Part shown: positions 1-55,746 of the stretch, piece by piece
Layout of the letters: every line of letters begins with the position of its first letter
Position numbering within the stretch: the stretch's first letter is position 1
Assembly (NCBI GenBank): GCA_016871535.1
Contig: VHCZ01000010.1
Span: forward strand, 1-55,746
Reading direction: 5' to 3'
Source: Verrucomicrobiota bacterium
Lineage (GTDB): Bacteria; Verrucomicrobiota; Verrucomicrobiia; Limisphaerales; SIBE01
DNA: 55,746 nucleotides
Notes under the pieces: generated by a model
What the model was told of the DNA's origin: nothing
Seen by the model: the letters and a program-made list of their open reading frames with translations, nothing else
The model's database searches: none
Translations under genes and position numbers: made by a program

Positions 1-113
1 GCTGGGTCGGCCCTGCTCGGCTATTCTGGAAGTGCCTGCGATTCAATCGAACGATTTCCGAGGCGCCCCCGTTTCGAAATTTCCGAGTTTTCTCCCGGAC
101 ACTAATTAACGAC

Positions 114-180
114 GGAGGGGCGACGCTCCTGCGGAGCTTTTCTTTGATGGCATTTGGCTCGGCAGGAGTTTCGCCCCACC
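114..180. repeat. Intergenic inverted-repeat unit (family A)
   Basis: The unit opens with GGAGGGGCGACGCTCCTGCG and closes with GTTTCGCCCCACC, so its ends are imperfect inverted repeats. It closely matches the reverse complement of 43861-43925, including the inner AGCTTTTCTTtGATGGCAT stretch. A shorter relative with a clean stem is at 10123-10155. No coding function is seen in positions 1-181. Confidence 0.7.
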
Positions 181-181
181 T

Positions 182-394
182 TACTGTGCAGACGGTGGGA
201 TTGACGACAGATCGACCGGAGACCCGTAGCGCAGATTTTCCATCTGCGGTATCGCCGATTTCCAATCGGCAGGGCGCCGGCAAGTCCCAGCGGGCTCGGA
301 CTGGGAGACGCGCCGCAGAATACAATTCTGCGATACGGCAGAGTGCAACTCTGCGCTACGAGCTTTGTCGTCCATCCCGCGGACCAAGCAGTAA
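182..394. repeat. 213-bp hairpin-mosaic repeat, copy 1
   Basis: The same 213 bases occur in direct orientation at 51536-51748 with six mismatches. The unit is a string of small hairpins: GCAGATT-TTC-(C)ATCTGC at 231-247 (one stem mismatch in this copy), GCCGATT-TCC-AATCGGC at 254-270, TCCCAG/CTGGGA at 285-306, GCAGAAT-ACA-ATTCTGC at 315-331 and GCAGAGT-GCA-ACTCTGC at 338-354. Four of them have 7-bp stems and 3-nt loops. Short reading frames across it on both strands look like artefacts. Confidence 0.9.
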
Positions 395-461
395 CTACCT
401 TAACTGATTTGTCCGCTCAATGACGTTGAGTGCCCTGTCCAATTGCGTTAGAAGTCGGCGC

Positions 462-1397
462 ATGACATTAACCGCCCTGCGTCCCGGTCTTCGCGACGTC
501 CTACGTTCCACCACGTTCATCGAATCCGCGCGCCTGAACCAACGGCTGGGCGTACGAGTGACCATCGCGACGGAATCATTTCAGCACACCGGCAGTTTCA
601 AGTTCCGCGCCGCTTACAACGTCGCCGCGCAAGTGCCACAGGAGAAGATCATCGCGGCTTCCTCGGGCAACTTCGGCCAGGCCCTGGCGTATGCGTGCCA
701 GCTTTTGGGCAAGTCCTGCATCGTCGTGATGCCGAGCACGTCGGCCAGCGTGAAGGTCGAAGCCGTGCGCGAATACGGCGGCACGGTGGATTTCGTCGAT
801 GTCAGCCAGAAGAGCCGCAAAGCGCGCGTAGAGGAACTGGCGCGAATGCATCCCGACGCTTACGTCGCCAGCGCGTACGATGATCCGCTGGTGATCGAAG
901 GCAACGCCAGCCTGGGCGTGGAACTCGCCGCGTTGTCTGGAAAAATCGATGCCGTAGTCGCGCCGGTCGGCGGCGGCGGGCTCACAGCGGGAATTGTCCA
1001 GGGCCTGCGCGGCGCCGGCTCCAAAGTGCAGATTTTCGGCGCCGAACCATTGCTCGGCAACGACGCCGCCCGGTCGCTGAGGGCCGGACGCATCGTCGTC
1101 AGCGAAAGCGAGCCTCAGACTATCGCCGACGGCGCGCGCACGTTGAGTCTGGGCCAGCACAATTGGGCGATTCTGCGCGAGGGACTCGCGGGAATCGTGG
1201 AAGTGCCGGAGGACAAGATCAAAGAAGGCGTGCGGCTGGCCTTTGCGCTGGCCAATCTGAAAACGGAACCCACCGGCGCGCTCAGCCTCGGCGCCGTGTT
1301 GGTTCGACCCGAATTGTTTCGAGACCGCGCCGTCTGCTGCGTCGTGAGCGGGGGAAACGTGGATCCCGCCGTGTTCGCTGATATCCTGGCCGAGTGA
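462..1397 (+). CDS. PLP-dependent threonine/serine dehydratase-like protein
   Basis: This is a fold-type II PLP enzyme of about 311 residues, most like short threonine ammonia-lyases and serine racemases. The lysine expected to bind PLP is K47 in SFKFRAA. SSGNFGQA (68-75) matches the substrate-binding loop and VGGGGL (169-174) the phosphate-binding glycine loop. VVSGGNVDP near the C-terminus matches the segment that contacts the pyridine nitrogen. There is no C-terminal ACT domain, so it is not the feedback-regulated biosynthetic IlvA type. An in-frame ATG at 420 is possible, but the ATG at 462 fits family length better. Substrate choice (threonine, serine, hydroxyaspartate) cannot be decided from sequence. 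It stands alone downstream of the hairpin repeat. Confidence 0.8.
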   Translation: MTLTALRPGLRDVLRSTTFIESARLNQRLGVRVTIATESFQHTGSFKFRAAYNVAAQVPQEKIIAASSGNFGQALAYACQLLGKSCIVVMPSTSASVKVEAVREYGGTVDFVDVSQKSRKARVEELARMHPDAYVASAYDDPLVIEGNASLGVELAALSGKIDAVVAPVGGGGLTAGIVQGLRGAGSKVQIFGAEPLLGNDAARSLRAGRIVVSESEPQTIADGARTLSLGQHNWAILREGLAGIVEVPEDKIKEGVRLAFALANLKTEPTGALSLGAVLVRPELFRDRAVCCVVSGGNVDPAVFADILAE

Positions 1398-1701
1398 ACC
1401 GGAGTCGCTCTCACTCAGGTTTCCCAGGGTAGCTCATTCCGCGCTACGCTGGGCTTGGCGTCGGAATGTCAGTTCCATGAAGGCCCTAGTGATGTGTCTC
1501 ACAAATGGCTGGAGTTATGTTGCGCCCGATTTGGCCTGGGTTTGGTTGGGCCACCGAGCTCAAGCAACGCAAGCTCGACTAGCCATCAAGCTCGCGGATG
1601 GTTTCGACCGTGCCTTTTTCGACCCCGACGGTCAAAGGGACTTCACGGATGGTCTGAACTCGCCGGAGGAACCGGAAAGCCAGGGCTGAAACACGGCTGT
1701 C
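1398..1701. other. Intergenic region with one imperfect hairpin
   Basis: An imperfect hairpin begins CCCAGGGTAGC at 1423 and ends GCTACGCTGGG at 1453. Short frames at 1455-1808 and 1477-1689 (+) and an open minus-strand stretch of about 45 codons near 1687-1580 were examined. None gave a recognisable protein. The region may hold decayed coding DNA next to the hsdR remnant. Confidence 0.4.
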
Positions 1702-2046
1702 TTGGCCATGGCCTTAACCGATATCCACAGCGAAGACCGGTTGGTCCAGAAAACGTTCGCCGATCACCTGCGCAATGTCCTCGGCTGGGAGAGCGTTTAC
1801 GCACATAACGAGGAAACGTTTGGACCCAACGGTACCTTGGGCCGTGCGAATGAGCGCGAGGTTGTTCTGGTTTATCTTAACATGCGGGCGGGCTTCGACA
1901 ACCGGGTTTTGATTCTCGACTCTCTCTACGGATCGCTGCCGCGGCCGCCGTTCACGGAGGAAGAAACTGATGCTTTGGCGGATCGCCTATACAGCTTCGC
2001 CTGGCAGCGTAGCAACGCTGGCACGATGTTCGCAGAGGCTGCTTGA
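1702..2046 (+). pseudogene. Internally deleted type I restriction subunit R (hsdR remnant)
   Basis: The 114-codon frame joins two ends of an HsdR-like protein. Residues 3-55 (ALTDIHSEDRLVQKTFADHL onward to REVVLV) resemble the N-terminal nuclease-side start of HsdR. From about residue 66 (RVLILDSLYGSLPRPPFTEE to WQRSNAGTMF) it resembles the extreme C-terminus. The PD-(D/E)XK nuclease, the DEAD-box helicase motor and most of the usual roughly 1000 residues are missing, so no restriction activity is possible. No hsdM or hsdS is present. The reading frame stays open across the presumed deletion, so a short peptide could still be made. The family call rests on short end segments and is moderate. 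Confidence 0.5.
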
Positions 2047-2186
2047 TCAACACTCGTTGCGTCGGAGCCGCTCTGAAGTGACCCGCTCGACAAAAGAGAA
2101 GGCGGGCTTTGGCTCACACACGGAATCGACGCCAAAGCCCGCCAGTGTTCAAGAGCGCAGGCCTATCCCTGCCTCTTGGAAGTCGC

Positions 2187-4763
2187 TCATTGTTTCAGGC
2201 GATAGAATTTCCGGCTTCCCGAGATGGCAATGGCCTTCCCGCTCCCGGCGCCAACGACGTCAGCCCAAGGCCCGGACACGTCGTCCGCCGCTTGCAGCAC
2301 AGCGCTGCCGGCCCATTCCAGCGTGATGTTCTTGCCATCGGATTTGACGCTGCTGATCTTCGGCCGCTCCGTTGGCGGCGGCGCTGTGACAGGGACAAAG
2401 GCGAAGTAATCCTGGTCTGAGTTTGAACCTGCCGTGATGGTCGTGCGAAGCGTGACGTTGCCACCCAGTTTGACGGTAATTGGATTCCCATCGGCATCCG
2501 TCATGCGGAAGATCTCAAGCGAATCCCAACCCGCCGTGGCGCGCCCGGGTTTGAAGTAACCCAGGACCTGCTTCACCTGCTGGGCATCGGCCTGGCCTTG
2601 GCCGGAGACGATTTGATCGACCCGGATGTTGATTGCCGCGCCGCCCGAGGAGAGATGCCCATACACTTCGTAGTCCTTGGCCGGGGTCGGGAAGTCGCGT
2701 GTGTAATTATACCATTCGCCTCCGTCGTTCCAGCCCAGCGTCCACCAAGTCGAGACCTGGAACAAGCCGCGCTCAGCGCCGGCTGAACCGTCTTTCTTGC
2801 CGGCAGCGATGCCGGTATCGGGCCGGTAGGCCTGGCCGGCGTTGTCATTGGTGTTCCAGTCGAAGCCTTTGTCATCCGCCGTGCCCTTGGCTTCGTAAGC
2901 ACCCCCCGGATAAGCTCCACTCAATCCGATGAGCTTCGGATCCTTGATGTATTTCCCGTGTTCGAAGTCCACATCCTCGGCCTCGATGAACAGTGTGCCG
3001 GTCACGAATGATTTCTCCGTAATGCGTGTGGTAAAGCCCCAGTTCACCGTGCGAGTTCCGGGCGGCGTGCTCGTGTCGGAGAAAGACAACGTGACGGTGT
3101 GTTTGGAGCCTTCCGCAAGTCCGGTGACCTGCGGCGCCGTCACGGTCGTCGTGTCGCCCGCTTTGGTTGCCGAAGCTTTGACGGCAGCGCCATCGAAGAC
3201 CATCGTTACCGAGGCCGGATTGATTTTGTTGACGCCGTCCACGATGACGGCTTTGAGATCAACGGCTGAAGGTTGGTCAAAACCGTTGACGGGCGGCGTG
3301 ACCGATGCGACGTACGCCGGCGTGGCGCCAGCCACCGGGCGATACGCTTTCAGCGCTCTGGCGTCGTTCGCATCATTGATTAAATGCCGCACGTTGTCCG
3401 TCGTGACGCTGTACCATTCGACGGCCGAGTCGCCGCCGCCTTCCTCGAAGATCATGCGGAACGGATAGATGCCGGCTTTTTCCACCACGAATGTGAAGTC
3501 CGTGTTGGCCACGCCGCGGCCGCCATCGAACTGGCCGAGCGTCGTGGAGAACCGGACGCGCGGATCCCCCGAAAAAGAAGTGACGCGGAATCCGTCATCG
3601 CTGTTCACGCCCAGGGTAACGGCGCCAGCGGGCAGGTCGAGGTAAGTGATGGCTTCAATGGAGTAATTGTCGTCGTTGCTGCCGTCGTTGGCCAGGCCCG
3701 GAGTGTTCTGCTCGGAGTTGTTCGTGAAGTTGTCTTGGCCTCCGGTGTTCCAGTAATCGATAACTTTGGTCTCGATGTAATAGGAATTTCCATAAACCTT
3801 TTCGGTGAACCGGGAGGTGTCGGCCTCGTTATCGCCGCGCAGACCGGCCAGTTGTTCCTCCGTCCAGGCTAAGTTGTTGGGTTGGCCGGTGGATTTCCAG
3901 GTGCGCACGAGGAATCCGCCCTTGCTCTTGTCCGCCGTGACGGTCGCCGTCGCCGGGATGATGTTGTAATTCGCCACGGTGAACGACCAGGTTTTGGTGA
4001 ATTTCGCTCCGGTGCTATCCGCGTAGTTCACGGTCGCGGAATGTGTGGAAAGCGGTTTGAAAATCGAAGCCGGTTGAAACTTCGCGGTCGTGGTTGCCCC
4101 ATCCGTGGTCACGGTTGGAGTTACCGTCGCGCCGTCCAACGAAAGGACGATCGAACCCGATGCGAGTTTGGTCGTGCCATCCACCAAAACGACCTGGATG
4201 GAAGAATCGAATCGCGCCGCCTTCACGCCGTCCGAAGGCACGAGCGCCGAGATGCTCAACGGCTGAGGTGTGGCTCCGACCACGGGTGATTCGGGAGGTC
4301 CCGGATCGGTTGGGGCCGGCAGGTTGGTGCGTTGCAGGATGAAGGCGTCGAGCGCATTGCCATCCTCGCGCTGGCTGATTCGGATCGTGTAAACGCCGGC
4401 TCTGGGGATGTTCCAAACAGCCGGCACTTCACCGCCATCACCACTGTTCACCTCCGGCGCGGCATAGCCATTCCATCCGATGGCCGTGTTTGCGTCGGCA
4501 TTATCATTGCGAAGCAGAGAGAAATCGGTCGTATTGGGATCCGGACTGTGCCGGTACCAAGCCGGCGACGAAACCTCCACAATCTGGACGTAGAAGGAAT
4601 CCGCGCCGCCATCCCAACCCACGTCGCGCATGTAGAGTTGGTATTCGCCCGGCGTATTGATCTGCACCTTGTAGTCGATATAGATTTCGGTCCCGACGAC
4701 GCTGGCATCCGCATTCCGGTTCTGTCCGCCGTCCGGGATGTTCTGGACGACTTTACCGCGCAT
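2187..4763 (-). CDS. Secreted CBM/Ig-like multidomain protein, N-terminus missing
   Basis: The 858-codon frame begins in the middle of a domain: there is no signal peptide, and MRGKVVQNIPDGGQNRN runs straight into a beta-rich module (about 20-120) of the kind found in verrucomicrobial cell-surface proteins. Ig-like repeats follow (about 140-240 and 490-580), with a PA14-like or sugar-binding segment between them. A CBM6-like module starting FIEAEDVDFEHGKY (about 590-780) is next. The last 55 residues form a GPWADVVG...KFYRLKQ tail shared with the protein at 13588. Proteins of this build usually have an export signal and often catalytic domains upstream. Here that part is lost at a junction near 4763, where a different gene begins out of frame. 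Binding of polysaccharide outside the cell is inferred; expression in this form is doubtful. Confidence 0.6.
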   Translation of the reverse strand: MRGKVVQNIPDGGQNRNADASVVGTEIYIDYKVQINTPGEYQLYMRDVGWDGGADSFYVQIVEVSSPAWYRHSPDPNTTDFSLLRNDNADANTAIGWNGYAAPEVNSGDGGEVPAVWNIPRAGVYTIRISQREDGNALDAFILQRTNLPAPTDPGPPESPVVGATPQPLSISALVPSDGVKAARFDSSIQVVLVDGTTKLASGSIVLSLDGATVTPTVTTDGATTTAKFQPASIFKPLSTHSATVNYADSTGAKFTKTWSFTVANYNIIPATATVTADKSKGGFLVRTWKSTGQPNNLAWTEEQLAGLRGDNEADTSRFTEKVYGNSYYIETKVIDYWNTGGQDNFTNNSEQNTPGLANDGSNDDNYSIEAITYLDLPAGAVTLGVNSDDGFRVTSFSGDPRVRFSTTLGQFDGGRGVANTDFTFVVEKAGIYPFRMIFEEGGGDSAVEWYSVTTDNVRHLINDANDARALKAYRPVAGATPAYVASVTPPVNGFDQPSAVDLKAVIVDGVNKINPASVTMVFDGAAVKASATKAGDTTTVTAPQVTGLAEGSKHTVTLSFSDTSTPPGTRTVNWGFTTRITEKSFVTGTLFIEAEDVDFEHGKYIKDPKLIGLSGAYPGGAYEAKGTADDKGFDWNTNDNAGQAYRPDTGIAAGKKDGSAGAERGLFQVSTWWTLGWNDGGEWYNYTRDFPTPAKDYEVYGHLSSGGAAINIRVDQIVSGQGQADAQQVKQVLGYFKPGRATAGWDSLEIFRMTDADGNPITVKLGGNVTLRTTITAGSNSDQDYFAFVPVTAPPPTERPKISSVKSDGKNITLEWAGSAVLQAADDVSGPWADVVGAGSGKAIAISGSRKFYRLKQ

Positions 4764-6481
4764 ATTCGAAAACGATTTTCAGCTTGCTCCAATTGGCCTT
4801 GCTCCAGGAGGACGAGGCCCAGATTCCCGTGCGCTTCGTGGTTGGTGGGATTGAGCCGCAGGACGGTTTCATATTCCCGTCGCGCATCCGGAAGCTTTTT
4901 CTGCTTTCGGAACAGGTAACCGAGCAGAAAGTGAGGTTCCTCCAGATCCGGCCGCAGCGCCACGGCGGTTTGGAGGCGATGGACGGCCTCTGCCTCGCGG
5001 CCCAATCCCAGAAACGCTTGCCCCAGACCGCGATGAGCTTCGGGGTCACTGGGTTTGGTCTGGACCCGCCACTCGTATTGACGGAGGCGAACGAGGACTG
5101 ACAGATCCTCTCGGCGCGGCAGGAGGACTTGAAACCAGAGCTCGGCCATCTCGTCCGTGGTCTCCGGGCCGTACGTCACTCGCCGAGGAGGCTGATGAGG
5201 ATTTCGCACATTGGCGGCGGAATTGTCGTAGGTGAATTCCATCGAGAGCGTGGTTCCTTTCGGAAGCGGAATTGGCTGCGCATACTGGTAATCGCTCTGC
5301 CAGTTGAAATCCCAGTTTCTAATCAGAAGCAGGGGCTGTTTCGTGCCGTTGGCAAGCGTGGCGATCCCGCGCATTTCTTTCGCCAGGTAATGGGCATGAG
5401 GCAGCACGGCGAGCACCTCGACATCGACCGGAAGCATAAAACTGTCCTGCGCCCGATAGCTCGATTCGCCGGCAGGAATATCGAGGGCGCGAGACGTGAG
5501 CAGGATTTTGAACGGCGTGTGCGTTGCGGGGCGCTCGGTCCAATGAAACCCAACCGTGGCCTGGATGGACTCGGGTTTGCCCGTGGGCCGCAGGTGAAGC
5601 TGCAACACCAGGTCGGTGCCTTTATCCAAACGCCAGGCCAGCCCGTCCTGTTCGCGTGTGGGGAGGCGGCCTGGCGTCCAACTCAGGAAATGACCTTCGG
5701 GCATCTGTGCGGTCAGAGGCGTGATCATGAAACTGAAACCGGGTTCCGTATCCTGTTCATGGAGCCGCCGCGATTCCCGAGTGGGATCCACCTTGAGGAA
5801 AGCGTGGTGGACGGCTTTCAAAGTGCCCGCAAGAAACTCGACCGATTCGACGTATTTGGTCTCGGAAATCGGGAGCGGAATGACGAAGTTCCGATAAACG
5901 TCTTTTCCATCCGCTCGGAGGGTGTAGGGCTGAGGCATGGTCACCACCAGGTCCGGGGTCCCCAACTGCCAGCCTTCCGTCCAGGTTGGCGTCGGCGGCA
6001 AATCCGCCGCAGCGCCTTCGCGCGCTCCTTCACTCACCCACTGCTGGATCATGCCAATCTGGTCCGCGCTCAATCGTCGCTCGTGAGCAAACGCCACGAC
6101 TTCGGGTTCAGGCAGCCAGGGGGGCATGAGGCGTCTGGCCGTGACTTCGGCGATTTGTTTGGCCCGTTTCTTCACCTCGGCGTAGCTCAGCAGACTGAAC
6201 GGCGCCGCCTGGTCAGGTCGATGGCACGCAGCGCATTTCGCGAAGACGATTGGGGCGATGTCTTTCGTGAACGTCAACGTGCCGGGCGGCCGAAGCCGAT
6301 AGGTCCTGGCTGGCGTGGAATTTCTGCTTCGCGGCCAAAGCAGGATCCCCAGGCAAATCGAGGTGAGGATCAGGACCAGAGCCAGTCTGGCGGGGAATTT
6401 GCGCCGGGAGCAGTTTGGGTTTCCAGGGTTGGGACGGTTCGCCGAGTCTGGCGCCCGCGCTCGCTGGCCCGGCTTTTTCAT
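4448..6481 (-). CDS. Cytochrome c / copper monooxygenase-like TPR protein, C-terminus broken
   Basis: Residues about 31-50 form an N-terminal membrane anchor. A c-type heme site CAACH (C83, C86, H87) sits in a PSCyt-like segment containing PPWLPEP. The central part resembles the ascorbate-dependent type II copper monooxygenase fold, with candidate copper ligands in VHHAFLKVD, LQLHLRP and LPHAHYLAKE. TPR repeats follow (about 440-570: HRGLGQAFLGLGREAEAVHR and two more). Such proteins are known from Acidobacteria and Verrucomicrobia; their substrate is unknown. The third TPR stops being TPR-like after about residue 573 (AENRFR), and the last 105 codons are an out-of-frame reading of the next gene, so the real C-terminus is lost near 4763. 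The ATG at 6481 is chosen because it gives the anchor. Upstream extension is shadow of the divergent TIR gene. Confidence 0.65.
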   Translation of the reverse strand: MKKPGQRARAPDSANRPNPGNPNCSRRKFPARLALVLILTSICLGILLWPRSRNSTPARTYRLRPPGTLTFTKDIAPIVFAKCAACHRPDQAAPFSLLSYAEVKKRAKQIAEVTARRLMPPWLPEPEVVAFAHERRLSADQIGMIQQWVSEGAREGAAADLPPTPTWTEGWQLGTPDLVVTMPQPYTLRADGKDVYRNFVIPLPISETKYVESVEFLAGTLKAVHHAFLKVDPTRESRRLHEQDTEPGFSFMITPLTAQMPEGHFLSWTPGRLPTREQDGLAWRLDKGTDLVLQLHLRPTGKPESIQATVGFHWTERPATHTPFKILLTSRALDIPAGESSYRAQDSFMLPVDVEVLAVLPHAHYLAKEMRGIATLANGTKQPLLLIRNWDFNWQSDYQYAQPIPLPKGTTLSMEFTYDNSAANVRNPHQPPRRVTYGPETTDEMAELWFQVLLPRREDLSVLVRLRQYEWRVQTKPSDPEAHRGLGQAFLGLGREAEAVHRLQTAVALRPDLEEPHFLLGYLFRKQKKLPDARREYETVLRLNPTNHEAHGNLGLVLLEQGQLEQAENRFRICAVKSSRTSRTADRTGMRMPASSGPKSISTTRCRSIRRANTNSTCATWVGMAARIPSTSRLWRFRRRLGTGTVRIPIRPISLCFAMIMPTQTRPSDGMAMPRRR

Positions 6482-6646
6482 GGGCAGCAAGTTTTGTGGC
6501 TTTTGGCTGCGGGCCTCAACCAAAAACTGAATTGCCTTGTAAAGCGAACCCTGTTTGCGGTTAATGACCGCCGGTGAATCTGGCCGTAAATTCAGGTCCC
6601 GCGCAATCAACCGTTCGTGAAATGACGTTTTTCTTGAAGGCATCCC

Positions 6647-8296
6647 ATGGCTACTGACGGAAGCCCGACCAGCCATCCCTCTGAGTCCAATTCTCGTGCC
6701 TCGCCGGTGAGGACCGCGGGGGCCAGCGCCGCCGAAGCGATCCGCGTGGTGCTGCTCTACAAGCGGCACCTGCCCGCCGACCAATACGTGGTGGAACTCT
6801 TGGAGAAGGAACTGGGCACGCACGGGTACCAGGTCTGGATCGACCGTCATCTGACGCTCGGCGTTGAATGGGCCAAGGAGATTGAACAGAAAATCCGCGA
6901 CGCCCACGCGGTCATCGGTTTGCTTTCCGAGGACTCGTCCCGCAGCGAAATGATCGCGTTTGAAATCGAGAACGCTCATGAATCCTCGCAGCAACAGCAA
7001 GGCCGGCCGCGCTTGCTCCCGATTCGTGTGAATTTTACCGGGCCGCTTCCGGAACCGCTCTCCGGCATTCTGGATCCGATTCAATACGTGCTCTGGGAAG
7101 ATCCCCGCGATGATCAGCGGGTCGTCTCCGAAGTGCTCGCGGCGTTGAAGGGTTTGACGCCGTCCCAGCCGCCGGTGCGAATCGTCCCGACCAAGGGCTT
7201 GCGCCTGATGGCGCGGCCCGCGATTCAACCCCGACCGGTCGCGGTCGCTAAAGCTGCTGCTCCCACTATGCCGCTTCCTCTGGAACCCATCGGCGGCGCC
7301 GTTCCTCTGAACTCGGAGTTTTACGTGATTCGCTCCGCGGACGGGGAATTGCGCACGGCGCTCACCCGTTACGACAGCATCATCCTCATCAAAGGCGGAC
7401 GCCAGATCGGCAAGACTTCCATGCTGGCGCGCGGCCTGCAATTCGCCCGCGAACGAGGCGCCAAGGTCGCGCTGACAGATTTTCAAAAGTTCAACGCCTC
7501 GAATCTGGAGACGGTCGGGAACTTTTACTTGAGCCTGGCCGAATCGCTCGCGGACCAACTGGAGGTAGGAACGCTCCCCTCTGACGTCTGGGATGAACGC
7601 CGCGGGCCGAACGTCAATTTCGAGCGTTACCTCCGGCGCGAGGTGCTGGCCAAGCTCAACGCCCCGCTCATCTGGGGGCTGGACGAGGTGGACCGGCTGT
7701 TTGTGTGCTCCTACGGCAGTGAGGTGTTCGGATTGTTCCGGTCCTGGCACAACGAACGCGCGCTCGATCCGTCCGGGCCGTGGGCGGGCCTGACCCTCGC
7801 GATCGCTTACGCCACCGAGGCGCACCTGTTCATCACGGACATGAATCAATCGCCGTTCAACATCGGCACGCGCCTGGTCCTGGAAGATTTCACGGGCGAA
7901 CAAGTGGCGGATCTGAATCGCCGGAACGAAAGCCCGCTCAAAGACCCGGGCGAACTGGATCGATTCCGGCAGTTAGTGGACGGACATCCGTTCCTGGTGC
8001 GGCGCGGATTGCACGAGATGGCCACGAAGAAGACTGACATCGCCGCCTTTGAAGCGCAGGCGGACCGGGATGAGGGCATCTTCGGCGATCACCTGCGGCG
8101 GATTCTGGTTCTGCTGGCGAGAGACCCCGCGCTCACGGAAGTCGTCAAAGGCTTGCTCCGCGACCAGCCGTGTCCGACGCCGGAAAGCTTCTATCGGCTG
8201 CGGAGCGCGGGCGTGATCACCGGCGGCTCACAAGCCGAATCCAAGTTCCGCTGCCAGCTTTACGCCACGTATTTGAAGCGGCATTTGCTGGCGTGA
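6647..8296 (+). CDS. TIR domain-AAA_35-type ATPase protein
   Basis: The N-terminal half (about 30-170) is a TIR domain. It has [13 protein letters not shown] at strand [10 protein letters not shown] at box 2 (64-72), and S100-x-M-x3-E106 where NAD-cleaving TIR enzymes carry S-x-W-C-x-x-E, so E106 is the candidate catalytic glutamate. A proline/alanine-rich linker (about 172-215) leads to a P-loop ATPase of the AAA_35 kind, with Walker [11 protein letters not shown] (249-258) and Walker [11 protein letters not shown] (341-350). The C-terminal 100 residues are helical, possibly a winged helix. TIR-ATPase proteins are often phage-defence or signalling proteins that destroy or convert NAD+ once the ATPase senses a trigger. 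That role is inferred here. It stands alone, divergent from the cytochrome/TPR gene (165-bp gap), with no obvious partner gene. Confidence 0.8.
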
Positions 8297-8299
8297 TTG

Positions 8300-8449
8300 G
8301 GGGAGCACACGCGCCCTCGCGTGTTTGGACCGGCGCCTCGCCGGTCGAAACCGTCACGGAATTCTGCCGGTGAATGACGACTTTTGCGAACGCATGAATG
8401 CAGTCGGCGAGGGCGCCGACCACGGCACGCGAGGGCGCGTGCGCTCCCC
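8300..8449. repeat. 150-bp inverted-repeat unit (family B)
   Basis: The outer arms are GGGGAGC...CGCCCTCGCGTG on the left and CACGCGAGGGCG...GCTCCCC on the right. An inner CCGGCGCCTCGCCGG palindrome lies near 8331. The unit sits between the convergent ends of the TIR gene and the Gfo/Idh gene, where it could act as a bidirectional terminator. Confidence 0.75.
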
Positions 8450-8496
8450 ATTTCGATGGAACGATTACAGGCGACGGTCGCTACACTAGTCTTACA

Positions 8497-9984
8497 CTAG
8501 AGTTCCCAACCTCTTCGATACTCGCGTTTGACAAACTGGGCGGCTTCCGGCGCGTTGGTGGCTTCCATGTGGGGGCCGTCCCAATCCAGTTTCTTGCCCA
8601 CGCCCACGCGCATCGCCACGCAGCCCAGCAGGATGATTTCGGTGAGGTAGGCTGCGATGTCGAAGTTTGAGTAAGCGGGCGGGCCGCCTCGAATCATGCT
8701 CAGCCATTCTGCCTTCTGCCGCTGGTCATCTCCGCCCGGGCCCTCATTGCGCGCGATCGTTTGCGGGACGGTTTTGCAGGCTTCGTGTTGATTCCCCGGG
8801 GTGTATTTGTTCTCGGAATCACACATGACAAAGAACCGCGAACCGTAATCGTCCGGTGAAAACACCTTCCCTTTCTCGCCCAAAATCAAACAGCCACTGG
8901 CCGGCAAACTGCCGTACACATCGACAATCTCTTTCGTAATCTCCTCGGAGGGACGAAGCGGTTTGATGGATTTGTCCTGGGGACTGCCGTCGTACCACCA
9001 GAACTTGAGCGGCGGCAGGCCTTCGCGCTCTGGAAACTCGAACCGAAGGCGCGAGGTCTTGGGATAGGTGTCCGCGTGCATCTCGGAAATCTCTTCGCAC
9101 TCGACGACATTGGGATAACCCAGTTTGAGCGCGCGAAACGGCATGTTAACGGTGTGGCAAGCCATGTCTCCCAGCGCCCCGGTCCCGAAATCCTGATAAC
9201 CGCGCCACGCGAACGGATGGTAGCCCTTGTTGTAGGGCCGCATGGGCGCCGGGCCAATCCAGACGTCCCAATCCAAATTCTCAGGCACGGGCAGCGCGTC
9301 CACGGGGCGCTCAATGCCTTGCGGCCAGATGGGACGATTGCTCCAGACGTGAAGTTGCAGCGGTTTTCCAATGACGCCGCCCTGAATGACTTCCACCGCC
9401 CGGCGCAGGCCGGTGCCGGCGCTGCCTTGATTCCCCATTTGCGTGGCCAGGTTCTTTTCCTTCGCAAGCTGCCGGAGATAACGCGCCTCATAGACCGAAT
9501 GCACGAGCGGCTTCTGCACATAAACGTGCTTGCCCATCTTCATCGCCATGGACGCCGCGATCGCGTGATGATGGTCCGGCGTGGAAATCGTCACCGCGTC
9601 AATCTTGTCGCCGATCTCCGACAGCATATCGCGGTAGTCCTGATACTTTCGGGCGTTGGGATACGTCCGGCCTTGTCGCCGGCGCGCGTTGCCGGAGGCG
9701 TCGCTGCTCGGCGCATTGGATGCGGTTCGCGATTCGAGTGTCTTGAGGTCCACATCGCACAACGCATAGATATTTTCCCCAAGCTCCGCGCAATTGTCGG
9801 TGTCGCTGGCCCCTTTGCCTCCGGCGCCGATGGCGGCGATGTTGAGTTTGCTGTTGAGGTTCTGTCCGCGAAGGAAGTATGGCCCGGAGAGCGCCGCCGC
9901 GCCAATCACGAGGGAAGATTTGGTGAGGAAGTTTCGACGGCTGATGGGAAAGGCCGTCCCGCTGGGAAGGGATGAATTAGGCAT
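8497..9984 (-). CDS. Tat-exported Gfo/Idh/MocA family oxidoreductase
   Basis: This 495-residue protein begins with a twin-arginine signal (SRRNFLTKSSLVIGAAAL, about 15-32), so it is predicted to be exported folded. A Rossmann fold follows with AAIGAGGKGASD as the dinucleotide loop. The segment DAVTISTPDHHHA...MKMGKHVYVQKPL carries the EKP-like motif of the family, with Q in place of the usual glutamate. The C-terminal part has the usual alpha/beta domain. Tat-exported Gfo/Idh proteins are abundant in Verrucomicrobia and Planctomycetes and are thought to act on sugars or cyclitols in the periplasm. The substrate cannot be read from sequence. The gene is monocistronic. The ATG at 9984 is well placed for the signal. 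Confidence 0.85.
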   Translation of the reverse strand: MPNSSLPSGTAFPISRRNFLTKSSLVIGAAALSGPYFLRGQNLNSKLNIAAIGAGGKGASDTDNCAELGENIYALCDVDLKTLESRTASNAPSSDASGNARRRQGRTYPNARKYQDYRDMLSEIGDKIDAVTISTPDHHHAIAASMAMKMGKHVYVQKPLVHSVYEARYLRQLAKEKNLATQMGNQGSAGTGLRRAVEVIQGGVIGKPLQLHVWSNRPIWPQGIERPVDALPVPENLDWDVWIGPAPMRPYNKGYHPFAWRGYQDFGTGALGDMACHTVNMPFRALKLGYPNVVECEEISEMHADTYPKTSRLRFEFPEREGLPPLKFWWYDGSPQDKSIKPLRPSEEITKEIVDVYGSLPASGCLILGEKGKVFSPDDYGSRFFVMCDSENKYTPGNQHEACKTVPQTIARNEGPGGDDQRQKAEWLSMIRGGPPAYSNFDIAAYLTEIILLGCVAMRVGVGKKLDWDGPHMEATNAPEAAQFVKREYRRGWEL

Positions 9985-10122
9985 GGGTGTTTCCTACGCC
10001 CAACGCGTCTTGCGGACAAGGCAATTCTCCGACACGGGCCTGGCTCGGAGCAGTTCGCAGAGAAGATTAAGATCAAGATTAGGATTACGATTCAGCGAGT
10101 GCGAGCTATGCCTCAGTTGATG

Positions 10123-10155
10123 GTGGGGCGAGGCTCCGCAGGAGCGTCGCCCCAC
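10123..10155. repeat. Short hairpin (family A minimal form)
   Basis: GTGGGGCGAGGCTCC pairs with GGAGCGTCGCCCCAC across a 3-nt GCA loop, with one mismatch. It lies in the 250-bp gap between the divergent oxidoreductase and tgt genes. Just upstream (10058-10095) is an AT-rich GATTAAGAT...GATTAGGATTACGATT tract related to 13365-13391. Confidence 0.8.
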
Positions 10156-10234
10156 GTCGTGAATTGAGGGGATCCAGTGCGAGGCGCTTTTGGCTTCCTT
10201 TTTTCGAGCTTCTCGGCGTTCCTTCGCGGCATTC

Positions 10235-11389
10235 ATGTTTGAACTGCTGAAAACGGATCCGCGTTCCAAGGCACGCCTGGGCCGGTTCACCACTCCGCAC
10301 GGAATCATCGAAACACCGGTGTTCATGCCCGTCGGCACCCAAGGGAGCGTCAAAGCGCTGGACCCGCGCGAGCTGCTGGAGATGGGCACCCAGATCATTC
10401 TGGGCAATACCTATCATCTGAGCATTCGTCCGGGGCTGGACATCATCCAGGCTGGCGGCGGGCTTCATCAGTTCATCCACTGGCCGCATCCGATCCTGAC
10501 GGACAGCGGCGGCTTCCAGGTTTTCAGCCTCGCGAAGATTCGGAAGATTCTCGCGCACGGCGTTGAGTTTCGGTCGCACGTGGATGGCTCATTGCTGAGC
10601 CTTGGCCCCAAGGAAACGATGGCGATCCAACGCGCGCTCGGCTCGGACATCGCCATGACGTTCGACGAATGTCCGCCGCATAATTGTTCGCCGCGGGAAG
10701 CTCGCGCGGCAGTGGAGCGAACGATTCGCTGGGCGCAAGAATGCCGGGAACAACCCCGCGCCTCCGGCCAGCAAGTGTTCGGCATCGTGCAGGGCGGCTC
10801 GAATCCGGCCCTGCGGGAGGAATGCGCCAAAGCAATTGTAGCGCTGGGCTTTGACGGATACGCCATCGGCGGAGTCAGCGTCGGCGAACCGGAGCCGGAG
10901 ATGTTCGCCGCCGTGGAAATGACCGAGCCGTTCTTGCCGGCGGACCGCCCGCGCTACGCCATGGGCCTTGGAACGCCCGCTCAGATGGTGGAACTGGTCG
11001 CGCGCGGGGTGGACATGTTCGACTGCGTCTTGCCGACGCGCGTGGCTCGCAACGGGACGGCCTTTACGACAAAGGGCACCATCAGCATCAAGGCCGGCTA
11101 CAACAAAGCCGATTGGCGTCCGATTGAAGAAGGATGCGTCTGTTACGCCTGCCGGAATTTCTCACGCGCGTATCTCCGGCACTTGCTGAACGTGAGGGAG
11201 ATTCTGGGGCTTCGCATGCTCAGTGTTCACAATTCCCACATGTATCTCCAATTGATGAGCGATATCCGTGCTCATCTGACGGCGGGGACTTTCTCGGAGT
11301 TCCGGGAACGATTCGTCGCCGGCTACGTGCCGTCGCAAAAGGTGCTGTCCGCGCGCCTGCTCAGCCGGACCGCGGAGGAAGAACGGTGA
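10235..11389 (+). CDS. tgt: Queuine/preQ1 tRNA-ribosyltransferase (tRNA-guanine transglycosylase)
   Basis: Tgt swaps guanine 34 of GUN-anticodon tRNAs for preQ1, a step in queuosine synthesis. The protein has all expected landmarks: DSGGFQ with D90, the general acid/base; FDCVLPTR with D263, the nucleophile; GIVQGG (183-188) in the base pocket; and zinc ligands C301, C303, C306 and H332. Its 384 residues match the family. The ATG at 10235 is chosen because MFELLKTDP is the conserved start; an in-frame ATG at 10190 adds 15 unrelated residues. No queC/D/E/F or queA gene is next to it, so the rest of the pathway lies elsewhere. Confidence 0.95.
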   Translation: MFELLKTDPRSKARLGRFTTPHGIIETPVFMPVGTQGSVKALDPRELLEMGTQIILGNTYHLSIRPGLDIIQAGGGLHQFIHWPHPILTDSGGFQVFSLAKIRKILAHGVEFRSHVDGSLLSLGPKETMAIQRALGSDIAMTFDECPPHNCSPREARAAVERTIRWAQECREQPRASGQQVFGIVQGGSNPALREECAKAIVALGFDGYAIGGVSVGEPEPEMFAAVEMTEPFLPADRPRYAMGLGTPAQMVELVARGVDMFDCVLPTRVARNGTAFTTKGTISIKAGYNKADWRPIEEGCVCYACRNFSRAYLRHLLNVREILGLRMLSVHNSHMYLQLMSDIRAHLTAGTFSEFRERFVAGYVPSQKVLSARLLSRTAEEER

Positions 11390-11547
11390 GTCCAGGAATG
11401 ATCAAATGCCGAATGCACGAAATGCGGCGGCCTGCGGGCGTGGGTTTCGAGTTTAGTCATTTGGAATTCTTTGGTCATTCGGATTTCGGCATTCGCCTTT
11501 CCTCGGCGGGCGCATCTCACCCTCTTGCACTGCTGTGAAATCGGTTG

Positions 11548-11790
11548 GTTCCCCCTCCCCCTCCCCCCGCTGGGAGAGAATTCTCCCAAGCAAAACTTCG
11601 CGCATTGAACCCCTGAACAGATTTTTTAACCACGGATTTCGCGGATGAAGAAACGCTCTTATCCGTGTTATCCGCGTAATCCGTGGTTGAATCAGGTTCG
11701 TGGGGAGGGCAACCGACGAAGTTTGGACGAACGCAGACGACGCGATTTCCTCACCCAGCGGGAGCGGACCAAGGTGAGGGAGAAGCCCCG
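11548..11790. repeat. Nested inverted repeats downstream of tgt
   Basis: The 512-bp gap 11390-11901 has no credible gene. It holds an outer pair (CCCCGCTGGGAGAG near 11565 against CTCACCCAGCGGGAG near 11750) enclosing a clean pair at 11628-11688 (AACCACGGATTTCGCGGAT against ATCCGCGTAATCCGTGGTT). The arrangement resembles the stacked palindromes at 40339-40469. Confidence 0.65.
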
Positions 11791-11901
11791 GCACTCGCCG
11801 AAGGCGTTCATTTTTGAAGTGAAGCCTGCAAGAAAGTGAAATGCTCCTTCCTCGGCGCGCTACGCTCTTCCCATTTGTCCCGCGGGTGCTAAACTGAGGT
11901 C

Positions 11902-13302
11902 ATGAAGCCGACCACTGATTCCTGCGCCTGCCCGGGCTTTCGCAACGTCAGTTTTTCCCGACGCCACCTGTTGAAGGTTGGCGGACTCGGCCTGTTGGGC
12001 CTGACCATGCCGCGCTTGCTGCGGGCCGCGGAGTCGCAGAAGAAAGGGCCGCTGGCGAAGGCGAAATCAGTGATCTTCCTCTATCAATTCGGCGGGCCGA
12101 GCCACATCGACATGTTCGACATGAAGCCGGAGGCGCCGGAAGCCATTCGCGGATCCCACAAACCCGCTGCAACGAAAGCGGACGGCATCGCGATCAACGA
12201 GCGGCTGCCCAGGCTCGCGAAGGTCATGGATAAGGTGACCCTGATCCGGTCGGTGCATCACCACATGAAGAATCACAATCCGGCTTCGTACTACGCGCTC
12301 ACCGGCCATGCGCCGCCGGTGGATGACATCACCCTGCGCGATTCGCCGGAGTTGTTCCCCGCCCCCGGTTCGGTGATCGATAAACTGGCGCCCGCCGAAG
12401 GAGCGATTCCGACTTTTGTCGCGTTGCCGTGGGTGATTGGCGACGGGACGATTACGCCCGGCCAGCACGCCAGTTTTCTGGGCAAAGTTCACGATCCGCT
12501 GTTGATCACGCGTGATCCGAGCAAACCCGACTTCAAGCTGCCGGAATTGAACCTACCCGCTTCGGTCACGTACGAGCGTTTGACGCACCGCCGCTCCATT
12601 CAAAAGATCATCGACGGCCAGTCGCGCCTTCTCGAATACTCGGCCAAGGCGCGCGGGATGGACGCGTATTATGAAAAGGCCCTGGCCATGCTCGATTCCC
12701 CAAAGCTGCGCGAAGTGTTCAATTTGTCCGCGGAGCCGGATGCGGTTCGTGACAGCTACGGTCGCACCGCGTACGGGCAAAGCTGCCTGCTGGCGCGGCG
12801 GTTGGTGGAAGTGGGCACGAAGTTCGTCACGGTCCATTTTTCGGCCAACATTGGCGGAGACGTGGGCAGCGGGTGGGATACGCACGGCAACAACGGCAAG
12901 AAAATGTTCCCGATCCTGGAGAAATATCATTTGCCGATGACGGACCAGACCTTGCCGACTTTGCTGGAGGAACTCGACCAGCGCGGCTTGCTGGACACCA
13001 CGCTCGTGGTTTGGATGGGCGAATTTGGGCGCACGCCTAAGATCAACGAGAAAGCCAGCCGCGACCATTGGCCGGACTGTTACACGGTGTTGCTGGCGGG
13101 CGGCGGCGTGAAACGCGGATTCGTCTATGGCGCTTCCAACAAGACGGCGTCGTATCCGGCGGAGAACCCCGTTCGGCCTGAAGATCTGGCCGCGACGATT
13201 TACTATTTGCTGGGAATCGACCCGCACACGGAAGTCTATGGCATCGATAAGCGTCCGCTTCCGATCTCCGAAGGCACGCCGGTGACCGCGGTCATCGCGT
13301 GA
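11902..13302 (+). CDS. DUF1501 domain protein, Tat-exported (sulfatase-like fold)
   Basis: The 466-residue protein has a twin-arginine leader (SRRHLLKVGGLGLLGLTMP, about 20-38) and then the DUF1501 domain. Family landmarks are FLYQFGGPSHIDMFDMKP, HHHMKNHNPASYYALTG, SGWDTHGNN and LVVWMGEFGRTPKIN followed by HWPDCYTVLLAGGGV. The family is related to alkaline phosphatase/sulfatase superfamily proteins and is expanded in Planctomycetes and Verrucomicrobia. It is usually paired with a DUF1549/DUF1553 cytochrome-containing gene. That partner is absent here, and this copy stands alone. The biochemical role is not established for the family. Confidence 0.9.
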   Translation: MKPTTDSCACPGFRNVSFSRRHLLKVGGLGLLGLTMPRLLRAAESQKKGPLAKAKSVIFLYQFGGPSHIDMFDMKPEAPEAIRGSHKPAATKADGIAINERLPRLAKVMDKVTLIRSVHHHMKNHNPASYYALTGHAPPVDDITLRDSPELFPAPGSVIDKLAPAEGAIPTFVALPWVIGDGTITPGQHASFLGKVHDPLLITRDPSKPDFKLPELNLPASVTYERLTHRRSIQKIIDGQSRLLEYSAKARGMDAYYEKALAMLDSPKLREVFNLSAEPDAVRDSYGRTAYGQSCLLARRLVEVGTKFVTVHFSANIGGDVGSGWDTHGNNGKKMFPILEKYHLPMTDQTLPTLLEELDQRGLLDTTLVVWMGEFGRTPKINEKASRDHWPDCYTVLLAGGGVKRGFVYGASNKTASYPAENPVRPEDLAATIYYLLGIDPHTEVYGIDKRPLPISEGTPVTAVIA

Positions 13303-13587
13303 AACCTTGACCGCCAACTCCCTGGCTTAATCTCCCGCGCAACTCCTACTCTTCATCATAATCTTAATCCTAATCCCTAAGGGTAGGATTACGAGTTATC
13401 AAGCGGGAGGGGCGACGGCCACGACTTCACTGCAACCCGATAGCATTCTACAGCATCTCCCTTTTTCCTTGTCTTTTAGGCGGGGTTTGGTTCTATACCA
13501 GCGTTCCTAATCCGAGTGTCAGCGTTCACCAATGCATACTGGCCCAAAATTGTCGGTCGGAATCAACAACCAAGAGGAGTTTTGCCT
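13303..13587. other. Intergenic region with AATCCTA hairpin and likely leader of the LamG gene
   Basis: TAATCCTA (13365-13372) pairs with TAGGATTA (13384-13391), inside an AT-rich tract that contrasts with the surrounding GC-rich DNA. A purine-rich AGAGGAG lies 8 bases before the ATG at 13588 and decides that start. No promoter could be assigned with confidence. Confidence 0.5.
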
Positions 13588-15819
13588 ATGTCAAACATCA
13601 ACCGTTCTAACGGAGTAATTCCCCCTGCACGTCGCCTCGCGCTGATGTTAGGCGCTAGCCTTGTGTTTTTGCCCTGCGCGCTCAACGCGCAGGAGATCCT
13701 GTTTCAAGAAGGCTTCGAAACCGAGGGCGAAGGCACTCGCTACGTCACGGAAGGGAGCGATGTGTATGAAGTGCCCCGGATTCGGTCGGAGATCGGCAAT
13801 CAGGATCAGGCGGGCCCGATTTACTGGGCGCGAAAATCGAAAGTCTCCATCGTGGGCGTGCCTGGGCCTACCCCGGCTCGCAGAGCGATCATGTATTGGC
13901 ACCACAGCATCGAGTCGTCCCTGGTGACGCCGGCTTTTCTGGCGCTGTTCGAGTCAACCGTCAAATGGCTCGCGAACAATAAAGCCGGAGCAACGGTGAT
14001 GTTTTCGCCCGCGCCCAATGGGCCTGGGGACGAAGTTCTTCGCGACCACCTGATGGCGAAGGGCTATAAAATCATCGAGGACGACGGCGCGGATTTGCCG
14101 AAGACGCCGAACTTCGATGTCGTCATCAAATCCAGCAACGGCAACACTGGCAATCCGAGCCGTTTCGCGCAATACGCTGCTCCGATGCTGACGTACAATG
14201 GCCCCGACCACGACGATGAACTCGTCAGCACCATCGGCGCCACCCAGGCGGATCTGGACCTGGGCGACATTACCATCGCCGCCGCAGGCCACGCCGCGGC
14301 GGGTGGCAAGACGGGTTCCTTCAAAGCGGTAACAGGCCCATCGTCCTTCGACAGTATTGGTAGCGATATTCCGGTTGGGGCGGTGACACTCGCGACTTTC
14401 GAACGCGCTTCCGCGGCGGATCCCAATGTAAAGCAGAAGGTGCCCTTTATCGTGCTGGTGGAAAGCGGCGCCAACGGCGGCTCGGTCTATGGCGGCGGGC
14501 CCTTTGGCGGTCACGAGGGCAACGACTTCTTTGCCGGATCCGCTCTGAATAAGTTTGCCACTGACGTCGCGGTCAAGACGTTGACCTTTACCAAACCCAT
14601 CAATACTGCCGGCAAGCCCAAACTCAAGCTCACGATCGCGCTCGCCGCGACTTATCTGGACTTTGAAACAGGCGATTATTTCAAAGTGTTCATTGATCCA
14701 GATGGCGACGGTCCGCTCGAGATCGACACGAACGCGCCGCTGATTCACTTCACCGCCCCGAGCGCAAACGACAAATACTTCAATGACGTCACGACCAATG
14801 CCAAGAAGCCGACTCGGCTCGGCCTGAAGTTCGAGGATGTGACTTACGACATTCCAGGCAATCCTTCAAAGATCGGCATCCGCATCGAAGCGTTGACGAC
14901 CTGGTGGAACGAAATTGTCGGGTTTGACAACATCCGCGTCACCTCAGGAGACCCAGCACCAACTTCACCCAGCGTTGGAAACCTGACGGGGTTGCTCGCG
15001 TATTGGCGCATGGATGAGTCGAGTGGCGACGTGGTCGCTGACTCCAGTGGCAAGGGGAACAACGGAAAAATCGTCAACAATACGGCCGGTTCGTGGGTGA
15101 AGGATGCCGTGCGCGGCAACGTCTATAAGGCCACCGGCACGAACGTCATCAACTTCGGAACCATCGTGCCCGCCATGACTCTGACGAGCGACTTCACGTG
15201 GTCCCTGTGGGTCAAATCGGACATGACCGGCACAGCTTCCGCGCCCAATAACAATATTGTTTTCGGTAATCGTTACAATGCGTCAGGGGCAGACTTCTCG
15301 CCGCGTGAGTTCATCAAATTTACTCCGAGTAACTTTGAATGGCATTTCAACGCGGCCCCCCAAAACATCAACTACACCGACTTCGTCACGAACGTGTGGG
15401 CGCACCACCTCGTGGTTAAAAAAGGCAACACGCTGACCTATTACCTGGACGGCAAACAGTCCGGCACGCCCACAACGATCACCGGCACGCCAAAAAACCC
15501 GCAGCCTCTGTACCTCGGCGGGCAGGGAACGCAAGAGCGCTGGCGGGGTTTGGCCGATGAAGTGGCCATCTTTGATCGTGCGTTGTCGCCAGCGGAAGCG
15601 CAGCAAGTCTATGACCTCGGCAAAGCAGGTTCGGCTTTGGCGCCGCCTCCGCTGAAACTCGGTTTCGAGCGGACGAATACGGGCCTCAAACTCACCTTCG
15701 AAGGCACGCTGCAATCCGCAGACGCGTTGACAGGCCCCTGGGCAGACGTGGCCGGAGCGAAGAGTCCCGCGGAGATCGCGTTCTCCGGTAACGCCAAATT
15801 CTATCGCATCAAGAAGTAA
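13588..15819 (+). CDS. Secreted LamG/concanavalin-like domain protein
   Basis: The protein has 743 residues. A signal peptide covers about 1-32 (RRLALMLGASLVFLPCALNAQ). The next 450 residues are mostly beta-rich and unassigned, with a ThuA/flavodoxin-like stretch early on (TVKWLANNKAGATVMFSPAP). A LamG jelly roll runs from about 475 to 690 (LAYWRMDESSGDVVADSSGK, TWSLWVKSD, WAHHLVVKKGNTLTYYLDGK, DEVAIFDRALSPAEAQQVYD). The last 50 residues form the GPWADVAG...AKFYRIKK tail also seen at the end of the 2187-4763 protein. The ATG at 13588 has a good Shine-Dalgarno (AGAGGAG); a longer frame from 13516 lacks one. It is monocistronic with its own terminator. A surface-attachment or matrix role is inferred only. 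Confidence 0.75.
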   Translation: MSNINRSNGVIPPARRLALMLGASLVFLPCALNAQEILFQEGFETEGEGTRYVTEGSDVYEVPRIRSEIGNQDQAGPIYWARKSKVSIVGVPGPTPARRAIMYWHHSIESSLVTPAFLALFESTVKWLANNKAGATVMFSPAPNGPGDEVLRDHLMAKGYKIIEDDGADLPKTPNFDVVIKSSNGNTGNPSRFAQYAAPMLTYNGPDHDDELVSTIGATQADLDLGDITIAAAGHAAAGGKTGSFKAVTGPSSFDSIGSDIPVGAVTLATFERASAADPNVKQKVPFIVLVESGANGGSVYGGGPFGGHEGNDFFAGSALNKFATDVAVKTLTFTKPINTAGKPKLKLTIALAATYLDFETGDYFKVFIDPDGDGPLEIDTNAPLIHFTAPSANDKYFNDVTTNAKKPTRLGLKFEDVTYDIPGNPSKIGIRIEALTTWWNEIVGFDNIRVTSGDPAPTSPSVGNLTGLLAYWRMDESSGDVVADSSGKGNNGKIVNNTAGSWVKDAVRGNVYKATGTNVINFGTIVPAMTLTSDFTWSLWVKSDMTGTASAPNNNIVFGNRYNASGADFSPREFIKFTPSNFEWHFNAAPQNINYTDFVTNVWAHHLVVKKGNTLTYYLDGKQSGTPTTITGTPKNPQPLYLGGQGTQERWRGLADEVAIFDRALSPAEAQQVYDLGKAGSALAPPPLKLGFERTNTGLKLTFEGTLQSADALTGPWADVAGAKSPAEIAFSGNAKFYRIKK

Positions 15820-15843
15820 GTTACTGACACAGCCGGAGCGAAG

Positions 15844-15874
15844 AGGCCGGGCGAAAGCCTGGCCTTTTTTTTTT
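15844..15874 (+). terminator. Rho-independent terminator after the LamG gene
   Basis: AGGCCGGGC pairs with GCCTGGCCT around a GAAA loop (one G-T pair) and is followed by ten T residues. It lies 25 bases after the stop codon at 15819. Confidence 0.9.
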
Positions 15875-15899
15875 GAGACCGGTCCGGTAAACCATCCCG

Positions 15900-16736
15900 G
15901 TGTCGAGTGCGACTCCAGACCTATTGCTGCTGATTCCGGCCTACAACGAGGAACAGCGCATCGGGCCCGTTCTGCGCGCGTACGCCCAACATTTCCGCGA
16001 GCACTACGCCGGTAAATTCCAAATCGTCGTCGTCTTGAACGGATGCGTGGATGACACGATGGGCGTCGTCGAGCGGGTGGCCGCCGACTTTCCCGAAATT
16101 CGCGCGCTGAATTTCCCGGCGCCGATCGGCAAGGGCGGCGCGTTGATTGAAGGGCTGAAGCTCGCGCCGACGACCGATCTGATCGGCTACGTGGATGCTG
16201 ACGGAGCAACGGCTCCGGCCGCGTTCCTGGACCTGGTGCGCCACTGCGGCAAAGGGGACTGCGTCATCGGCTCGCGCTGGCTGCCGGGATCGCTGCTCCA
16301 CCAGAGCCAGTCCAAACAACGGCGAGTGTTCAGCCGGCTGTTTCATGCGTTCGTGCAGTTTCTGTTTCGCATGAACATCAAAGACACGCAATGCGGAGCC
16401 AAAGTGATGCGCCGGGAAGCGGTCGAGACGATTCACTCGGCTTTGCGGATCGCGGACGTGGCGTTCGACATCAACTTGCTCTATTCGCTCAAGCGGAGCG
16501 GCTATTTGGTGCTGGAAGTTCCCACGGAATGGACCGACCAGTTAGGATCGAAGATCAAGCTGAACAAAGGGGCGCTGGGCATTGTGCTCTCGGTGATCCG
16601 GCTCCGCGTGTTCTACTCGCCCTTCTATCGCTGGCTTCGCCCGTTGCGCCCGCTGGAAGCCTGGATCTACAAGAAACTCAGCGCGCCGCAACCGCTGCCC
16701 GGACCCGCACCGCCACCACCTCGGCACGAAGATTGA
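15900..16736 (+). CDS. GT2 glycosyltransferase, dolichyl-phosphate glucose synthase-like
   Basis: This is a family 2 glycosyltransferase of 278 residues. It opens with LLLIPAYNEEQRIGPVL, the nucleotide-sugar binding start, and has VVVLNGCVDDT and the metal-binding YVDADGATAP (DXD-type). NIKDTQCGAKVMRREAV resembles the polyprenyl-phosphate glycosyltransferase signature, and FDINLLYSLKRSGYLVLEVP fits the same subgroup. There is no clear C-terminal membrane pair, only a basic amphipathic tail (RLRVFYSPFYRWLRPLRP). It probably moves a sugar onto a lipid phosphate at the inner membrane. The start is GTG at 15900; there is no better ATG upstream of the conserved motif. The acceptor is unknown. Confidence 0.8.
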   Translation: MSSATPDLLLLIPAYNEEQRIGPVLRAYAQHFREHYAGKFQIVVVLNGCVDDTMGVVERVAADFPEIRALNFPAPIGKGGALIEGLKLAPTTDLIGYVDADGATAPAAFLDLVRHCGKGDCVIGSRWLPGSLLHQSQSKQRRVFSRLFHAFVQFLFRMNIKDTQCGAKVMRREAVETIHSALRIADVAFDINLLYSLKRSGYLVLEVPTEWTDQLGSKIKLNKGALGIVLSVIRLRVFYSPFYRWLRPLRPLEAWIYKKLSAPQPLPGPAPPPPRHED

Positions 16737-16743
16737 CCGGAGT

Positions 16744-16915
16744 TGAACAGGAGTAAACAGAGCAAACAGAGGTAGATCAGTGGCAAAAGTGATTTCGTAA
16801 TTTCTTAAAGATGTAAGGCAAACCTCTGGATTGCCAGGACGCCATCGGACGGCGTCAGCCACCTTTTCGGGAAGTTAAGTGACTCTCCCCTCTCTGTTGC
16901 CTCCGTTACCTCCTT
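16744..16915. repeat. Inverted repeat of AACAGAG/GAGGTAACGGAG type
   Basis: AACAGGAGTAAACAGAG on the left faces CTCTGTTGCCTCCGTTACCT on the right, an imperfect inverted pair. A related unit is at 27251-27308. The pair lies between the convergent glycosyltransferase and DUF420 genes. Confidence 0.6.
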
Positions 16916-16934
16916 TTCGAAGCAACTGCTCGCG

Positions 16935-17360
16935 TCAGCGCTGCGGGAAGATTTGATACAGGAGCAAGTAGATGATCACTCCAGTGACCGAAACGTACAT
17001 CCAGATCGGCCAGGTCCAGCGCGCGATTCTCTTGTGCGCTTCGAATCGCCCGCGCAACGCGCGCGCGAGCGTCACCAGGACGAGCGGCAAGATCGCGACC
17101 GCCAGGACCGTGTGCGTCAACAGAATGGCCAGATAAATGGGGCGAAACCACGCAGGATCCTTGAATACCGTCCGGCCTGCGTAGAAATGATAGACCAGGT
17201 AGCAGATCAGGAAGAGCGTTGAAGTCGCGAACGCGCTTACCATGCAGTTGCGGTGGGCGGTCTGGTTCTTGCGCCGGATGAAATAGTATCCGGCGCTGAG
17301 GAAGATCGCGCTGAGTGAATTCAGGCAGGCGTTGACCGCGGGCAAATCCGACAGGCTCAT
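16935..17360 (-). CDS. DUF420 membrane protein of the oxidase cluster
   Basis: This is a 141-residue integral membrane protein with four hydrophobic segments and family landmarks NACLNSLSAIFLSAGYYFIR and KRIARWTWPIWMYVSVTGVI. DUF420 proteins (CtaM/YozB-like) occur in cytochrome c oxidase clusters; CtaM is needed for maturation of heme A-containing oxidases in some Firmicutes. That role is transferred by homology and context. It is the last gene of the minus-strand cluster, starting 2 bp after the SCO1 stop. The ATG at 17360 is preferred over an in-frame TTG at 17366 that would overlap the SCO1 stop. Confidence 0.85.
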   Translation of the reverse strand: MSLSDLPAVNACLNSLSAIFLSAGYYFIRRKNQTAHRNCMVSAFATSTLFLICYLVYHFYAGRTVFKDPAWFRPIYLAILLTHTVLAVAILPLVLVTLARALRGRFEAHKRIARWTWPIWMYVSVTGVIIYLLLYQIFPQR

Positions 17361-17362
17361 TT

Positions 17363-17998
17363 TCAACCTTCGCGCAAGAGCCGGTCGATGTCATGGAGGA
17401 TCTGCTTTTTCCATCCCGGCTGCGACGATTCGACCGCCGCCCGGATGCGCGACTGTTTGTCTACCACGACAAACAGCGTGCTGTGCGTGTAGAGGTCGAA
17501 CTGGTTTGTGCGGAGGGCGGGCGGAGTTTCGACGGCGCTCAGTTTGAGGCTGTTGGTCAGCGCGTGCCGCACCTTGTCCTCCGGCCCGGTCAGAAACCAC
17601 CACCGATCCGGATTTGCGCCGAACTGTTCCGCATAGCGTTTGAGGATTGCTGGTGTGTCATTCTCCGGGTCCGTGGTGAGTGACAGGAGTTTGACGGGCG
17701 CGTTCGCGGGCAGCGCCGCTTGCAGTTCGCGCATTCGCAGGGTCATGCCAGGACACGCCGTCGGACAACGGCTGAAAATCACATCGGCGACCCACACCTG
17801 TCCGCGCAAGTTTCCCAGGGAAACCGGGGCGCCCAACTGATTGGTCAACCCGCCGAAGTCAGCCACCTGGCCGTAAACCGGAAGGGGAGCGCGCGATCCC
17901 TTGATGTCGGTCCAGAAGAGAAGCACCGCCAGCGTGAGAACGCCGAGAGCGAGGCCGATCAGCCAGGTGAATCGGAATTTTGCAGGCAAATCGGCCAC
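17363..17998 (-). CDS. SCO1/SenC copper chaperone
   Basis: The protein has 211 residues with a single N-terminal membrane anchor (about 10-30) and a thioredoxin-like domain. Its copper site CPTACP (in FSRCPTACPGMT) pairs with the distal histidine in LYTHSTLFVVVD. SCO proteins deliver copper to, or reduce, the CuA site of oxidase subunit II, consistent with its position directly after coxB. The start is GTG at 17998, immediately following the coxB TAG (TAGGTG), so the two are probably translationally coupled. Confidence 0.93.
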   Translation of the reverse strand: MADLPAKFRFTWLIGLALGVLTLAVLLFWTDIKGSRAPLPVYGQVADFGGLTNQLGAPVSLGNLRGQVWVADVIFSRCPTACPGMTLRMRELQAALPANAPVKLLSLTTDPENDTPAILKRYAEQFGANPDRWWFLTGPEDKVRHALTNSLKLSAVETPPALRTNQFDLYTHSTLFVVVDKQSRIRAAVESSQPGWKKQILHDIDRLLREG

Positions 17999-18766
17999 CT
18001 ACTCGAACGACCCGGACGACGCGCCGCCCGCCTTGCTTTGCTGGGCGACCCAGTTGTCGAAGGCCTGCTGGCTTTCGATGGTGATGAATCCGCCCGCCAT
18101 AGTCGCATGGCCGGCCCCGCAAAGCTGCGCGCAATTGATCTGGTATTTCCCCTCCTTCTTCGCCTTGAACCAAACCGGGATGCTCAGGCCCGGGATCGCA
18201 TCCTGGCAGACTCGCAGCGCGATGACCTTGAAAGAGTGAATCACGTCCATCGAGGTCAGATGGATGATGACCGGTTTTCCCAACGGCACATGGACGTCGT
18301 TGTAAGTCATGAAATCGTCTTTGCCCTGGGGATCAACCGGGTCGGCGCCGAATTTGTTCGTCGAATTGACCAGGCGCGCGTCTTGTTTCCCGAAGATGTT
18401 GTCCTTTCCGGAGTAGCGCGCGTTCCAGCCAAATTGCTGCGCGACGACGCGCAAAACGACTGATTCGCTTTCGCTGGGAGGCCGATCCACCAGTTGCATC
18501 CACCAGGGCACGGCCAATCCGAACAGCAAAACCATTTCCACCAGCGCGACCAGTCCTTCGATCCAGGTCGAGCTATGTCCGCGCGCTCCGATATGGTCGG
18601 CCTTGGGATTCCGGGTTGTGCGGAAGCGCCAGACCACATAGACAAAATAGGCCATCCAGCCCACGAAGAGAACCGCCATGAGCCAGTGCATGTAAATGAT
18701 GAGGTTGTCCACCCGTTCGCCGTGCTCGGAAGCCAGCACGGGCAGTCCTAAAAGTTCGCGAATCAT
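17999..18766 (-). CDS. coxB: Cytochrome c oxidase subunit II
   Basis: This is a 255-residue subunit II with two transmembrane helices (about 24-48 and 70-93) and a periplasmic cupredoxin domain. CuA ligands are visible: H in DVIHSFK, and C-A-Q-L-C-G-A-G-H-A-T-M. The usual glutamate between the two cysteines is glutamine here, a position that uses its backbone carbonyl, so CuA should still form. WNARYSGKD is the conserved aromatic electron-entry region. No C-terminal cytochrome c domain is fused. Its start overlaps the upstream small membrane gene by one base (TGATG). It lies downstream of coxA and coxC rather than in the common first position. Confidence 0.93.
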   Translation of the reverse strand: MIRELLGLPVLASEHGERVDNLIIYMHWLMAVLFVGWMAYFVYVVWRFRTTRNPKADHIGARGHSSTWIEGLVALVEMVLLFGLAVPWWMQLVDRPPSESESVVLRVVAQQFGWNARYSGKDNIFGKQDARLVNSTNKFGADPVDPQGKDDFMTYNDVHVPLGKPVIIHLTSMDVIHSFKVIALRVCQDAIPGLSIPVWFKAKKEGKYQINCAQLCGAGHATMAGGFITIESQQAFDNWVAQQSKAGGASSGSFE

Positions 18767-19044
18767 CAGACTTTATGAGTTGTGTCAGCAACCGGTTGAG
18801 AGGCCGAAACGCTGTTCTCGGTGATCGAAGCAGACCGTTTGGCCAGGTAAATGAAAAAGACAGCGATGGCCGCAAGCACGGAGAGAACCACGGCCAGCAG
18901 ACTGATCACGCCCCAGTGCAATCCTTTGGCCAGGGCGCTGTCGGATTTGCCGAAGCAAACCGCGCAAGCCAAAACCGGGGTGGACTGCGCCGTGGCCATG
19001 AGACAGGCGCAAATCAAACCGAGGCGTGGGATTCGGTGTTTCAT
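18766..19044 (-). CDS. Small secreted/membrane protein of the oxidase cluster
   Basis: This is a 92-residue protein of unknown function. A signal peptide or first helix (about 8-26) ends at PVLACAVCFGKSDSALAKG, giving a CxxC pair (CAVC) just after the predicted cleavage site. A second membrane helix follows (about 46-70: GVISLLAVVLSVLAAIAVFFIYL). The ATG at 19044 overlaps the upstream gene by 4 bases (ATGA) and its stop overlaps coxB by 1, so it belongs to the operon. A role in copper handling or oxidase assembly is possible because of the CxxC and its place next to coxB. An ORF extension to 19182 is out of frame with its neighbour and is rejected. Confidence 0.75.
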   Translation of the reverse strand: MKHRIPRLGLICACLMATAQSTPVLACAVCFGKSDSALAKGLHWGVISLLAVVLSVLAAIAVFFIYLAKRSASITENSVSASQPVADTTHKV

Positions 19045-19250
19045 AGGTAACTGACGTTTCTCAGTTTCTTGAGGAAATACACGCCGTAGCACACCAGAGC
19101 AAGCGCGGCCCCTATGGATACGATCCCCATCCATAAATCGGCTCGTGTGCCCAGGCCCTGGAAGTAGTTGTTCAGGGACCACGCGCCAAAGCCGATCGCG
19201 AGCAATGTCGAAGCGGTGATGAAAACGATGTGGATGGCCTTTAAGGACAT
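19041..19250 (-). CDS. Small membrane protein of the oxidase cluster
   Basis: This is a 69-residue protein with two predicted membrane helices (about 5-26 and 40-60) and a short basic C-terminus (KKLRNVSYL). No family is recognised. It sits 3 bp after the subunit IV gene and overlaps the next gene by 4 bases, so it is co-translated with oxidase genes. It could be an accessory subunit, similar in size to small CcoQ/CtaF-like subunits, or an assembly factor. Confidence 0.7.
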   Translation of the reverse strand: MSLKAIHIVFITASTLLAIGFGAWSLNNYFQGLGTRADLWMGIVSIGAALALVCYGVYFLKKLRNVSYL

Positions 19251-19253
19251 GGT

Positions 19254-19613
19254 TCAGTGCGCAGCCGTCTTGGCGGGCGCCTCAAGTGTCTTGATGCTGC
19301 CAGTGTGCAACGATCCGTGCGGCATGTCGTCTCGAGCGTAGATCGTGAGATACATCATGCCCGCGAAGAAAAACGCGGTCGCGCCGAGAATGCAGTAAAT
19401 CATTTTTTTCTCGGACATCAGGTGCATGAAGTAGCCGGCAACCAGAAAAGCCTTCACGGTTGCGATGAGCATCGCCAGGGCGATGGCCAGCGCCACGCTA
19501 TCGAAATGGAGGTAATTCACCGCCACGGTGATCACCGTGCCGATGAGCAAGGCAATGCCGACGATGGCGTAAATCCGAACGTGTTTTGAAACGGCGTGTG
19601 AATCGTGACTCAT
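19254..19613 (-). CDS. Cytochrome c oxidase subunit IV (prokaryotic type)
   Basis: The 119-residue protein has three membrane helices and the family landmark ATVKAFLVAGYFMHLMSEKK, where the small subunit packs against subunits I and III. The N-terminus MSHDSHAVSKHVRIY is typical. The ATG at 19613 overlaps the coxC stop (ATGA). Further in-frame codons up to 19679 lie inside coxC and are rejected. Confidence 0.9.
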   Translation of the reverse strand: MSHDSHAVSKHVRIYAIVGIALLIGTVITVAVNYLHFDSVALAIALAMLIATVKAFLVAGYFMHLMSEKKMIYCILGATAFFFAGMMYLTIYARDDMPHGSLHTGSIKTLEAPAKTAAH

Positions 19614-20452
19614 ATATTTCCTGGCAATAAATAAAGGACGGGGAATAGGAAAATCCAGACCAAATCGACAAAATGCCAAAAGAGACCGGAGACCTCGACG
19701 CGGTTGATATATCGCTCCGGATCGAGCTTCCAGAGCTTGGCGCCAGGACCCCAGATATAACCGATGACGATCGCGCCTCCGAGCACGTGCAAGGCGTGAA
19801 GGGCGGTCAGTGTAAAATAGATTCCGAAGTAAGTGCTGTGCGCCGGAACAAATGAGGAAAGCCGCTGAATCTCGTCGGTCTTGATTGTCAGCGGCTCATG
19901 AGGCTTGCCATGGGCCTCGTGTCTCGCGTGGGCCATTTCCTTCGAGGTCATGCGGTAATGATCCGGGTCCGGCAGGAATTTGATGGAGTCCAACTTCATG
20001 CTCTGGAGCTTTTGCAGGTTCCACAACATGGGATGTCCACCATTATGCTCAATATGTCCCAGGAGCCGGGTGCCGTCTTTCTTCCAGACTTCGTAGTGCA
20101 GGAATTTTTCCCGATATTCGAACGACTTGATGCCGAGGAAGCCCAGCGCGCACAGGATCGTGATGGCTTGCAAGACCCGGTACTTCGCGAAGTTCCCGAC
20201 TTTGAGCGCCGACCACGACAGCACGACGGTGACGCTGGAAGCAATGAGCACAAAAGTGTTAAAGGTCCCGATCGGGATATTCAGCATCCCATGCACCCAA
20301 TCTCCAGGCACCGCTCCGATGCGCAGGATGATGTAAGAGGAGAACAATCCCCCGAAGAGCATGACTTCGGACGCGAGGAACAGCCAGATGCCCACCTTCG
20401 CGTTGTAAAGGCCAGTGTCCTGGCGGGGGTGAACAATGTGTGGAATTTCCAT
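19610..20452 (-). CDS. coxC: Cytochrome c oxidase subunit III
   Basis: The 280-residue subunit III shows KVGIWLFLASEVMLFGGLFS at the first helix pair, TALHALHVLGGAIVIGYIWG and a C-terminal YWHFVD-type motif (GLFWHFVDLVWIFLFPVLYL). Between the middle helices there is a hydrophilic insert of about 80 residues (about 120-200, rich in His, Lys and Glu) not present in short five-helix subunit III proteins. It is likely exposed outside the membrane. The gene lies 36 bp after coxA. Confidence 0.92.
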   Translation of the reverse strand: MEIPHIVHPRQDTGLYNAKVGIWLFLASEVMLFGGLFSSYIILRIGAVPGDWVHGMLNIPIGTFNTFVLIASSVTVVLSWSALKVGNFAKYRVLQAITILCALGFLGIKSFEYREKFLHYEVWKKDGTRLLGHIEHNGGHPMLWNLQKLQSMKLDSIKFLPDPDHYRMTSKEMAHARHEAHGKPHEPLTIKTDEIQRLSSFVPAHSTYFGIYFTLTALHALHVLGGAIVIGYIWGPGAKLWKLDPERYINRVEVSGLFWHFVDLVWIFLFPVLYLLPGNI

Positions 20453-20488
20453 GAAATGGGGGTATGGAGGTGGGGGGTAAGGTTTGGT

Positions 20489-22330
20489 TCAGGCCGGCTG
20501 GTTCTGCGGCGAGAAATCTTTCGACGAGCCGGGCACGCTGTAGTCGTACGGCCCGCGGTGAGCCTGAGGCGCGGTCGCGAAATTGCCGTGGGGCGGGGGA
20601 GTCGGCGTCTGCCAATCCAGTGTGGTGGCATCCCACGGATTGTCCGAAGTGACCTTCTGGCCGTGCTTAATGCTCCAAAAAAAGTTGATGATGAATGGAA
20701 TTTGGGCCAGCCCAAGACAGACCGCCGCCCACGAGATGGTGACGTTCCAGTGCATGATGCTGTCGGTCAGCCCGCCGATCGCGTCTTTGCCGACCCTGGC
20801 CAGAGAGTATTGCGCGCCACCATCCGACATGCGCCGGAGCATGCCCGCCATGCCTTGCGAGAACATAGGCTGGAACACCAGGTTCATGAAGATCAGCGAA
20901 AGCCAGAAATGCACTTTGCCCCAGAATTCGCTCATCATCCGCCCGGTGATTTTCGGATACCAAAAATAGATTCCGGCCAGCAGGCCAAAGATCGTTCCCG
21001 GCGCGACGACATAATGGAAATGCGCGATCACATAGTAAGTGTCGTGGAGATGAATGTCGCTGTAGTTCAGGCCCAGCGGAAGCCCGGTCAGACCGCCGAT
21101 GCCAAACATCGGCAAGAATCCCAACGCAAACAGCATCGGCGTGTTGAACCGGATCGATCCGCCCCAGAGCGAAATGAGCAAGCAACTCAAAATGATCACC
21201 GACGGGATGGAAATGATCATCGTCGTCGTCTGGAAGAACGTGCTGATCTTGGTCCCCATTCCGGTCAGATACATGTGGTGCGCCCAGACGATGAACGACA
21301 GGAACCCGATCGCGAGCACGGAGTAGACCAGGGATTTGTAACCCCACAACGGTTTGCGCGTGTTGTTGGCGATGATCTCCGCGACGACGCCCATCGCCGG
21401 CAAGATCAGGACATAGACTTCCGGATGTCCCAGGAACCAGAACAGGTGCTGCCACAACAACGGACTGCCGCCGCCACTGATGCTGGAGAAAGCGCCGCCC
21501 GGAGCCAGGCCGGAAGGCAGGAAGAAACTCGTGCCGGCGACCTTGTCCATGAGTTGCATGACCCCGGCGGCCTCCAGCGGCGGGAACGCAAGCAGCAAGA
21601 GAAACGCAGTGACAAATTGCGCCCATACGAAGAAGGGCAAGCGCATCCAGGTCATTCCCGGAGCGCGGAGTTGGATGATCGTGGCGATGAAGTTGACCGC
21701 GCCTAGCAGGGAGGAAGTGATCAGGAATACCATCCCGATTAGCCAGAACGTCTGGCCCTGGGTCGGAATGTAGGTCGCCAATGGCGAATAAGACGTCCAT
21801 CCTGCTTGCGCCGCTCCACCGGGGATGAAAAAGCTTGTGAGCATGATGACGCCGCCGAGGACATAAGCGTGGTAACTCGCCATGTTCACGCGCGGGAAGG
21901 CCATGTCCGGCGCCCCGATCTGGAGCGGCACGACGAAGTTGCCGAACGCCGCAAAAGCCAGCGGCACGATCGCCAGGAACACCATGATCGTTCCGTGCAT
22001 CGCGCCGAAGGCATTGTAGAGATCCTGCGACATGGAATAGCCGCGCACCGCGCCAGTGGCCTTGTCCACGACGGGAGATGCCATATCACCCAGAGCGGAG
22101 TGCAAAAGTGATCCAACCAGCGGAATGGGTTTGTCCGGATACGCAATTTGCCAGCGCATCATGAGCACCAGCGAAAAACCCACGAGCAGAAACAGCAGCG
22201 CCGTAAAACCGTATTGAATCCCGATGACCTTGTGGTCGGTGGAGAAGACGTATTTCCGCCAGAATCCAATGTCTTCGTGGTGAGCTTCATGAGCTCCGGC
22301 ATGATGAGCTGCTTGAGTGGTCGGCTGCAT
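20489..22330 (-). CDS. coxA: Cytochrome c oxidase subunit I (heme-copper oxidase, A family)
   Basis: The 613-residue protein carries the twelve-helix core of aa3-type oxidases. The heme a histidine is in AFGAMHGTIMVF, the CuB histidine and crosslinked tyrosine in GHPEVYVLILP, and two further CuB histidines in VWAHHMYLTG. The heme a3 and heme a histidines are in VIAHFHYVVAPG. GHPEVY rather than YSHPEVY points to the A1 subtype. TTTMIISIPS marks the K-channel helix. The N-terminus is histidine-rich (about 9-18: HHAGAHEAHH). The enzyme reduces O2 to water and pumps protons. Confidence 0.96.
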   Translation of the reverse strand: MQPTTQAAHHAGAHEAHHEDIGFWRKYVFSTDHKVIGIQYGFTALLFLLVGFSLVLMMRWQIAYPDKPIPLVGSLLHSALGDMASPVVDKATGAVRGYSMSQDLYNAFGAMHGTIMVFLAIVPLAFAAFGNFVVPLQIGAPDMAFPRVNMASYHAYVLGGVIMLTSFFIPGGAAQAGWTSYSPLATYIPTQGQTFWLIGMVFLITSSLLGAVNFIATIIQLRAPGMTWMRLPFFVWAQFVTAFLLLLAFPPLEAAGVMQLMDKVAGTSFFLPSGLAPGGAFSSISGGGSPLLWQHLFWFLGHPEVYVLILPAMGVVAEIIANNTRKPLWGYKSLVYSVLAIGFLSFIVWAHHMYLTGMGTKISTFFQTTTMIISIPSVIILSCLLISLWGGSIRFNTPMLFALGFLPMFGIGGLTGLPLGLNYSDIHLHDTYYVIAHFHYVVAPGTIFGLLAGIYFWYPKITGRMMSEFWGKVHFWLSLIFMNLVFQPMFSQGMAGMLRRMSDGGAQYSLARVGKDAIGGLTDSIMHWNVTISWAAVCLGLAQIPFIINFFWSIKHGQKVTSDNPWDATTLDWQTPTPPPHGNFATAPQAHRGPYDYSVPGSSKDFSPQNQPA

Positions 22331-22436
22331 GGACGAACTGGTTTTTGGTGTTAAAACTTTTAGGTCAAAAATTTTAAGCGCGCAAGTTAACTTCTCGCTC
22401 TGGACAGTGTCAACGGGAGAATGCCGGTTGCTCTTT

Positions 22437-23339
22437 CTACCGCACTTTATCGAGCACCATTAACGTCAACACGCCCGGCAGAAAAATGATCGAGGCAAAA
22501 AAAAGTTGCCGCGCGCGGGTTGTTGTCAGGTGTTTGCAGAATCGAATGGCCAATGTCACGAAGGCCAAATTGAGAACCAGCACGCCAGCCAGATACAGAT
22601 TTCCCGTTACGTTCGCCCAGAATGGACTCAGGCTGGCGATCAGCAGCGCCAGGCTCGACGCCATGACGTGCCGGCGCGTCCGGCTCCCGGTCTCATCGAA
22701 CACGGGCAGCATGGCGTAACCGGCTTTCTCGTAGTCATCCCTGTAAATCCAGGCGATGGCGAGGAAGTGAGGAATTTGCCAGAGAAAGAGGATCGCGAAG
22801 AGCGTCCACGCTCCCAGACTCTCCTCGCCCCGGCTCGCGGTCCAGCCCATGACCGGCGGAAGCGCGCCCGGAATCGCGCCGACGATCGTATTGAGCGTCG
22901 TGACCCGCTTGAGCGGTGTATAAACGAAGAGATAAGTGCCGAGCGTGATTGCGCCCAACAAACTGGTGAGCCAATTCACGGCTGTGGCCAGGTAGATCAA
23001 GCCCATGATTGAGGCGGCCACGCCGGCAATCAACACGGTTTCCGGCTGAACGCGGCCCGAAGGCAAGGGCCGCCCCGAAGTTCGAGGCATCCGGGCGTCA
23101 TACTCGCGTTCCAAATGCTGATTGAGCGCCGCCGCCCCGCTCGCCACCAATCCCGTGGCCAACAGCGCGTGGAACAAGAGCATGTAATCCAGTGTGCCGC
23201 GGCTTCCGAGGTAGAATCCCACCAGCGTCGTGAGCAACACCAGCGAAGTCAAACGCGCCTTAGCCAGTTCCAGGATGACACCGAAGCCCGCTCGCTCAGC
23301 GGATGGAGATGTGGGAATGGAGGGAGCGGAAGCTTTCAT
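22437..23339 (-). CDS. ctaB: Protoheme IX farnesyltransferase (heme O synthase)
   Basis: This is a UbiA-family prenyltransferase of 300 residues with about eight to nine membrane helices. The first active-site loop is NQHLEREYDARMPRTSGRPL. The second is YRDDYEKAGYAMLPV. It attaches farnesyl to heme b to make heme O, the substrate of CtaA next door (7 bp between genes). The position directly upstream of coxA fits a cofactor-supply role. Confidence 0.93.
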   Translation of the reverse strand: MKASAPSIPTSPSAERAGFGVILELAKARLTSLVLLTTLVGFYLGSRGTLDYMLLFHALLATGLVASGAAALNQHLEREYDARMPRTSGRPLPSGRVQPETVLIAGVAASIMGLIYLATAVNWLTSLLGAITLGTYLFVYTPLKRVTTLNTIVGAIPGALPPVMGWTASRGEESLGAWTLFAILFLWQIPHFLAIAWIYRDDYEKAGYAMLPVFDETGSRTRRHVMASSLALLIASLSPFWANVTGNLYLAGVLVLNLAFVTLAIRFCKHLTTTRARQLFFASIIFLPGVLTLMVLDKVR

Positions 23340-23345
23340 GAAGAA

Positions 23346-24416
23346 CTATCCGGTAGTCAGAGCCGTCTCGGTTCGCGGAGCGCGCAAAGCCGCACCAGAC
23401 TGGCTGGGAAGGTCTTCGGCTTTGCTTCGCGCAAACGAAAATCGCCGCACCGCCAAGCAAAGCAGCCCTCCCGCCACCAAACTCGCCGCGCCAGCCATGA
23501 CGTGAAGCGTCGCCACATCCGCGGCTTTCCGGCTGAGCACCGTCGCCGCGCCCAACGCAGCCTGGAACGCGATGAGGCCTAACCACGCCAACGAAGCCTT
23601 CGACAGCCCGGCACGCCCCCCGAGTTGCAGCCGGCTGAGCCACGCGCATGCCCCCACTGCGAGCAACGTGACGAGCGCTCCGAGGCGATGCGTCATGTGG
23701 AGCACAATTTGAAAAGCGGTGATCGGATTCGGATCCGTGAGGTCCATGCGCCGGGCGTTGACCGAATCAATAAACGCGGCGCCGGTCGGTGGCCAGAGCT
23801 TGCCGTAGGCCAATGGAAAATCCGGGACCGCCAGGCCGGCGTGCTGGTGCCTCATCGTGGCCCCCAGAATCAATTGCAGGAACACAAGCGACGTCGCGGC
23901 GAGCAGGAGATACCGCAAACCTTTGGAGGCGCGATCCCAGGTCTCGTTCGCAGCCATGTTCGCCCACGCCGCGGAGGTTACGAGAGCGATGATGCTGACC
24001 AGCAAGAGAAAAAGCTGAGCTGCCGTCGCGTGAACGAAGCCGAGCGAATTCTGAAGGAGCGTGACTCTCAAGCCGCCGAGAACGCCCTGAAGAACCACTC
24101 CGAAAAAGGCGGCCACGCCGAGCCAGCGCACCCAACGCCGCGGCTCTTTGATCCAAAGCCAGGCGGCAAGGATGGTCGTGAGCAAGCCGACGAACGAAGC
24201 GAAGAGCCGATGCGTGTGTTCGTAGAGAATTCCTCCCATCCAATACGACGGCGGAAAAAGGAACATGTTGTAACCGTAAGTGGTGGGCCAGTCCGGCACC
24301 GACAACCCCGCTCCATGACTCGTCACCAGCCCGCCGATTCCAATCAGAATCAGCGTTGCGAGCGCCGTGAAAACAGCGAAACGGTTCAGCCAGAGGCTGT
24401 GGTTTGACCGAGTCAT
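23346..24416 (-). CDS. ctaA: Heme A synthase
   Basis: This COX15/CtaA-family protein of 356 residues has eight predicted helices. Conserved heme-binding motifs are VTSHGAGLSVPDWPTTYGY, ILYEHTHRLFAS, FVHATAAQLFLLL, ATMRHQHAGLAVPDFPLAYG, LHMTHRLGALVT and LHVMAGAASLVAG; the paired histidines come in two homologous four-helix halves. It oxidises the C8 methyl of heme O to formyl, giving heme A for CoxA. There is no extracytoplasmic cysteine pair of the Bacillus type in the first half. Confidence 0.93.
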   Translation of the reverse strand: MTRSNHSLWLNRFAVFTALATLILIGIGGLVTSHGAGLSVPDWPTTYGYNMFLFPPSYWMGGILYEHTHRLFASFVGLLTTILAAWLWIKEPRRWVRWLGVAAFFGVVLQGVLGGLRVTLLQNSLGFVHATAAQLFLLLVSIIALVTSAAWANMAANETWDRASKGLRYLLLAATSLVFLQLILGATMRHQHAGLAVPDFPLAYGKLWPPTGAAFIDSVNARRMDLTDPNPITAFQIVLHMTHRLGALVTLLAVGACAWLSRLQLGGRAGLSKASLAWLGLIAFQAALGAATVLSRKAADVATLHVMAGAASLVAGGLLCLAVRRFSFARSKAEDLPSQSGAALRAPRTETALTTG

Positions 24417-24494
24417 TCTTTGCGACGAACGGAAACGCCGCTGCAGCCATGCGCCGCAGCGGCGACTAAAAAACGATGGGAACCGGGGCGCAAG

Positions 24495-25229
24495 TTACTG
24501 CGCTGGTACTTCGACAGTAAAGTCTGCCTTGGCTCCGTCTGCACCGACTTTGATCTTTTGCGTCAGGCCTTTGCCGCCCGCAAGATGAGTCTTGCGATGC
24601 ACGGCTTCGATCGTGTACTCGCCCGGCGGGACGTTGGCGATTTTGAACGTTCCATCTTTGCCGGAAACCGCGAAGTAGGGGTGATCCACGATGCCCACAT
24701 AGGAGAACATCCAGGGATGCACATCGCAGCGGAACCGCAAAAAGATTTCCGGGTTGTCGAACACAAACTCCAGCGGCGCCGCATTGGCCGGTTGCGCTTT
24801 GTTGTATTCTTTGTTGCCGGCAACGGTCGGCTGCGGATGCACGTTGTGCATGAGGGGATCCGAGTTCTTGACCAGAATCTTTTGCTTCGCCTGCAGGCCG
24901 ACGACGTAAGGCGTGTACTGGCATTGCACCTGGTCGATGACGACCGGCTGAGCCGGAGGCGGGGCGGGTTTGGCGCCTTCTTTGATGTAGATGAACACAT
25001 CGGCCAATCCTCCGCTCTTGTCCACGGCGTAAAACGGCATGCGCGGATTCGAAGCAGCGCCCGCGATTTCCGGAATCTTGCCGCAAAACGGGTCGGCCTT
25101 TAACGGCATTTCCGGAGCGGGAGGCGGCGTGCCTTTCAAGGTGACTTTCCCCGTGATGTCACCGGCGGAAGCCGTTTGAATCGTTCCCACGCAGGCGGCC
25201 ACACCCAAAAAACCAATCAATTTCTTCAT
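24495..25229 (-). CDS. Exported cupredoxin-like (blue copper) protein
   Basis: The 244-residue protein has a signal peptide (MKKLIGFLGVAACVGTIQTASAG is its leading region, cleaved about residue 22). The central domain has a type 1 copper signature: H in DPLMHNVHPQP, and C-x2-H-x2-M in FRCDVHPWMFSY, with a second histidine in VDHPYF. The last 70 residues form a carboxypeptidase-regulatory-like beta sandwich (GTFKIANVPPGEYTIEAVHR). It lies directly upstream of ctaA in the oxidase cluster, so an electron-transfer or copper-delivery role at the periplasmic face is inferred. The ATG at 25229 gives the signal peptide; the open frame to 25382 overlaps ribH and is rejected. Confidence 0.75.
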   Translation of the reverse strand: MKKLIGFLGVAACVGTIQTASAGDITGKVTLKGTPPPAPEMPLKADPFCGKIPEIAGAASNPRMPFYAVDKSGGLADVFIYIKEGAKPAPPPAQPVVIDQVQCQYTPYVVGLQAKQKILVKNSDPLMHNVHPQPTVAGNKEYNKAQPANAAPLEFVFDNPEIFLRFRCDVHPWMFSYVGIVDHPYFAVSGKDGTFKIANVPPGEYTIEAVHRKTHLAGGKGLTQKIKVGADGAKADFTVEVPAQ

Positions 25230-25314
25230 AGATCTGAATCGAGTATTGCTGCTTAAAATTTCGCGCGCACGATAACACCCGGTTTTTCGAGCAGCAAGCG
25301 ATTTGTGAAAGTTT

Positions 25315-25797
25315 TCACAAAGTCGCAAGCGTGTCCATGGTGCGTGCCATTTCCAGCGCCGTGCCCGCGGCTTCGTCGCCACGGTTGTGCGTCTTGCTCA
25401 GGCACCGCGCTCGGGCTTGCGCTTCATTCTCCAGCAACAGAACTTCATGAATGACAGGAACGTGGTGAGCGACCTGAATCTGAACGAGCGCCTGGCTGAC
25501 CGCTTCGCCGATGTGTTGCGCGTGCGTGGTCTCGCCTCGCAGGATGACGCCCAGGCAAATAATGACGGAGAAAGGCCGCCTCGACTGCGCCGCCAGCTTC
25601 GCCGCCACCACCGGAATCTCAAAAGCGCCCGGAACGCGCACCACATTGATCTCGCGCGCGCCGGCCCGGGCCAACGTCGCTTTCGCCGCGCGCAGCATCG
25701 CGTCCACATAACGTTGGTTGTACCTGGACGCGACGATGGCAAATCGGGCGCCAGGCGGCGCGAGCTTCTTGCGGTTTCGAAGACTCGTTTTCAGCAT
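25315..25797 (-). CDS. ribH: 6,7-dimethyl-8-ribityllumazine synthase
   Basis: The 160-residue lumazine synthase catalyses the penultimate step of riboflavin synthesis, joining the DHBP and pyrimidinedione substrates. Landmarks are ASRYNQRYVDAML, VPGAFEIPVVA, GVILRGETTHA with the catalytic histidine of the family region, and the C-terminal phosphate-binding HNRGDEAAGTALEMA. It follows ribBA, which makes one of its two substrates, across a 130-bp gap holding a palindromic repeat. Confidence 0.95.
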   Translation of the reverse strand: MLKTSLRNRKKLAPPGARFAIVASRYNQRYVDAMLRAAKATLARAGAREINVVRVPGAFEIPVVAAKLAAQSRRPFSVIICLGVILRGETTHAQHIGEAVSQALVQIQVAHHVPVIHEVLLLENEAQARARCLSKTHNRGDEAAGTALEMARTMDTLATL

Positions 25798-25816
25798 AGA
25801 TTCAAGACCATGAATA

Positions 25817-25903
25817 CGGTAGGGCGAGTCCGTCCCCGGCGAGCCGTTCGACGTGCTGGGAACACGTCTGGATCGGCTCGCCGGGGACAGGCTCGCCCTA
25901 CCG
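25817..25903. repeat. 87-bp palindromic repeat (GTAGGGCGAG family)
   Basis: CGGTAGGGCGAGTCCGTCCC at the left pairs with GGGGACAGGCTCGCCCTACC at the right, extended inward by GGCGAGCC/GGCTCGCC. Relatives are at 35036-35117 and 48009-48079. This copy separates ribBA from ribH within the same transcription direction. Confidence 0.85.
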
Positions 25904-25927
25904 GTTCCATGGAAACGCGTGCTTGCA

Positions 25928-27127
25928 TTAAATCAAATGTCCAAGTTTGTCGCGCTTGGTTTGAAGATACTTTCGATTGTGCGGATTGGGATCCACTCGG
26001 ATGGGAACTTGTTCCACAATTTCCAGGCCGTACCCTTCCAGTCCCACGACTTTCTTGGGGTTGTTCGTCAGGAGCCGGATGGTCTTGACGCCGAGATCGA
26101 CCAGGATTTGCGCGCCCAGCCCGTATTCCCGCAGGTCCATCGGAAAGCCGAGCTTCAGATTGGCTTGCACCGTGTCGTAGCCGCGCTCTTGAAGCTTGTA
26201 AGCCTTGATTTTTGAAACCAGCCCGATGCCGCGCCCTTCCTGCCGCATATACACAATCGCGCCACAGCCCGCCTCGGCCACCTGGCGCATCGCTTGATGA
26301 AGCTGGGGTCCGCAATCGCAGCGCCGGGATCCGAACACGTCCCCGGTGAGACATTCGCTGTGCACCCGCACCAAAACGCCTTTTCTGTTCGCCACGTCTC
26401 CCATGACCAAAGCCAGATGATGCTGGCCATCCAGGCAGGAACGATACAAATACAGATCAAAATCTCCGTAATCGGTCGGCATCCGGATCACCTCGACGCG
26501 TTCGACCAATTTCTCGCGCGTGCGCCGATGGCCAATGAGCGCCTCGATCGTGCAAATCTTGAGCTTGTGCCGGCGCGCGAGTTTGACCAACTCCGGCAAC
26601 CGCGCCATCGAACCGTCCTGGCTCATGATCTCGCAAATGACGGCCATGGAGCGCAAGCCGGCCAATCTCACGAGATCGACCGCCGCTTCCGTGTGGCCGG
26701 CGCGTTGCAACACGCCGCCCGGTTTGGCGCGCAGCGGAAACACGTGGCCCGGCTGGACCAGGTCGTTGGGCATCGCCGTGGGTTCCGCCATGACTCGGAT
26801 CGTCTGCGCGCGGTCCGCGGCGCTGATGCCGGTGGTGATGCCGCGCGCCGCGTCCACACTCACCTGGAAATCCGTTTTGAACGTGTCGCGGTTTTGCACG
26901 ACCATCTGTTCGATCCCAAGCTGTTTCAGCCGGTCGGAAGTCGTGGGCACGCAAATGAGGCCGCGGCCAAATTTCGTCATGAAATTGATCGCTTCCGGAG
27001 TCGCGTGCTCCGCGGCCAGGATCAAGTCCCCTTCGTTTTCGCGGTCCGCGTCGTCGATGACGATGACCATCTTGCCGGCGCGCAGGTCGGCGAGGATGGA
27101 TTCGATCGAATCGAAGGGTTGCTTCAT
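25928..27127 (-). CDS. ribBA: Bifunctional DHBP synthase / GTP cyclohydrolase II
   Basis: The 399-residue fusion supplies both starting branches of riboflavin synthesis. Residues 1-200 are RibB: DDADRENEGDLILAAE is the metal/substrate loop and GHTEAAVDLVRLAG the second active-site loop. Residues about 205-399 are RibA: the zinc site is in C-LTGDVFGSRRCDCG, and RQEGRGIGL precedes the catalytic region. No FMN riboswitch was recognised in the 300 bases upstream. Confidence 0.96.
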   Translation of the reverse strand: MKQPFDSIESILADLRAGKMVIVIDDADRENEGDLILAAEHATPEAINFMTKFGRGLICVPTTSDRLKQLGIEQMVVQNRDTFKTDFQVSVDAARGITTGISAADRAQTIRVMAEPTAMPNDLVQPGHVFPLRAKPGGVLQRAGHTEAAVDLVRLAGLRSMAVICEIMSQDGSMARLPELVKLARRHKLKICTIEALIGHRRTREKLVERVEVIRMPTDYGDFDLYLYRSCLDGQHHLALVMGDVANRKGVLVRVHSECLTGDVFGSRRCDCGPQLHQAMRQVAEAGCGAIVYMRQEGRGIGLVSKIKAYKLQERGYDTVQANLKLGFPMDLREYGLGAQILVDLGVKTIRLLTNNPKKVVGLEGYGLEIVEQVPIRVDPNPHNRKYLQTKRDKLGHLI

Positions 27128-27250
27128 AAATTGGCGATGAAGCTAATGCTCCCTGGCGCAAATTCCAGCTTCGAAATCGAGCGACGCGCGAACGGATTAT
27201 CCATTCGAAGTCGATCTCAACAGCGATCCTGAATGTCCGGACAAACTTTC

Positions 27251-27308
27251 AACAGGAGGCCACAGAGATAACAGAGATAGACTCTCGGTTACCTCCGTTA
27301 CCTCCTGT
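27251..27308. repeat. Imperfect hairpin in the ribBA/protease divergent gap
   Basis: AACAGGAGGCCACAGAGATA faces GGTTACCTCCGTTACCTCCT, an imperfect inverted pair related to 16744-16915. It lies in the 317-bp gap 27128-27444 between divergently transcribed genes. Nothing else was recognised there. Confidence 0.55.
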
Positions 27309-27444
27309 CAAACAACCCGCCTCTCCCGCCCCGCACGCAATTCAGTAAAGCTTGACCATCGCCGGGCCGGTCTTCATGTTCACCCCCAATACTGAAGCGT
27401 CGTTCGGTCTGAGTTTCTCAAGGCGGCGCCAATCTTTTTTGTCT

Positions 27445-28971
27445 ATGCTCTCGAATGAATTCCGGTGGAGCGACCTCCCCGCGCTGAGAAAGGTTCAACC
27501 TTACCTCGTGGCCGCAGGGTTGAAATCAGTTGCGTTGCTGTTCGTGCTGTTGGCGGCAAACGGCGCTTTTGCCGCGTCTGAGGAGCCGGAGAAATCCGTG
27601 ATCCACATCAGCACGTTCAGCCAGCAGCCAGTCTGGAATGAGCCATGGCGATTCACAGGTGTGCAACGCAGCAGCGGTTCCGGGTTCGTCATCAAAGGCA
27701 AGCGCATCATGACCAATGCGCACGTGGTCAGTTGGGACCGGCAAATCCTGGTTCGCCGTTACCAGGACCCGCGCCCGTACCTGGCCCGGGTGAAGTTTAT
27801 CGGACACGATTGCGACCTCGCCATTCTGGAGGTCGACGAAGAGAAATTCTTTGACGGTATGCAGCCGCTGGAATTCGGCGAGTTGCCCAAAGTCCGATCC
27901 ACCGTGGTGACCTACGGTTATCCGGCCGGCGGAGAGCAGATTTCCTACACGCGCGGCGTCGTCTCGCGCATCGAATTGCAGAACTACGTTCACATCGGCA
28001 ATCGCACTTATCTGGGCGTGCAAACGGATGCCGCGATCAATCCCGGCAACAGCGGCGGGCCGGTGATTCAGGATGGCCTCGTGGTTGGCGTCGCTTTCCA
28101 GGGCATGCCTGGCCTGGAAAACACCGGCTTTTTCATTCCGCCTCCCGTCATCGGCCACTTTCTGAAGGACATCGAAGACGGCACGTATCACGGGTTTCCG
28201 CAGGCGGGCATTCGATTGGTGACGCTGCAAAATCCGGCGTATCGCCGCTTCCTGAAGCTTCCCCCGGGCGAGCTCGGAGCGAAGGTCGATTCCATGCTCC
28301 AGATTCCGGCCACCCAAAAAGTGCTGAAGGAAGAAGACGTAGTCTTGCAGATTGGGCCTTATACCGTGGGCAGCGACAGCACGATTCTCTTTCAGGGAAA
28401 CCGCGTGCACGCCGCGATGGCGTTTCAAGAAGCTCAACACGGCGAGAGCATTCCGCTCAAGATCTGGCGAAACGGACAGGAAGTAGAGGCGTCCATCCCC
28501 GTTCACGTTTACACGGGCGACCGAGCCATTGGGAATCTCTACGACACGTTGCCGCGCTATTTCATCTATGGCGGAATGATCTTCACGCCGCTCACCCTGG
28601 AATACATGAAGACTTTTGGACGCAACTGGGCCGACTCCGCCAACGCCGAATTGGTCTTCGAGCTTTATTATCGCCGCCACGAAGCGCCCTCCGACGTGCG
28701 GCCAGAGCCGGTGGTCCTGGTTTCCTTGCTCCCGGATGCCGTCAACGCGAACTTCACGATTCGCGGGCACACACTGGTGGACAAGATCAACGGCATCCGC
28801 ATTGAGAAACTCGACGACGTGATCCGCGCGTTCGAGACGGCCAAGGCGGCTCAACACATCGTCGAGTTCGTCCCGCACAACACGTTCGAGTGCCTGGATC
28901 GCGCGGAGGCGGACAAAGCCAATCCGCGGATTCTCCAAACTTACGGTGTCCCCAACGACCGACGCTTATGA
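27445..28971 (+). CDS. Exported DegP/HtrA-like serine protease with PDZ region
   Basis: This is a trypsin-like S1C protease of 508 residues. The triad is complete: H93 in IMTNAHVV, D124 in GHDCDLAILEV and S203 in INPGNSGGP. A long n-region and hydrophobic core (about 23-44) form the export signal. A PDZ-like segment covers about 265-350 (KEEDVVLQIGPYTVGSD) and a second, degenerate one follows (about 370-490), as in plant/bacterial Deg proteins of the Deg9 type. The ATG at 27445 is preferred since it leads into the signal; in-frame ATGs at 27352 and 27376 are alternatives. The gene downstream is a paralogue that has lost all three catalytic residues. Confidence 0.85.
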   Translation: MLSNEFRWSDLPALRKVQPYLVAAGLKSVALLFVLLAANGAFAASEEPEKSVIHISTFSQQPVWNEPWRFTGVQRSSGSGFVIKGKRIMTNAHVVSWDRQILVRRYQDPRPYLARVKFIGHDCDLAILEVDEEKFFDGMQPLEFGELPKVRSTVVTYGYPAGGEQISYTRGVVSRIELQNYVHIGNRTYLGVQTDAAINPGNSGGPVIQDGLVVGVAFQGMPGLENTGFFIPPPVIGHFLKDIEDGTYHGFPQAGIRLVTLQNPAYRRFLKLPPGELGAKVDSMLQIPATQKVLKEEDVVLQIGPYTVGSDSTILFQGNRVHAAMAFQEAQHGESIPLKIWRNGQEVEASIPVHVYTGDRAIGNLYDTLPRYFIYGGMIFTPLTLEYMKTFGRNWADSANAELVFELYYRRHEAPSDVRPEPVVLVSLLPDAVNANFTIRGHTLVDKINGIRIEKLDDVIRAFETAKAAQHIVEFVPHNTFECLDRAEADKANPRILQTYGVPNDRRL

Positions 28972-28988
28972 AAGCAAGTCTTTTCCTT

Positions 28989-29063
28989 GGAGCGCGGGCA
29001 GCTTGCCCGCGCGGTGGTACGGCGAGATTTTTGAAAAACTCGCGGGCAAGCTGCCCGCGCTCC
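28989..29063. repeat. Perfect 23-bp inverted repeat (GCGGGCAGCTTGCCCGC family)
   Basis: The left arm 28989-29011 (GGAGCGCGGGCAGCTTGCCC then GCG) is the exact reverse complement of the right arm 29041-29063. Each arm contains its own hairpin (GCGGGCA-GCT-TGCCCGC and its complement). A partial relative is at 43813-43838. The repeat ends three bases before the MITE-like element. Confidence 0.9.
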
Positions 29064-29066
29064 TTT

Positions 29067-29338
29067 AGGGTCTGTGCAAAAATAACTTCCGGTTTTGGCG
29101 GGAGCGCCGCCTGGCCGGATGCAAGGCGCGAGGAGGGAGCATCCCCGTTTTGGGGCTGTGACCGACGAGCAACGCCGCAGCCGGCCAGGCGCCGCCCCGC
29201 CCCGGAGGGCTGGGGCGATTTCGCTTTCTGGCTTCGTTTCTCCTCAGTCGCAGAGCCCTGGCTATGCTCCTTCGTCGTGCCTCGCCAGAAAGCGAAATCA
29301 CCTCCAGCAAAACCGGAATTTATTTTTGCACAGACCCT
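29067..29338. mobile_element. MITE-like nested palindrome, long copy (272 bp)
   Basis: Terminal inverted repeats of 31 bp (AGGGTCTGTGCAAAAATAA as the outer part) match at 30 positions. A second, internal pair (GGCGATTTCGCTTTCTGGC with its complement, one mismatch) encloses the centre. Compared with the copy at 42438-42624 it has 85 extra bases: 77 bp at 29112-29188 bounded by TGGCCGG/CCGGCCA, plus a duplicated GCGCCGCC on each side (29104-29111 and 29189-29196). It contains no transposase. An open frame runs through it into the next gene but is not considered coding. Confidence 0.85.
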
Positions 29339-29360
29339 TAGCTCGATTCTTGAGTCATCT

Positions 29361-30866
29361 GTGCTGAAGGCGGCGCTCCATACCTCCATCTTCCTCATTG
29401 GGGCCATGCTGGCTCCCGCAAACGCCGCCCCGGCCGAAAACGGCAAATCCGACTTCGAGCGGTCCGTCGTTGTCCTTGATGTCACGCGCAAGCAATACGA
29501 TTACTTCCAGCCCTGGACCAAGCGGACCAAGAACACGCACAAGGCGGGTGTGATTCTTCAAGACCGCGAAATCCTTACTACGGCCGATGAAATGTTCGAC
29601 CGCACGCTCGTTCGAATCCAGAAAGGCGGCCGGGGCCGGTGGTGGACCGGGGACGTGACCTGGATTGATTACCACGCCAACCTCGCCGTCGTGACGCCGA
29701 CCGATCCCGCATTCTGGGAAGGACTCCAGCCCGTGACGCTGCTCGACAAACCAGCCTCCTACGACGCGCTCCAGATTGTCCGCTGGCGCGAGGGCAAGCT
29801 GGAAAACCGCAAAGCCGAGTTCAACCAGTTCACGGTGGACACCGCCCGCCTGAGTTTTGTGTCGGTCCTGGAATTGGAAGTCAGCTCAGAAATCCAGGGC
29901 GTCGGCTGGGGTGAGCCCGTTGTGGCCGCGGGCCAGGTGATCGGCATCACCAGCCAGCAAGCCGGCAACAAGTGCACCGCCATCCCCGCCTCGTTCATCC
30001 GTCCGGTCCTGGAGACGCGGAAAAACGGCACGTATCGCGGCCTCGGTTTGTTCGACTTCTATTGGCAAGCCGCGGAGAACCCCGCGAGCCTGGATTTCTT
30101 GAAGCTGCCCGGCGAACCGCGCGGCGTCATCGTCATTCACGTCCCCACCAAGCCCGGCGCCACGCCCGTGCTCAAGCCGCACGACCTGATCCTGCAGATC
30201 GACGGCTTTGACATTGATACTCAGGGCGACTACGCGGATCCCGATTTCGGCCACCTCTTGCTGGAGAATCTATCGACGCGCCGCCATTGGGCGGGCGACG
30301 ACGTGAAAATGAAAATCTGGCGCGAGGGCAAGGAACTCGACGTGACGTATCGCCTCCCAAAGGCCGAGTACTCCACGACGCTCGTGCCCGACGCGACTTA
30401 CGATCAGGAACCCGAATATCTCATCGTCGGCGGACTCGTGTTCCAGCCTTTGAACGACTCGTTCCTGAAAGGTTGGGGACCGGAATGGAAACGCCGTTCG
30501 CCCTTCCGCCTGTACTACTACAACGAACAGGAACCGACTTCAGAGCGCCGTTCGCTCGTCTTTCTGTCGCAAGTGCTGCCGGACATTTACAACCTTGGCT
30601 ACCAAAACCTGCAATACCTCGTGCTCGATGAGGTCAACGGAAAGAAGATCGCGAAGCTCCAGGACCTCAAAACCGCTCTGGAAAATCCGGTCGAGGGATT
30701 CCACCAGGTCCAATTTGTCCGAAGCGATTCGATGCGCCGCCTGGTTTTGGCCGCGGACGAAACCGAAGCCGCGACGCGGCGTGTGCTCCAGCGCTACGGC
30801 ATTACGAAAGACTTCTACTTCGTTTCGACGGAGACGCCAAAGAGCGCCGGTGGCGGCGGCCAATAG
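29361..30866 (+). CDS. Pseudoprotease paralogue of the DegP-like protein
   Basis: This 501-residue protein is collinear with the upstream protease but lacks its triad: H93 aligns with D76 (ILTTADEM), D124 with N108 (YHANLAVV) and S203 with W183 (VGWGEPVV). A signal peptide covers about 1-24 (LKAALHTSIFLIGAMLAPANAA). PDZ-like segments are kept (HDLILQIDGFDID; a C-terminal one near YLVLDEVNGKKIAKLQDLK), as is a tail resembling its neighbour (RRVLQRYGI against PRILQTYGV). So the fold seems preserved without hydrolysis. The start is GTG at 29361, which gives the signal peptide; the longer frame from 28890 runs through the MITE and is rejected. It may bind substrates for, or regulate, the active protease. 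Confidence 0.8.
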   Translation: MLKAALHTSIFLIGAMLAPANAAPAENGKSDFERSVVVLDVTRKQYDYFQPWTKRTKNTHKAGVILQDREILTTADEMFDRTLVRIQKGGRGRWWTGDVTWIDYHANLAVVTPTDPAFWEGLQPVTLLDKPASYDALQIVRWREGKLENRKAEFNQFTVDTARLSFVSVLELEVSSEIQGVGWGEPVVAAGQVIGITSQQAGNKCTAIPASFIRPVLETRKNGTYRGLGLFDFYWQAAENPASLDFLKLPGEPRGVIVIHVPTKPGATPVLKPHDLILQIDGFDIDTQGDYADPDFGHLLLENLSTRRHWAGDDVKMKIWREGKELDVTYRLPKAEYSTTLVPDATYDQEPEYLIVGGLVFQPLNDSFLKGWGPEWKRRSPFRLYYYNEQEPTSERRSLVFLSQVLPDIYNLGYQNLQYLVLDEVNGKKIAKLQDLKTALENPVEGFHQVQFVRSDSMRRLVLAADETEAATRRVLQRYGITKDFYFVSTETPKSAGGGGQ

Positions 30867-30979
30867 CCACCGCAAGCCGCGTCGGTTAAGCCTTGGTACC
30901 GGAGTTGACACGAATTTCGCGAATTAGCGCGAATTCGACCGTGAGCGGAATACGTGTCGCGCCTCATTGCCTGCATCCT

Positions 30980-31938
30980 ATGAAAACAGGCTTCACGATC
31001 TTGGTGATGATCGGAGCGAATTTGACTTCCGCCCTTGGCTTCACTGAGTTGCGGGAACATTTCAACTCGCTCGATCGCTGGGACCTAACTGTGTCGGGCA
31101 CGGCACTGAATGTGAAGGTGTATGACACCGGCGGCGGCCTCTCGCTCTTGACGTCATCGTTTCCTGGCATGCTTGGGGCGGAGCAGCGGCATGACATCCG
31201 AACTCACTCGTCGGACTTCTCCTGGCTTACGGCAGATAACCAACCAGTCACTTACTCGTTTACGATCCGGCGGTTTCCTCCGCCGACAAAGGACAATATG
31301 AGGCGCACATCCTTCTTGTAGGTAACAGCGTAAGCCCGGGCGCCGTCGCAGAGACCCGCGAAAGGAACGTGATCTTCTTCCGCATGTTCGACGCGGGCGC
31401 GTCCTACGGAGTCGAGCTGTATTACAAAGTGAACCAGGCAGGCAAAAGCGCCTATCCACCGCGTCTGAATGGGGTGGGGACAGAAGTCGTGTCCGCATAC
31501 GGTGAATCGTCTCCGCTCGGCGCATGGGGCTTCACGCTGCACGGGACAAACGTGACCCTCTTTGGTCCGGGTGGACTGAAGCAGAGTGGGCGGCTCGGTC
31601 CGGACGTTCTGGAGGCCTTCCAGAATTCGACCCATGTTTACGTAGGCGTAACCCCAAACTCAACATCCGTCGGGCCGGAGTCAGTGATCTTCTCGAACGT
31701 ATCCGTCACCGCACCAGTGCCGCTGACTATCCGCAGGACGGCCGAGAACTTCGTGAAGTGCTCTTGGCCGAGTTGGGCCAAGGACTACATCCTCCAGGTC
31801 GCGGATTCATTGCCGGAAGCTGCGTGGACGTTTCCGCAGGTGGTCGTCGTTGAAGAAGACCGCAAACTCTCCGTAGTCTATCCCATCCTAGCCACGCCCC
31901 AATTCTTCAGGCTCATGCAAACCCCTTCGCCCGAATGA
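30980..31938 (+). pseudogene. Frameshifted secreted protein with FFRL-type C-terminal tail
   Basis: The first frame starts MKTGFTILVMIGANLTSALG (signal peptide) and runs to a stop at 31321. From about 31261 the coherent sequence continues in another frame (YDPAVSSADKGQYEAHILLV and on to the frame ending at 31938). Loss of one T in the TTT run near 31260 would explain the break. The middle (about 100-240) is beta-rich and unassigned. The C-terminus (VKCSWPSWAKDYILQVADSL then TPQFFRL) is a divergent version of the tail at the ends of the 2187 and 13588 proteins. It may be a real pseudogene or a sequencing error. An upstream CGAATTTCGCGAATT repeat starts near 30910. Confidence 0.65.
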
Positions 31939-31972
31939 GGCGAACTTACGCATCGTTGTTGTTGGGGGAGTG

Positions 31973-32118
31973 ACGCGAATTTCGCGAATGAGCGCGAATT
32001 CCACCCAATAAGCGACTGAGAGGATGCCAAGGCATGAATTCTTTATTCTCTCATTGCTTTCGGCTGAACTCTCGGTTCTGAGGCCTGATTCGCGCCAATT
32101 CGTGCAATTCGTGTCGGA
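31973..32118. repeat. CGAATTTCGCGAATT inverted-repeat unit
   Basis: ACGCGAATTTCGCGAATGAG at the left faces GCCAATTCGTGCAATTCGTG at the right. Related words occur near 30907-30945 and at 37527-37646. The gap 31939-32265 shows nothing else. Confidence 0.7.
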
Positions 32119-32265
32119 TCTCCTTTTTGTGGACCCGGCCCTTCCGCCAGCCCCAATTTGTCTCGTGACCCGAAGGAAGGTCTTCTGTTAGCTTCGTGTG
32201 GCAGCCAATTGATCTGTTTCCGGACGAAAATGAAGAAACACGTGACAACGCGAGTCTATTCACCC

Positions 32266-35028
32266 ATGAAAAAATTCCTCGGCCTTCTCACTCTGCTCAT
32301 CGGCGCCGGCGCGGCGGCCGGCGCGGAGAACCTCACGCTCAATAAAGGCGACCACATCTGCATCATCGGCAATACGCTCGCCGACCGCATGCAGCACTTC
32401 GGCTGGCTGGAGACGCTGCTCCAAGCGCGTTTCCCGAAGCACGAGCTGGTCATCCGCAACCTCGGTTTTTCCGGCGACGAGTTGGTCATGCGGCTTCGAT
32501 CCATGGATTTTGGCAAACCGGACGAATGGCTCTCCGGCGTCTCTCCTCATCCGAACCAGAGGAAACACGACGCGGCGCTCTTCGATAAATCCAATCTGAG
32601 CGGCACCAATCGCTTCGAGTTGATTAATACGAAAGCCGACGTGATCTTCGCCTTTTTCGGCTACAACGAGTCGTTCGCGGGCGAGGCCGGACTGGGCAAA
32701 TTCAAGAAGGACCTGGAAGCGACGTTGAAGCACATGTTGGCGCAGAAATACAACGGCCAGTCCACCCCGCGCATCGTCCTCTTCTCTCCCATCGCTCATG
32801 AGTTTCTGAAATCGCCCGACTTGCCGGATGGCTCGGAGAACAACGCGCGCCTGAAGCTCTACACCGCGGCCATGGCCGAGGTCGCCAAAGCCAATGGCGT
32901 GCTCTTTGTTGATTTGTTTGCGCCCACGCTCGACGTTTACGCGAAAGCAACCCGGCCGCTCACGATCAACGGCGTTCACTTGAACGAGCGCGGCGACCGG
33001 CAAGTGGCGCTGGCAATTGAGCGGGCGCTGTTCAGCAACAACGCCGCCACGGCCCTCGATTCCTTCGAGAAACTCCGCCAGGCGGTGCTCGACAAGAATT
33101 TTCATTGGTTCAACCACTACCGCGCCACCGACGGTTATTCGACTTTCGGCGACCGCGCGTTCCTGACCTTCGAGAAGGGCAGCGCGCGCAGCGTCAACAA
33201 AACTGACCCGGACCGGAAGCTCCCCAGCAATTATGAAGTGCTCCAGCGCGAATTGCTCATGCTCGACGTGATGACCTCCAACCGCGACAAGCGCATCTGG
33301 GCCGTCGCTCAAGGACAGGACCTGAAGGTCGATGACAGCAACCTCCCGTCCCCGGTGAAAACGGAATCGAACAAACCCGGGCCACTCCCCGGCGGCAAAC
33401 ATGAGTTCAACACCGCGCAAGACGCCATCAAACGCATAACTCCGGGAAAGAACATGACCGTCTCTCTGTTCGCTTCCGAGGAGCAATTTCCCGATTTGGC
33501 CAAGCCCGTGCAAATGGCTTTCGACACAAAAGGGCGTCTTTGGGTGGCGGTCTGGCCCAGTTACCCGCATTGGAATCCGAGAGAACCGTTGAGCGACAAA
33601 CTCCTGATCCTGGAAGACACCGACGCCGACGGCAAAGCCGACAAACAAACCGTCTTCGCCGACAAACTGCACAATCCGACCGGGTTTGAATTCTGGGGCA
33701 ACGGCGTGATCCTCGCGCAAGTCCCGGACATCATGTTTTTGAAAGACACCCACGGTGATGACAAAGCTGACGTGCGCGACCGCATCGTCCACGGCATGGA
33801 TTCCGCCGACACGCATCACTCGGCGAACAGCTTCGTGCTCGATCCCGGCGGCGCGCTTTACTGGCAGGAAGGCACGTTTCACCAAACGCAAGTGGAGTCG
33901 CCCTGGGGTCCGCCCGTGCGCTGCTCGAATGCCGGTGTTTTCCGGTTTGAGCCGCGCACGTTCAAGTTCGACGCCTACGTGTCGTACGGATTCGCCAACC
34001 CGCACGGGCACGTCTTCGACCGCTGGGGCCAGGATTTCGTGACGGACGGCACCGGCGCGCAGACTTATTGGGCGGCGGCGTTCTCCGGGCACGTCGATTA
34101 TCCGCAGAAGCATCGAGGCATGCAGACGGTCTATAAGCAACGCACGCGGCCCTGTCCCGGCACGGAGATTCTTTCGAGCCGCCATTTTCCGGATGAATTG
34201 CAGGGGAATCTTCTGGTGCCGAACGTCATCGGTTTTCTCGGCATCCTGCAATACAAGTTCGAGGACAAAGGCTCCGGCTTCGGCGCCACGGAGGTCGAGC
34301 CGATTGTCTCATCCAACGACCCGAATTTCCGTCCGTCCGACGTCGAGATCGGCCCGGACGGCGCGATCTGGTTCCTCGATTGGCAGAATCCGATCATCGG
34401 TCACATGCAGCACAATCTGCGCGATCCCAGCCGCGACCATTCGCACGGCCGCATTTATCGCGTGACCTACAATGGCCGCCCGCTGAGCAAGCCGGCGAAG
34501 ATTGCCGGAGAACCCATCGAGAAGTTGCTCGACCTGCTCAAAGAGCCTGAGGACCGCGTCCGTTACCGCACGCGCATCGAGTTGAGCGGGCGAAAACCCG
34601 CCGACGTCATCGCGGCACTGAGCAAATGGATCACCACGCTGGACACGAAGGACAAGGATTACGAACACCACATGCTGGAGGCGCTCTGGCTGCACCAGAA
34701 CATGAACGTCGTAAACCAGGATTTGCTCAAGCGCATGCTGCGATCACCCGAACCGCGCGCGCGCGCCGCGGCCACACGCGTTCTTTGTTACTGGCGCGAC
34801 CGCGTGCTGGATCCGCTCGGCTTGCTCAAGGTGCAAGTGAACGACGATCACCCGCGCGTCCGGCTTGAAGCGGTGCGGGCGTGCAGTTTCTTCAAGACGC
34901 CGCAAGCCGCCGACGTCGCGCTCGAATCGCTGAACAAAGACCCGGAACAGAAGGATTACTACCTGAAGTACACGCTGGACGAAACGATGAGCACGCTCGA
35001 CAAGGTGCTCAAGCAACCGAATCTTTGA
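32266..35028 (+). CDS. SGNH hydrolase fused to PVC 'membrane-bound dehydrogenase' domain with HEAT repeats
   Basis: The protein has 920 residues. A signal peptide covers about 1-21. An SGNH/GDSL-like hydrolase domain follows (about 22-270), with ICIIGNTLADRM in place of the GDS block, FGYNE, and GVHLNERGDRQVA carrying the Asn/His end motif. From about 390 to 770 it is a beta-propeller of the Piru_Ver type (MAFDTKGRLWVAVWPSYPHW, DTDADGKADKQTVFADKL, HGHVFDRWGQDFVTDGTG, EIGPDGAIWFLDWQNPIIGH). HEAT-like helices follow (about 790-915). Related PVC proteins often end in a c-type heme domain; no CxxCH is present here. The ATG at 32266 matches the signal; ATGs at 32158 and 32230 are longer options. 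A role in periplasmic carbohydrate or ester breakdown is inferred. Confidence 0.82.
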   Translation: MKKFLGLLTLLIGAGAAAGAENLTLNKGDHICIIGNTLADRMQHFGWLETLLQARFPKHELVIRNLGFSGDELVMRLRSMDFGKPDEWLSGVSPHPNQRKHDAALFDKSNLSGTNRFELINTKADVIFAFFGYNESFAGEAGLGKFKKDLEATLKHMLAQKYNGQSTPRIVLFSPIAHEFLKSPDLPDGSENNARLKLYTAAMAEVAKANGVLFVDLFAPTLDVYAKATRPLTINGVHLNERGDRQVALAIERALFSNNAATALDSFEKLRQAVLDKNFHWFNHYRATDGYSTFGDRAFLTFEKGSARSVNKTDPDRKLPSNYEVLQRELLMLDVMTSNRDKRIWAVAQGQDLKVDDSNLPSPVKTESNKPGPLPGGKHEFNTAQDAIKRITPGKNMTVSLFASEEQFPDLAKPVQMAFDTKGRLWVAVWPSYPHWNPREPLSDKLLILEDTDADGKADKQTVFADKLHNPTGFEFWGNGVILAQVPDIMFLKDTHGDDKADVRDRIVHGMDSADTHHSANSFVLDPGGALYWQEGTFHQTQVESPWGPPVRCSNAGVFRFEPRTFKFDAYVSYGFANPHGHVFDRWGQDFVTDGTGAQTYWAAAFSGHVDYPQKHRGMQTVYKQRTRPCPGTEILSSRHFPDELQGNLLVPNVIGFLGILQYKFEDKGSGFGATEVEPIVSSNDPNFRPSDVEIGPDGAIWFLDWQNPIIGHMQHNLRDPSRDHSHGRIYRVTYNGRPLSKPAKIAGEPIEKLLDLLKEPEDRVRYRTRIELSGRKPADVIAALSKWITTLDTKDKDYEHHMLEALWLHQNMNVVNQDLLKRMLRSPEPRARAAATRVLCYWRDRVLDPLGLLKVQVNDDHPRVRLEAVRACSFFKTPQAADVALESLNKDPEQKDYYLKYTLDETMSTLDKVLKQPNL

Positions 35029-35035
35029 CGAGCGC

Positions 35036-35117
35036 CCGGGCGAGTCCGTCCCGGCGAGCCGCTCGACGCGCGTGAAACACGTCCGACTCGGCTCGCTGGG
35101 GACAGGCTCGCCCTACC
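35036..35117. repeat. GTAGGGCGAG-family palindrome with adjacent GCAGCC hairpin
   Basis: CCGGGCGAGTCCGTCCC faces GGGGACAGGCTCGCCCTACC. A separate perfect hairpin, GCAGCC-TTCA-GGCTGC, follows at 35139-35154. Both lie in the 263-bp gap before the acyltransferase gene. Confidence 0.8.
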
Positions 35118-35291
35118 GTCCGGTTCATGGCACGGACCGCAGCCTTCAGGCTGCTTCTGCGCGCTCTCCGGAGTCCAGCCTTGAAGCAGCCTAAAAAAAA
35201 CTGCTGAGCACGATCCGGTTCATTGACGACAAGTCATTGGCTTGGTCAAACTCAGGCGATTGAATCGCTGCTATCCCATCCGACTTTGACT

Positions 35292-36677
35292 ATGCCTCTC
35301 TCCGCATCATCTGCCATGGCCTGGATTCGCCCAGTGGTCCGGATGGTGATTGGGCTCTACTACTCCAAAGTGGAGGTTTCAAACCGCGAACGCATTCCGA
35401 GCCGCGGCCCTATTCTGCTGGTCGCCAATCACGCGAATTCTTTGATCGACCCCGTCCTGATTGGGATCGCCACAGCGCGTCCCGTGGGATTCTTTGCCAA
35501 GGCGCCTTTGTTCGAGGTTCCGGTGTTCGGCCAGGCTCTGCGAGCGCTGGGCATGCTCCCGGCGCACCGGGGGATGGACGACCCGTCGCAAGTCAAACGA
35601 AACGTGGCCACGCTGGCGTCCGGCGCCCGATTGCTCGTCCGCGGCGCAGCGGTCGGGATTTTCCCGGAAGGCAAGAGCCATGACTCGCTCAAGCTCGCCT
35701 TGATCCGGTCCGGGCCCGCGCGCATTGCGATGCAAGCGGTGCGCGATGGGGCGCGTGAGTTGAAGGTCATTCCCATCGGCATTAATTACGAACGGAAGGA
35801 ACGCTTCCGCAGCGCCGTCTGGGTGCGCGTGGGGACTCCGATCGAAGCCGCTTCGTTTCTCGCTCAGTACGGAAGCGAGGAACGCCAGGCGTTGCGGGCG
35901 CTGACAACCGAGATCGAACGCCGCATCAAGGACGTGGCCATTCACCTCACGGAGGAGAACTGGGAACCTTTTCTGGGTTTTCTGGAAATTGTCTTTCCGC
36001 CTCCCGCCGCCGGCAACTCAGATCCAATCGCTTCCCTGCGCCATCGCAAGGCCGTGGCGGACGCGATCAATCATTTCCTCGCCCGCGATAAACCGCGCGC
36101 CGAAACGGTGGCCGCCGATCTGCGGCAACATTTCGCAGGCCTTGCGGAATTTGGATTGGATATGCATGCGCCGGTCATTCGGCTCCGCGGAACGATGCTG
36201 TTTGCTTCGTTGGTGGGAAAAGTGATTCTGCTGGCGCTCGGCTTTATTCCCGCCCTGCTCGCGACGTTGCACCATCTCGCGCCCTTCCTGGTGGTGCGCG
36301 GAATCGGACGGCGGGTTCAGATGCCCGGCAGAACGACGATCTCGCAAGTCCGGCTCGGCCTGGGCTTGCCGATTTACGCGGCGTGGTACGGAGTCGTGGC
36401 GTGGTGGATGGGAAGACAGATTTCTCCCTGGCTGGCGACTATTTGGGTGCTGGTGATGCCGTGGGCCGGCGTATTTTCGCTGAACTACTGGCGGCTGGCG
36501 CGCGATACGAGCCGCGCCTGGCGGCAGGAAATCCGCATGCTCTTCCGCGAAGGCGAACTCGAAAAGCTGCGCCGAACTCAGATCGAACTCGGCGAAAGAC
36601 TTCAGTCTATGGCCGAGGAATACCAAAGTACTGAACGGGGCAAGACGGCCAATGTCGTTAAAACGTTAAGTGGTTAA
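35292..36677 (+). CDS. 1-acylglycerol-3-phosphate acyltransferase-like protein (PlsC family)
   Basis: The 461-residue protein has an N-terminal PlsC-type domain: LLVANHANSLIDP (the NHxxSxxD catalytic block), GFFAKAPLFEVPVFG, AHRGMDD and FPEGKSHD (the glycerol-phosphate-binding block). From about 300 there are membrane helices (SLVGKVILLALGFIPALLAT; ISPWLATIWVLVMPWAGVFS) and a charged C-terminal helix. This long form with C-terminal membrane segments is typical of a PlsC subgroup distinct from classical 250-residue PlsC. It likely acylates a lysophospholipid or lipid precursor. Start options at 35223, 35292 and 35316; 35292 was picked for length, with low certainty. Confidence 0.82.
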   Translation: MPLSASSAMAWIRPVVRMVIGLYYSKVEVSNRERIPSRGPILLVANHANSLIDPVLIGIATARPVGFFAKAPLFEVPVFGQALRALGMLPAHRGMDDPSQVKRNVATLASGARLLVRGAAVGIFPEGKSHDSLKLALIRSGPARIAMQAVRDGARELKVIPIGINYERKERFRSAVWVRVGTPIEAASFLAQYGSEERQALRALTTEIERRIKDVAIHLTEENWEPFLGFLEIVFPPPAAGNSDPIASLRHRKAVADAINHFLARDKPRAETVAADLRQHFAGLAEFGLDMHAPVIRLRGTMLFASLVGKVILLALGFIPALLATLHHLAPFLVVRGIGRRVQMPGRTTISQVRLGLGLPIYAAWYGVVAWWMGRQISPWLATIWVLVMPWAGVFSLNYWRLARDTSRAWRQEIRMLFREGELEKLRRTQIELGERLQSMAEEYQSTERGKTANVVKTLSG

Positions 36678-36727
36678 ATCGTTAAACCGGCTGAAGTTGG
36701 CCTCAGTGCATCCACGAGTTTTCTGCC

Positions 36728-36835
36728 GAGGAGCGCGGCGTTCACGCCGCTTCGCGTCGGCAATGCGAGACGCATCTCGCGAGACCGAAGCTTCGGTCTT
36801 GCGGACGCTGAAGCCGGCTAAAGCCCGCGCTCCTC
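36728..36835. repeat. 108-bp hairpin-mosaic repeat
   Basis: The outer arms are GAGGAGCGCGG and CCGCGCTCCTC. Inside are GCGGCG-TTCA-CGCCGC, GCGAGA-CGCA-TCTCGC and the perfect palindrome GACCGAAGCTTCGGTC. It lies in the 171-bp gap before the membrane protein gene. TTAA-rich words (GTTAAGTGGTTAAATCGTTA) precede it at 36660-36685. Confidence 0.85.
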
Positions 36836-36848
36836 ACTTCACCAACCT

Positions 36849-37526
36849 ATGAGTTTTTTTGGTTTTGATCCCGAAAGCGTCGCGGCTCGAACTCGAGCCT
36901 CGGACGGGTCCCACGAAATACCGACGCTGGCGCAGTCGCTGGTGCACGGGGGCGTCGGGTTCGGCTTCGTGAGTGTGGTGGTTTTCGCGGTCTGGGCGTT
37001 TGCCGGGAGGCGGCTCTCCGAAAACCTGGGCGAAGCGGGATTCTACAGCGTGTGCGCGCTTGTGTTCATCGGGCTGGCTGGATTTGATTTGCGCCGGCTT
37101 GTGATTGGTCCGGACGCGCTGGGGCGCTTCTACGGGTTGTTCGCCGCCGGGTTTGGAGCGTATGCCGTGTCGTGGTGTCTGGCGTGGTTTCTCGTGCGAG
37201 GCAAAGCGGGCGAATGGATCGGATCGCTCGCGGGCAGTGTGGTGTTGGCACTCGTATTCACGACCGCGTTTGCGGCAACCGGAAATCTCCTGCGAGTGGG
37301 CCTCGTCCTGTTCCTGGCTCACTCGGCCGGCTATTTCCTGGGAGGATTCATTTACGCCTCTTTCGGTGGAACACCCGGCATGCTGCTCTGGGGCGCCGCG
37401 TATGGCCTGGGGTTCGGCGCGGGACTGGGCTACACGTTGTATCACTGCCAGGAGCCGATTCGAACCAGACTCAGCAAGCCGCTCGATTCACACGACGTAC
37501 CGCCAAGCAGCCGCCGGACGTTTTGA
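36849..37526 (+). CDS. Multi-pass membrane protein of unknown function
   Basis: This 225-residue protein has about six hydrophobic helices (for example GVGFGFVSVVVFAVWAFAG, LFAAGFGAYAVSWCLAWFLV, SVVLALVFTTAFAATG and MLLWGAAYGLGFGAGLGYTL) and a hydrophilic N-terminus of 30 residues. No family or active-site motif is recognised. A repeat unit lies directly on each side (36728-36835 and 37527-37646), the second starting right after its stop. Confidence 0.7.
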   Translation: MSFFGFDPESVAARTRASDGSHEIPTLAQSLVHGGVGFGFVSVVVFAVWAFAGRRLSENLGEAGFYSVCALVFIGLAGFDLRRLVIGPDALGRFYGLFAAGFGAYAVSWCLAWFLVRGKAGEWIGSLAGSVVLALVFTTAFAATGNLLRVGLVLFLAHSAGYFLGGFIYASFGGTPGMLLWGAAYGLGFGAGLGYTLYHCQEPIRTRLSKPLDSHDVPPSSRRTF

Positions 37527-37646
37527 GAGACGAATTTCACGAATTTCCACGAATCCAGATCGCAGTGCTGTCTTTCACCAACGAAGCCTCGGTTGCCTGA
37601 TGCCTTATGCGCCCTCCGTCGCGCCAATTTGTGAAATTCGTGTCTC
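37527..37646. repeat. GACGAATTTCACGAATT inverted repeat
   Basis: GAGACGAATTTCACGAATTT faces CCAATTTGTGAAATTCGTGT, ending TGTCTC; the outer 14-16 bases pair. It sits between the membrane protein gene and the convergent 37671-38510 gene. Confidence 0.75.
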
Positions 37647-37670
37647 CACACAACCACTTCCTGCCGCCCA

Positions 37671-38510
37671 TCACGGATTCCGCGTGGGAAAGTCGCGCTG
37701 ATACCGTTTTAGCAACTCCGCCGGATCGTTTTTCATGAAATAGAGTTTACCCCGCAGTTTCTTGGTCTTTCCCGCCTTCAATCCGCCGACTCGCGGATCG
37801 TTGTGAATGCAGACAATAACGCCCTGGAAAAGTTCCTGCGTGTGATCCCACGCCGTCGCGAGGAGATATTTGCCGTCCGCGGAAAAGCAGCCGATCAAGC
37901 CGTTCACCGGTTTCTCCGGGCTGATCGGCCGCGGGTTCACGTCGTCGAGATTGATGCCGGCGGGCACATAAACCTGGCCGCCGCGATAAATCGCTTCCTC
38001 GGTTCGCCGGGTCTTATCCAGCGTCGTCAGCCCGCGGTCGGTGAAGATGAAACAGCGCGCGAAGTAATTGCTTTGCTTGAGCCCGGTGAATCGATCCACC
38101 CGCATGCACGGCTGGAACCAATCGACATCGACAAACTGATCGCCGCTGTTCTTCAACGTGAGATCGAACGTGACGTCGTCCGCCCCGGCGCGGATTTCAT
38201 GGAGAACTTCAACGCTCGGTTCGACCTTTGTGCGGAGGCGCAAACGTTTTCCATCAGCGTCCGCCGAGATCAATTCGCTCTTTTGCGGGATGGTGGTCTG
38301 GCGCCAGTCGCGCTTGGTGGAACCCGTGCGGCAGAAAGCTTCGAGGTACCAGGTGTCGATTTTTCCTCCCGGAATTTCCGGACCGGTGACGGTGAGCATG
38401 TTGTTCGTCCAGCCCATGGTGAGACCCGAAGCCGCATGCAGATTGGCGGTGTCGAGCCCGGCCAGGCTGAGAAGAGCCAGAATCAAGCGCGAGAGAATCT
38501 TTGGTGTCAT
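37671..38510 (-). CDS. Secreted protein of unknown function
   Basis: This is a 279-residue protein with a signal peptide (about 1-26: LSRLILALLSLAGLDTANLHA). The rest is beta-rich: an all-beta domain with HEIRAGADDVTFDLTLKNSG and VDWFQPCMRVDRFTG, then CFIFTDRGLTTLDKTRRTEE and YLLATAWDHTQELFQGVIVC. Similar proteins are common in PVC genomes without an assigned activity; the fold looks like a galactose-mutarotase or CBM sandwich, which is a guess. The ATG at 38510 gives the signal. In-frame codons up to 38780 overlap a vapC remnant read in a different frame and are rejected. Confidence 0.7.
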   Translation of the reverse strand: MTPKILSRLILALLSLAGLDTANLHAASGLTMGWTNNMLTVTGPEIPGGKIDTWYLEAFCRTGSTKRDWRQTTIPQKSELISADADGKRLRLRTKVEPSVEVLHEIRAGADDVTFDLTLKNSGDQFVDVDWFQPCMRVDRFTGLKQSNYFARCFIFTDRGLTTLDKTRRTEEAIYRGGQVYVPAGINLDDVNPRPISPEKPVNGLIGCFSADGKYLLATAWDHTQELFQGVIVCIHNDPRVGGLKAGKTKKLRGKLYFMKNDPAELLKRYQRDFPTRNP

Positions 38511-38524
38511 GCCGCCGATTCGAT

Positions 38525-38737
38525 CCCTCGGACGAACGTGCGTCAAGGTCGAACGGAATGATGGAGAGGGCCGCGAGGATTTGTTCCACATGCTGCTGGC
38601 GCCGTGCTTTCCGAAGCGGATCACTGGCGCGTTCGACGCCATGTAATAATTCAGAAGCCGTGATAGCCGCGATGACGGGGTCGTGGCGGCGTGCTGCGCA
38701 AGGAATCTCTGCATGTCAAACTTCCCTCGCTCTGACA
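38525..38737 (-). pseudogene. Degraded VapC-type PIN toxin fragment
   Basis: In one minus-strand frame the stretch AARRHDPVIAAITASELLHG, then VERASDPLRKARRQQHVEQI and LAALSIIPFDLDA, matches the first half of VapC toxins (ITASELLHGVERA is a strong family word). Just upstream in another frame ERGKFDMQRFLA resembles the preceding VapC segment, so a frameshift splits them. The first acidic motif (DTS), the C-terminal half and any VapB antitoxin are missing. The rest of the 391-bp gap 38511-38901 shows no other feature. Confidence 0.6.
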
Positions 38738-38901
38738 ACCGCATAGGGCCGCGCGCGGCGATTTCCCAGGCTTCGTTCAAGTCCTCCTGCGCGCTTCCTG
38801 GCGCCGCCGTGGCTCGCGCAGAACCTCACTCAATCGAGGGGAGTAAAGGGCGCGCTGCGGGCCAGGCTTAAGTCCTCTGCGGCAGGAGGCAGGGAAACCG
38901 T

Positions 38902-40236
38902 TCACACCGCCCACGCTGGCGAGTCCTTCAAGCGATAAAGCATTTCACCCGCTTTCGGCACGTGCAGGACTCCTTCGGCTTCGCGATTGGCGAAATCTTC
39001 GGCGCGGATGGTCTTGGGATCGCGGTAACTCAGGTTGATTCGCTGGCACACCTCCGGGGGAATCGCGGTCGCCAAAGTCACACGCGCACGCGGCTTTTCG
39101 ACGCCGCTTTCATACGTCCCCTGGCCATAGACGTGCGTCGAATGCGCGAGCACGCCCCAGGGATAATGTTTGAACTTGTCCCATTGCTTCAGGAAATAGT
39201 CGCGGCAATGGTAGCCGACTTCCAGGAGCGCTTTGCCGTGCGTGACGCAGACTTCGGAAATGTGCGGCGCGTAGATGATCAGTTCGCCGCCGTCCGCCAG
39301 GATCGGTTCCAGCTTGTACATGCATTTGCCGCCGGTCCAGAGCTCGTCGTACATCTGGGGCGAGCAGGAGAGAATCGTGTGGAATGGTTTCGTTTCGTAA
39401 ACGATGTGCAATTGCCGGGAAAGCTCGCTGGCGGCGTCCCACGCGGATTCTGGCGTGCCGGCAAAAAGCCCGACCAGCTTTGGGGAAGCTTCCGCCGCAT
39501 CGACAGAAAGTCGGCTGCGCGGCAACGCAGCCCTACCGGCTTCATCAGAAAACGCCACCACCATGCAAAAGCAAAGCTTCGGAACGGTCACGAGCGACGC
39601 TGCGCGGTCCACGACCATTCGAACGGGCGTCCATTTGTTGCCGATGATTCTCGGATTGGTGACCACGGCCCCCAGCCAATGGAAGAAATTCAAAATCTCC
39701 GGCCCGCTGACGCCGGGAAACAGATATTTGTTTCCACCGGAAAAGCCGATGACCTCATGCGGGAAGACTGGTCCGGCGATGATGATCTGGTCGTAATCGA
39801 ACACCAGCCGGTTTACTTCGACGGGAACGTCCATGGCAAACAGGCCGCCGGAGAGTTGCGCGATTTCGGCGGCGGGGATCACGCCGATTTTCTTCAATGC
39901 GCTCGGTTCATTCCAGGCGTGGTTGAAGAAGCGCACGCGGCGATAACGATCCGCGCGCTCAGCTTCGGCGATCTCCAACCGCTGGCAGATCGCCGCATCG
40001 CACATGGGCTGGTGGGTTCCGAGGGCGATGAGAACGTCAAAGGCTTTCGCAGCTTCAGCAATCTGTTCGTGGAGCGCTTTGAAAAGCAGACCGACCGGAG
40101 CGGTGCGCGTGCCATCGGGCACGATCAGCAGGACGCGCTTCCCGCGGTAATCTTTCGCCGGGCACGCTTGCACGACCACTTCGCCAGCCTGGCCGGAATT
40201 TAAACCGCCTCGCGTGTCTGCAATCCTTGAAATCAT
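38902..40236 (-). CDS. LarA-like (DUF2088) nickel-pincer-nucleotide enzyme
   Basis: This is a 444-residue protein of the lactate racemase superfamily. It has VPDGTRTAP (substrate/cofactor loop), LGTHQPM with the first catalytic histidine, and GPVFPHEVIGFSGGNKYLFP with the second histidine and the lysine (in SGGNK) that in LarA holds the nickel-pincer cofactor. The C-terminal half is typical. LarA paralogues racemise or epimerise various 2-hydroxyacids and sugar acids, so lactate should not be assumed. No larB, larC or larE cofactor genes are in the window. Downstream on the same strand is the secreted 37671-38510 gene, across 391 bp. Confidence 0.85.
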   Translation of the reverse strand: MISRIADTRGGLNSGQAGEVVVQACPAKDYRGKRVLLIVPDGTRTAPVGLLFKALHEQIAEAAKAFDVLIALGTHQPMCDAAICQRLEIAEAERADRYRRVRFFNHAWNEPSALKKIGVIPAAEIAQLSGGLFAMDVPVEVNRLVFDYDQIIIAGPVFPHEVIGFSGGNKYLFPGVSGPEILNFFHWLGAVVTNPRIIGNKWTPVRMVVDRAASLVTVPKLCFCMVVAFSDEAGRAALPRSRLSVDAAEASPKLVGLFAGTPESAWDAASELSRQLHIVYETKPFHTILSCSPQMYDELWTGGKCMYKLEPILADGGELIIYAPHISEVCVTHGKALLEVGYHCRDYFLKQWDKFKHYPWGVLAHSTHVYGQGTYESGVEKPRARVTLATAIPPEVCQRINLSYRDPKTIRAEDFANREAEGVLHVPKAGEMLYRLKDSPAWAV

Positions 40237-40338
40237 GTTTGTCGATGGCGGAACTCCAGGGCGGAGGCTGGCACGAAGCCGCGATGCGGATAATCCCGTC
40301 CGAGTTCAGAGGCATCGGGCCGGACAAACGTCCCCTTT

Positions 40339-40469
40339 CCCCTCACCCTGCCCTCTCCCCAAGGAGAGGGTTGGCCACTCGCGGCTTCCGTCTGACTGGA
40401 TCGCGCCCGCTTTCTCCTGCGCAGAATTGTTTGCTCCCTCTCCCCAAGGGAGAGGGTCGGGGTGAGGGG
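40339..40469. repeat. CCCTCACC palindrome cluster
   Basis: CCCCTCACC (40339-40347) pairs with GGTGAGGGG (40461-40469). Inside are two hairpins, CCTCTCC-CCAA-GGAGAGG near 40352 and its relative near 40439 (CCTCTCCC-CAA-GGGAGAGG). It fills most of the 306-bp gap between the LarA-like and SDR genes. Confidence 0.8.
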
Positions 40470-40542
40470 AGAGGCGGCGTCAATGAGCATCTTGACTACA
40501 AAGTGCGTTTGATGGGCTGTGAAATCAATTCTGTGGGGGGCT

Positions 40543-41349
40543 TCAAATCGTCTGCGCCAGAAATCCCCCGTCCACGCGGATGTCCGCGCCGGTCACGTAG
40601 CTGCTGGCCGTCGGGCTGGCCAGGAAAACCGCCACGCCAATCAGTTCGCGCGCTTCGCCCATCCGGCCCATGGGCGTGTGGTCCAGAATCGATTTCGCGC
40701 GCGCAGTCGGGCTGCCGTCCGGGTTAAACAGGATGCGCCGGTTTTGTTCCGCCGGAAAAAAGCCCGGCGTGATGGAGTTGACGCGCACGCCGTTGCGCGC
40801 CCATTCACGCGCCAGAAACTGGGTCAGGTTGAGCACCGCCGCTTTGGCCGCCGAATAGGTGACAACCCGCGACAATGGAATATGCGAAGACACGCTGGCA
40901 ATGTTGATGACGCTCCCCTTGCCGCGCTGCACCATCGCGGGGCCGAATTCCTGGCAGGGCAGCAGGACGCCCCCGACGACGTTCAAGTCAAAGTTCGCGC
41001 GCCAGTCCTCCAAAACGATCTGCTCGAATTTGCGGTCCGGGCTCACGGTGACTTTGATGTCGTTGCCGCCGGCGGCGTTGACGAGGATGGTCGGCGGACC
41101 GAGCTGTTTCTCCACTTGCTGGTGAGCCTGGCGCAGGTTTTCGCGGTCCATGGCGTCGGCCGAAAAGAAGCCGCTGTCGGATCCCAGCTTCTTGATGGCG
41201 GCGGCTCGGGCCTGACCGCGCTCGGCGTTTCGGCCCAGGACCGCGACGCTGGCGCCCGCCTGAGCCAGGCCTTCGGCAATGGCGCCGCCCAACACACCGG
41301 TCGCGCCGATCACGACCGCGACTTCACCTTTCAAATCAAATAAATCCAT
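40543..41349 (-). CDS. SDR oxidoreductase, D-mannonate oxidoreductase-like
   Basis: This 268-residue classical short-chain dehydrogenase has the cofactor loop GATGVLGGA, NAAGG, and the catalytic Ser-Tyr-Lys in ASVSSHIP and TYSAAKAA. The segment PGFFPAEQNRRILFNPDGSP, then HTPMGRMGEARELIG, is typical of SDRs annotated as fructuronate/D-mannonate oxidoreductases (Bacillus UxuB/YjmF-like). The substrate is inferred from that resemblance only. No uxuA or other hexuronate gene is adjacent. NAD versus NADP use is not decided by the sequence seen. Confidence 0.85.
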   Translation of the reverse strand: MDLFDLKGEVAVVIGATGVLGGAIAEGLAQAGASVAVLGRNAERGQARAAAIKKLGSDSGFFSADAMDRENLRQAHQQVEKQLGPPTILVNAAGGNDIKVTVSPDRKFEQIVLEDWRANFDLNVVGGVLLPCQEFGPAMVQRGKGSVINIASVSSHIPLSRVVTYSAAKAAVLNLTQFLAREWARNGVRVNSITPGFFPAEQNRRILFNPDGSPTARAKSILDHTPMGRMGEARELIGVAVFLASPTASSYVTGADIRVDGGFLAQTI

Positions 41350-41434
41350 AACCTTCGCGTGACACAGCTTTTCCCAATCAAGGCAAAGCGTTTCTGAGAA
41401 TTAACCACGAATGGACCCAGCGCGGCAAGCCACT

Positions 41435-41513
41435 ACCAAGTCGTTACAACGTTAAACCGTTAAATGGGTAGAATCGGTTAAAGACAGGCCTCCGCAGGAG
41501 CGTCGCCCCACGC
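41435..41513. repeat. TTAA-word repeat plus CTCCGCAGGAG hairpin
   Basis: GTCGTTACAACGTTAAACCG and GTTAAATGGG at 41440-41470 match words flanking the second 213-bp repeat (51505-51838). They are followed by CTCC-GCA-GGAG and GCGTCGCCCCACG, the half-form of family A. Confidence 0.6.
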
Positions 41514-41530
41514 TCGATTGAATTGCCCTA

Positions 41531-41884
41531 TTACATTCCCGGCTCAAGGCCTGAGTCCGTCCGGATCGACGTGCGCCGGCGGTCGAGGAGCAGCGCGACG
41601 GACACACGTTTCGCTTGCGCTTGCTCCAGAAGCTCCGCGCGTTTCCTGGGGTCGCTGATGCGCTGAACGGATTGCTGCAATTCCTCCGCCTCCTTCAGCA
41701 ACTGCAATTCAGGAGGCAGAACACCGGCGCTCTTCAAAAGGGAAAAAATCATGCGATCCGCGACCGGCGTGTTGAAATAGTCCGTCAAATCGAGTGGACG
41801 GCCGCGGCCGGGCAAGTTCTCGAATTCGCCGTTTTCCATCGCTTCCTGGATCCGATTCTCGGCAATGAGTTGCGTCCAAATCAT
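41531..41884 (-). CDS. DUF1992 (DnaJ-homologue C28 conserved domain) protein
   Basis: This 117-residue protein consists of the DUF1992 domain: AENRIQEAMENGEFENLPGR with GRPLDL is the hallmark, followed by LLKSAGVLPPELQLLKEAEE and a charged helix. The domain is found in DNAJC28 and small bacterial proteins such as YhdN; its function is unknown. There is no J domain. It follows a small membrane protein gene by 32 bp on the same strand. Confidence 0.9.
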   Translation of the reverse strand: MIWTQLIAENRIQEAMENGEFENLPGRGRPLDLTDYFNTPVADRMIFSLLKSAGVLPPELQLLKEAEELQQSVQRISDPRKRAELLEQAQAKRVSVALLLDRRRTSIRTDSGLEPGM

Positions 41885-41916
41885 AGCGTGCCGCGCGAAA
41901 GGTCCGAGATCGAATG

Positions 41917-42216
41917 TCAGTCTTCGGCCAATGCCTGCTCTTTGTCTTTGAGGAGATAGACGGCGCCGTTGACCACCACCAGCAGAATTCCCAATTCCAC
42001 ACCGAGCTGCAGCAGATTGATTCTGGAGTTGGCCGCGGTCTGCTCGGATTCCACCGCAACCTCAGGAGTCGGCGGGTTCCAGAGCGGATGGAAGCCCAGC
42101 GAAGAAACTTGCTGCGCTCCGCCCTCGTCCACGATGAGCCGCCACGGCGGGAACAACGCGGCAAGGACGACAACGAGCATGCCGATGATCCGGACGGTCT
42201 TCTGTTTGGAGTTCAT
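41917..42216 (-). CDS. Small two-helix membrane protein
   Basis: This is a 99-residue protein with predicted membrane helices at about 8-25 (VRIIGMLVVVLAALFPPW) and 70-90 (GVELGILLVVVNGAVYLLKD), separated by a proline-rich extracytoplasmic loop. It is of unknown function and possibly co-transcribed with the DUF1992 gene downstream. Confidence 0.6.
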   Translation of the reverse strand: MNSKQKTVRIIGMLVVVLAALFPPWRLIVDEGGAQQVSSLGFHPLWNPPTPEVAVESEQTAANSRINLLQLGVELGILLVVVNGAVYLLKDKEQALAED

Positions 42217-42437
42217 GTGGTCGGCGGCATCGTGGCGGCGCGGCGGGGTATTTCAAACAAAAATCACGAAATGAATGGGCCCGTTTCGACCGTGAACCGC
42301 ACGACGCGGAGGGCCGTTCTCTGGCCCGGCGCGCTTTCAAAAACCTCAAGCCACGTGCCGGAATTGGAGTTCGGCGCTCCGAGTTCATGGAAAGCTCCCA
42401 AGGCCATCGAACCGTGCGCGCGGTCCATGACCTGGTA

Positions 42438-42624
42438 AGGGTCTGTGCAAAAATAACTTCCAGTTTTGGCGGGAGCGCCGCCCCGTCCCGGAGGGCTGGG
42501 GCGATTTCGCTTTCTGGCTTCGTTTCTCCTCAGTCGCAGAGCCCTGGCTATGCTCCTTCGTCGTGCCTCGCCAGAAAGCGAAATCGCCTCCAGCAAAACC
42601 GGAATTTATTTTTGCACAGACCCT
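42438..42624. mobile_element. MITE-like nested palindrome, short copy (187 bp)
   Basis: The ends are AGGGTCTGTGCAAAAATAA and its complement, with 31-bp terminal repeats matching at 29 positions. The inner pair GGCGATTTCGCTTTCTGGC/GCCAGAAAGCGAAATCGCC is perfect. It is in the same orientation as the copy at 29067-29338 and lacks that copy's 77-bp insert, so it shows the empty site. There is no transposase inside. The remainder of the 493-bp gap 42217-42709 has no recognised gene. Confidence 0.87.
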
Positions 42625-42709
42625 AAGGACGCGTTTCACCGCGTCCCTGAAATTGTTTCTTCGATCGCCGAGTAAAGTCAGGGACGGAGTGGAATCTGTC
42701 CCTACCGGT

Positions 42710-43756
42710 TCATGAGAAGGCCGCGAATGTGGATCTGATGTTCTCAACGTACGGCGGCCTGATAATGCCGCGCTCTGTAATGATGCCGGTGATCAATTCC
42801 GGGGGCGTCACGTCGAATGCGGGATTCCAGCACTGCGCGTCCGGCAACGTAATCAGCGATTTGTTGAACACGCGCCGGATTTCATCCTCATTCCGGACCT
42901 CGATCGGAATCTCACTCCCGCTGGCAATCGCCAGATCGAACGTGGACAGCGGCGCTGCGACGTAAAACGGCACGTCGTGATATTTCGCCGCTACCGCCAG
43001 CGCGTAAGTGCCGATCTTGTTCGCGACCGAACCGTCCGCGGCGATGCGGTCGCCGCCCAGGATGACCAGGTGCACTTGCTTTTGCCGCATAAGCGTTGCG
43101 GCCATGCTGTCGCAGATCAACTGGCTGGGAATGTTTGCGGCGGCCAGCTCAAACATAGTGAGCCGCGCGCCTTGCAGGACGGGCCGAGTTTCATCCGCAT
43201 AGACATGGATGTTTTTCCCGGAACGATGCGCTTGGTAAATCACGCCAAAGGCGGTCCCGATGCCGCCCGTGGCCAGCGCGCCGGTGTTGCAGTGGGTGAC
43301 GATCCGCGCGTTCTGGGGCACGGCTTGTTGCCCGTGCCTGGCCATGGCTTCGCAGCGCTGCCGGTCGTCGTCGTGCAATTCGATCGCGAAATCGAGCAAC
43401 CGCTGCGTCAGAAGATCGGGGTTGGTGTCCGTCAGCTTCTCCAGTTTTGAGCGAATCTCTTCCATGGCCCAAAACAGATTCACCGCCGTGGGCCGCGCTG
43501 CAGCGAGGTAATCGATCTTCTCTTTGAGCGTTTGAAAGAATTCAGTCCGGGAGCGCGAAGGCGCGGCTCGCATGCCCAGATAGAGTCCGTAGGCGGCAGT
43601 GATTCCGATGGCGGGCGCGCCTCGGACGCGGAGTTTCTGGATGGCCTCGAACGCTTCTTCGATGTGCCGCGTTTCGAGATACCGTGTGGTTTCCGGGAGC
43701 AGCGTTTGATCCAGGAGTTCAAGAAAGTCCTTCTTCCAGGCAACGGCACGGATCAT
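42710..43756 (-). CDS. mtnA: Methylthioribose-1-phosphate isomerase
   Basis: The 348-residue enzyme of the methionine salvage pathway converts methylthioribose-1-phosphate to methylthioribulose-1-phosphate. It has RVRGAPAIGITAAYGLYLG, the catalytic cysteine in THCNTGALATGGIGTA, and the catalytic aspartate in GGDRIAADGSVANKIGTYAL. The length is typical. The ATG at 43756 fits; a longer open frame to 43948 passes through repeats and is rejected. No other mtn gene is in the window. eIF2B-alpha-like relatives lack the CNTG signature, so the call is firm. Confidence 0.95.
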   Translation of the reverse strand: MIRAVAWKKDFLELLDQTLLPETTRYLETRHIEEAFEAIQKLRVRGAPAIGITAAYGLYLGMRAAPSRSRTEFFQTLKEKIDYLAAARPTAVNLFWAMEEIRSKLEKLTDTNPDLLTQRLLDFAIELHDDDRQRCEAMARHGQQAVPQNARIVTHCNTGALATGGIGTAFGVIYQAHRSGKNIHVYADETRPVLQGARLTMFELAAANIPSQLICDSMAATLMRQKQVHLVILGGDRIAADGSVANKIGTYALAVAAKYHDVPFYVAAPLSTFDLAIASGSEIPIEVRNEDEIRRVFNKSLITLPDAQCWNPAFDVTPPELITGIITERGIIRPPYVENIRSTFAAFS

Positions 43757-43860
43757 AGGGAGCGTTGTTTCTCCCACTCGCGGTGAATTGGCCAGCAATT
43801 TTTTTTGGACCAAGGAGCGCGGCAGCTTGCCCGCGCGGGTTGCCTGAGGATTTCGCAGAT

Positions 43861-43925
43861 GGTGGGGCGAGGCTCCGGCCGAGCCATGCCATCGAAGAAA
43901 AGCTCCGCAGGAGCGTCGCTCCACC
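43861..43925. repeat. Family A inverted-repeat unit, opposite orientation to 114-180
   Basis: GGTGGGGCGAGGCTCC opens the unit and GGAGCGTCGCTCCACC closes it. It is the reverse-complement counterpart of 114-180. A partial GAGCGCGGCAGCTTGCCCGC word (43813-43832) just upstream is related to 28989-29063. Confidence 0.8.
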
Positions 43926-44010
43926 ATCGTTAGCCGTAGGGCCTGCACGGTTCACGGTTTCGAATATTCCAGTTGGCACTGCGCGCAGCGATGGATTACT
44001 GTGCGCCCGA

Positions 44011-44958
44011 ATGTTCTCATTGCCCAAACCCGAAGTCATCATCACTCATGAGAGCGATCTGGACGGCTTGGTTTCCGGGCTGCTGCTCAAGCGGCTCGCC
44101 CGAAAACTTTTCGCGGTCGATGTGCCCCTGGAGGCTTATCACAATCACAATTGGCGCCAGCGTAGCCTCCGCGAACAATCCGCCTGGGTCTGCGACATGA
44201 CTTTCGAGGAACGCCTGGACCGGCCGGAATGGGTCGTCGTCGATCATCACGCGACGGACGCCGCGGCCAAGCACGCCACGCTCATCCACGACGCGGCCAA
44301 GTCCGCCGGCTTGCTGTGTTACGAACTTTGCCAGGCGCAAGGCCTGGGCACGCCGCAACTGGACCGGTTGGTGCATCTCAACAACGTCTCGGATTTGTTC
44401 CTGGAGGACGACCCGGATTTTATCATCGCCACCGACTACGCGAATCTGGTCAAGACGTATCAGTTCTGGAATCTGTGCGAACTGATCGAGGGCGAGATCG
44501 AACGCCTGCTCGGCCATCCGCTGTTGGAAGTGATGGCCGTGAAGCGCCGCGTGGAAGATCCCCTGGGTTATGCCTGGAGCGAAGCCAATGTCACCAAGTT
44601 GAGTCCCACCGTCGGATACGTCGATACCGTGGTGGGCAACATCAATCTGATCGTCCATCACCTCCTCGAACGGAAGGCGACGAAGTATCCGGTTTTGATC
44701 ACGCTGTTCCGCAAGGCCAACGGCATGATCATCGCCAGCCTGCGGAGCCGCAACGGCGAAGCCATTAAGGTGGCGGAGAAACTGCAAGGCGGCGGCCATC
44801 CGAATGCCTGTGGCGCCACGCTGCCTCGTTCCGTGCAGCAAATCCCCGATGCGGTCCGTTATTTGCGCCAGGTCCTGAACCCGGCGCCGTTGCGGGAAGC
44901 TCCGCTCAACAGCCTGGAAAGTCTCTTCGACGGGATTGAATTGGCGAAGGGGAAATGA
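44011..44958 (+). CDS. DHH/DHHA1 family phosphoesterase
   Basis: The 315-residue protein has the DHH-family metal motifs THESDLDGLVSG and VVVDHHATD, and ends in a DHHA1 domain with GGGHPNACGATL. It resembles nanoRNase/pAp phosphatase or oligoribonuclease-type DHH proteins more than RecJ, being short and without an OB domain. Its substrate (nanoRNA, pAp or a cyclic dinucleotide) is not determined by sequence. The ATG at 44011 precedes the conserved first strand; upstream frame is repeat DNA. Its stop overlaps the start of the permease gene by 4 bases (ATGA), so the two are translationally coupled. Confidence 0.88.
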   Translation: MFSLPKPEVIITHESDLDGLVSGLLLKRLARKLFAVDVPLEAYHNHNWRQRSLREQSAWVCDMTFEERLDRPEWVVVDHHATDAAAKHATLIHDAAKSAGLLCYELCQAQGLGTPQLDRLVHLNNVSDLFLEDDPDFIIATDYANLVKTYQFWNLCELIEGEIERLLGHPLLEVMAVKRRVEDPLGYAWSEANVTKLSPTVGYVDTVVGNINLIVHHLLERKATKYPVLITLFRKANGMIIASLRSRNGEAIKVAEKLQGGGHPNACGATLPRSVQQIPDAVRYLRQVLNPAPLREAPLNSLESLFDGIELAKGK

Positions 44959-46241
44959 AGCTGCCGTTTGAGTTGATGCTGGCAGTCCGCTATTTGCGGC
45001 CCAAGCGGACGTTCGTTTCGGTGATCACCCTCATTTCGATCATCGGCGTCATGCTGGGAGTGGCCGTGCTCATCATCGTGATCAGTGTCATGGCGGGGTT
45101 CGACCGCCAGTTGCGCGAGAAAATCCTCGGATTCAAGTCGCATCTGCGCGTCGAGGCGAACGGGCCAATGACGGATTACGCGGCATTGATCCACACGATT
45201 TCGACCCATCAAGGCGTCAAAGGCGTCGCGCCACTGGTCATGGGACAAGTGATGGTGGAAACTCAGCCGGTGAATGGAGCGCCGCAGTACCTTTTCCCAG
45301 CCATTCGCGGAGTCGATCCCGACCCGGACTCGGAGAGCAAGATCAGTATTCTCCCCTCCAGTATCTCCACCGGCAACTATGACGTGCGCGGCAATCGAGT
45401 GCTGCTCGGACGAGAACTGGCCGCAAGCTTGAGCCTCAGTGTGGGCGATACGCTGTCCATCTATTCGATGGGCGATCTCCGGCGCGTGCAAAGATTGATC
45501 AAGAAAAGCCGGGCCAATGAAGAAGTCGATGAAGGTCTTCTGCCCACGGAATTCGAAGTAGGCGGCATTTTTGACGCCGGCTATTACGAGTTCAACAGTT
45601 TCTTCATCGTCTGCTCCATCGCCAACGCGCAAGACTTGTCCGGTCTCGATGATTCCGTGCAAGGCCTGACGGTGACGCTGCTCGATCCCAGCGCCGCCCG
45701 GCAAGTCCGGACGGAGCTGCAGGCCGTGCTCGATCCCGGCGTCAGGATCCGGACCTGGGAAGAGGACAACTCCGACATCCTCGATGCGCTGTTGGTGGAG
45801 AAGAATGTGATGTTCTACCTGTTGTTCTTCATCATGATCGTCGCGGCGTTTGGCATCACCAGTTCCTTGATCACCTTTGTGGTTCAGAAAACGCGGGAGA
45901 TCGGAATCCTGAAGGCGCTCGGCGCGTCCGGCAGCCAGATCATGTCGATCTTTTTCAGCCAGAGCCTGCTCGTCGGCGCGATGGGGGTGACGGCCGGGTA
46001 TGGGCTGGGAATGCTGGCGGTGGCTTATCGGAACGAATTTCTGCTGTTCTTGAGAAGAGCGACCGACTTCGAGCTTTTTCCTTCGCGGATTTACGGGTTC
46101 AGCCAGCTTCCGGCGTTGATCGAGGCGGGAGACATTCTAATCATCTGCGGCGGGTCGCTTCTGATTTGCCTGTTGGCCGGGGTGTTTCCGGCCTGGAACG
46201 CGGGCCGCTTGAAGCCCGTCGAAGCGCTGCGCCATGAATGA
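44955..46241 (+). CDS. LolC/LolE-type lipoprotein-releasing ABC permease
   Basis: The 428-residue MacB/FtsX-type permease has the N-terminal signature ELMLAVRYLRPKR and first helix (about 22-48). A periplasmic domain of about 230 residues follows. Three C-terminal helices are preceded by EIGILKALGASGSQIMSIFF, the FtsX coupling region. With the adjacent LolD ATPase it should extract lipoproteins from the inner membrane for delivery to the outer membrane. Only one permease gene is present, so it may work as a homodimer (LolF-like). Confidence 0.92.
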   Translation: MKLPFELMLAVRYLRPKRTFVSVITLISIIGVMLGVAVLIIVISVMAGFDRQLREKILGFKSHLRVEANGPMTDYAALIHTISTHQGVKGVAPLVMGQVMVETQPVNGAPQYLFPAIRGVDPDPDSESKISILPSSISTGNYDVRGNRVLLGRELAASLSLSVGDTLSIYSMGDLRRVQRLIKKSRANEEVDEGLLPTEFEVGGIFDAGYYEFNSFFIVCSIANAQDLSGLDDSVQGLTVTLLDPSAARQVRTELQAVLDPGVRIRTWEEDNSDILDALLVEKNVMFYLLFFIMIVAAFGITSSLITFVVQKTREIGILKALGASGSQIMSIFFSQSLLVGAMGVTAGYGLGMLAVAYRNEFLLFLRRATDFELFPSRIYGFSQLPALIEAGDILIICGGSLLICLLAGVFPAWNAGRLKPVEALRHE

Positions 46242-46247
46242 GAGCCG

Positions 46248-46925
46248 ATGCAGGAAGCCTTGATCACTGCCCGAGGGCTGAGAAAGAGCTTTACGCTCGG
46301 CAAACGGCGCGTGGACGTGCTCCAGAGCGTGGACCTCGTCGTGCAGCGCGGCGAATTCGTCGCGATCCAAGGCGCGTCGGGCGCGGGCAAAAGCACCTTG
46401 CTCCATTTGCTCGGCGGACTGGATGCGCCGAATGAAGGGGAAATCTGGTTTGCCGGGCAGAATCTCGCCAGGCTTTCCGGGAGCGAACTCGACCGCTTTC
46501 GGAATCGCAAGGTGGGTTTCGTCTTCCAGGCTTATCATATCCTCCCGGAATTGGACGCGCTGGAGAATGTCTGCCTCCCGGCCCGGATGGCGCGAAGGGA
46601 TGCCGCCGAAACCGTGAGCCGCGCGCGGCAGCTTCTGGAACGAGTCGGACTCAGCGACCGAATGGACCACAAACCGTACGAACTTTCCGGCGGCGAACAG
46701 CAGCGGGTGGCGGTGGCGCGCGCTTTGATCAACGAACCGGAATTGATCCTGGCGGACGAACCGACCGGCAACCTCGATTCGCACACCGGCCAGGAAATCA
46801 TCGACCTGCTCTGCGCGCTCCGCAGCGAACGCCAGGCGACTTTGATTTTTGCGACGCACGACGCCCGGATTGCGGCGCAAGCCCCGCGCGTGGTCGAACT
46901 GGTGGATGGACAGATTCGCGGCTGA
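46248..46925 (+). CDS. lolD: LolD-type ABC transporter ATP-binding protein
   Basis: This 225-residue ATPase has Walker A GASGAGKST, Q-loop VFQAYHILPELDALENV, signature LSGGEQQRVAVARAL, Walker B LILADEPTGNLDS and H-loop FATHD. The length and the sequence around the Q-loop place it in the LolD/MacB group. The gene begins 7 bp after the permease stop and is the last gene of the DHH-LolC-LolD set. Confidence 0.94.
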   Translation: MQEALITARGLRKSFTLGKRRVDVLQSVDLVVQRGEFVAIQGASGAGKSTLLHLLGGLDAPNEGEIWFAGQNLARLSGSELDRFRNRKVGFVFQAYHILPELDALENVCLPARMARRDAAETVSRARQLLERVGLSDRMDHKPYELSGGEQQRVAVARALINEPELILADEPTGNLDSHTGQEIIDLLCALRSERQATLIFATHDARIAAQAPRVVELVDGQIRG

Positions 46926-46952
46926 CCCCAGGCCGGCACGACTGACCGGTAG

Positions 46953-47068
46953 GGCAAACCTGCCGGTTTGCCGCGCCCCACGGCCGGGAGTCAGTCATGC
47001 CCACGAAACACACAACACACACGAAATCGGAACGGGCGATTTCGTGGGCTCCGCGTGTTTCGTGGGAT
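46953..47068. repeat. Two palindromes downstream of lolD
   Basis: GGCAAACC-TGCC-GGTTTGCC (46953-46972) is a perfect 8-bp hairpin. CCCACGAAACAC (46999-47010) pairs with GTGTTTCGTGGG near 47057-47068, enclosing CGAAATC...GATTTCG. They occupy the 206-bp gap between convergent genes. Confidence 0.8.
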
Positions 47069-47131
47069 CCAAGTCCATTTCCAAAGTGACAGCTTGAACG
47101 CGGCTCCCATTCCGCTCACGCAAGATCAACA

Positions 47132-47764
47132 TCAACGCGTCACGTGTTCGGCGGCGGCTTTGGAGAGCAGCACGTCCAACTGTCCCAAACAGAAGCGCGA
47201 CCAGGATTCGTAGCCCGCTGAATCCTTCACCGCGTCCGAAAGCGAGATAAACTCCAAAGCGACAATCCCGCTGCGCCCTCGGGCCACATCCTCGTGCGGC
47301 ACGCGCAGGACGTGCACGACTCCAAAGTGCACCAACCCGACTTCCGTGCTGTCGTCATTGATGAGCGCGACCGGTGTCTCCTGCGCTTCCTCAATGGCGA
47401 CTTCCTCCATCAATTCGCGCCGCATTCCTTCCTGATACCCGCGGTCGGTGGAGAATAGCCCATGGTCTTCCTCCGAAATGTGCCCGCCGACTCCGACCGA
47501 GTATAAGCCGTGTAACCGCGTCTCTTGCCCGCCCTTGCCGCGGCGATACCGCAAGATGCGGTCGCGGCAAATGACCAGGACGTAAGGGATGAGCTGTTTG
47601 TAGCGCGGGTCGTGTTCGGCTTCGCTGCGGTTCAGGTAGAGAATGTTCGTGGAGGCCGTCAGCACCGGCAGATATTTCTCAATCTCCAGGCTCAGGCCCT
47701 GGAACACGCCCAGGCCTTCGAGCAGTTTTCGCTCAAAACAAAGCACTCGTTCTTCGGTAGCCAT
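47132..47764 (-). CDS. Nudix-like hydrolase domain protein
   Basis: The 210-residue protein has a Nudix-box-like segment: VGGHISEEDH, then about 14 intervening residues, then GMRRELMEEVAIE (about 92-124), which keeps the RExxEE core. The first half (about 1-75) is an N-terminal extension with LIPYVLVICRDRILRYRRGK leading into the fold. Similar proteins of this size occur in diverse bacteria as uncharacterised phosphoesterases. The substrate is unknown. The ATG at 47764 fits the end of the repeat-free region; upstream codons to 47944 lie within a hairpin cluster. Confidence 0.78.
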   Translation of the reverse strand: MATEERVLCFERKLLEGLGVFQGLSLEIEKYLPVLTASTNILYLNRSEAEHDPRYKQLIPYVLVICRDRILRYRRGKGGQETRLHGLYSVGVGGHISEEDHGLFSTDRGYQEGMRRELMEEVAIEEAQETPVALINDDSTEVGLVHFGVVHVLRVPHEDVARGRSGIVALEFISLSDAVKDSAGYESWSRFCLGQLDVLLSKAAAEHVTR

Positions 47765-47787
47765 TGCGTCATTCGCCTTTCTGTAGT

Positions 47788-47887
47788 GTAGGGCAGGATT
47801 CCAGCCTGCCAGTTCGGGCGGCGTCCTACCGCTCGAACGACAGGGCAAGGATGCCCTTTCAACCGGCAGACAAGATGTCTGCCCTAC
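47788..47887. repeat. GTAGGGC hairpin mosaic
   Basis: Outer GTAGGGCAG... and ...CTGCCCTAC arms enclose GGCAGGATTCCAGCCTGCC (imperfect loop) and the perfect GGCAGACA-AGA-TGTCTGCC. Part of the 330-bp gap 47765-48094. Confidence 0.8.
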
Positions 47888-48008
47888 ATTCTCAAGCTCG
47901 TTCGGAATGGTGATGGCACTCCCGATTCCCAACGAGCAAAACATATTCTTTTTTGTTCACGGGCTGTTCAGACCTTATTCACAGGCCGTTGCATTGAAGA
48001 TCATCCAC

Positions 48009-48079
48009 GGTAGGGCGAAGCGTCCTCGCTGAGCCGAACAACCATCGTCCACTCAACGTCGGACCGGCTCGCCCTACCG
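48009..48079. repeat. 71-bp palindromic repeat (GTAGGGCGA family)
   Basis: CGGTAGGGCGA pairs exactly with TCGCCCTACCG at the other end. It is related to 25817-25903 and 35036-35117 and lies just downstream of the histidine kinase stop. Confidence 0.8.
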
Positions 48080-48094
48080 GTGAAACGGCTCTAT

Positions 48095-51000
48095 TCAATG
48101 CAGTTGCTCGGATCTCTCGGCCGGTGCCGTGTCCGGCGTTTCGGGCGGTTGCCGCACGGGGAAGAAGATCGAGAAGGTGCTGCCCTGGCCTTCCATCGTT
48201 TCGACGCTCAGGCCATAGCCCATCTGCTTGGCCAGCTCGTACACCATCGATAAACCCAGGCCCGTCCCGCGGCGCGTGGAAAACGCTTTGGTCGTAAAGA
48301 ACGGCTCGAAGATCCGCGGCAAAACTTCCGGCGCGATCCCCGATCCGGAATCTTGAACCGCCACCACGACGTAACTCGGCGCTATCGCCGGCGCCAGCGC
48401 CAGCCCGGCCGGGAGTTCCAGCCGCATTTCGAAGCGCACGGCCAGTTCGCCCCTGCCCATCATGGCGTCGGCGCCATTGAGGATCAGATTGAGGAGCATT
48501 TGCTGGATCATTTCCCGGACCCCCGGCACGCGCGGCATGGAAGGACCGGCTTCGACCCGCACGCTCACTTCCTGAAGAAAGCGGTCACCCAGCAGCTTCA
48601 GCGTGTCGTCCACCATCTCCCGCAGATCGCACCACACCAGATTCTTTTCCGTGATCTGGCTGAGGCCCAGCATCGATTTCACAATGCCGCTGCCCTGTTC
48701 CACGACGGTTTTGATCCGGTTGACGCGGGTGCGAATCTTCTCTTTGTCTTCCAGGTGACCTTCGATGATTTGCGCGGAGCCTTTGATGATCGAGAGAATG
48801 TTGTTGAAGTCATGGGCAATGCCCGCGGCCAGCGTCCCCAGCGCTTTCATTTTCTGGCTCTGCAACAGTTCCTGATTCGCCCGTTCCAACTCGCGCGTGC
48901 GTTGCGCCACGATTTTCTCGACCTCCGCGTAGCTGCGAATGAGCTGGAGATGCCGGTTCACGGCCAGCCCGGCGAAAAACAGAACCAACACCAACCCGAC
49001 GGTCAACGAACCCATGACTCGGGGTTCGCGGTACCACGGCACGACGACGGAGAATTCCACAAAAGAGAAGAGCGGGTCCGGGTTTCGATTGCGATCCATG
49101 GCGCGCACCTCGACGCGGTGTTTGCCCGCGCGGAGGTTGGCGAACGATTGCGTCAACGCGTTTGTGTAAGGCGACCATTGGCCTTCGTCGAACCGGTAGG
49201 AGAAGAGCAAGCGCTCCGCCGGAGTATAGCGCCATTTGTCGATCGCGTGAAATTCAAGCGTGACGGGGCTTTCGCTGGACGGCTGGCGGCCGTAATCCAC
49301 GCGAGGCGGCAAGGTGCGCGGCGGATGCGGATCCGCATTCGGATGGTGCCGGCTGACGCCCCGGGCCGTGCCGGCCCAAATCCGTCCGGCGCGGTCTTCG
49401 CACACCTCGGAGACGGCTTCGCTCGGCAGCCCTTCCTCGACGCCATTCGCGACCCAGGAGCCGTCCGCGTAGGAGTACAAGCCGCTCGAAGTTGCCGCCC
49501 AAATCTTGCCGTCGCGCGCCCGAATCAAATTGGAAACGCGCCCCAGGCCGCCGCGCTGAATCGACCAGCGTTTGCCGTCGAACTCCCAGATCTTGTCCGC
49601 GCCGCCGCACCACAGTTTTCCGTCCGGCCATTCGAGCAGGCACAGGGCTCGCCCGCCAATCCATCCCTGCGCGGGATCGAAGGTTTGCCAGCGCCCGCCT
49701 CGGAAAGCGCTGACACCGCCCGTGCCTCCGATCCAGAGATCGCCGTTCTGGGTTTCGTGCGCGAAAAACAGGTCGCCGTTCAAACTCCCGTCGGGTGGCG
49801 CTTCGATTCCGGGAAGAAAATTTTCTCCGTCAAAAATCTCCAGCCGGCACACCTCGCCGGAAGCGGGATTGCCGGCGCTGGTTTGCGCCCAGACGGATCG
49901 ATCTTTGTGCGGGCCGATCAAGCGGACGAACTGCCGGGTGGGATGCGCGACAAAGCGGAACCGCCCGGACGCCGGATCGAAGACGAGCGCGCGGCCATTC
50001 GCTGCCACCGCCAGTTTTCCCTCGCGCAACGGGTAAAGCGCGTCGGTGGGTTGAAAATCCGCTTCAAAGCCTTCCGGCCACTTCACCCGCTGCCAGCGCC
50101 CCTCTCGGAGGAACAGCAATAAATCAGCGGTCGCAAACCAAAGCGTGCCGTCCGCCTCTTCCAGCGCGGCGTGTGCGAGAGATCCCACACCGTCCAACGC
50201 CGCCGGCGTGCGCCACAAATAAGGGGCGCACCGCACCAGGCCTTCGCTCGTGCCCAGCCAGAACACGCCATTCGTATCGGTGGCGACATCGCTGTATTGG
50301 CCGAGCCAGATAAGATGGCGATGAAAGCTCCCTTCCGGCTCGCGCTCGAACCGCAGGAGCGAATTGATCGTGTACCCCCAGACGCTCTGGTCCCAGCCAG
50401 GCCAAGCTTGCCTAAGAATCGCGTCCTCTACGATGCGCTTTTGCCAGTTGGTGCCGTCGAATTGGAGGAGCACTCGCCGGTTGGAAGCTTGCCGATCCAT
50501 CGCGACCGTGGTGATTCCGCCGCGGTCATCTTCGAAAGGGCGCTGCAGATTCTCCACTTGCAAGCGGCCACCAATAATCTGCGTTTGCCAGACGGAATCG
50601 CGGTTGATCTGCCGGAGCGGTCCGCTAATCTTGGCCAGCCCGTGCGCTCCGGTAATCCATACGCCCCCGTCGCGGGCCTCGGCCATTTCAAGAAACTTGC
50701 CGAGCCCGGTTTCGCTGACGTGTTTGATCTCGGTAGTTTCCCGCCGCGTGGCGTCGTATTCCATCAGCCGCGTCGAGAGCAAAAACAGCGTCCGGCCCTG
50801 GAAAACAGGGAGCAACGGGATTTGCCGAATCTGCCGCAGCACGTCCGACTGAATCTCCGCGCGGATTTCCGGAACGGGGTGGTGGCCCCATTGTTTTCCG
50901 TCGTACATGATCAATCCGTTGGTCGAGAGCGACCACAACTGCCGTCCCGTCCGGCTTTCGTAAACGCGGAAAGAATCGCGGCCCGGCGAAGCCAGACTCC

Positions 51001-51214
51001 GGAAAGTGTATCCGTCGAACACGCTGATTTCATCTGCGTCTGCGTGCTTGACCCAGACGTTGCCCCGCTGGCTGAGCGTGATCGCCACCGCGTGCGAATC
51101 CTTCAGGCCGTCCGACGCGCGGAAGATTTGCCAGTGGGCCGTCTTCTCCGCGCGGACACCGACGGCGAAGCACGCGTAGATCAACCACCGAGCAGCGCAA
51201 ACATAACCCTTCAG
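48095..51214 (-). CDS. Propeller/Y_Y_Y sensor histidine kinase
   Basis: The protein has about 1040 residues. After a short hydrophobic leader (CAARWLIYACFAVGVRAEK) come two-component-regulator propeller repeats over some 650 residues (SQRGNVWVKHADADEISVFD, GTLWFATADL, NGDLWIGGTGGVSAFRGGRW, GKIWAATSSGLYSYADGSWV). A Y_Y_Y domain follows (YRFDEGQWSPYTNALTQSFA), then one membrane helix (TVGLVLVLFFAGLAV) and a coiled coil. The kinase core has H-box GIAHDFNNIL, N-box NLILNGADAM, G1 DSGSGI and G2 GTGLGLSM. It is probably a periplasmic sensor that phosphorylates a separate regulator; no receiver domain or regulator gene is nearby. The start is unclear: the in-frame ATGs lie upstream of a repeat at 51233-51313 (the open frame reaches 51475), and 51214 is a CTG just before the leader. 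Confidence 0.82.
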   Translation of the reverse strand: MKGYVCAARWLIYACFAVGVRAEKTAHWQIFRASDGLKDSHAVAITLSQRGNVWVKHADADEISVFDGYTFRSLASPGRDSFRVYESRTGRQLWSLSTNGLIMYDGKQWGHHPVPEIRAEIQSDVLRQIRQIPLLPVFQGRTLFLLSTRLMEYDATRRETTEIKHVSETGLGKFLEMAEARDGGVWITGAHGLAKISGPLRQINRDSVWQTQIIGGRLQVENLQRPFEDDRGGITTVAMDRQASNRRVLLQFDGTNWQKRIVEDAILRQAWPGWDQSVWGYTINSLLRFEREPEGSFHRHLIWLGQYSDVATDTNGVFWLGTSEGLVRCAPYLWRTPAALDGVGSLAHAALEEADGTLWFATADLLLFLREGRWQRVKWPEGFEADFQPTDALYPLREGKLAVAANGRALVFDPASGRFRFVAHPTRQFVRLIGPHKDRSVWAQTSAGNPASGEVCRLEIFDGENFLPGIEAPPDGSLNGDLFFAHETQNGDLWIGGTGGVSAFRGGRWQTFDPAQGWIGGRALCLLEWPDGKLWCGGADKIWEFDGKRWSIQRGGLGRVSNLIRARDGKIWAATSSGLYSYADGSWVANGVEEGLPSEAVSEVCEDRAGRIWAGTARGVSRHHPNADPHPPRTLPPRVDYGRQPSSESPVTLEFHAIDKWRYTPAERLLFSYRFDEGQWSPYTNALTQSFANLRAGKHRVEVRAMDRNRNPDPLFSFVEFSVVVPWYREPRVMGSLTVGLVLVLFFAGLAVNRHLQLIRSYAEVEKIVAQRTRELERANQELLQSQKMKALGTLAAGIAHDFNNILSIIKGSAQIIEGHLEDKEKIRTRVNRIKTVVEQGSGIVKSMLGLSQITEKNLVWCDLREMVDDTLKLLGDRFLQEVSVRVEAGPSMPRVPGVREMIQQMLLNLILNGADAMMGRGELAVRFEMRLELPAGLALAPAIAPSYVVVAVQDSGSGIAPEVLPRIFEPFFTTKAFSTRRGTGLGLSMVYELAKQMGYGLSVETMEGQGSTFSIFFPVRQPPETPDTAPAERSEQLH

Positions 51215-51232
51215 TAATCGCTGGTGGAGCCT

Positions 51233-51313
51233 GCTCCTTACACGAATCTGTGGACGGTGGCCGCCAATCCCAAGGGGATTGCGCCCTCCAGCCCAGGGTT
51301 GCGTGTAAGGAGC
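51233..51313. repeat. Inverted repeat with CAATCCC-AAG-GGGATTG hairpin
   Basis: GCTCCTTACACG pairs exactly with CGTGTAAGGAGC at the far end. Inside, CAATCCC-AAG-GGGATTG (51265-51281) has a 7-bp stem and 3-nt loop. It interrupts the DNA upstream of the histidine kinase leader. Confidence 0.85.
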
Positions 51314-51504
51314 AGCGTGGAGCGAGGTTCCCGCCAAGCCGTCCGTCGATGGCGATTGGCTCGCGCCTGCGCCGCAGGAGCGGCTTCGTCGTCGCGAAGG
51401 CGCGAAAACGCTCGCCCCACCTTCAGTGAGGGAATCAGCGCAGATTCGAGGTCGCTCTGTCATCTTACGAAGCATTCCGCACGTGCGAGGGAAGGGTTAC
51501 TTTG

Positions 51505-51838
51505 GTTAAGTGGTTAAGTGGTTAAAAGAGCTAAATACTGTGCAGACCGTGGGATTGACGACAGATCGACCGGAGAACCGTAGCGCAGATTTTCAATCTG
51601 CGGTATCGCCGATTTCCAATCGGCAGGGCGCCGGCAAGTCCCAGCGTGCTCGGACTGGGAGACGCCCCGCAGAATACAATTCTGCGATACGGCAGAGTGC
51701 AACTCTGGGCTACGAGCTTTGTCGTCCATCCCGCGGACCAAGCAGTAAGTTAAATCGTTACAACGTTACAGCGGCGTCACCGCCCCAGCGCTTCAACTCT
51801 TTTAACGAATTGACTCATTTAACCCATTTAACCATGTA
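51505..51838. repeat. TTAA-rich arms around the second 213-bp repeat
   Basis: Left of the 213-bp unit is GGTTAAGTGGTTAAGTGGTT; right of it are GTTAAATCGTTACAACGTTA and CATTTAACCCATTTAACCAT, the last inverted to the left arm. Related words occur at 36660-36685 and 41440-41470 without a 213-bp unit, so the unit may lie inside an older TTAA repeat. Copy 1 at 182-394 lacks these arms. Apart from repeats the gap 51215-51843 is empty. Confidence 0.65.
51536..51748. repeat. 213-bp hairpin-mosaic repeat, copy 2
   Basis: It matches 182-394 at 207 of 213 positions, in the same orientation. Here the first hairpin is perfect (GCAGATT-TTC-AATCTGC) while the last has one mismatch (GCAGAGT-GCA-ACTCTGG), the reverse of copy 1. 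Same hairpin order and spacing. Confidence 0.9.
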
Positions 51839-51843
51839 ACTGC

Positions 51844-52791
51844 TTACGCCGCCAGCGCCCCCGTGCAACTGCTGCCGCAACCCGCCGTGCAAGCCAGACA
51901 ATGAGAGCCCGTCTGGATGGGCTGGCCATCCAGGGAAGCCGGTTTGATATCCCACAGGTAAAGCGGGCTCCCGTTCCGGATCTGCATGCCGAGCATTTGA
52001 TTGAAATCGCAATCGTAAATCTCCCCCTGATATCCGACGCTCAACGTCGTGCGGCACATCAGCCCTTCCACCGTCTGCGGATTGAAACTGTTCGCCAGCA
52101 GATCGAGATACTCGTCCCACTTCCCTTGCTGGCGCAGGTCGGCCGCGAAACGCGCGATCGGCTGGTTCGTCAGCGTGAAGAGCCGATGGAACACGATGCC
52201 GAACTCCTGCCGCAGCGCTTCCCGGTAATCCGCTTCCAACTCCGCTTGCGGCCCCGGCAATTTCGGGCCGAGCGGGTTATAGACCAGATTCAGCGGCAGG
52301 CGCGTCCCGTAGCCAACGGCATTGAGTTTCCTGAGCGCAGAGATGCTTTTCTCGAACACGCCGTTGCCGCGCTGTTTGTTGACGTTCTCCTTCGAGTAGC
52401 ACGGCAGCGAGGCGATCACTTCGACTTCATTTCGCGCCAGGTATCCGGGCAAATCCGCAAACTCCGGTAATTCGAGAATGGTCAGGTTGTTGCGGTCGAT
52501 GACGTGGGCGCCGATCGCGCGGCTGGTCTCGACGAAGAACCGGAAATGCTCGCTCAACTCCGGCGCGCCACCGGTCAGATCGACGACGCCCGGGTGATGT
52601 TCTGAAATCCATTCGCCGACGCGGCGGGCGGTTTTGGCGTCCATCATTTCCGTCCGCCACGGCGCGGCATCGACGTGGCAATGGCGGCACGCCTGGTTGC
52701 ACTTCCGTCCCACGTTGATCTGGAGCGTGTGCAACGCCGTTCGCCCAAGCGCCAAACCGTGCGTCTTCAGCTTTTCATCAAAGTGGTTCAT
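51844..52791 (-). CDS. arsS: Arsenosugar biosynthesis-type radical SAM protein
   Basis: The 315-residue radical SAM enzyme has a 4Fe-4S motif C31-x3-C35-x2-C38 in GRKCNQACRHCHVDAAP and the SAM-binding DLTGGAPEL. Its C-terminal DUF3641-type domain has ASLPCYSKENVNKQRGNGVF, LPLNLVYNPLGPKLPGPQ and a final cysteine cluster (HCLACTAGCGSSC) that may bind a second cluster. This build is typical of ArsS, proposed to transfer the 5'-deoxyadenosyl group to dimethylarsenite on the way to arsenosugars. It starts 12 bp after the fic stop and is on the same strand as the ArsM-like gene, so all three may be co-transcribed. Confidence 0.88.
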   Translation of the reverse strand: MNHFDEKLKTHGLALGRTALHTLQINVGRKCNQACRHCHVDAAPWRTEMMDAKTARRVGEWISEHHPGVVDLTGGAPELSEHFRFFVETSRAIGAHVIDRNNLTILELPEFADLPGYLARNEVEVIASLPCYSKENVNKQRGNGVFEKSISALRKLNAVGYGTRLPLNLVYNPLGPKLPGPQAELEADYREALRQEFGIVFHRLFTLTNQPIARFAADLRQQGKWDEYLDLLANSFNPQTVEGLMCRTTLSVGYQGEIYDCDFNQMLGMQIRNGSPLYLWDIKPASLDGQPIQTGSHCLACTAGCGSSCTGALAA

Positions 52792-52803
52792 TTCCCCGAT
52801 TGG

Positions 52804-54003
52804 TCAACCTGATGTTTTGGGCTCTTCAACGCTTCGACGCAGCGGCAGAAACACAAGAATCACCTCGCGCCGCGCCCGGACCCTCCGTCCGTCACGCGCA
52901 ATCAGCCCCATCTCCGCCAGCGCGTTCAAGTCGCGCTGGACGGTTTTTGGTGTCTTGCCGGCGTATGCTTTCGCCAGCCTTAGAGTCAGTTCTGATATCT
53001 TCCCAATCTCCGTCCACTCCTCGCCATCACCCAGATCCAGCGCCAAATGCCGCTGCCGGGTGTCAGACGGGCTGTTCCGGTTTTGAAAACGCTCATGCAC
53101 AAAATTGCGCCACACGACATCCCACTGTTGCATCCAGATCTTCTCAAGCTGTTCACGCAGGCCGTCCACAAACCCGCGCACCGCGTAGCCGATGAATGGC
53201 ACGATGTCTCCGCCGGATTTGCTCGTGTAATCAAGTTGCCGGTAATACTCCGCCCTCGTCTGGTTGTAATGGTTGCTGAACAAATGCGCGGCCGGTGACG
53301 GCACGCCCGCCGACAGCAGGATGTGAAATTCCAGCAAGCGCGCTGTGCGCCCGTTGCCATCGCCGAACGGGTGAACCCACGCCAGATAAAGATGCGCCAC
53401 GACCGACCGCAGGATCGCGTATACCGTGTCTGTGCCGGTTGGCGAATTGTCCGGCGCCTGGAAGTCCGGGCCGTTAAGCCATTCGCACAGCCGGTCAATC
53501 AGATACGGGCAATCCTCCGCCGGCGCGCCGCGATAAACGTTGCCGACCACCACCGAATGCGTGCGCAGTTCGCCCGGCTTTACGTCATCTTTCACTGGCA
53601 GCTTTTCGAGCACCTGCCGGTTGTAATCGCACAAAAGCTTGGCCGAAAGTTCCGGCAGCGTGCCCTCCGCCAAGTGCTTGCTGATGCCATTGCACGCCGC
53701 GATGATGTTCTCGACCTCCTGCTTCAGGTATTGCTTCGATGGCGGAACGACCAGCTTCCCTTCGACGGCCTTCAGGACTTCCTCTTCTGAAAGCGTGTTG
53801 CCCTCAATGGCGGTCGTGGCCGCCGCGCCTTTGGCGAGATAAAGCTGATGCAGCGTCTGCGCTGTGGCCGGGCGCAACGGCACGCGCGAAATGTGCTCAC
53901 ACTTCGACGACGCCTCGCCGAGCGAAAGCCATAGTTCCGCTCCCGCCTTGCCGAGGTTCAACCGAAAGGAAATCCAAGGATGTGTCTGATCAAATGTCCG
54001 CAT
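52804..54003 (-). CDS. Fic-domain AMPylase-like protein with C-terminal winged helix
   Basis: This is a 399-residue class II Fic protein. The N-terminal inhibitory helix has T63-x3-E67-G68 (TTAIEG), which blocks ATP binding in this class. The catalytic loop HPFGDGNGR (211-219) is intact. The C-terminus (about 345-390: LAKAYAGKTPKTVQRDLNAL followed by AEMGLIARDGRRVRARREV) is a winged helix-turn-helix, suggesting DNA binding and self-regulation. Fic enzymes transfer AMP or another phosphate group to a target hydroxyl; the target is unknown. No antitoxin gene is adjacent. The 192 bp upstream (54004-54195) are AT-rich compared with their surroundings and may hold its promoter. The gene sits between the arsM-like and arsS genes. 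Confidence 0.9.
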   Translation of the reverse strand: MRTFDQTHPWISFRLNLGKAGAELWLSLGEASSKCEHISRVPLRPATAQTLHQLYLAKGAAATTAIEGNTLSEEEVLKAVEGKLVVPPSKQYLKQEVENIIAACNGISKHLAEGTLPELSAKLLCDYNRQVLEKLPVKDDVKPGELRTHSVVVGNVYRGAPAEDCPYLIDRLCEWLNGPDFQAPDNSPTGTDTVYAILRSVVAHLYLAWVHPFGDGNGRTARLLEFHILLSAGVPSPAAHLFSNHYNQTRAEYYRQLDYTSKSGGDIVPFIGYAVRGFVDGLREQLEKIWMQQWDVVWRNFVHERFQNRNSPSDTRQRHLALDLGDGEEWTEIGKISELTLRLAKAYAGKTPKTVQRDLNALAEMGLIARDGRRVRARREVILVFLPLRRSVEEPKTSG

Positions 54004-54195
54004 ACATGTCCAGCAACATTACCAGATTACTTCCTTAAAACAAATACGTTCTGGAAGATCATTCAAAATACGTCCCAAAACATGTCCACTTACAGTGTCC
54101 GGTAGTTTGACTGAAACGCTGGTTGCGTTTCGAGTTTAACGACGGCGGTCTTGTGCGTGAGGACGCGACTCAGAAACAACCAAAACATCCCGGGG

Positions 54196-55356
54196 TTAAC
54201 AACTCGCGCCATTCCCGCCGTCGCAGCACCGGCTGGCTTCCGTTGTAGTCTTGTAGTCCTGGCCTTTGGTTTCCTTCGGATGCCGCGCGCGCATGCCGGA
54301 GCAATCAAACGGTTTCGCGCGTTCCGACGGGACTTGGGCCAGAGGTTCAATGAACGCAAAATGACTCTGGTACGGTTCCCTTTTGTAAAGCTGATAGCTC
54401 TTGTCGCAAACCGCGTAGCGCCGGCCCCGTTCCATGCGGTGGCCATCGTCGTCGAGGACTTCCTTGAACGGGCCTAAATAAATCACGGCCTGATTCCGAT
54501 CGACGCACGGCCCTTGTTTTCCCTTGAACGCCTGCACCGTGACCGAACGGAATTCAATCCCCTCCACGGTCCGCCATGGCGGGTCGTCACGCTTCAAAAT
54601 CTGGAGTCCGTAGAAACCCGCGTCCCCAAAGGCGCTCAGGAATCCATCTTCGGTGAAGGCGCCGGAAATGCAGCCGCTCCACAATTCCGGGTCGTTCTGG
54701 AGGCGCTCCGGGATTTCTTCGTCGGAAACAATGTCGGAAATCACCGCGCGGCCGCCTTTGCGAAGCACGCGAAAGATTTCCTGGAAGAGCTGCTGCTTGG
54801 ACTTCGGTTCCACCAGATTCAATACGCAATTCGAAATCACCGCATCGACTGAGTCACTGGCCACGAGCGGTCGCCGCGCGCGCAGCTCCTCCGCCAGTTC
54901 ATCGGCGGCGAGAAACGAAGCGGCGTTCGAGATCGGATGTTGCTGAAGCTGGCGATCCAGAAGCTCCAGATCCAGCGCCAAATCCTGAATGCGGCCCTTG
55001 CGGAATTCGACGTTGGAATACCCCAGCCGCTCGGCGACCAACGGCGCATTGCGGCGCGCCACGGCCAGCATTTCGTCAGTCATATCGACGCCGATGACTT
55101 TGCCCTGCGAGCCGACGACCTGCGCCGCGATGAAACAAATCTTTCCCGCGCCGCTGCCCAGATCGAGGACCGTTTCGCCGGCGCGAAGGTATCGGCTGGG
55201 ATCGCCGCAGCCGTAATCCTTCTCGATCACCTCGGCGGGAATCACCTCCAGGAAGCGTCGGTCGTAATCGATCGGACAACACAGGGCTGCTTCCGGCGCC
55301 GCCGCCGCCGCGCGGTAGCGCTGTTTCACTGCGCCTTCTTTGGTTGTTGCGCTCAT
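54196..55356 (-). CDS. ArsM-like SAM-dependent methyltransferase
   Basis: The 386-residue methyltransferase has motif I VLDLGSGAGKICFIAA, GVDMTDEMLAVARRN and SDSVDAVISNCVLNLV (motif IV region with a cysteine). An N-terminal ALCCPIDYD has a cysteine pair and the C-terminal tail ends in SRCCDGGNGASC, so there are cysteines at both ends and in the core as in arsenite methyltransferases. After the Rossmann domain (about 60-260) a 110-residue extension carries CVDRNQAVIYLGPFKEVLDD. This family is commonly found beside arsS. Arsenite methylation is the best-supported guess; other thiophilic substrates are possible. No arsR-like repressor or arsenic transporter is seen nearby. Confidence 0.75.
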   Translation of the reverse strand: MSATTKEGAVKQRYRAAAAAPEAALCCPIDYDRRFLEVIPAEVIEKDYGCGDPSRYLRAGETVLDLGSGAGKICFIAAQVVGSQGKVIGVDMTDEMLAVARRNAPLVAERLGYSNVEFRKGRIQDLALDLELLDRQLQQHPISNAASFLAADELAEELRARRPLVASDSVDAVISNCVLNLVEPKSKQQLFQEIFRVLRKGGRAVISDIVSDEEIPERLQNDPELWSGCISGAFTEDGFLSAFGDAGFYGLQILKRDDPPWRTVEGIEFRSVTVQAFKGKQGPCVDRNQAVIYLGPFKEVLDDDGHRMERGRRYAVCDKSYQLYKREPYQSHFAFIEPLAQVPSERAKPFDCSGMRARHPKETKGQDYKTTTEASRCCDGGNGASC

Positions 55357-55444
55357 AGCTTGAAAAAATTAAGCGGGGCTCGCCCGGTTTGCATGCCTTT
55401 TCTCGGCCTGAAGGTGGACCAGCGTGGACAAGCTTCTCAAAGGC

Positions 55445-55524
55445 TCTCCCGGAGGGAGACCTGAAAATCGCCCGGCAGTTCCCTGCCGGGTTCTGGCCAC
55501 CAGCCACCCAAGTCCCGCAGGGAC
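55445..55524. repeat. Three short hairpins upstream of the methyltransferase gene
   Basis: TCTCCC-GGA-GGGAGA (55445-55459), CCCGGCAG-TTCC-CTGCCGGG (55471-55490) and GTCCC-GCA-GGGAC (55512-55524) are perfect hairpins in a row. They have the same small-loop build as the other intergenic repeats and adjoin the fragment at 55532-55608. Confidence 0.85.
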
Positions 55525-55531
55525 GGCTGAT

Positions 55532-55608
55532 TTACTTCTCCAGAGAGCGTTCGTCGTCGTCAATCCGTGCCTCTTCAACAGCGCAACGAATTCCTCCTGA
55601 AAGGTCAT
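55532..55608 (-). pseudogene. Possible C-terminal fragment of a REP-associated transposase
   Basis: In one frame MTFQEEFVALLKRHG begins at 55608; in another the same DNA continues ARIDDDERSLEK and stops at 55532. Together they resemble the usual end of REP-associated (RAYT/Y1) transposases, which finish with a short basic helix and a DERxL-like tail. An AGGAGG lies 13 bases before the ATG. The catalytic HUH and tyrosine motifs are absent. The identification rests on about 25 residues and is weak. The last 138 bases of the window (55609-55746) show nothing recognisable. Confidence 0.3.
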
Positions 55609-55746
55609 TTTGCGGTGGTGTGCCTCCTAGTGAGACCCTATCCGAAAAGGGGGTCGTCGGCACCGTGTGGTGACACTCTCGTGTTCGGCTGAGCCGGATT
55701 TTTGATTCAGATCAGCCCCGCGCAGCTATCACGGGAATTCAATGCG

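Follow-up and report, generated by a model that had tools for sequence, protein, structure and literature searches.

The window, a 55,746-nucleotide stretch of contig VHCZ01000010.1 from a Verrucomicrobiota genome (GCA_016871535.1), contains a plus-strand gene at 6647–8296 that begins with ATG and encodes a 549-amino acid protein combining a TIR domain with an AAA_35 ATPase, as an earlier note on this DNA had claimed. Profile searches placed TIR_2 at residues 40–152 (6764–7102; Pfam E 6.6e-19; about residues 33–168 in the structural model) and AAA_35 at residues 217–544 (7295–8278; E 2.2e-71), and both matches exceeded the Pfam cut-offs. The two domains are joined by a predicted disordered linker at about residues 174–214 (7166–7288), where pLDDT fell below 50 at 174–178 and 193–214. 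The Walker A (GGRQIGKT, residues 250–257, 7394–7417) and Walker B (WGLDE with D346-E347, residues 343–347, 7673–7687) motifs are intact in the alignment, as the note had described. The best PADLOC matches were the TIR parts of the Aga_TIR (7.9e-10) and SAVED_TIR (2.6e-7) models, an NCBIfam search of the protein returned 0 families, and a sequence search of the full protein against solved structures found no match (best E 0.2).

The gene is flanked by a minus-strand TPR-repeat gene (4448–6646) and a minus-strand GFO/IDH/MocA oxidoreductase gene (8497–9984, by Pfam), the latter also found beside the L037 orthologue, with a queuine tRNA-ribosyltransferase further out. The ORF of the TPR-repeat gene extends to 7903 and overlaps the TIR-AAA_35 gene; the best stretches of all 12 of its Pfam matches lie outside the overlap, at its residues 940–1047. 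L037 is the nearest relative, with 94% protein identity across residues 30–549. Nucleotide differences between the two genes fall mostly at third codon positions (50/19/158 at positions 1/2/3), and of 548 codons 157 carry synonymous and 46 non-synonymous changes. Judged from this comparison, the ORF at 6647–8296 is a real gene under purifying selection.

The TIR domain of the structural model matched the SPARTA TIR (Z 17.8, rmsd 2.4 over 135 residues) and the SARM1 TIR (Z 16.7; both VIA-align), and a profile of 36 TIR domains matched Cat1 (E 1.9e-4) and SARM1 among solved structures. Matches to ThsB models of Thoeris were weak (E 0.03 and 0.057), below those to Aga_TIR and SAVED_TIR, and no ThsA family was among the PADLOC matches at 1e-10 in the flanks of 15 solo relatives. 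The TIR profile aligned the column of E106 (codon 6962–6964, in SEMIAFE106IENA) on the Glu of SDWCWDE in Cat1, and we take this conserved Glu column to be the catalytic position in TIR domains. Among 38 aligned E-type proteins (the class defined below), the column holds Glu in 30 and Gln in seven, and one (L075) has no TIR; Glu is kept in all 10 relatives of at least 63% identity. The invariant acidic residue is E101, which is Glu in 37/37 TIR rows. The proposal that E106 is the NADase glutamate was supported by its conserved column and weakened by Gln in 7/37 TIR relatives, a substitution that argues against taking NADase activity for granted across the family. The window protein itself may cleave NAD through E106. 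The Gln rows are L045, L046, L047, L049, L053, L054, and L070, of which all except the unassigned L054 were placed in genomes of family f21, and Gln at 106 was found in a marine family. Five of these loci (L046, L047, L049, L053, and L070) have the same upstream gene, probably of an ApbC/NUBPL-like family.

Many loci of relatives have a second AAA_35 gene close by. We assigned AAA_35 proteins to two classes, E (effector) and S, by domain length and C-terminal tail: E domains are 328–337 aa and are followed by no more than 8 aa, and S domains are 339–405 aa. In a tree of 133 domains (identical sequences removed, quick method without bootstrap, long branches flagged by the tool), one branch with SH-aLRT 100 separated 71 E from 62 S domains. 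The window protein is E-type and carries the signature of that class at residues 390–407 (7814–7867), beginning TE. T390, E391, W367, and H482 are near-invariant in E, as are A390, P392, W293, and F344 in S, which mostly reads A-T-P at 390–392. The Walker A lysine is present in 100% of both classes and the Walker B Glu in 92% of E and 98% of S. Class by architecture equalled class by profile for 82/82 E and 83/83 S proteins (165/165), an agreement in which most sequences had helped build the class profiles and some contigs appear under two locus ids.

The earlier note had set the AAA_35 ATPase apart from STAND and NB-ARC ATPases, a distinction that the structural models do not support. The AlphaFold (AF2) model of the window protein (pLDDT 85, pTM 0.79) had the plant TIR-NLR RPP1 as its top Foldseek match (E 5.9e-9) at a whole-chain rmsd of 20.9, which indicates that the two domains are arranged differently. 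The ATPase alone matched 2qen (Z 21.6), CED-4 (Z 17.9, rmsd 4.1 over 290 residues), NRC4 (Z 17.1, rmsd 4.0 over 288), and Apaf-1 (Z 15.4; all VIA-align), and the ATPase of an S-type model (L060; pLDDT 79, pTM 0.55) matched 2qen (Z 20.4), NRC4 (16.7), and RPP1 (16.6). Given the matches to 2qen, CED-4, and NRC4, we read AAA_35 as a STAND-type ATPase; in the predicted models both classes match the CED-4/NLR (STAND) fold. The G-x-P motif, which we take to be a STAND signature, lies at residues 446–450 (7982–7996) and is kept in all 133 aligned domains, with G446, P448, and L450 in 71/71 E and 62/62 S. AAA_35 stops a few residues short of the C-terminus of the window protein, leaving no sensor or repeat region, and the protein does not combine effector, ATPase, and sensor on one chain in the manner of Avs or TIR-NLR proteins. 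The sensor-effector-like build that had been noted was supported.

The two classes are joined to different modules. N-terminal partners of E-type ATPases are mostly TIR, and otherwise kinase-TIR, kinase, trypsin-TIR, or BTAD; a weak cyclase match ahead of the TIR in E-type proteins scored 17.6 and 17.8 bits, below the cut-off of 21.9. Two cyanobacterial E-type proteins (L078 and L090) have N-terminal regions of ~120–160 aa without a TIR and with no Pfam match, and cyanobacterial genomes carry several E and several S genes each. At the Armatimonadota locus L075, a BTAD-AAA_35 gene (9272–11101, plus strand) is convergent with an AAA_35-WD40 gene (11098–14433, minus strand). By its sequence, the L075 protein suggests that a transcription-factor domain can occupy the effector position.

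Among 83 S-type proteins, duplicates kept, the modules were WD40 (22), TPR (13), FHA (12), DUF2092 (5), receiver (4), HisKA-receiver (2), and HAMP (1), with none recognised in 24; L062 has a PEGA module. Two receiver-type S loci adjoin hybrid kinases and a third is near an NtrC-like regulator. Among non-identical S proteins in which 100 aa or more follow AAA_35, a membrane helix was predicted ~25 aa after the domain in 4/4 DUF2092, 14/22 WD40, and 9/17 unassigned proteins, and in none of the TPR (0/10) or FHA (0/12) proteins. The flanks of this helix are more positively charged towards AAA_35 in 21/27 proteins and less so in 1/27, a bias that predicts AAA_35 to be inside in 21 proteins and outside in one. 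At an equal threshold, a hydrophobic stretch precedes AAA_35 in 5/82 E proteins.

We surveyed 293 genomes of the window's order, leaving out matches below 46 bits, and found both classes in 35 genomes, E only in one, S only in two, and neither in 255 (Fisher p 9e-42, with genomes that share ancestry and are not phylogenetically independent). G174 is among the 35, a TIR-AAA_35 gene having been found there. The E-only genome, G127, has an S fragment, and the S-only genomes, G007 and G183, are 60% and 75% complete. When 13 linked genomes were dropped, with G174 counted as S only and the partial matches G003:C82 (two), G010:C100, G127:C60, G173:C405:38, G173:C522, and G000:C2 removed beforehand, the counts were 21/1/3/255 (p 2e-27). 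Within the order, 16/73 S places are within 6 kb of an E, linkage calls being limited where contig ends are near the gene. In the window's family the S genes are mostly on other contigs than the E gene; in G160, G201, and G052, contig ends are 13 kb or more away from both E and S.

These counts bear on whether the protein acts alone. A self-contained single-gene TIR-ATPase defence, in which the protein's own ATPase domain senses the trigger, would fit the complete ATPase and the lack of an adjacent partner in the window, and the S-type genes that co-occur with it could have a separate function. We consider it quite improbable, as so little sequence follows AAA_35 that no sensor region is left, and S-type genes are present in 35/36 order genomes with E. 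The single-gene defence reading of the earlier note was lowered on the same two grounds, the position of AAA_35 at the C-terminus and the existence of S-type partners in trans. The statement that no partner gene is present holds for the flanks and fails for the genome, where S genes lie elsewhere.

Alongside its single E gene, the window genome has three S genes and two S remnants. Two of the S genes encode AAA_35-TM-WD40 (contig C19) and AAA_35-TM-DUF2092 (contig C381), with a predicted helix just after AAA_35. The third (contig C38, L111, 5208–6539, plus strand) is a stand-alone S ATPase in which no FHA part was recognised, and its neighbours match those of FHA-S loci in two relatives. The remnant on contig C2 (L114, 5547–7157, plus strand), likely a degraded sensor copy, is a HisKA-receiver-AAA_35 protein whose AAA_35 domain is mostly missing downstream of Walker B, and the second remnant is an S fragment on contig C41. 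As lower bounds (at most seven candidates per genome were scored), E:S counts for unlinked genes in the window's family are 1:3 in the window genome, 1:5 in G001, and 1:4 in G003. The ratio is mostly 1:1 in f21, and E exceeds S in G010 and G068, so a many-to-one network is not general.

Pairing of the classes extends beyond the order. Across 387 genomes of the phylum, E was found in the window's genome, G554, and G628, with S adjacent in the latter two, and no S-type match of at least 60 bits occurred without E among the at most five candidates scored per genome. The best excluded match was a partial one of 58.8 bits in a 519-aa frame of G678. Several phylum genomes encode proteins of ~520 aa with part-AAA_35 matches below 60 bits, which stand outside the counts and are perhaps a separate family. 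Outside the order, both classes occurred in 17/17 genomes, all chosen for holding a relative. Adjacent E and S genes are found on contigs labelled Verrucomicrobia, Acidobacteria, Armatimonadetes, and Cyanobacteria. The 31 linked E-S pairs co-diverge within groups (r 0.93 for 15 pairs, 0.95 for 16 pairs; 0/2000 permutations as high), a mirror-tree correlation that also reflects species descent.

Alternatively, E and S could be related proteins that work independently and co-occur because an ancestral pair was inherited or transferred as a unit. In favour of this, E and S are often linked beyond the window's family, the genomes counted are related by descent, and, of six families showing both states, four (f7, f9, f48, and f49) have the linked form, so that the unlinked case is tested by f21 and f36 alone. 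Against this, 21 of the 22 E genomes without a linked S have S elsewhere, in eight families, and, except for G183, those genomes of f21 and f36 that were listed without E have no S either; f21 itself contains the exceptional genomes G127 (E and an S fragment only) and G183 (S only). We regard independence as the least probable of the readings.

On balance we lean slightly toward TIR-AAA_35 as a soluble effector of TIR-STAND type that separate S-type STAND sensors activate in trans, and put it no higher because just two of the six both-state families test the unlinked case. The E protein, a TIR enzyme domain, flexible linker, and STAND ATPase lacking a sensor of its own, would be the output half. 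The input halves would be separate S-type AAA_35 proteins joined to a sensor or signalling module: a WD40 propeller or DUF2092, frequently preceded by a predicted membrane helix, or TPR, PEGA, FHA, receiver, or HAMP. A signal would release the S-type ATPase, which would then bind the E-type ATPase in trans via the shared fold in an ATP-dependent assembly, a step we infer from the two intact ATPase classes, their co-occurrence, and their co-divergence. By analogy with TIR-NLRs and SPARTA, this assembly would bring TIR domains together, and, once activated, the TIR may use E106 to cleave NAD or to produce a nucleotide signal. The single effector of the window genome would then answer to two predicted membrane receptors that seem intact, AAA_35-TM-WD40 and AAA_35-TM-DUF2092, as well as to the stand-alone S ATPase. 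Binding, ATP-driven assembly, TIR activation, and NAD cleavage are thus proposed steps.

Whether this output serves defence was addressed through the gene neighbourhood. From the flanks of the 15 solo relatives 128 proteins were chosen, using genes from a simple ORF caller, and 117 were scanned, with 11 left out as lying at contig ends, short, or overlapping. The commonest neighbour Pfam families (best 25 of 134) include Fe-S scaffold, ATP synthase, sulfatase, and sigma-factor families, with 3–4 proteins each. PADLOC at 1e-10 matched seven families among the 117 neighbours, one protein each and with no control set. In this set, neighbours of the solo relatives are mostly housekeeping, which for solo genes is largely the situation that the note had named as counting against its idea. 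A defence island was likewise set aside, the seven single-member families amounting to no obvious islands, which is not a statistical depletion. Given the housekeeping neighbours and two-component inputs, stress or envelope signalling is argued for at least as much as phage defence. With Gln106 in a marine family and mostly housekeeping neighbours, phage defence is no more than a candidate role for TIR-AAA_35.

The same E-S pairing could have an output other than NAD destruction, with the TIR as a scaffold or weak signal enzyme in everyday stress-response or developmental signalling that takes its inputs from two-component systems and Ser/Thr phosphorylation. The Gln found at the catalytic column in 7/37 relatives would fit such a role, as would the receiver, HisKA, FHA, and HAMP inputs, the two-component genes nearby, the housekeeping neighbours, and the E-type protein with BTAD in place of TIR. 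Set against it are E106 in 30/37 relatives, including all 10 at 63% identity or more, and the kinase and trypsin effectors of other E-type proteins, which are conflict-system effectors according to PMC8195603; we rate this output as unlikely.

In plants, sensor NLRs depend on helper NLRs, and many sensors share few helpers. Whether bacteria have a counterpart of these sensor-helper networks is, to our knowledge, an open question. As in the plant NRC and TIR-NLR RPP1 networks, the E protein combines a STAND fold with an N-terminal effector, and several unlinked sensors accompany few effectors per genome. The system differs in being bacterial, with sensors that carry WD40, DUF2092, FHA, or receiver modules rather than LRRs and several of which are predicted membrane proteins. 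By predicted fold, the E-S system would belong to the STAND superfamily and may work like a sensor-helper network, in which the sensors would depend on the helper. We see an even chance that it is a bacterial sensor-helper STAND network, in which several unlinked STAND sensors (among them predicted transmembrane receptors, FHA proteins, and response regulators) would rely in trans on the same cytosolic TIR-STAND helper and signals from the envelope, kinases, and two-component systems would meet in a single TIR output, each half having its own class of a duplicated ATPase, already split in the pairs of Verrucomicrobia, Acidobacteria, Armatimonadota, and Cyanobacteria.

Avs and bacterial NACHT proteins have sensor and effector on one chain. 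They resemble the E protein in combining a STAND ATPase with an effector, and Avs3 and Avs5 chains were matched by the models, whereas the window gene has no sensor region. Another described arrangement is nSTAND2, a two-gene operon of two STAND NTPases, one effector-fused and one partner with eroded NTP motifs, with GT4 or HEPN the most common effectors (PMC8195603). The E-S system likewise has two proteins, each with a STAND NTPase and one effector-fused; in contrast to nSTAND2, Walker motifs are kept in both E and S, TIR is the predominant effector, and the partners are often unlinked. The same source names an Npun2340/2341 family in the MNS clade of STAND proteins. The name suggests two neighbouring Nostoc genes, like the cyanobacterial E and S, and AAA_35 possibly belongs to that family, a lead from the name alone.

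No description of an E-S AAA_35 system was found in a literature search that had most subscription journals outside it. The same search returned no literature on PF14516, titles that look unrelated among the matches listed for AAA_35 with TIR, and plant or fungal papers only for helper, sensor, and STAND. If the pairing is true, bacteria have a modular version of such networks, in which a common ATPase fold connects even two-component regulators and predicted membrane receptors to a TIR effector, and solo TIR-ATPase genes should not be read as self-contained defence systems.

Two observations concern other copies of the gene. In G003, contig C82 carries two broken tandem TIR-AAA_35 copies with stops and frame breaks (L129, 300–3060), and an intact copy is on another contig. 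TIR-AAA_35 proteins at L038, L041, L057, and L058, on contigs titled Akkermansia muciniphila, are 59–73% identical to the window protein and group with other Verrucomicrobia; the titles of L038 and L041 may be wrong, and these contigs may be those of G005 and G060 of the window's order.
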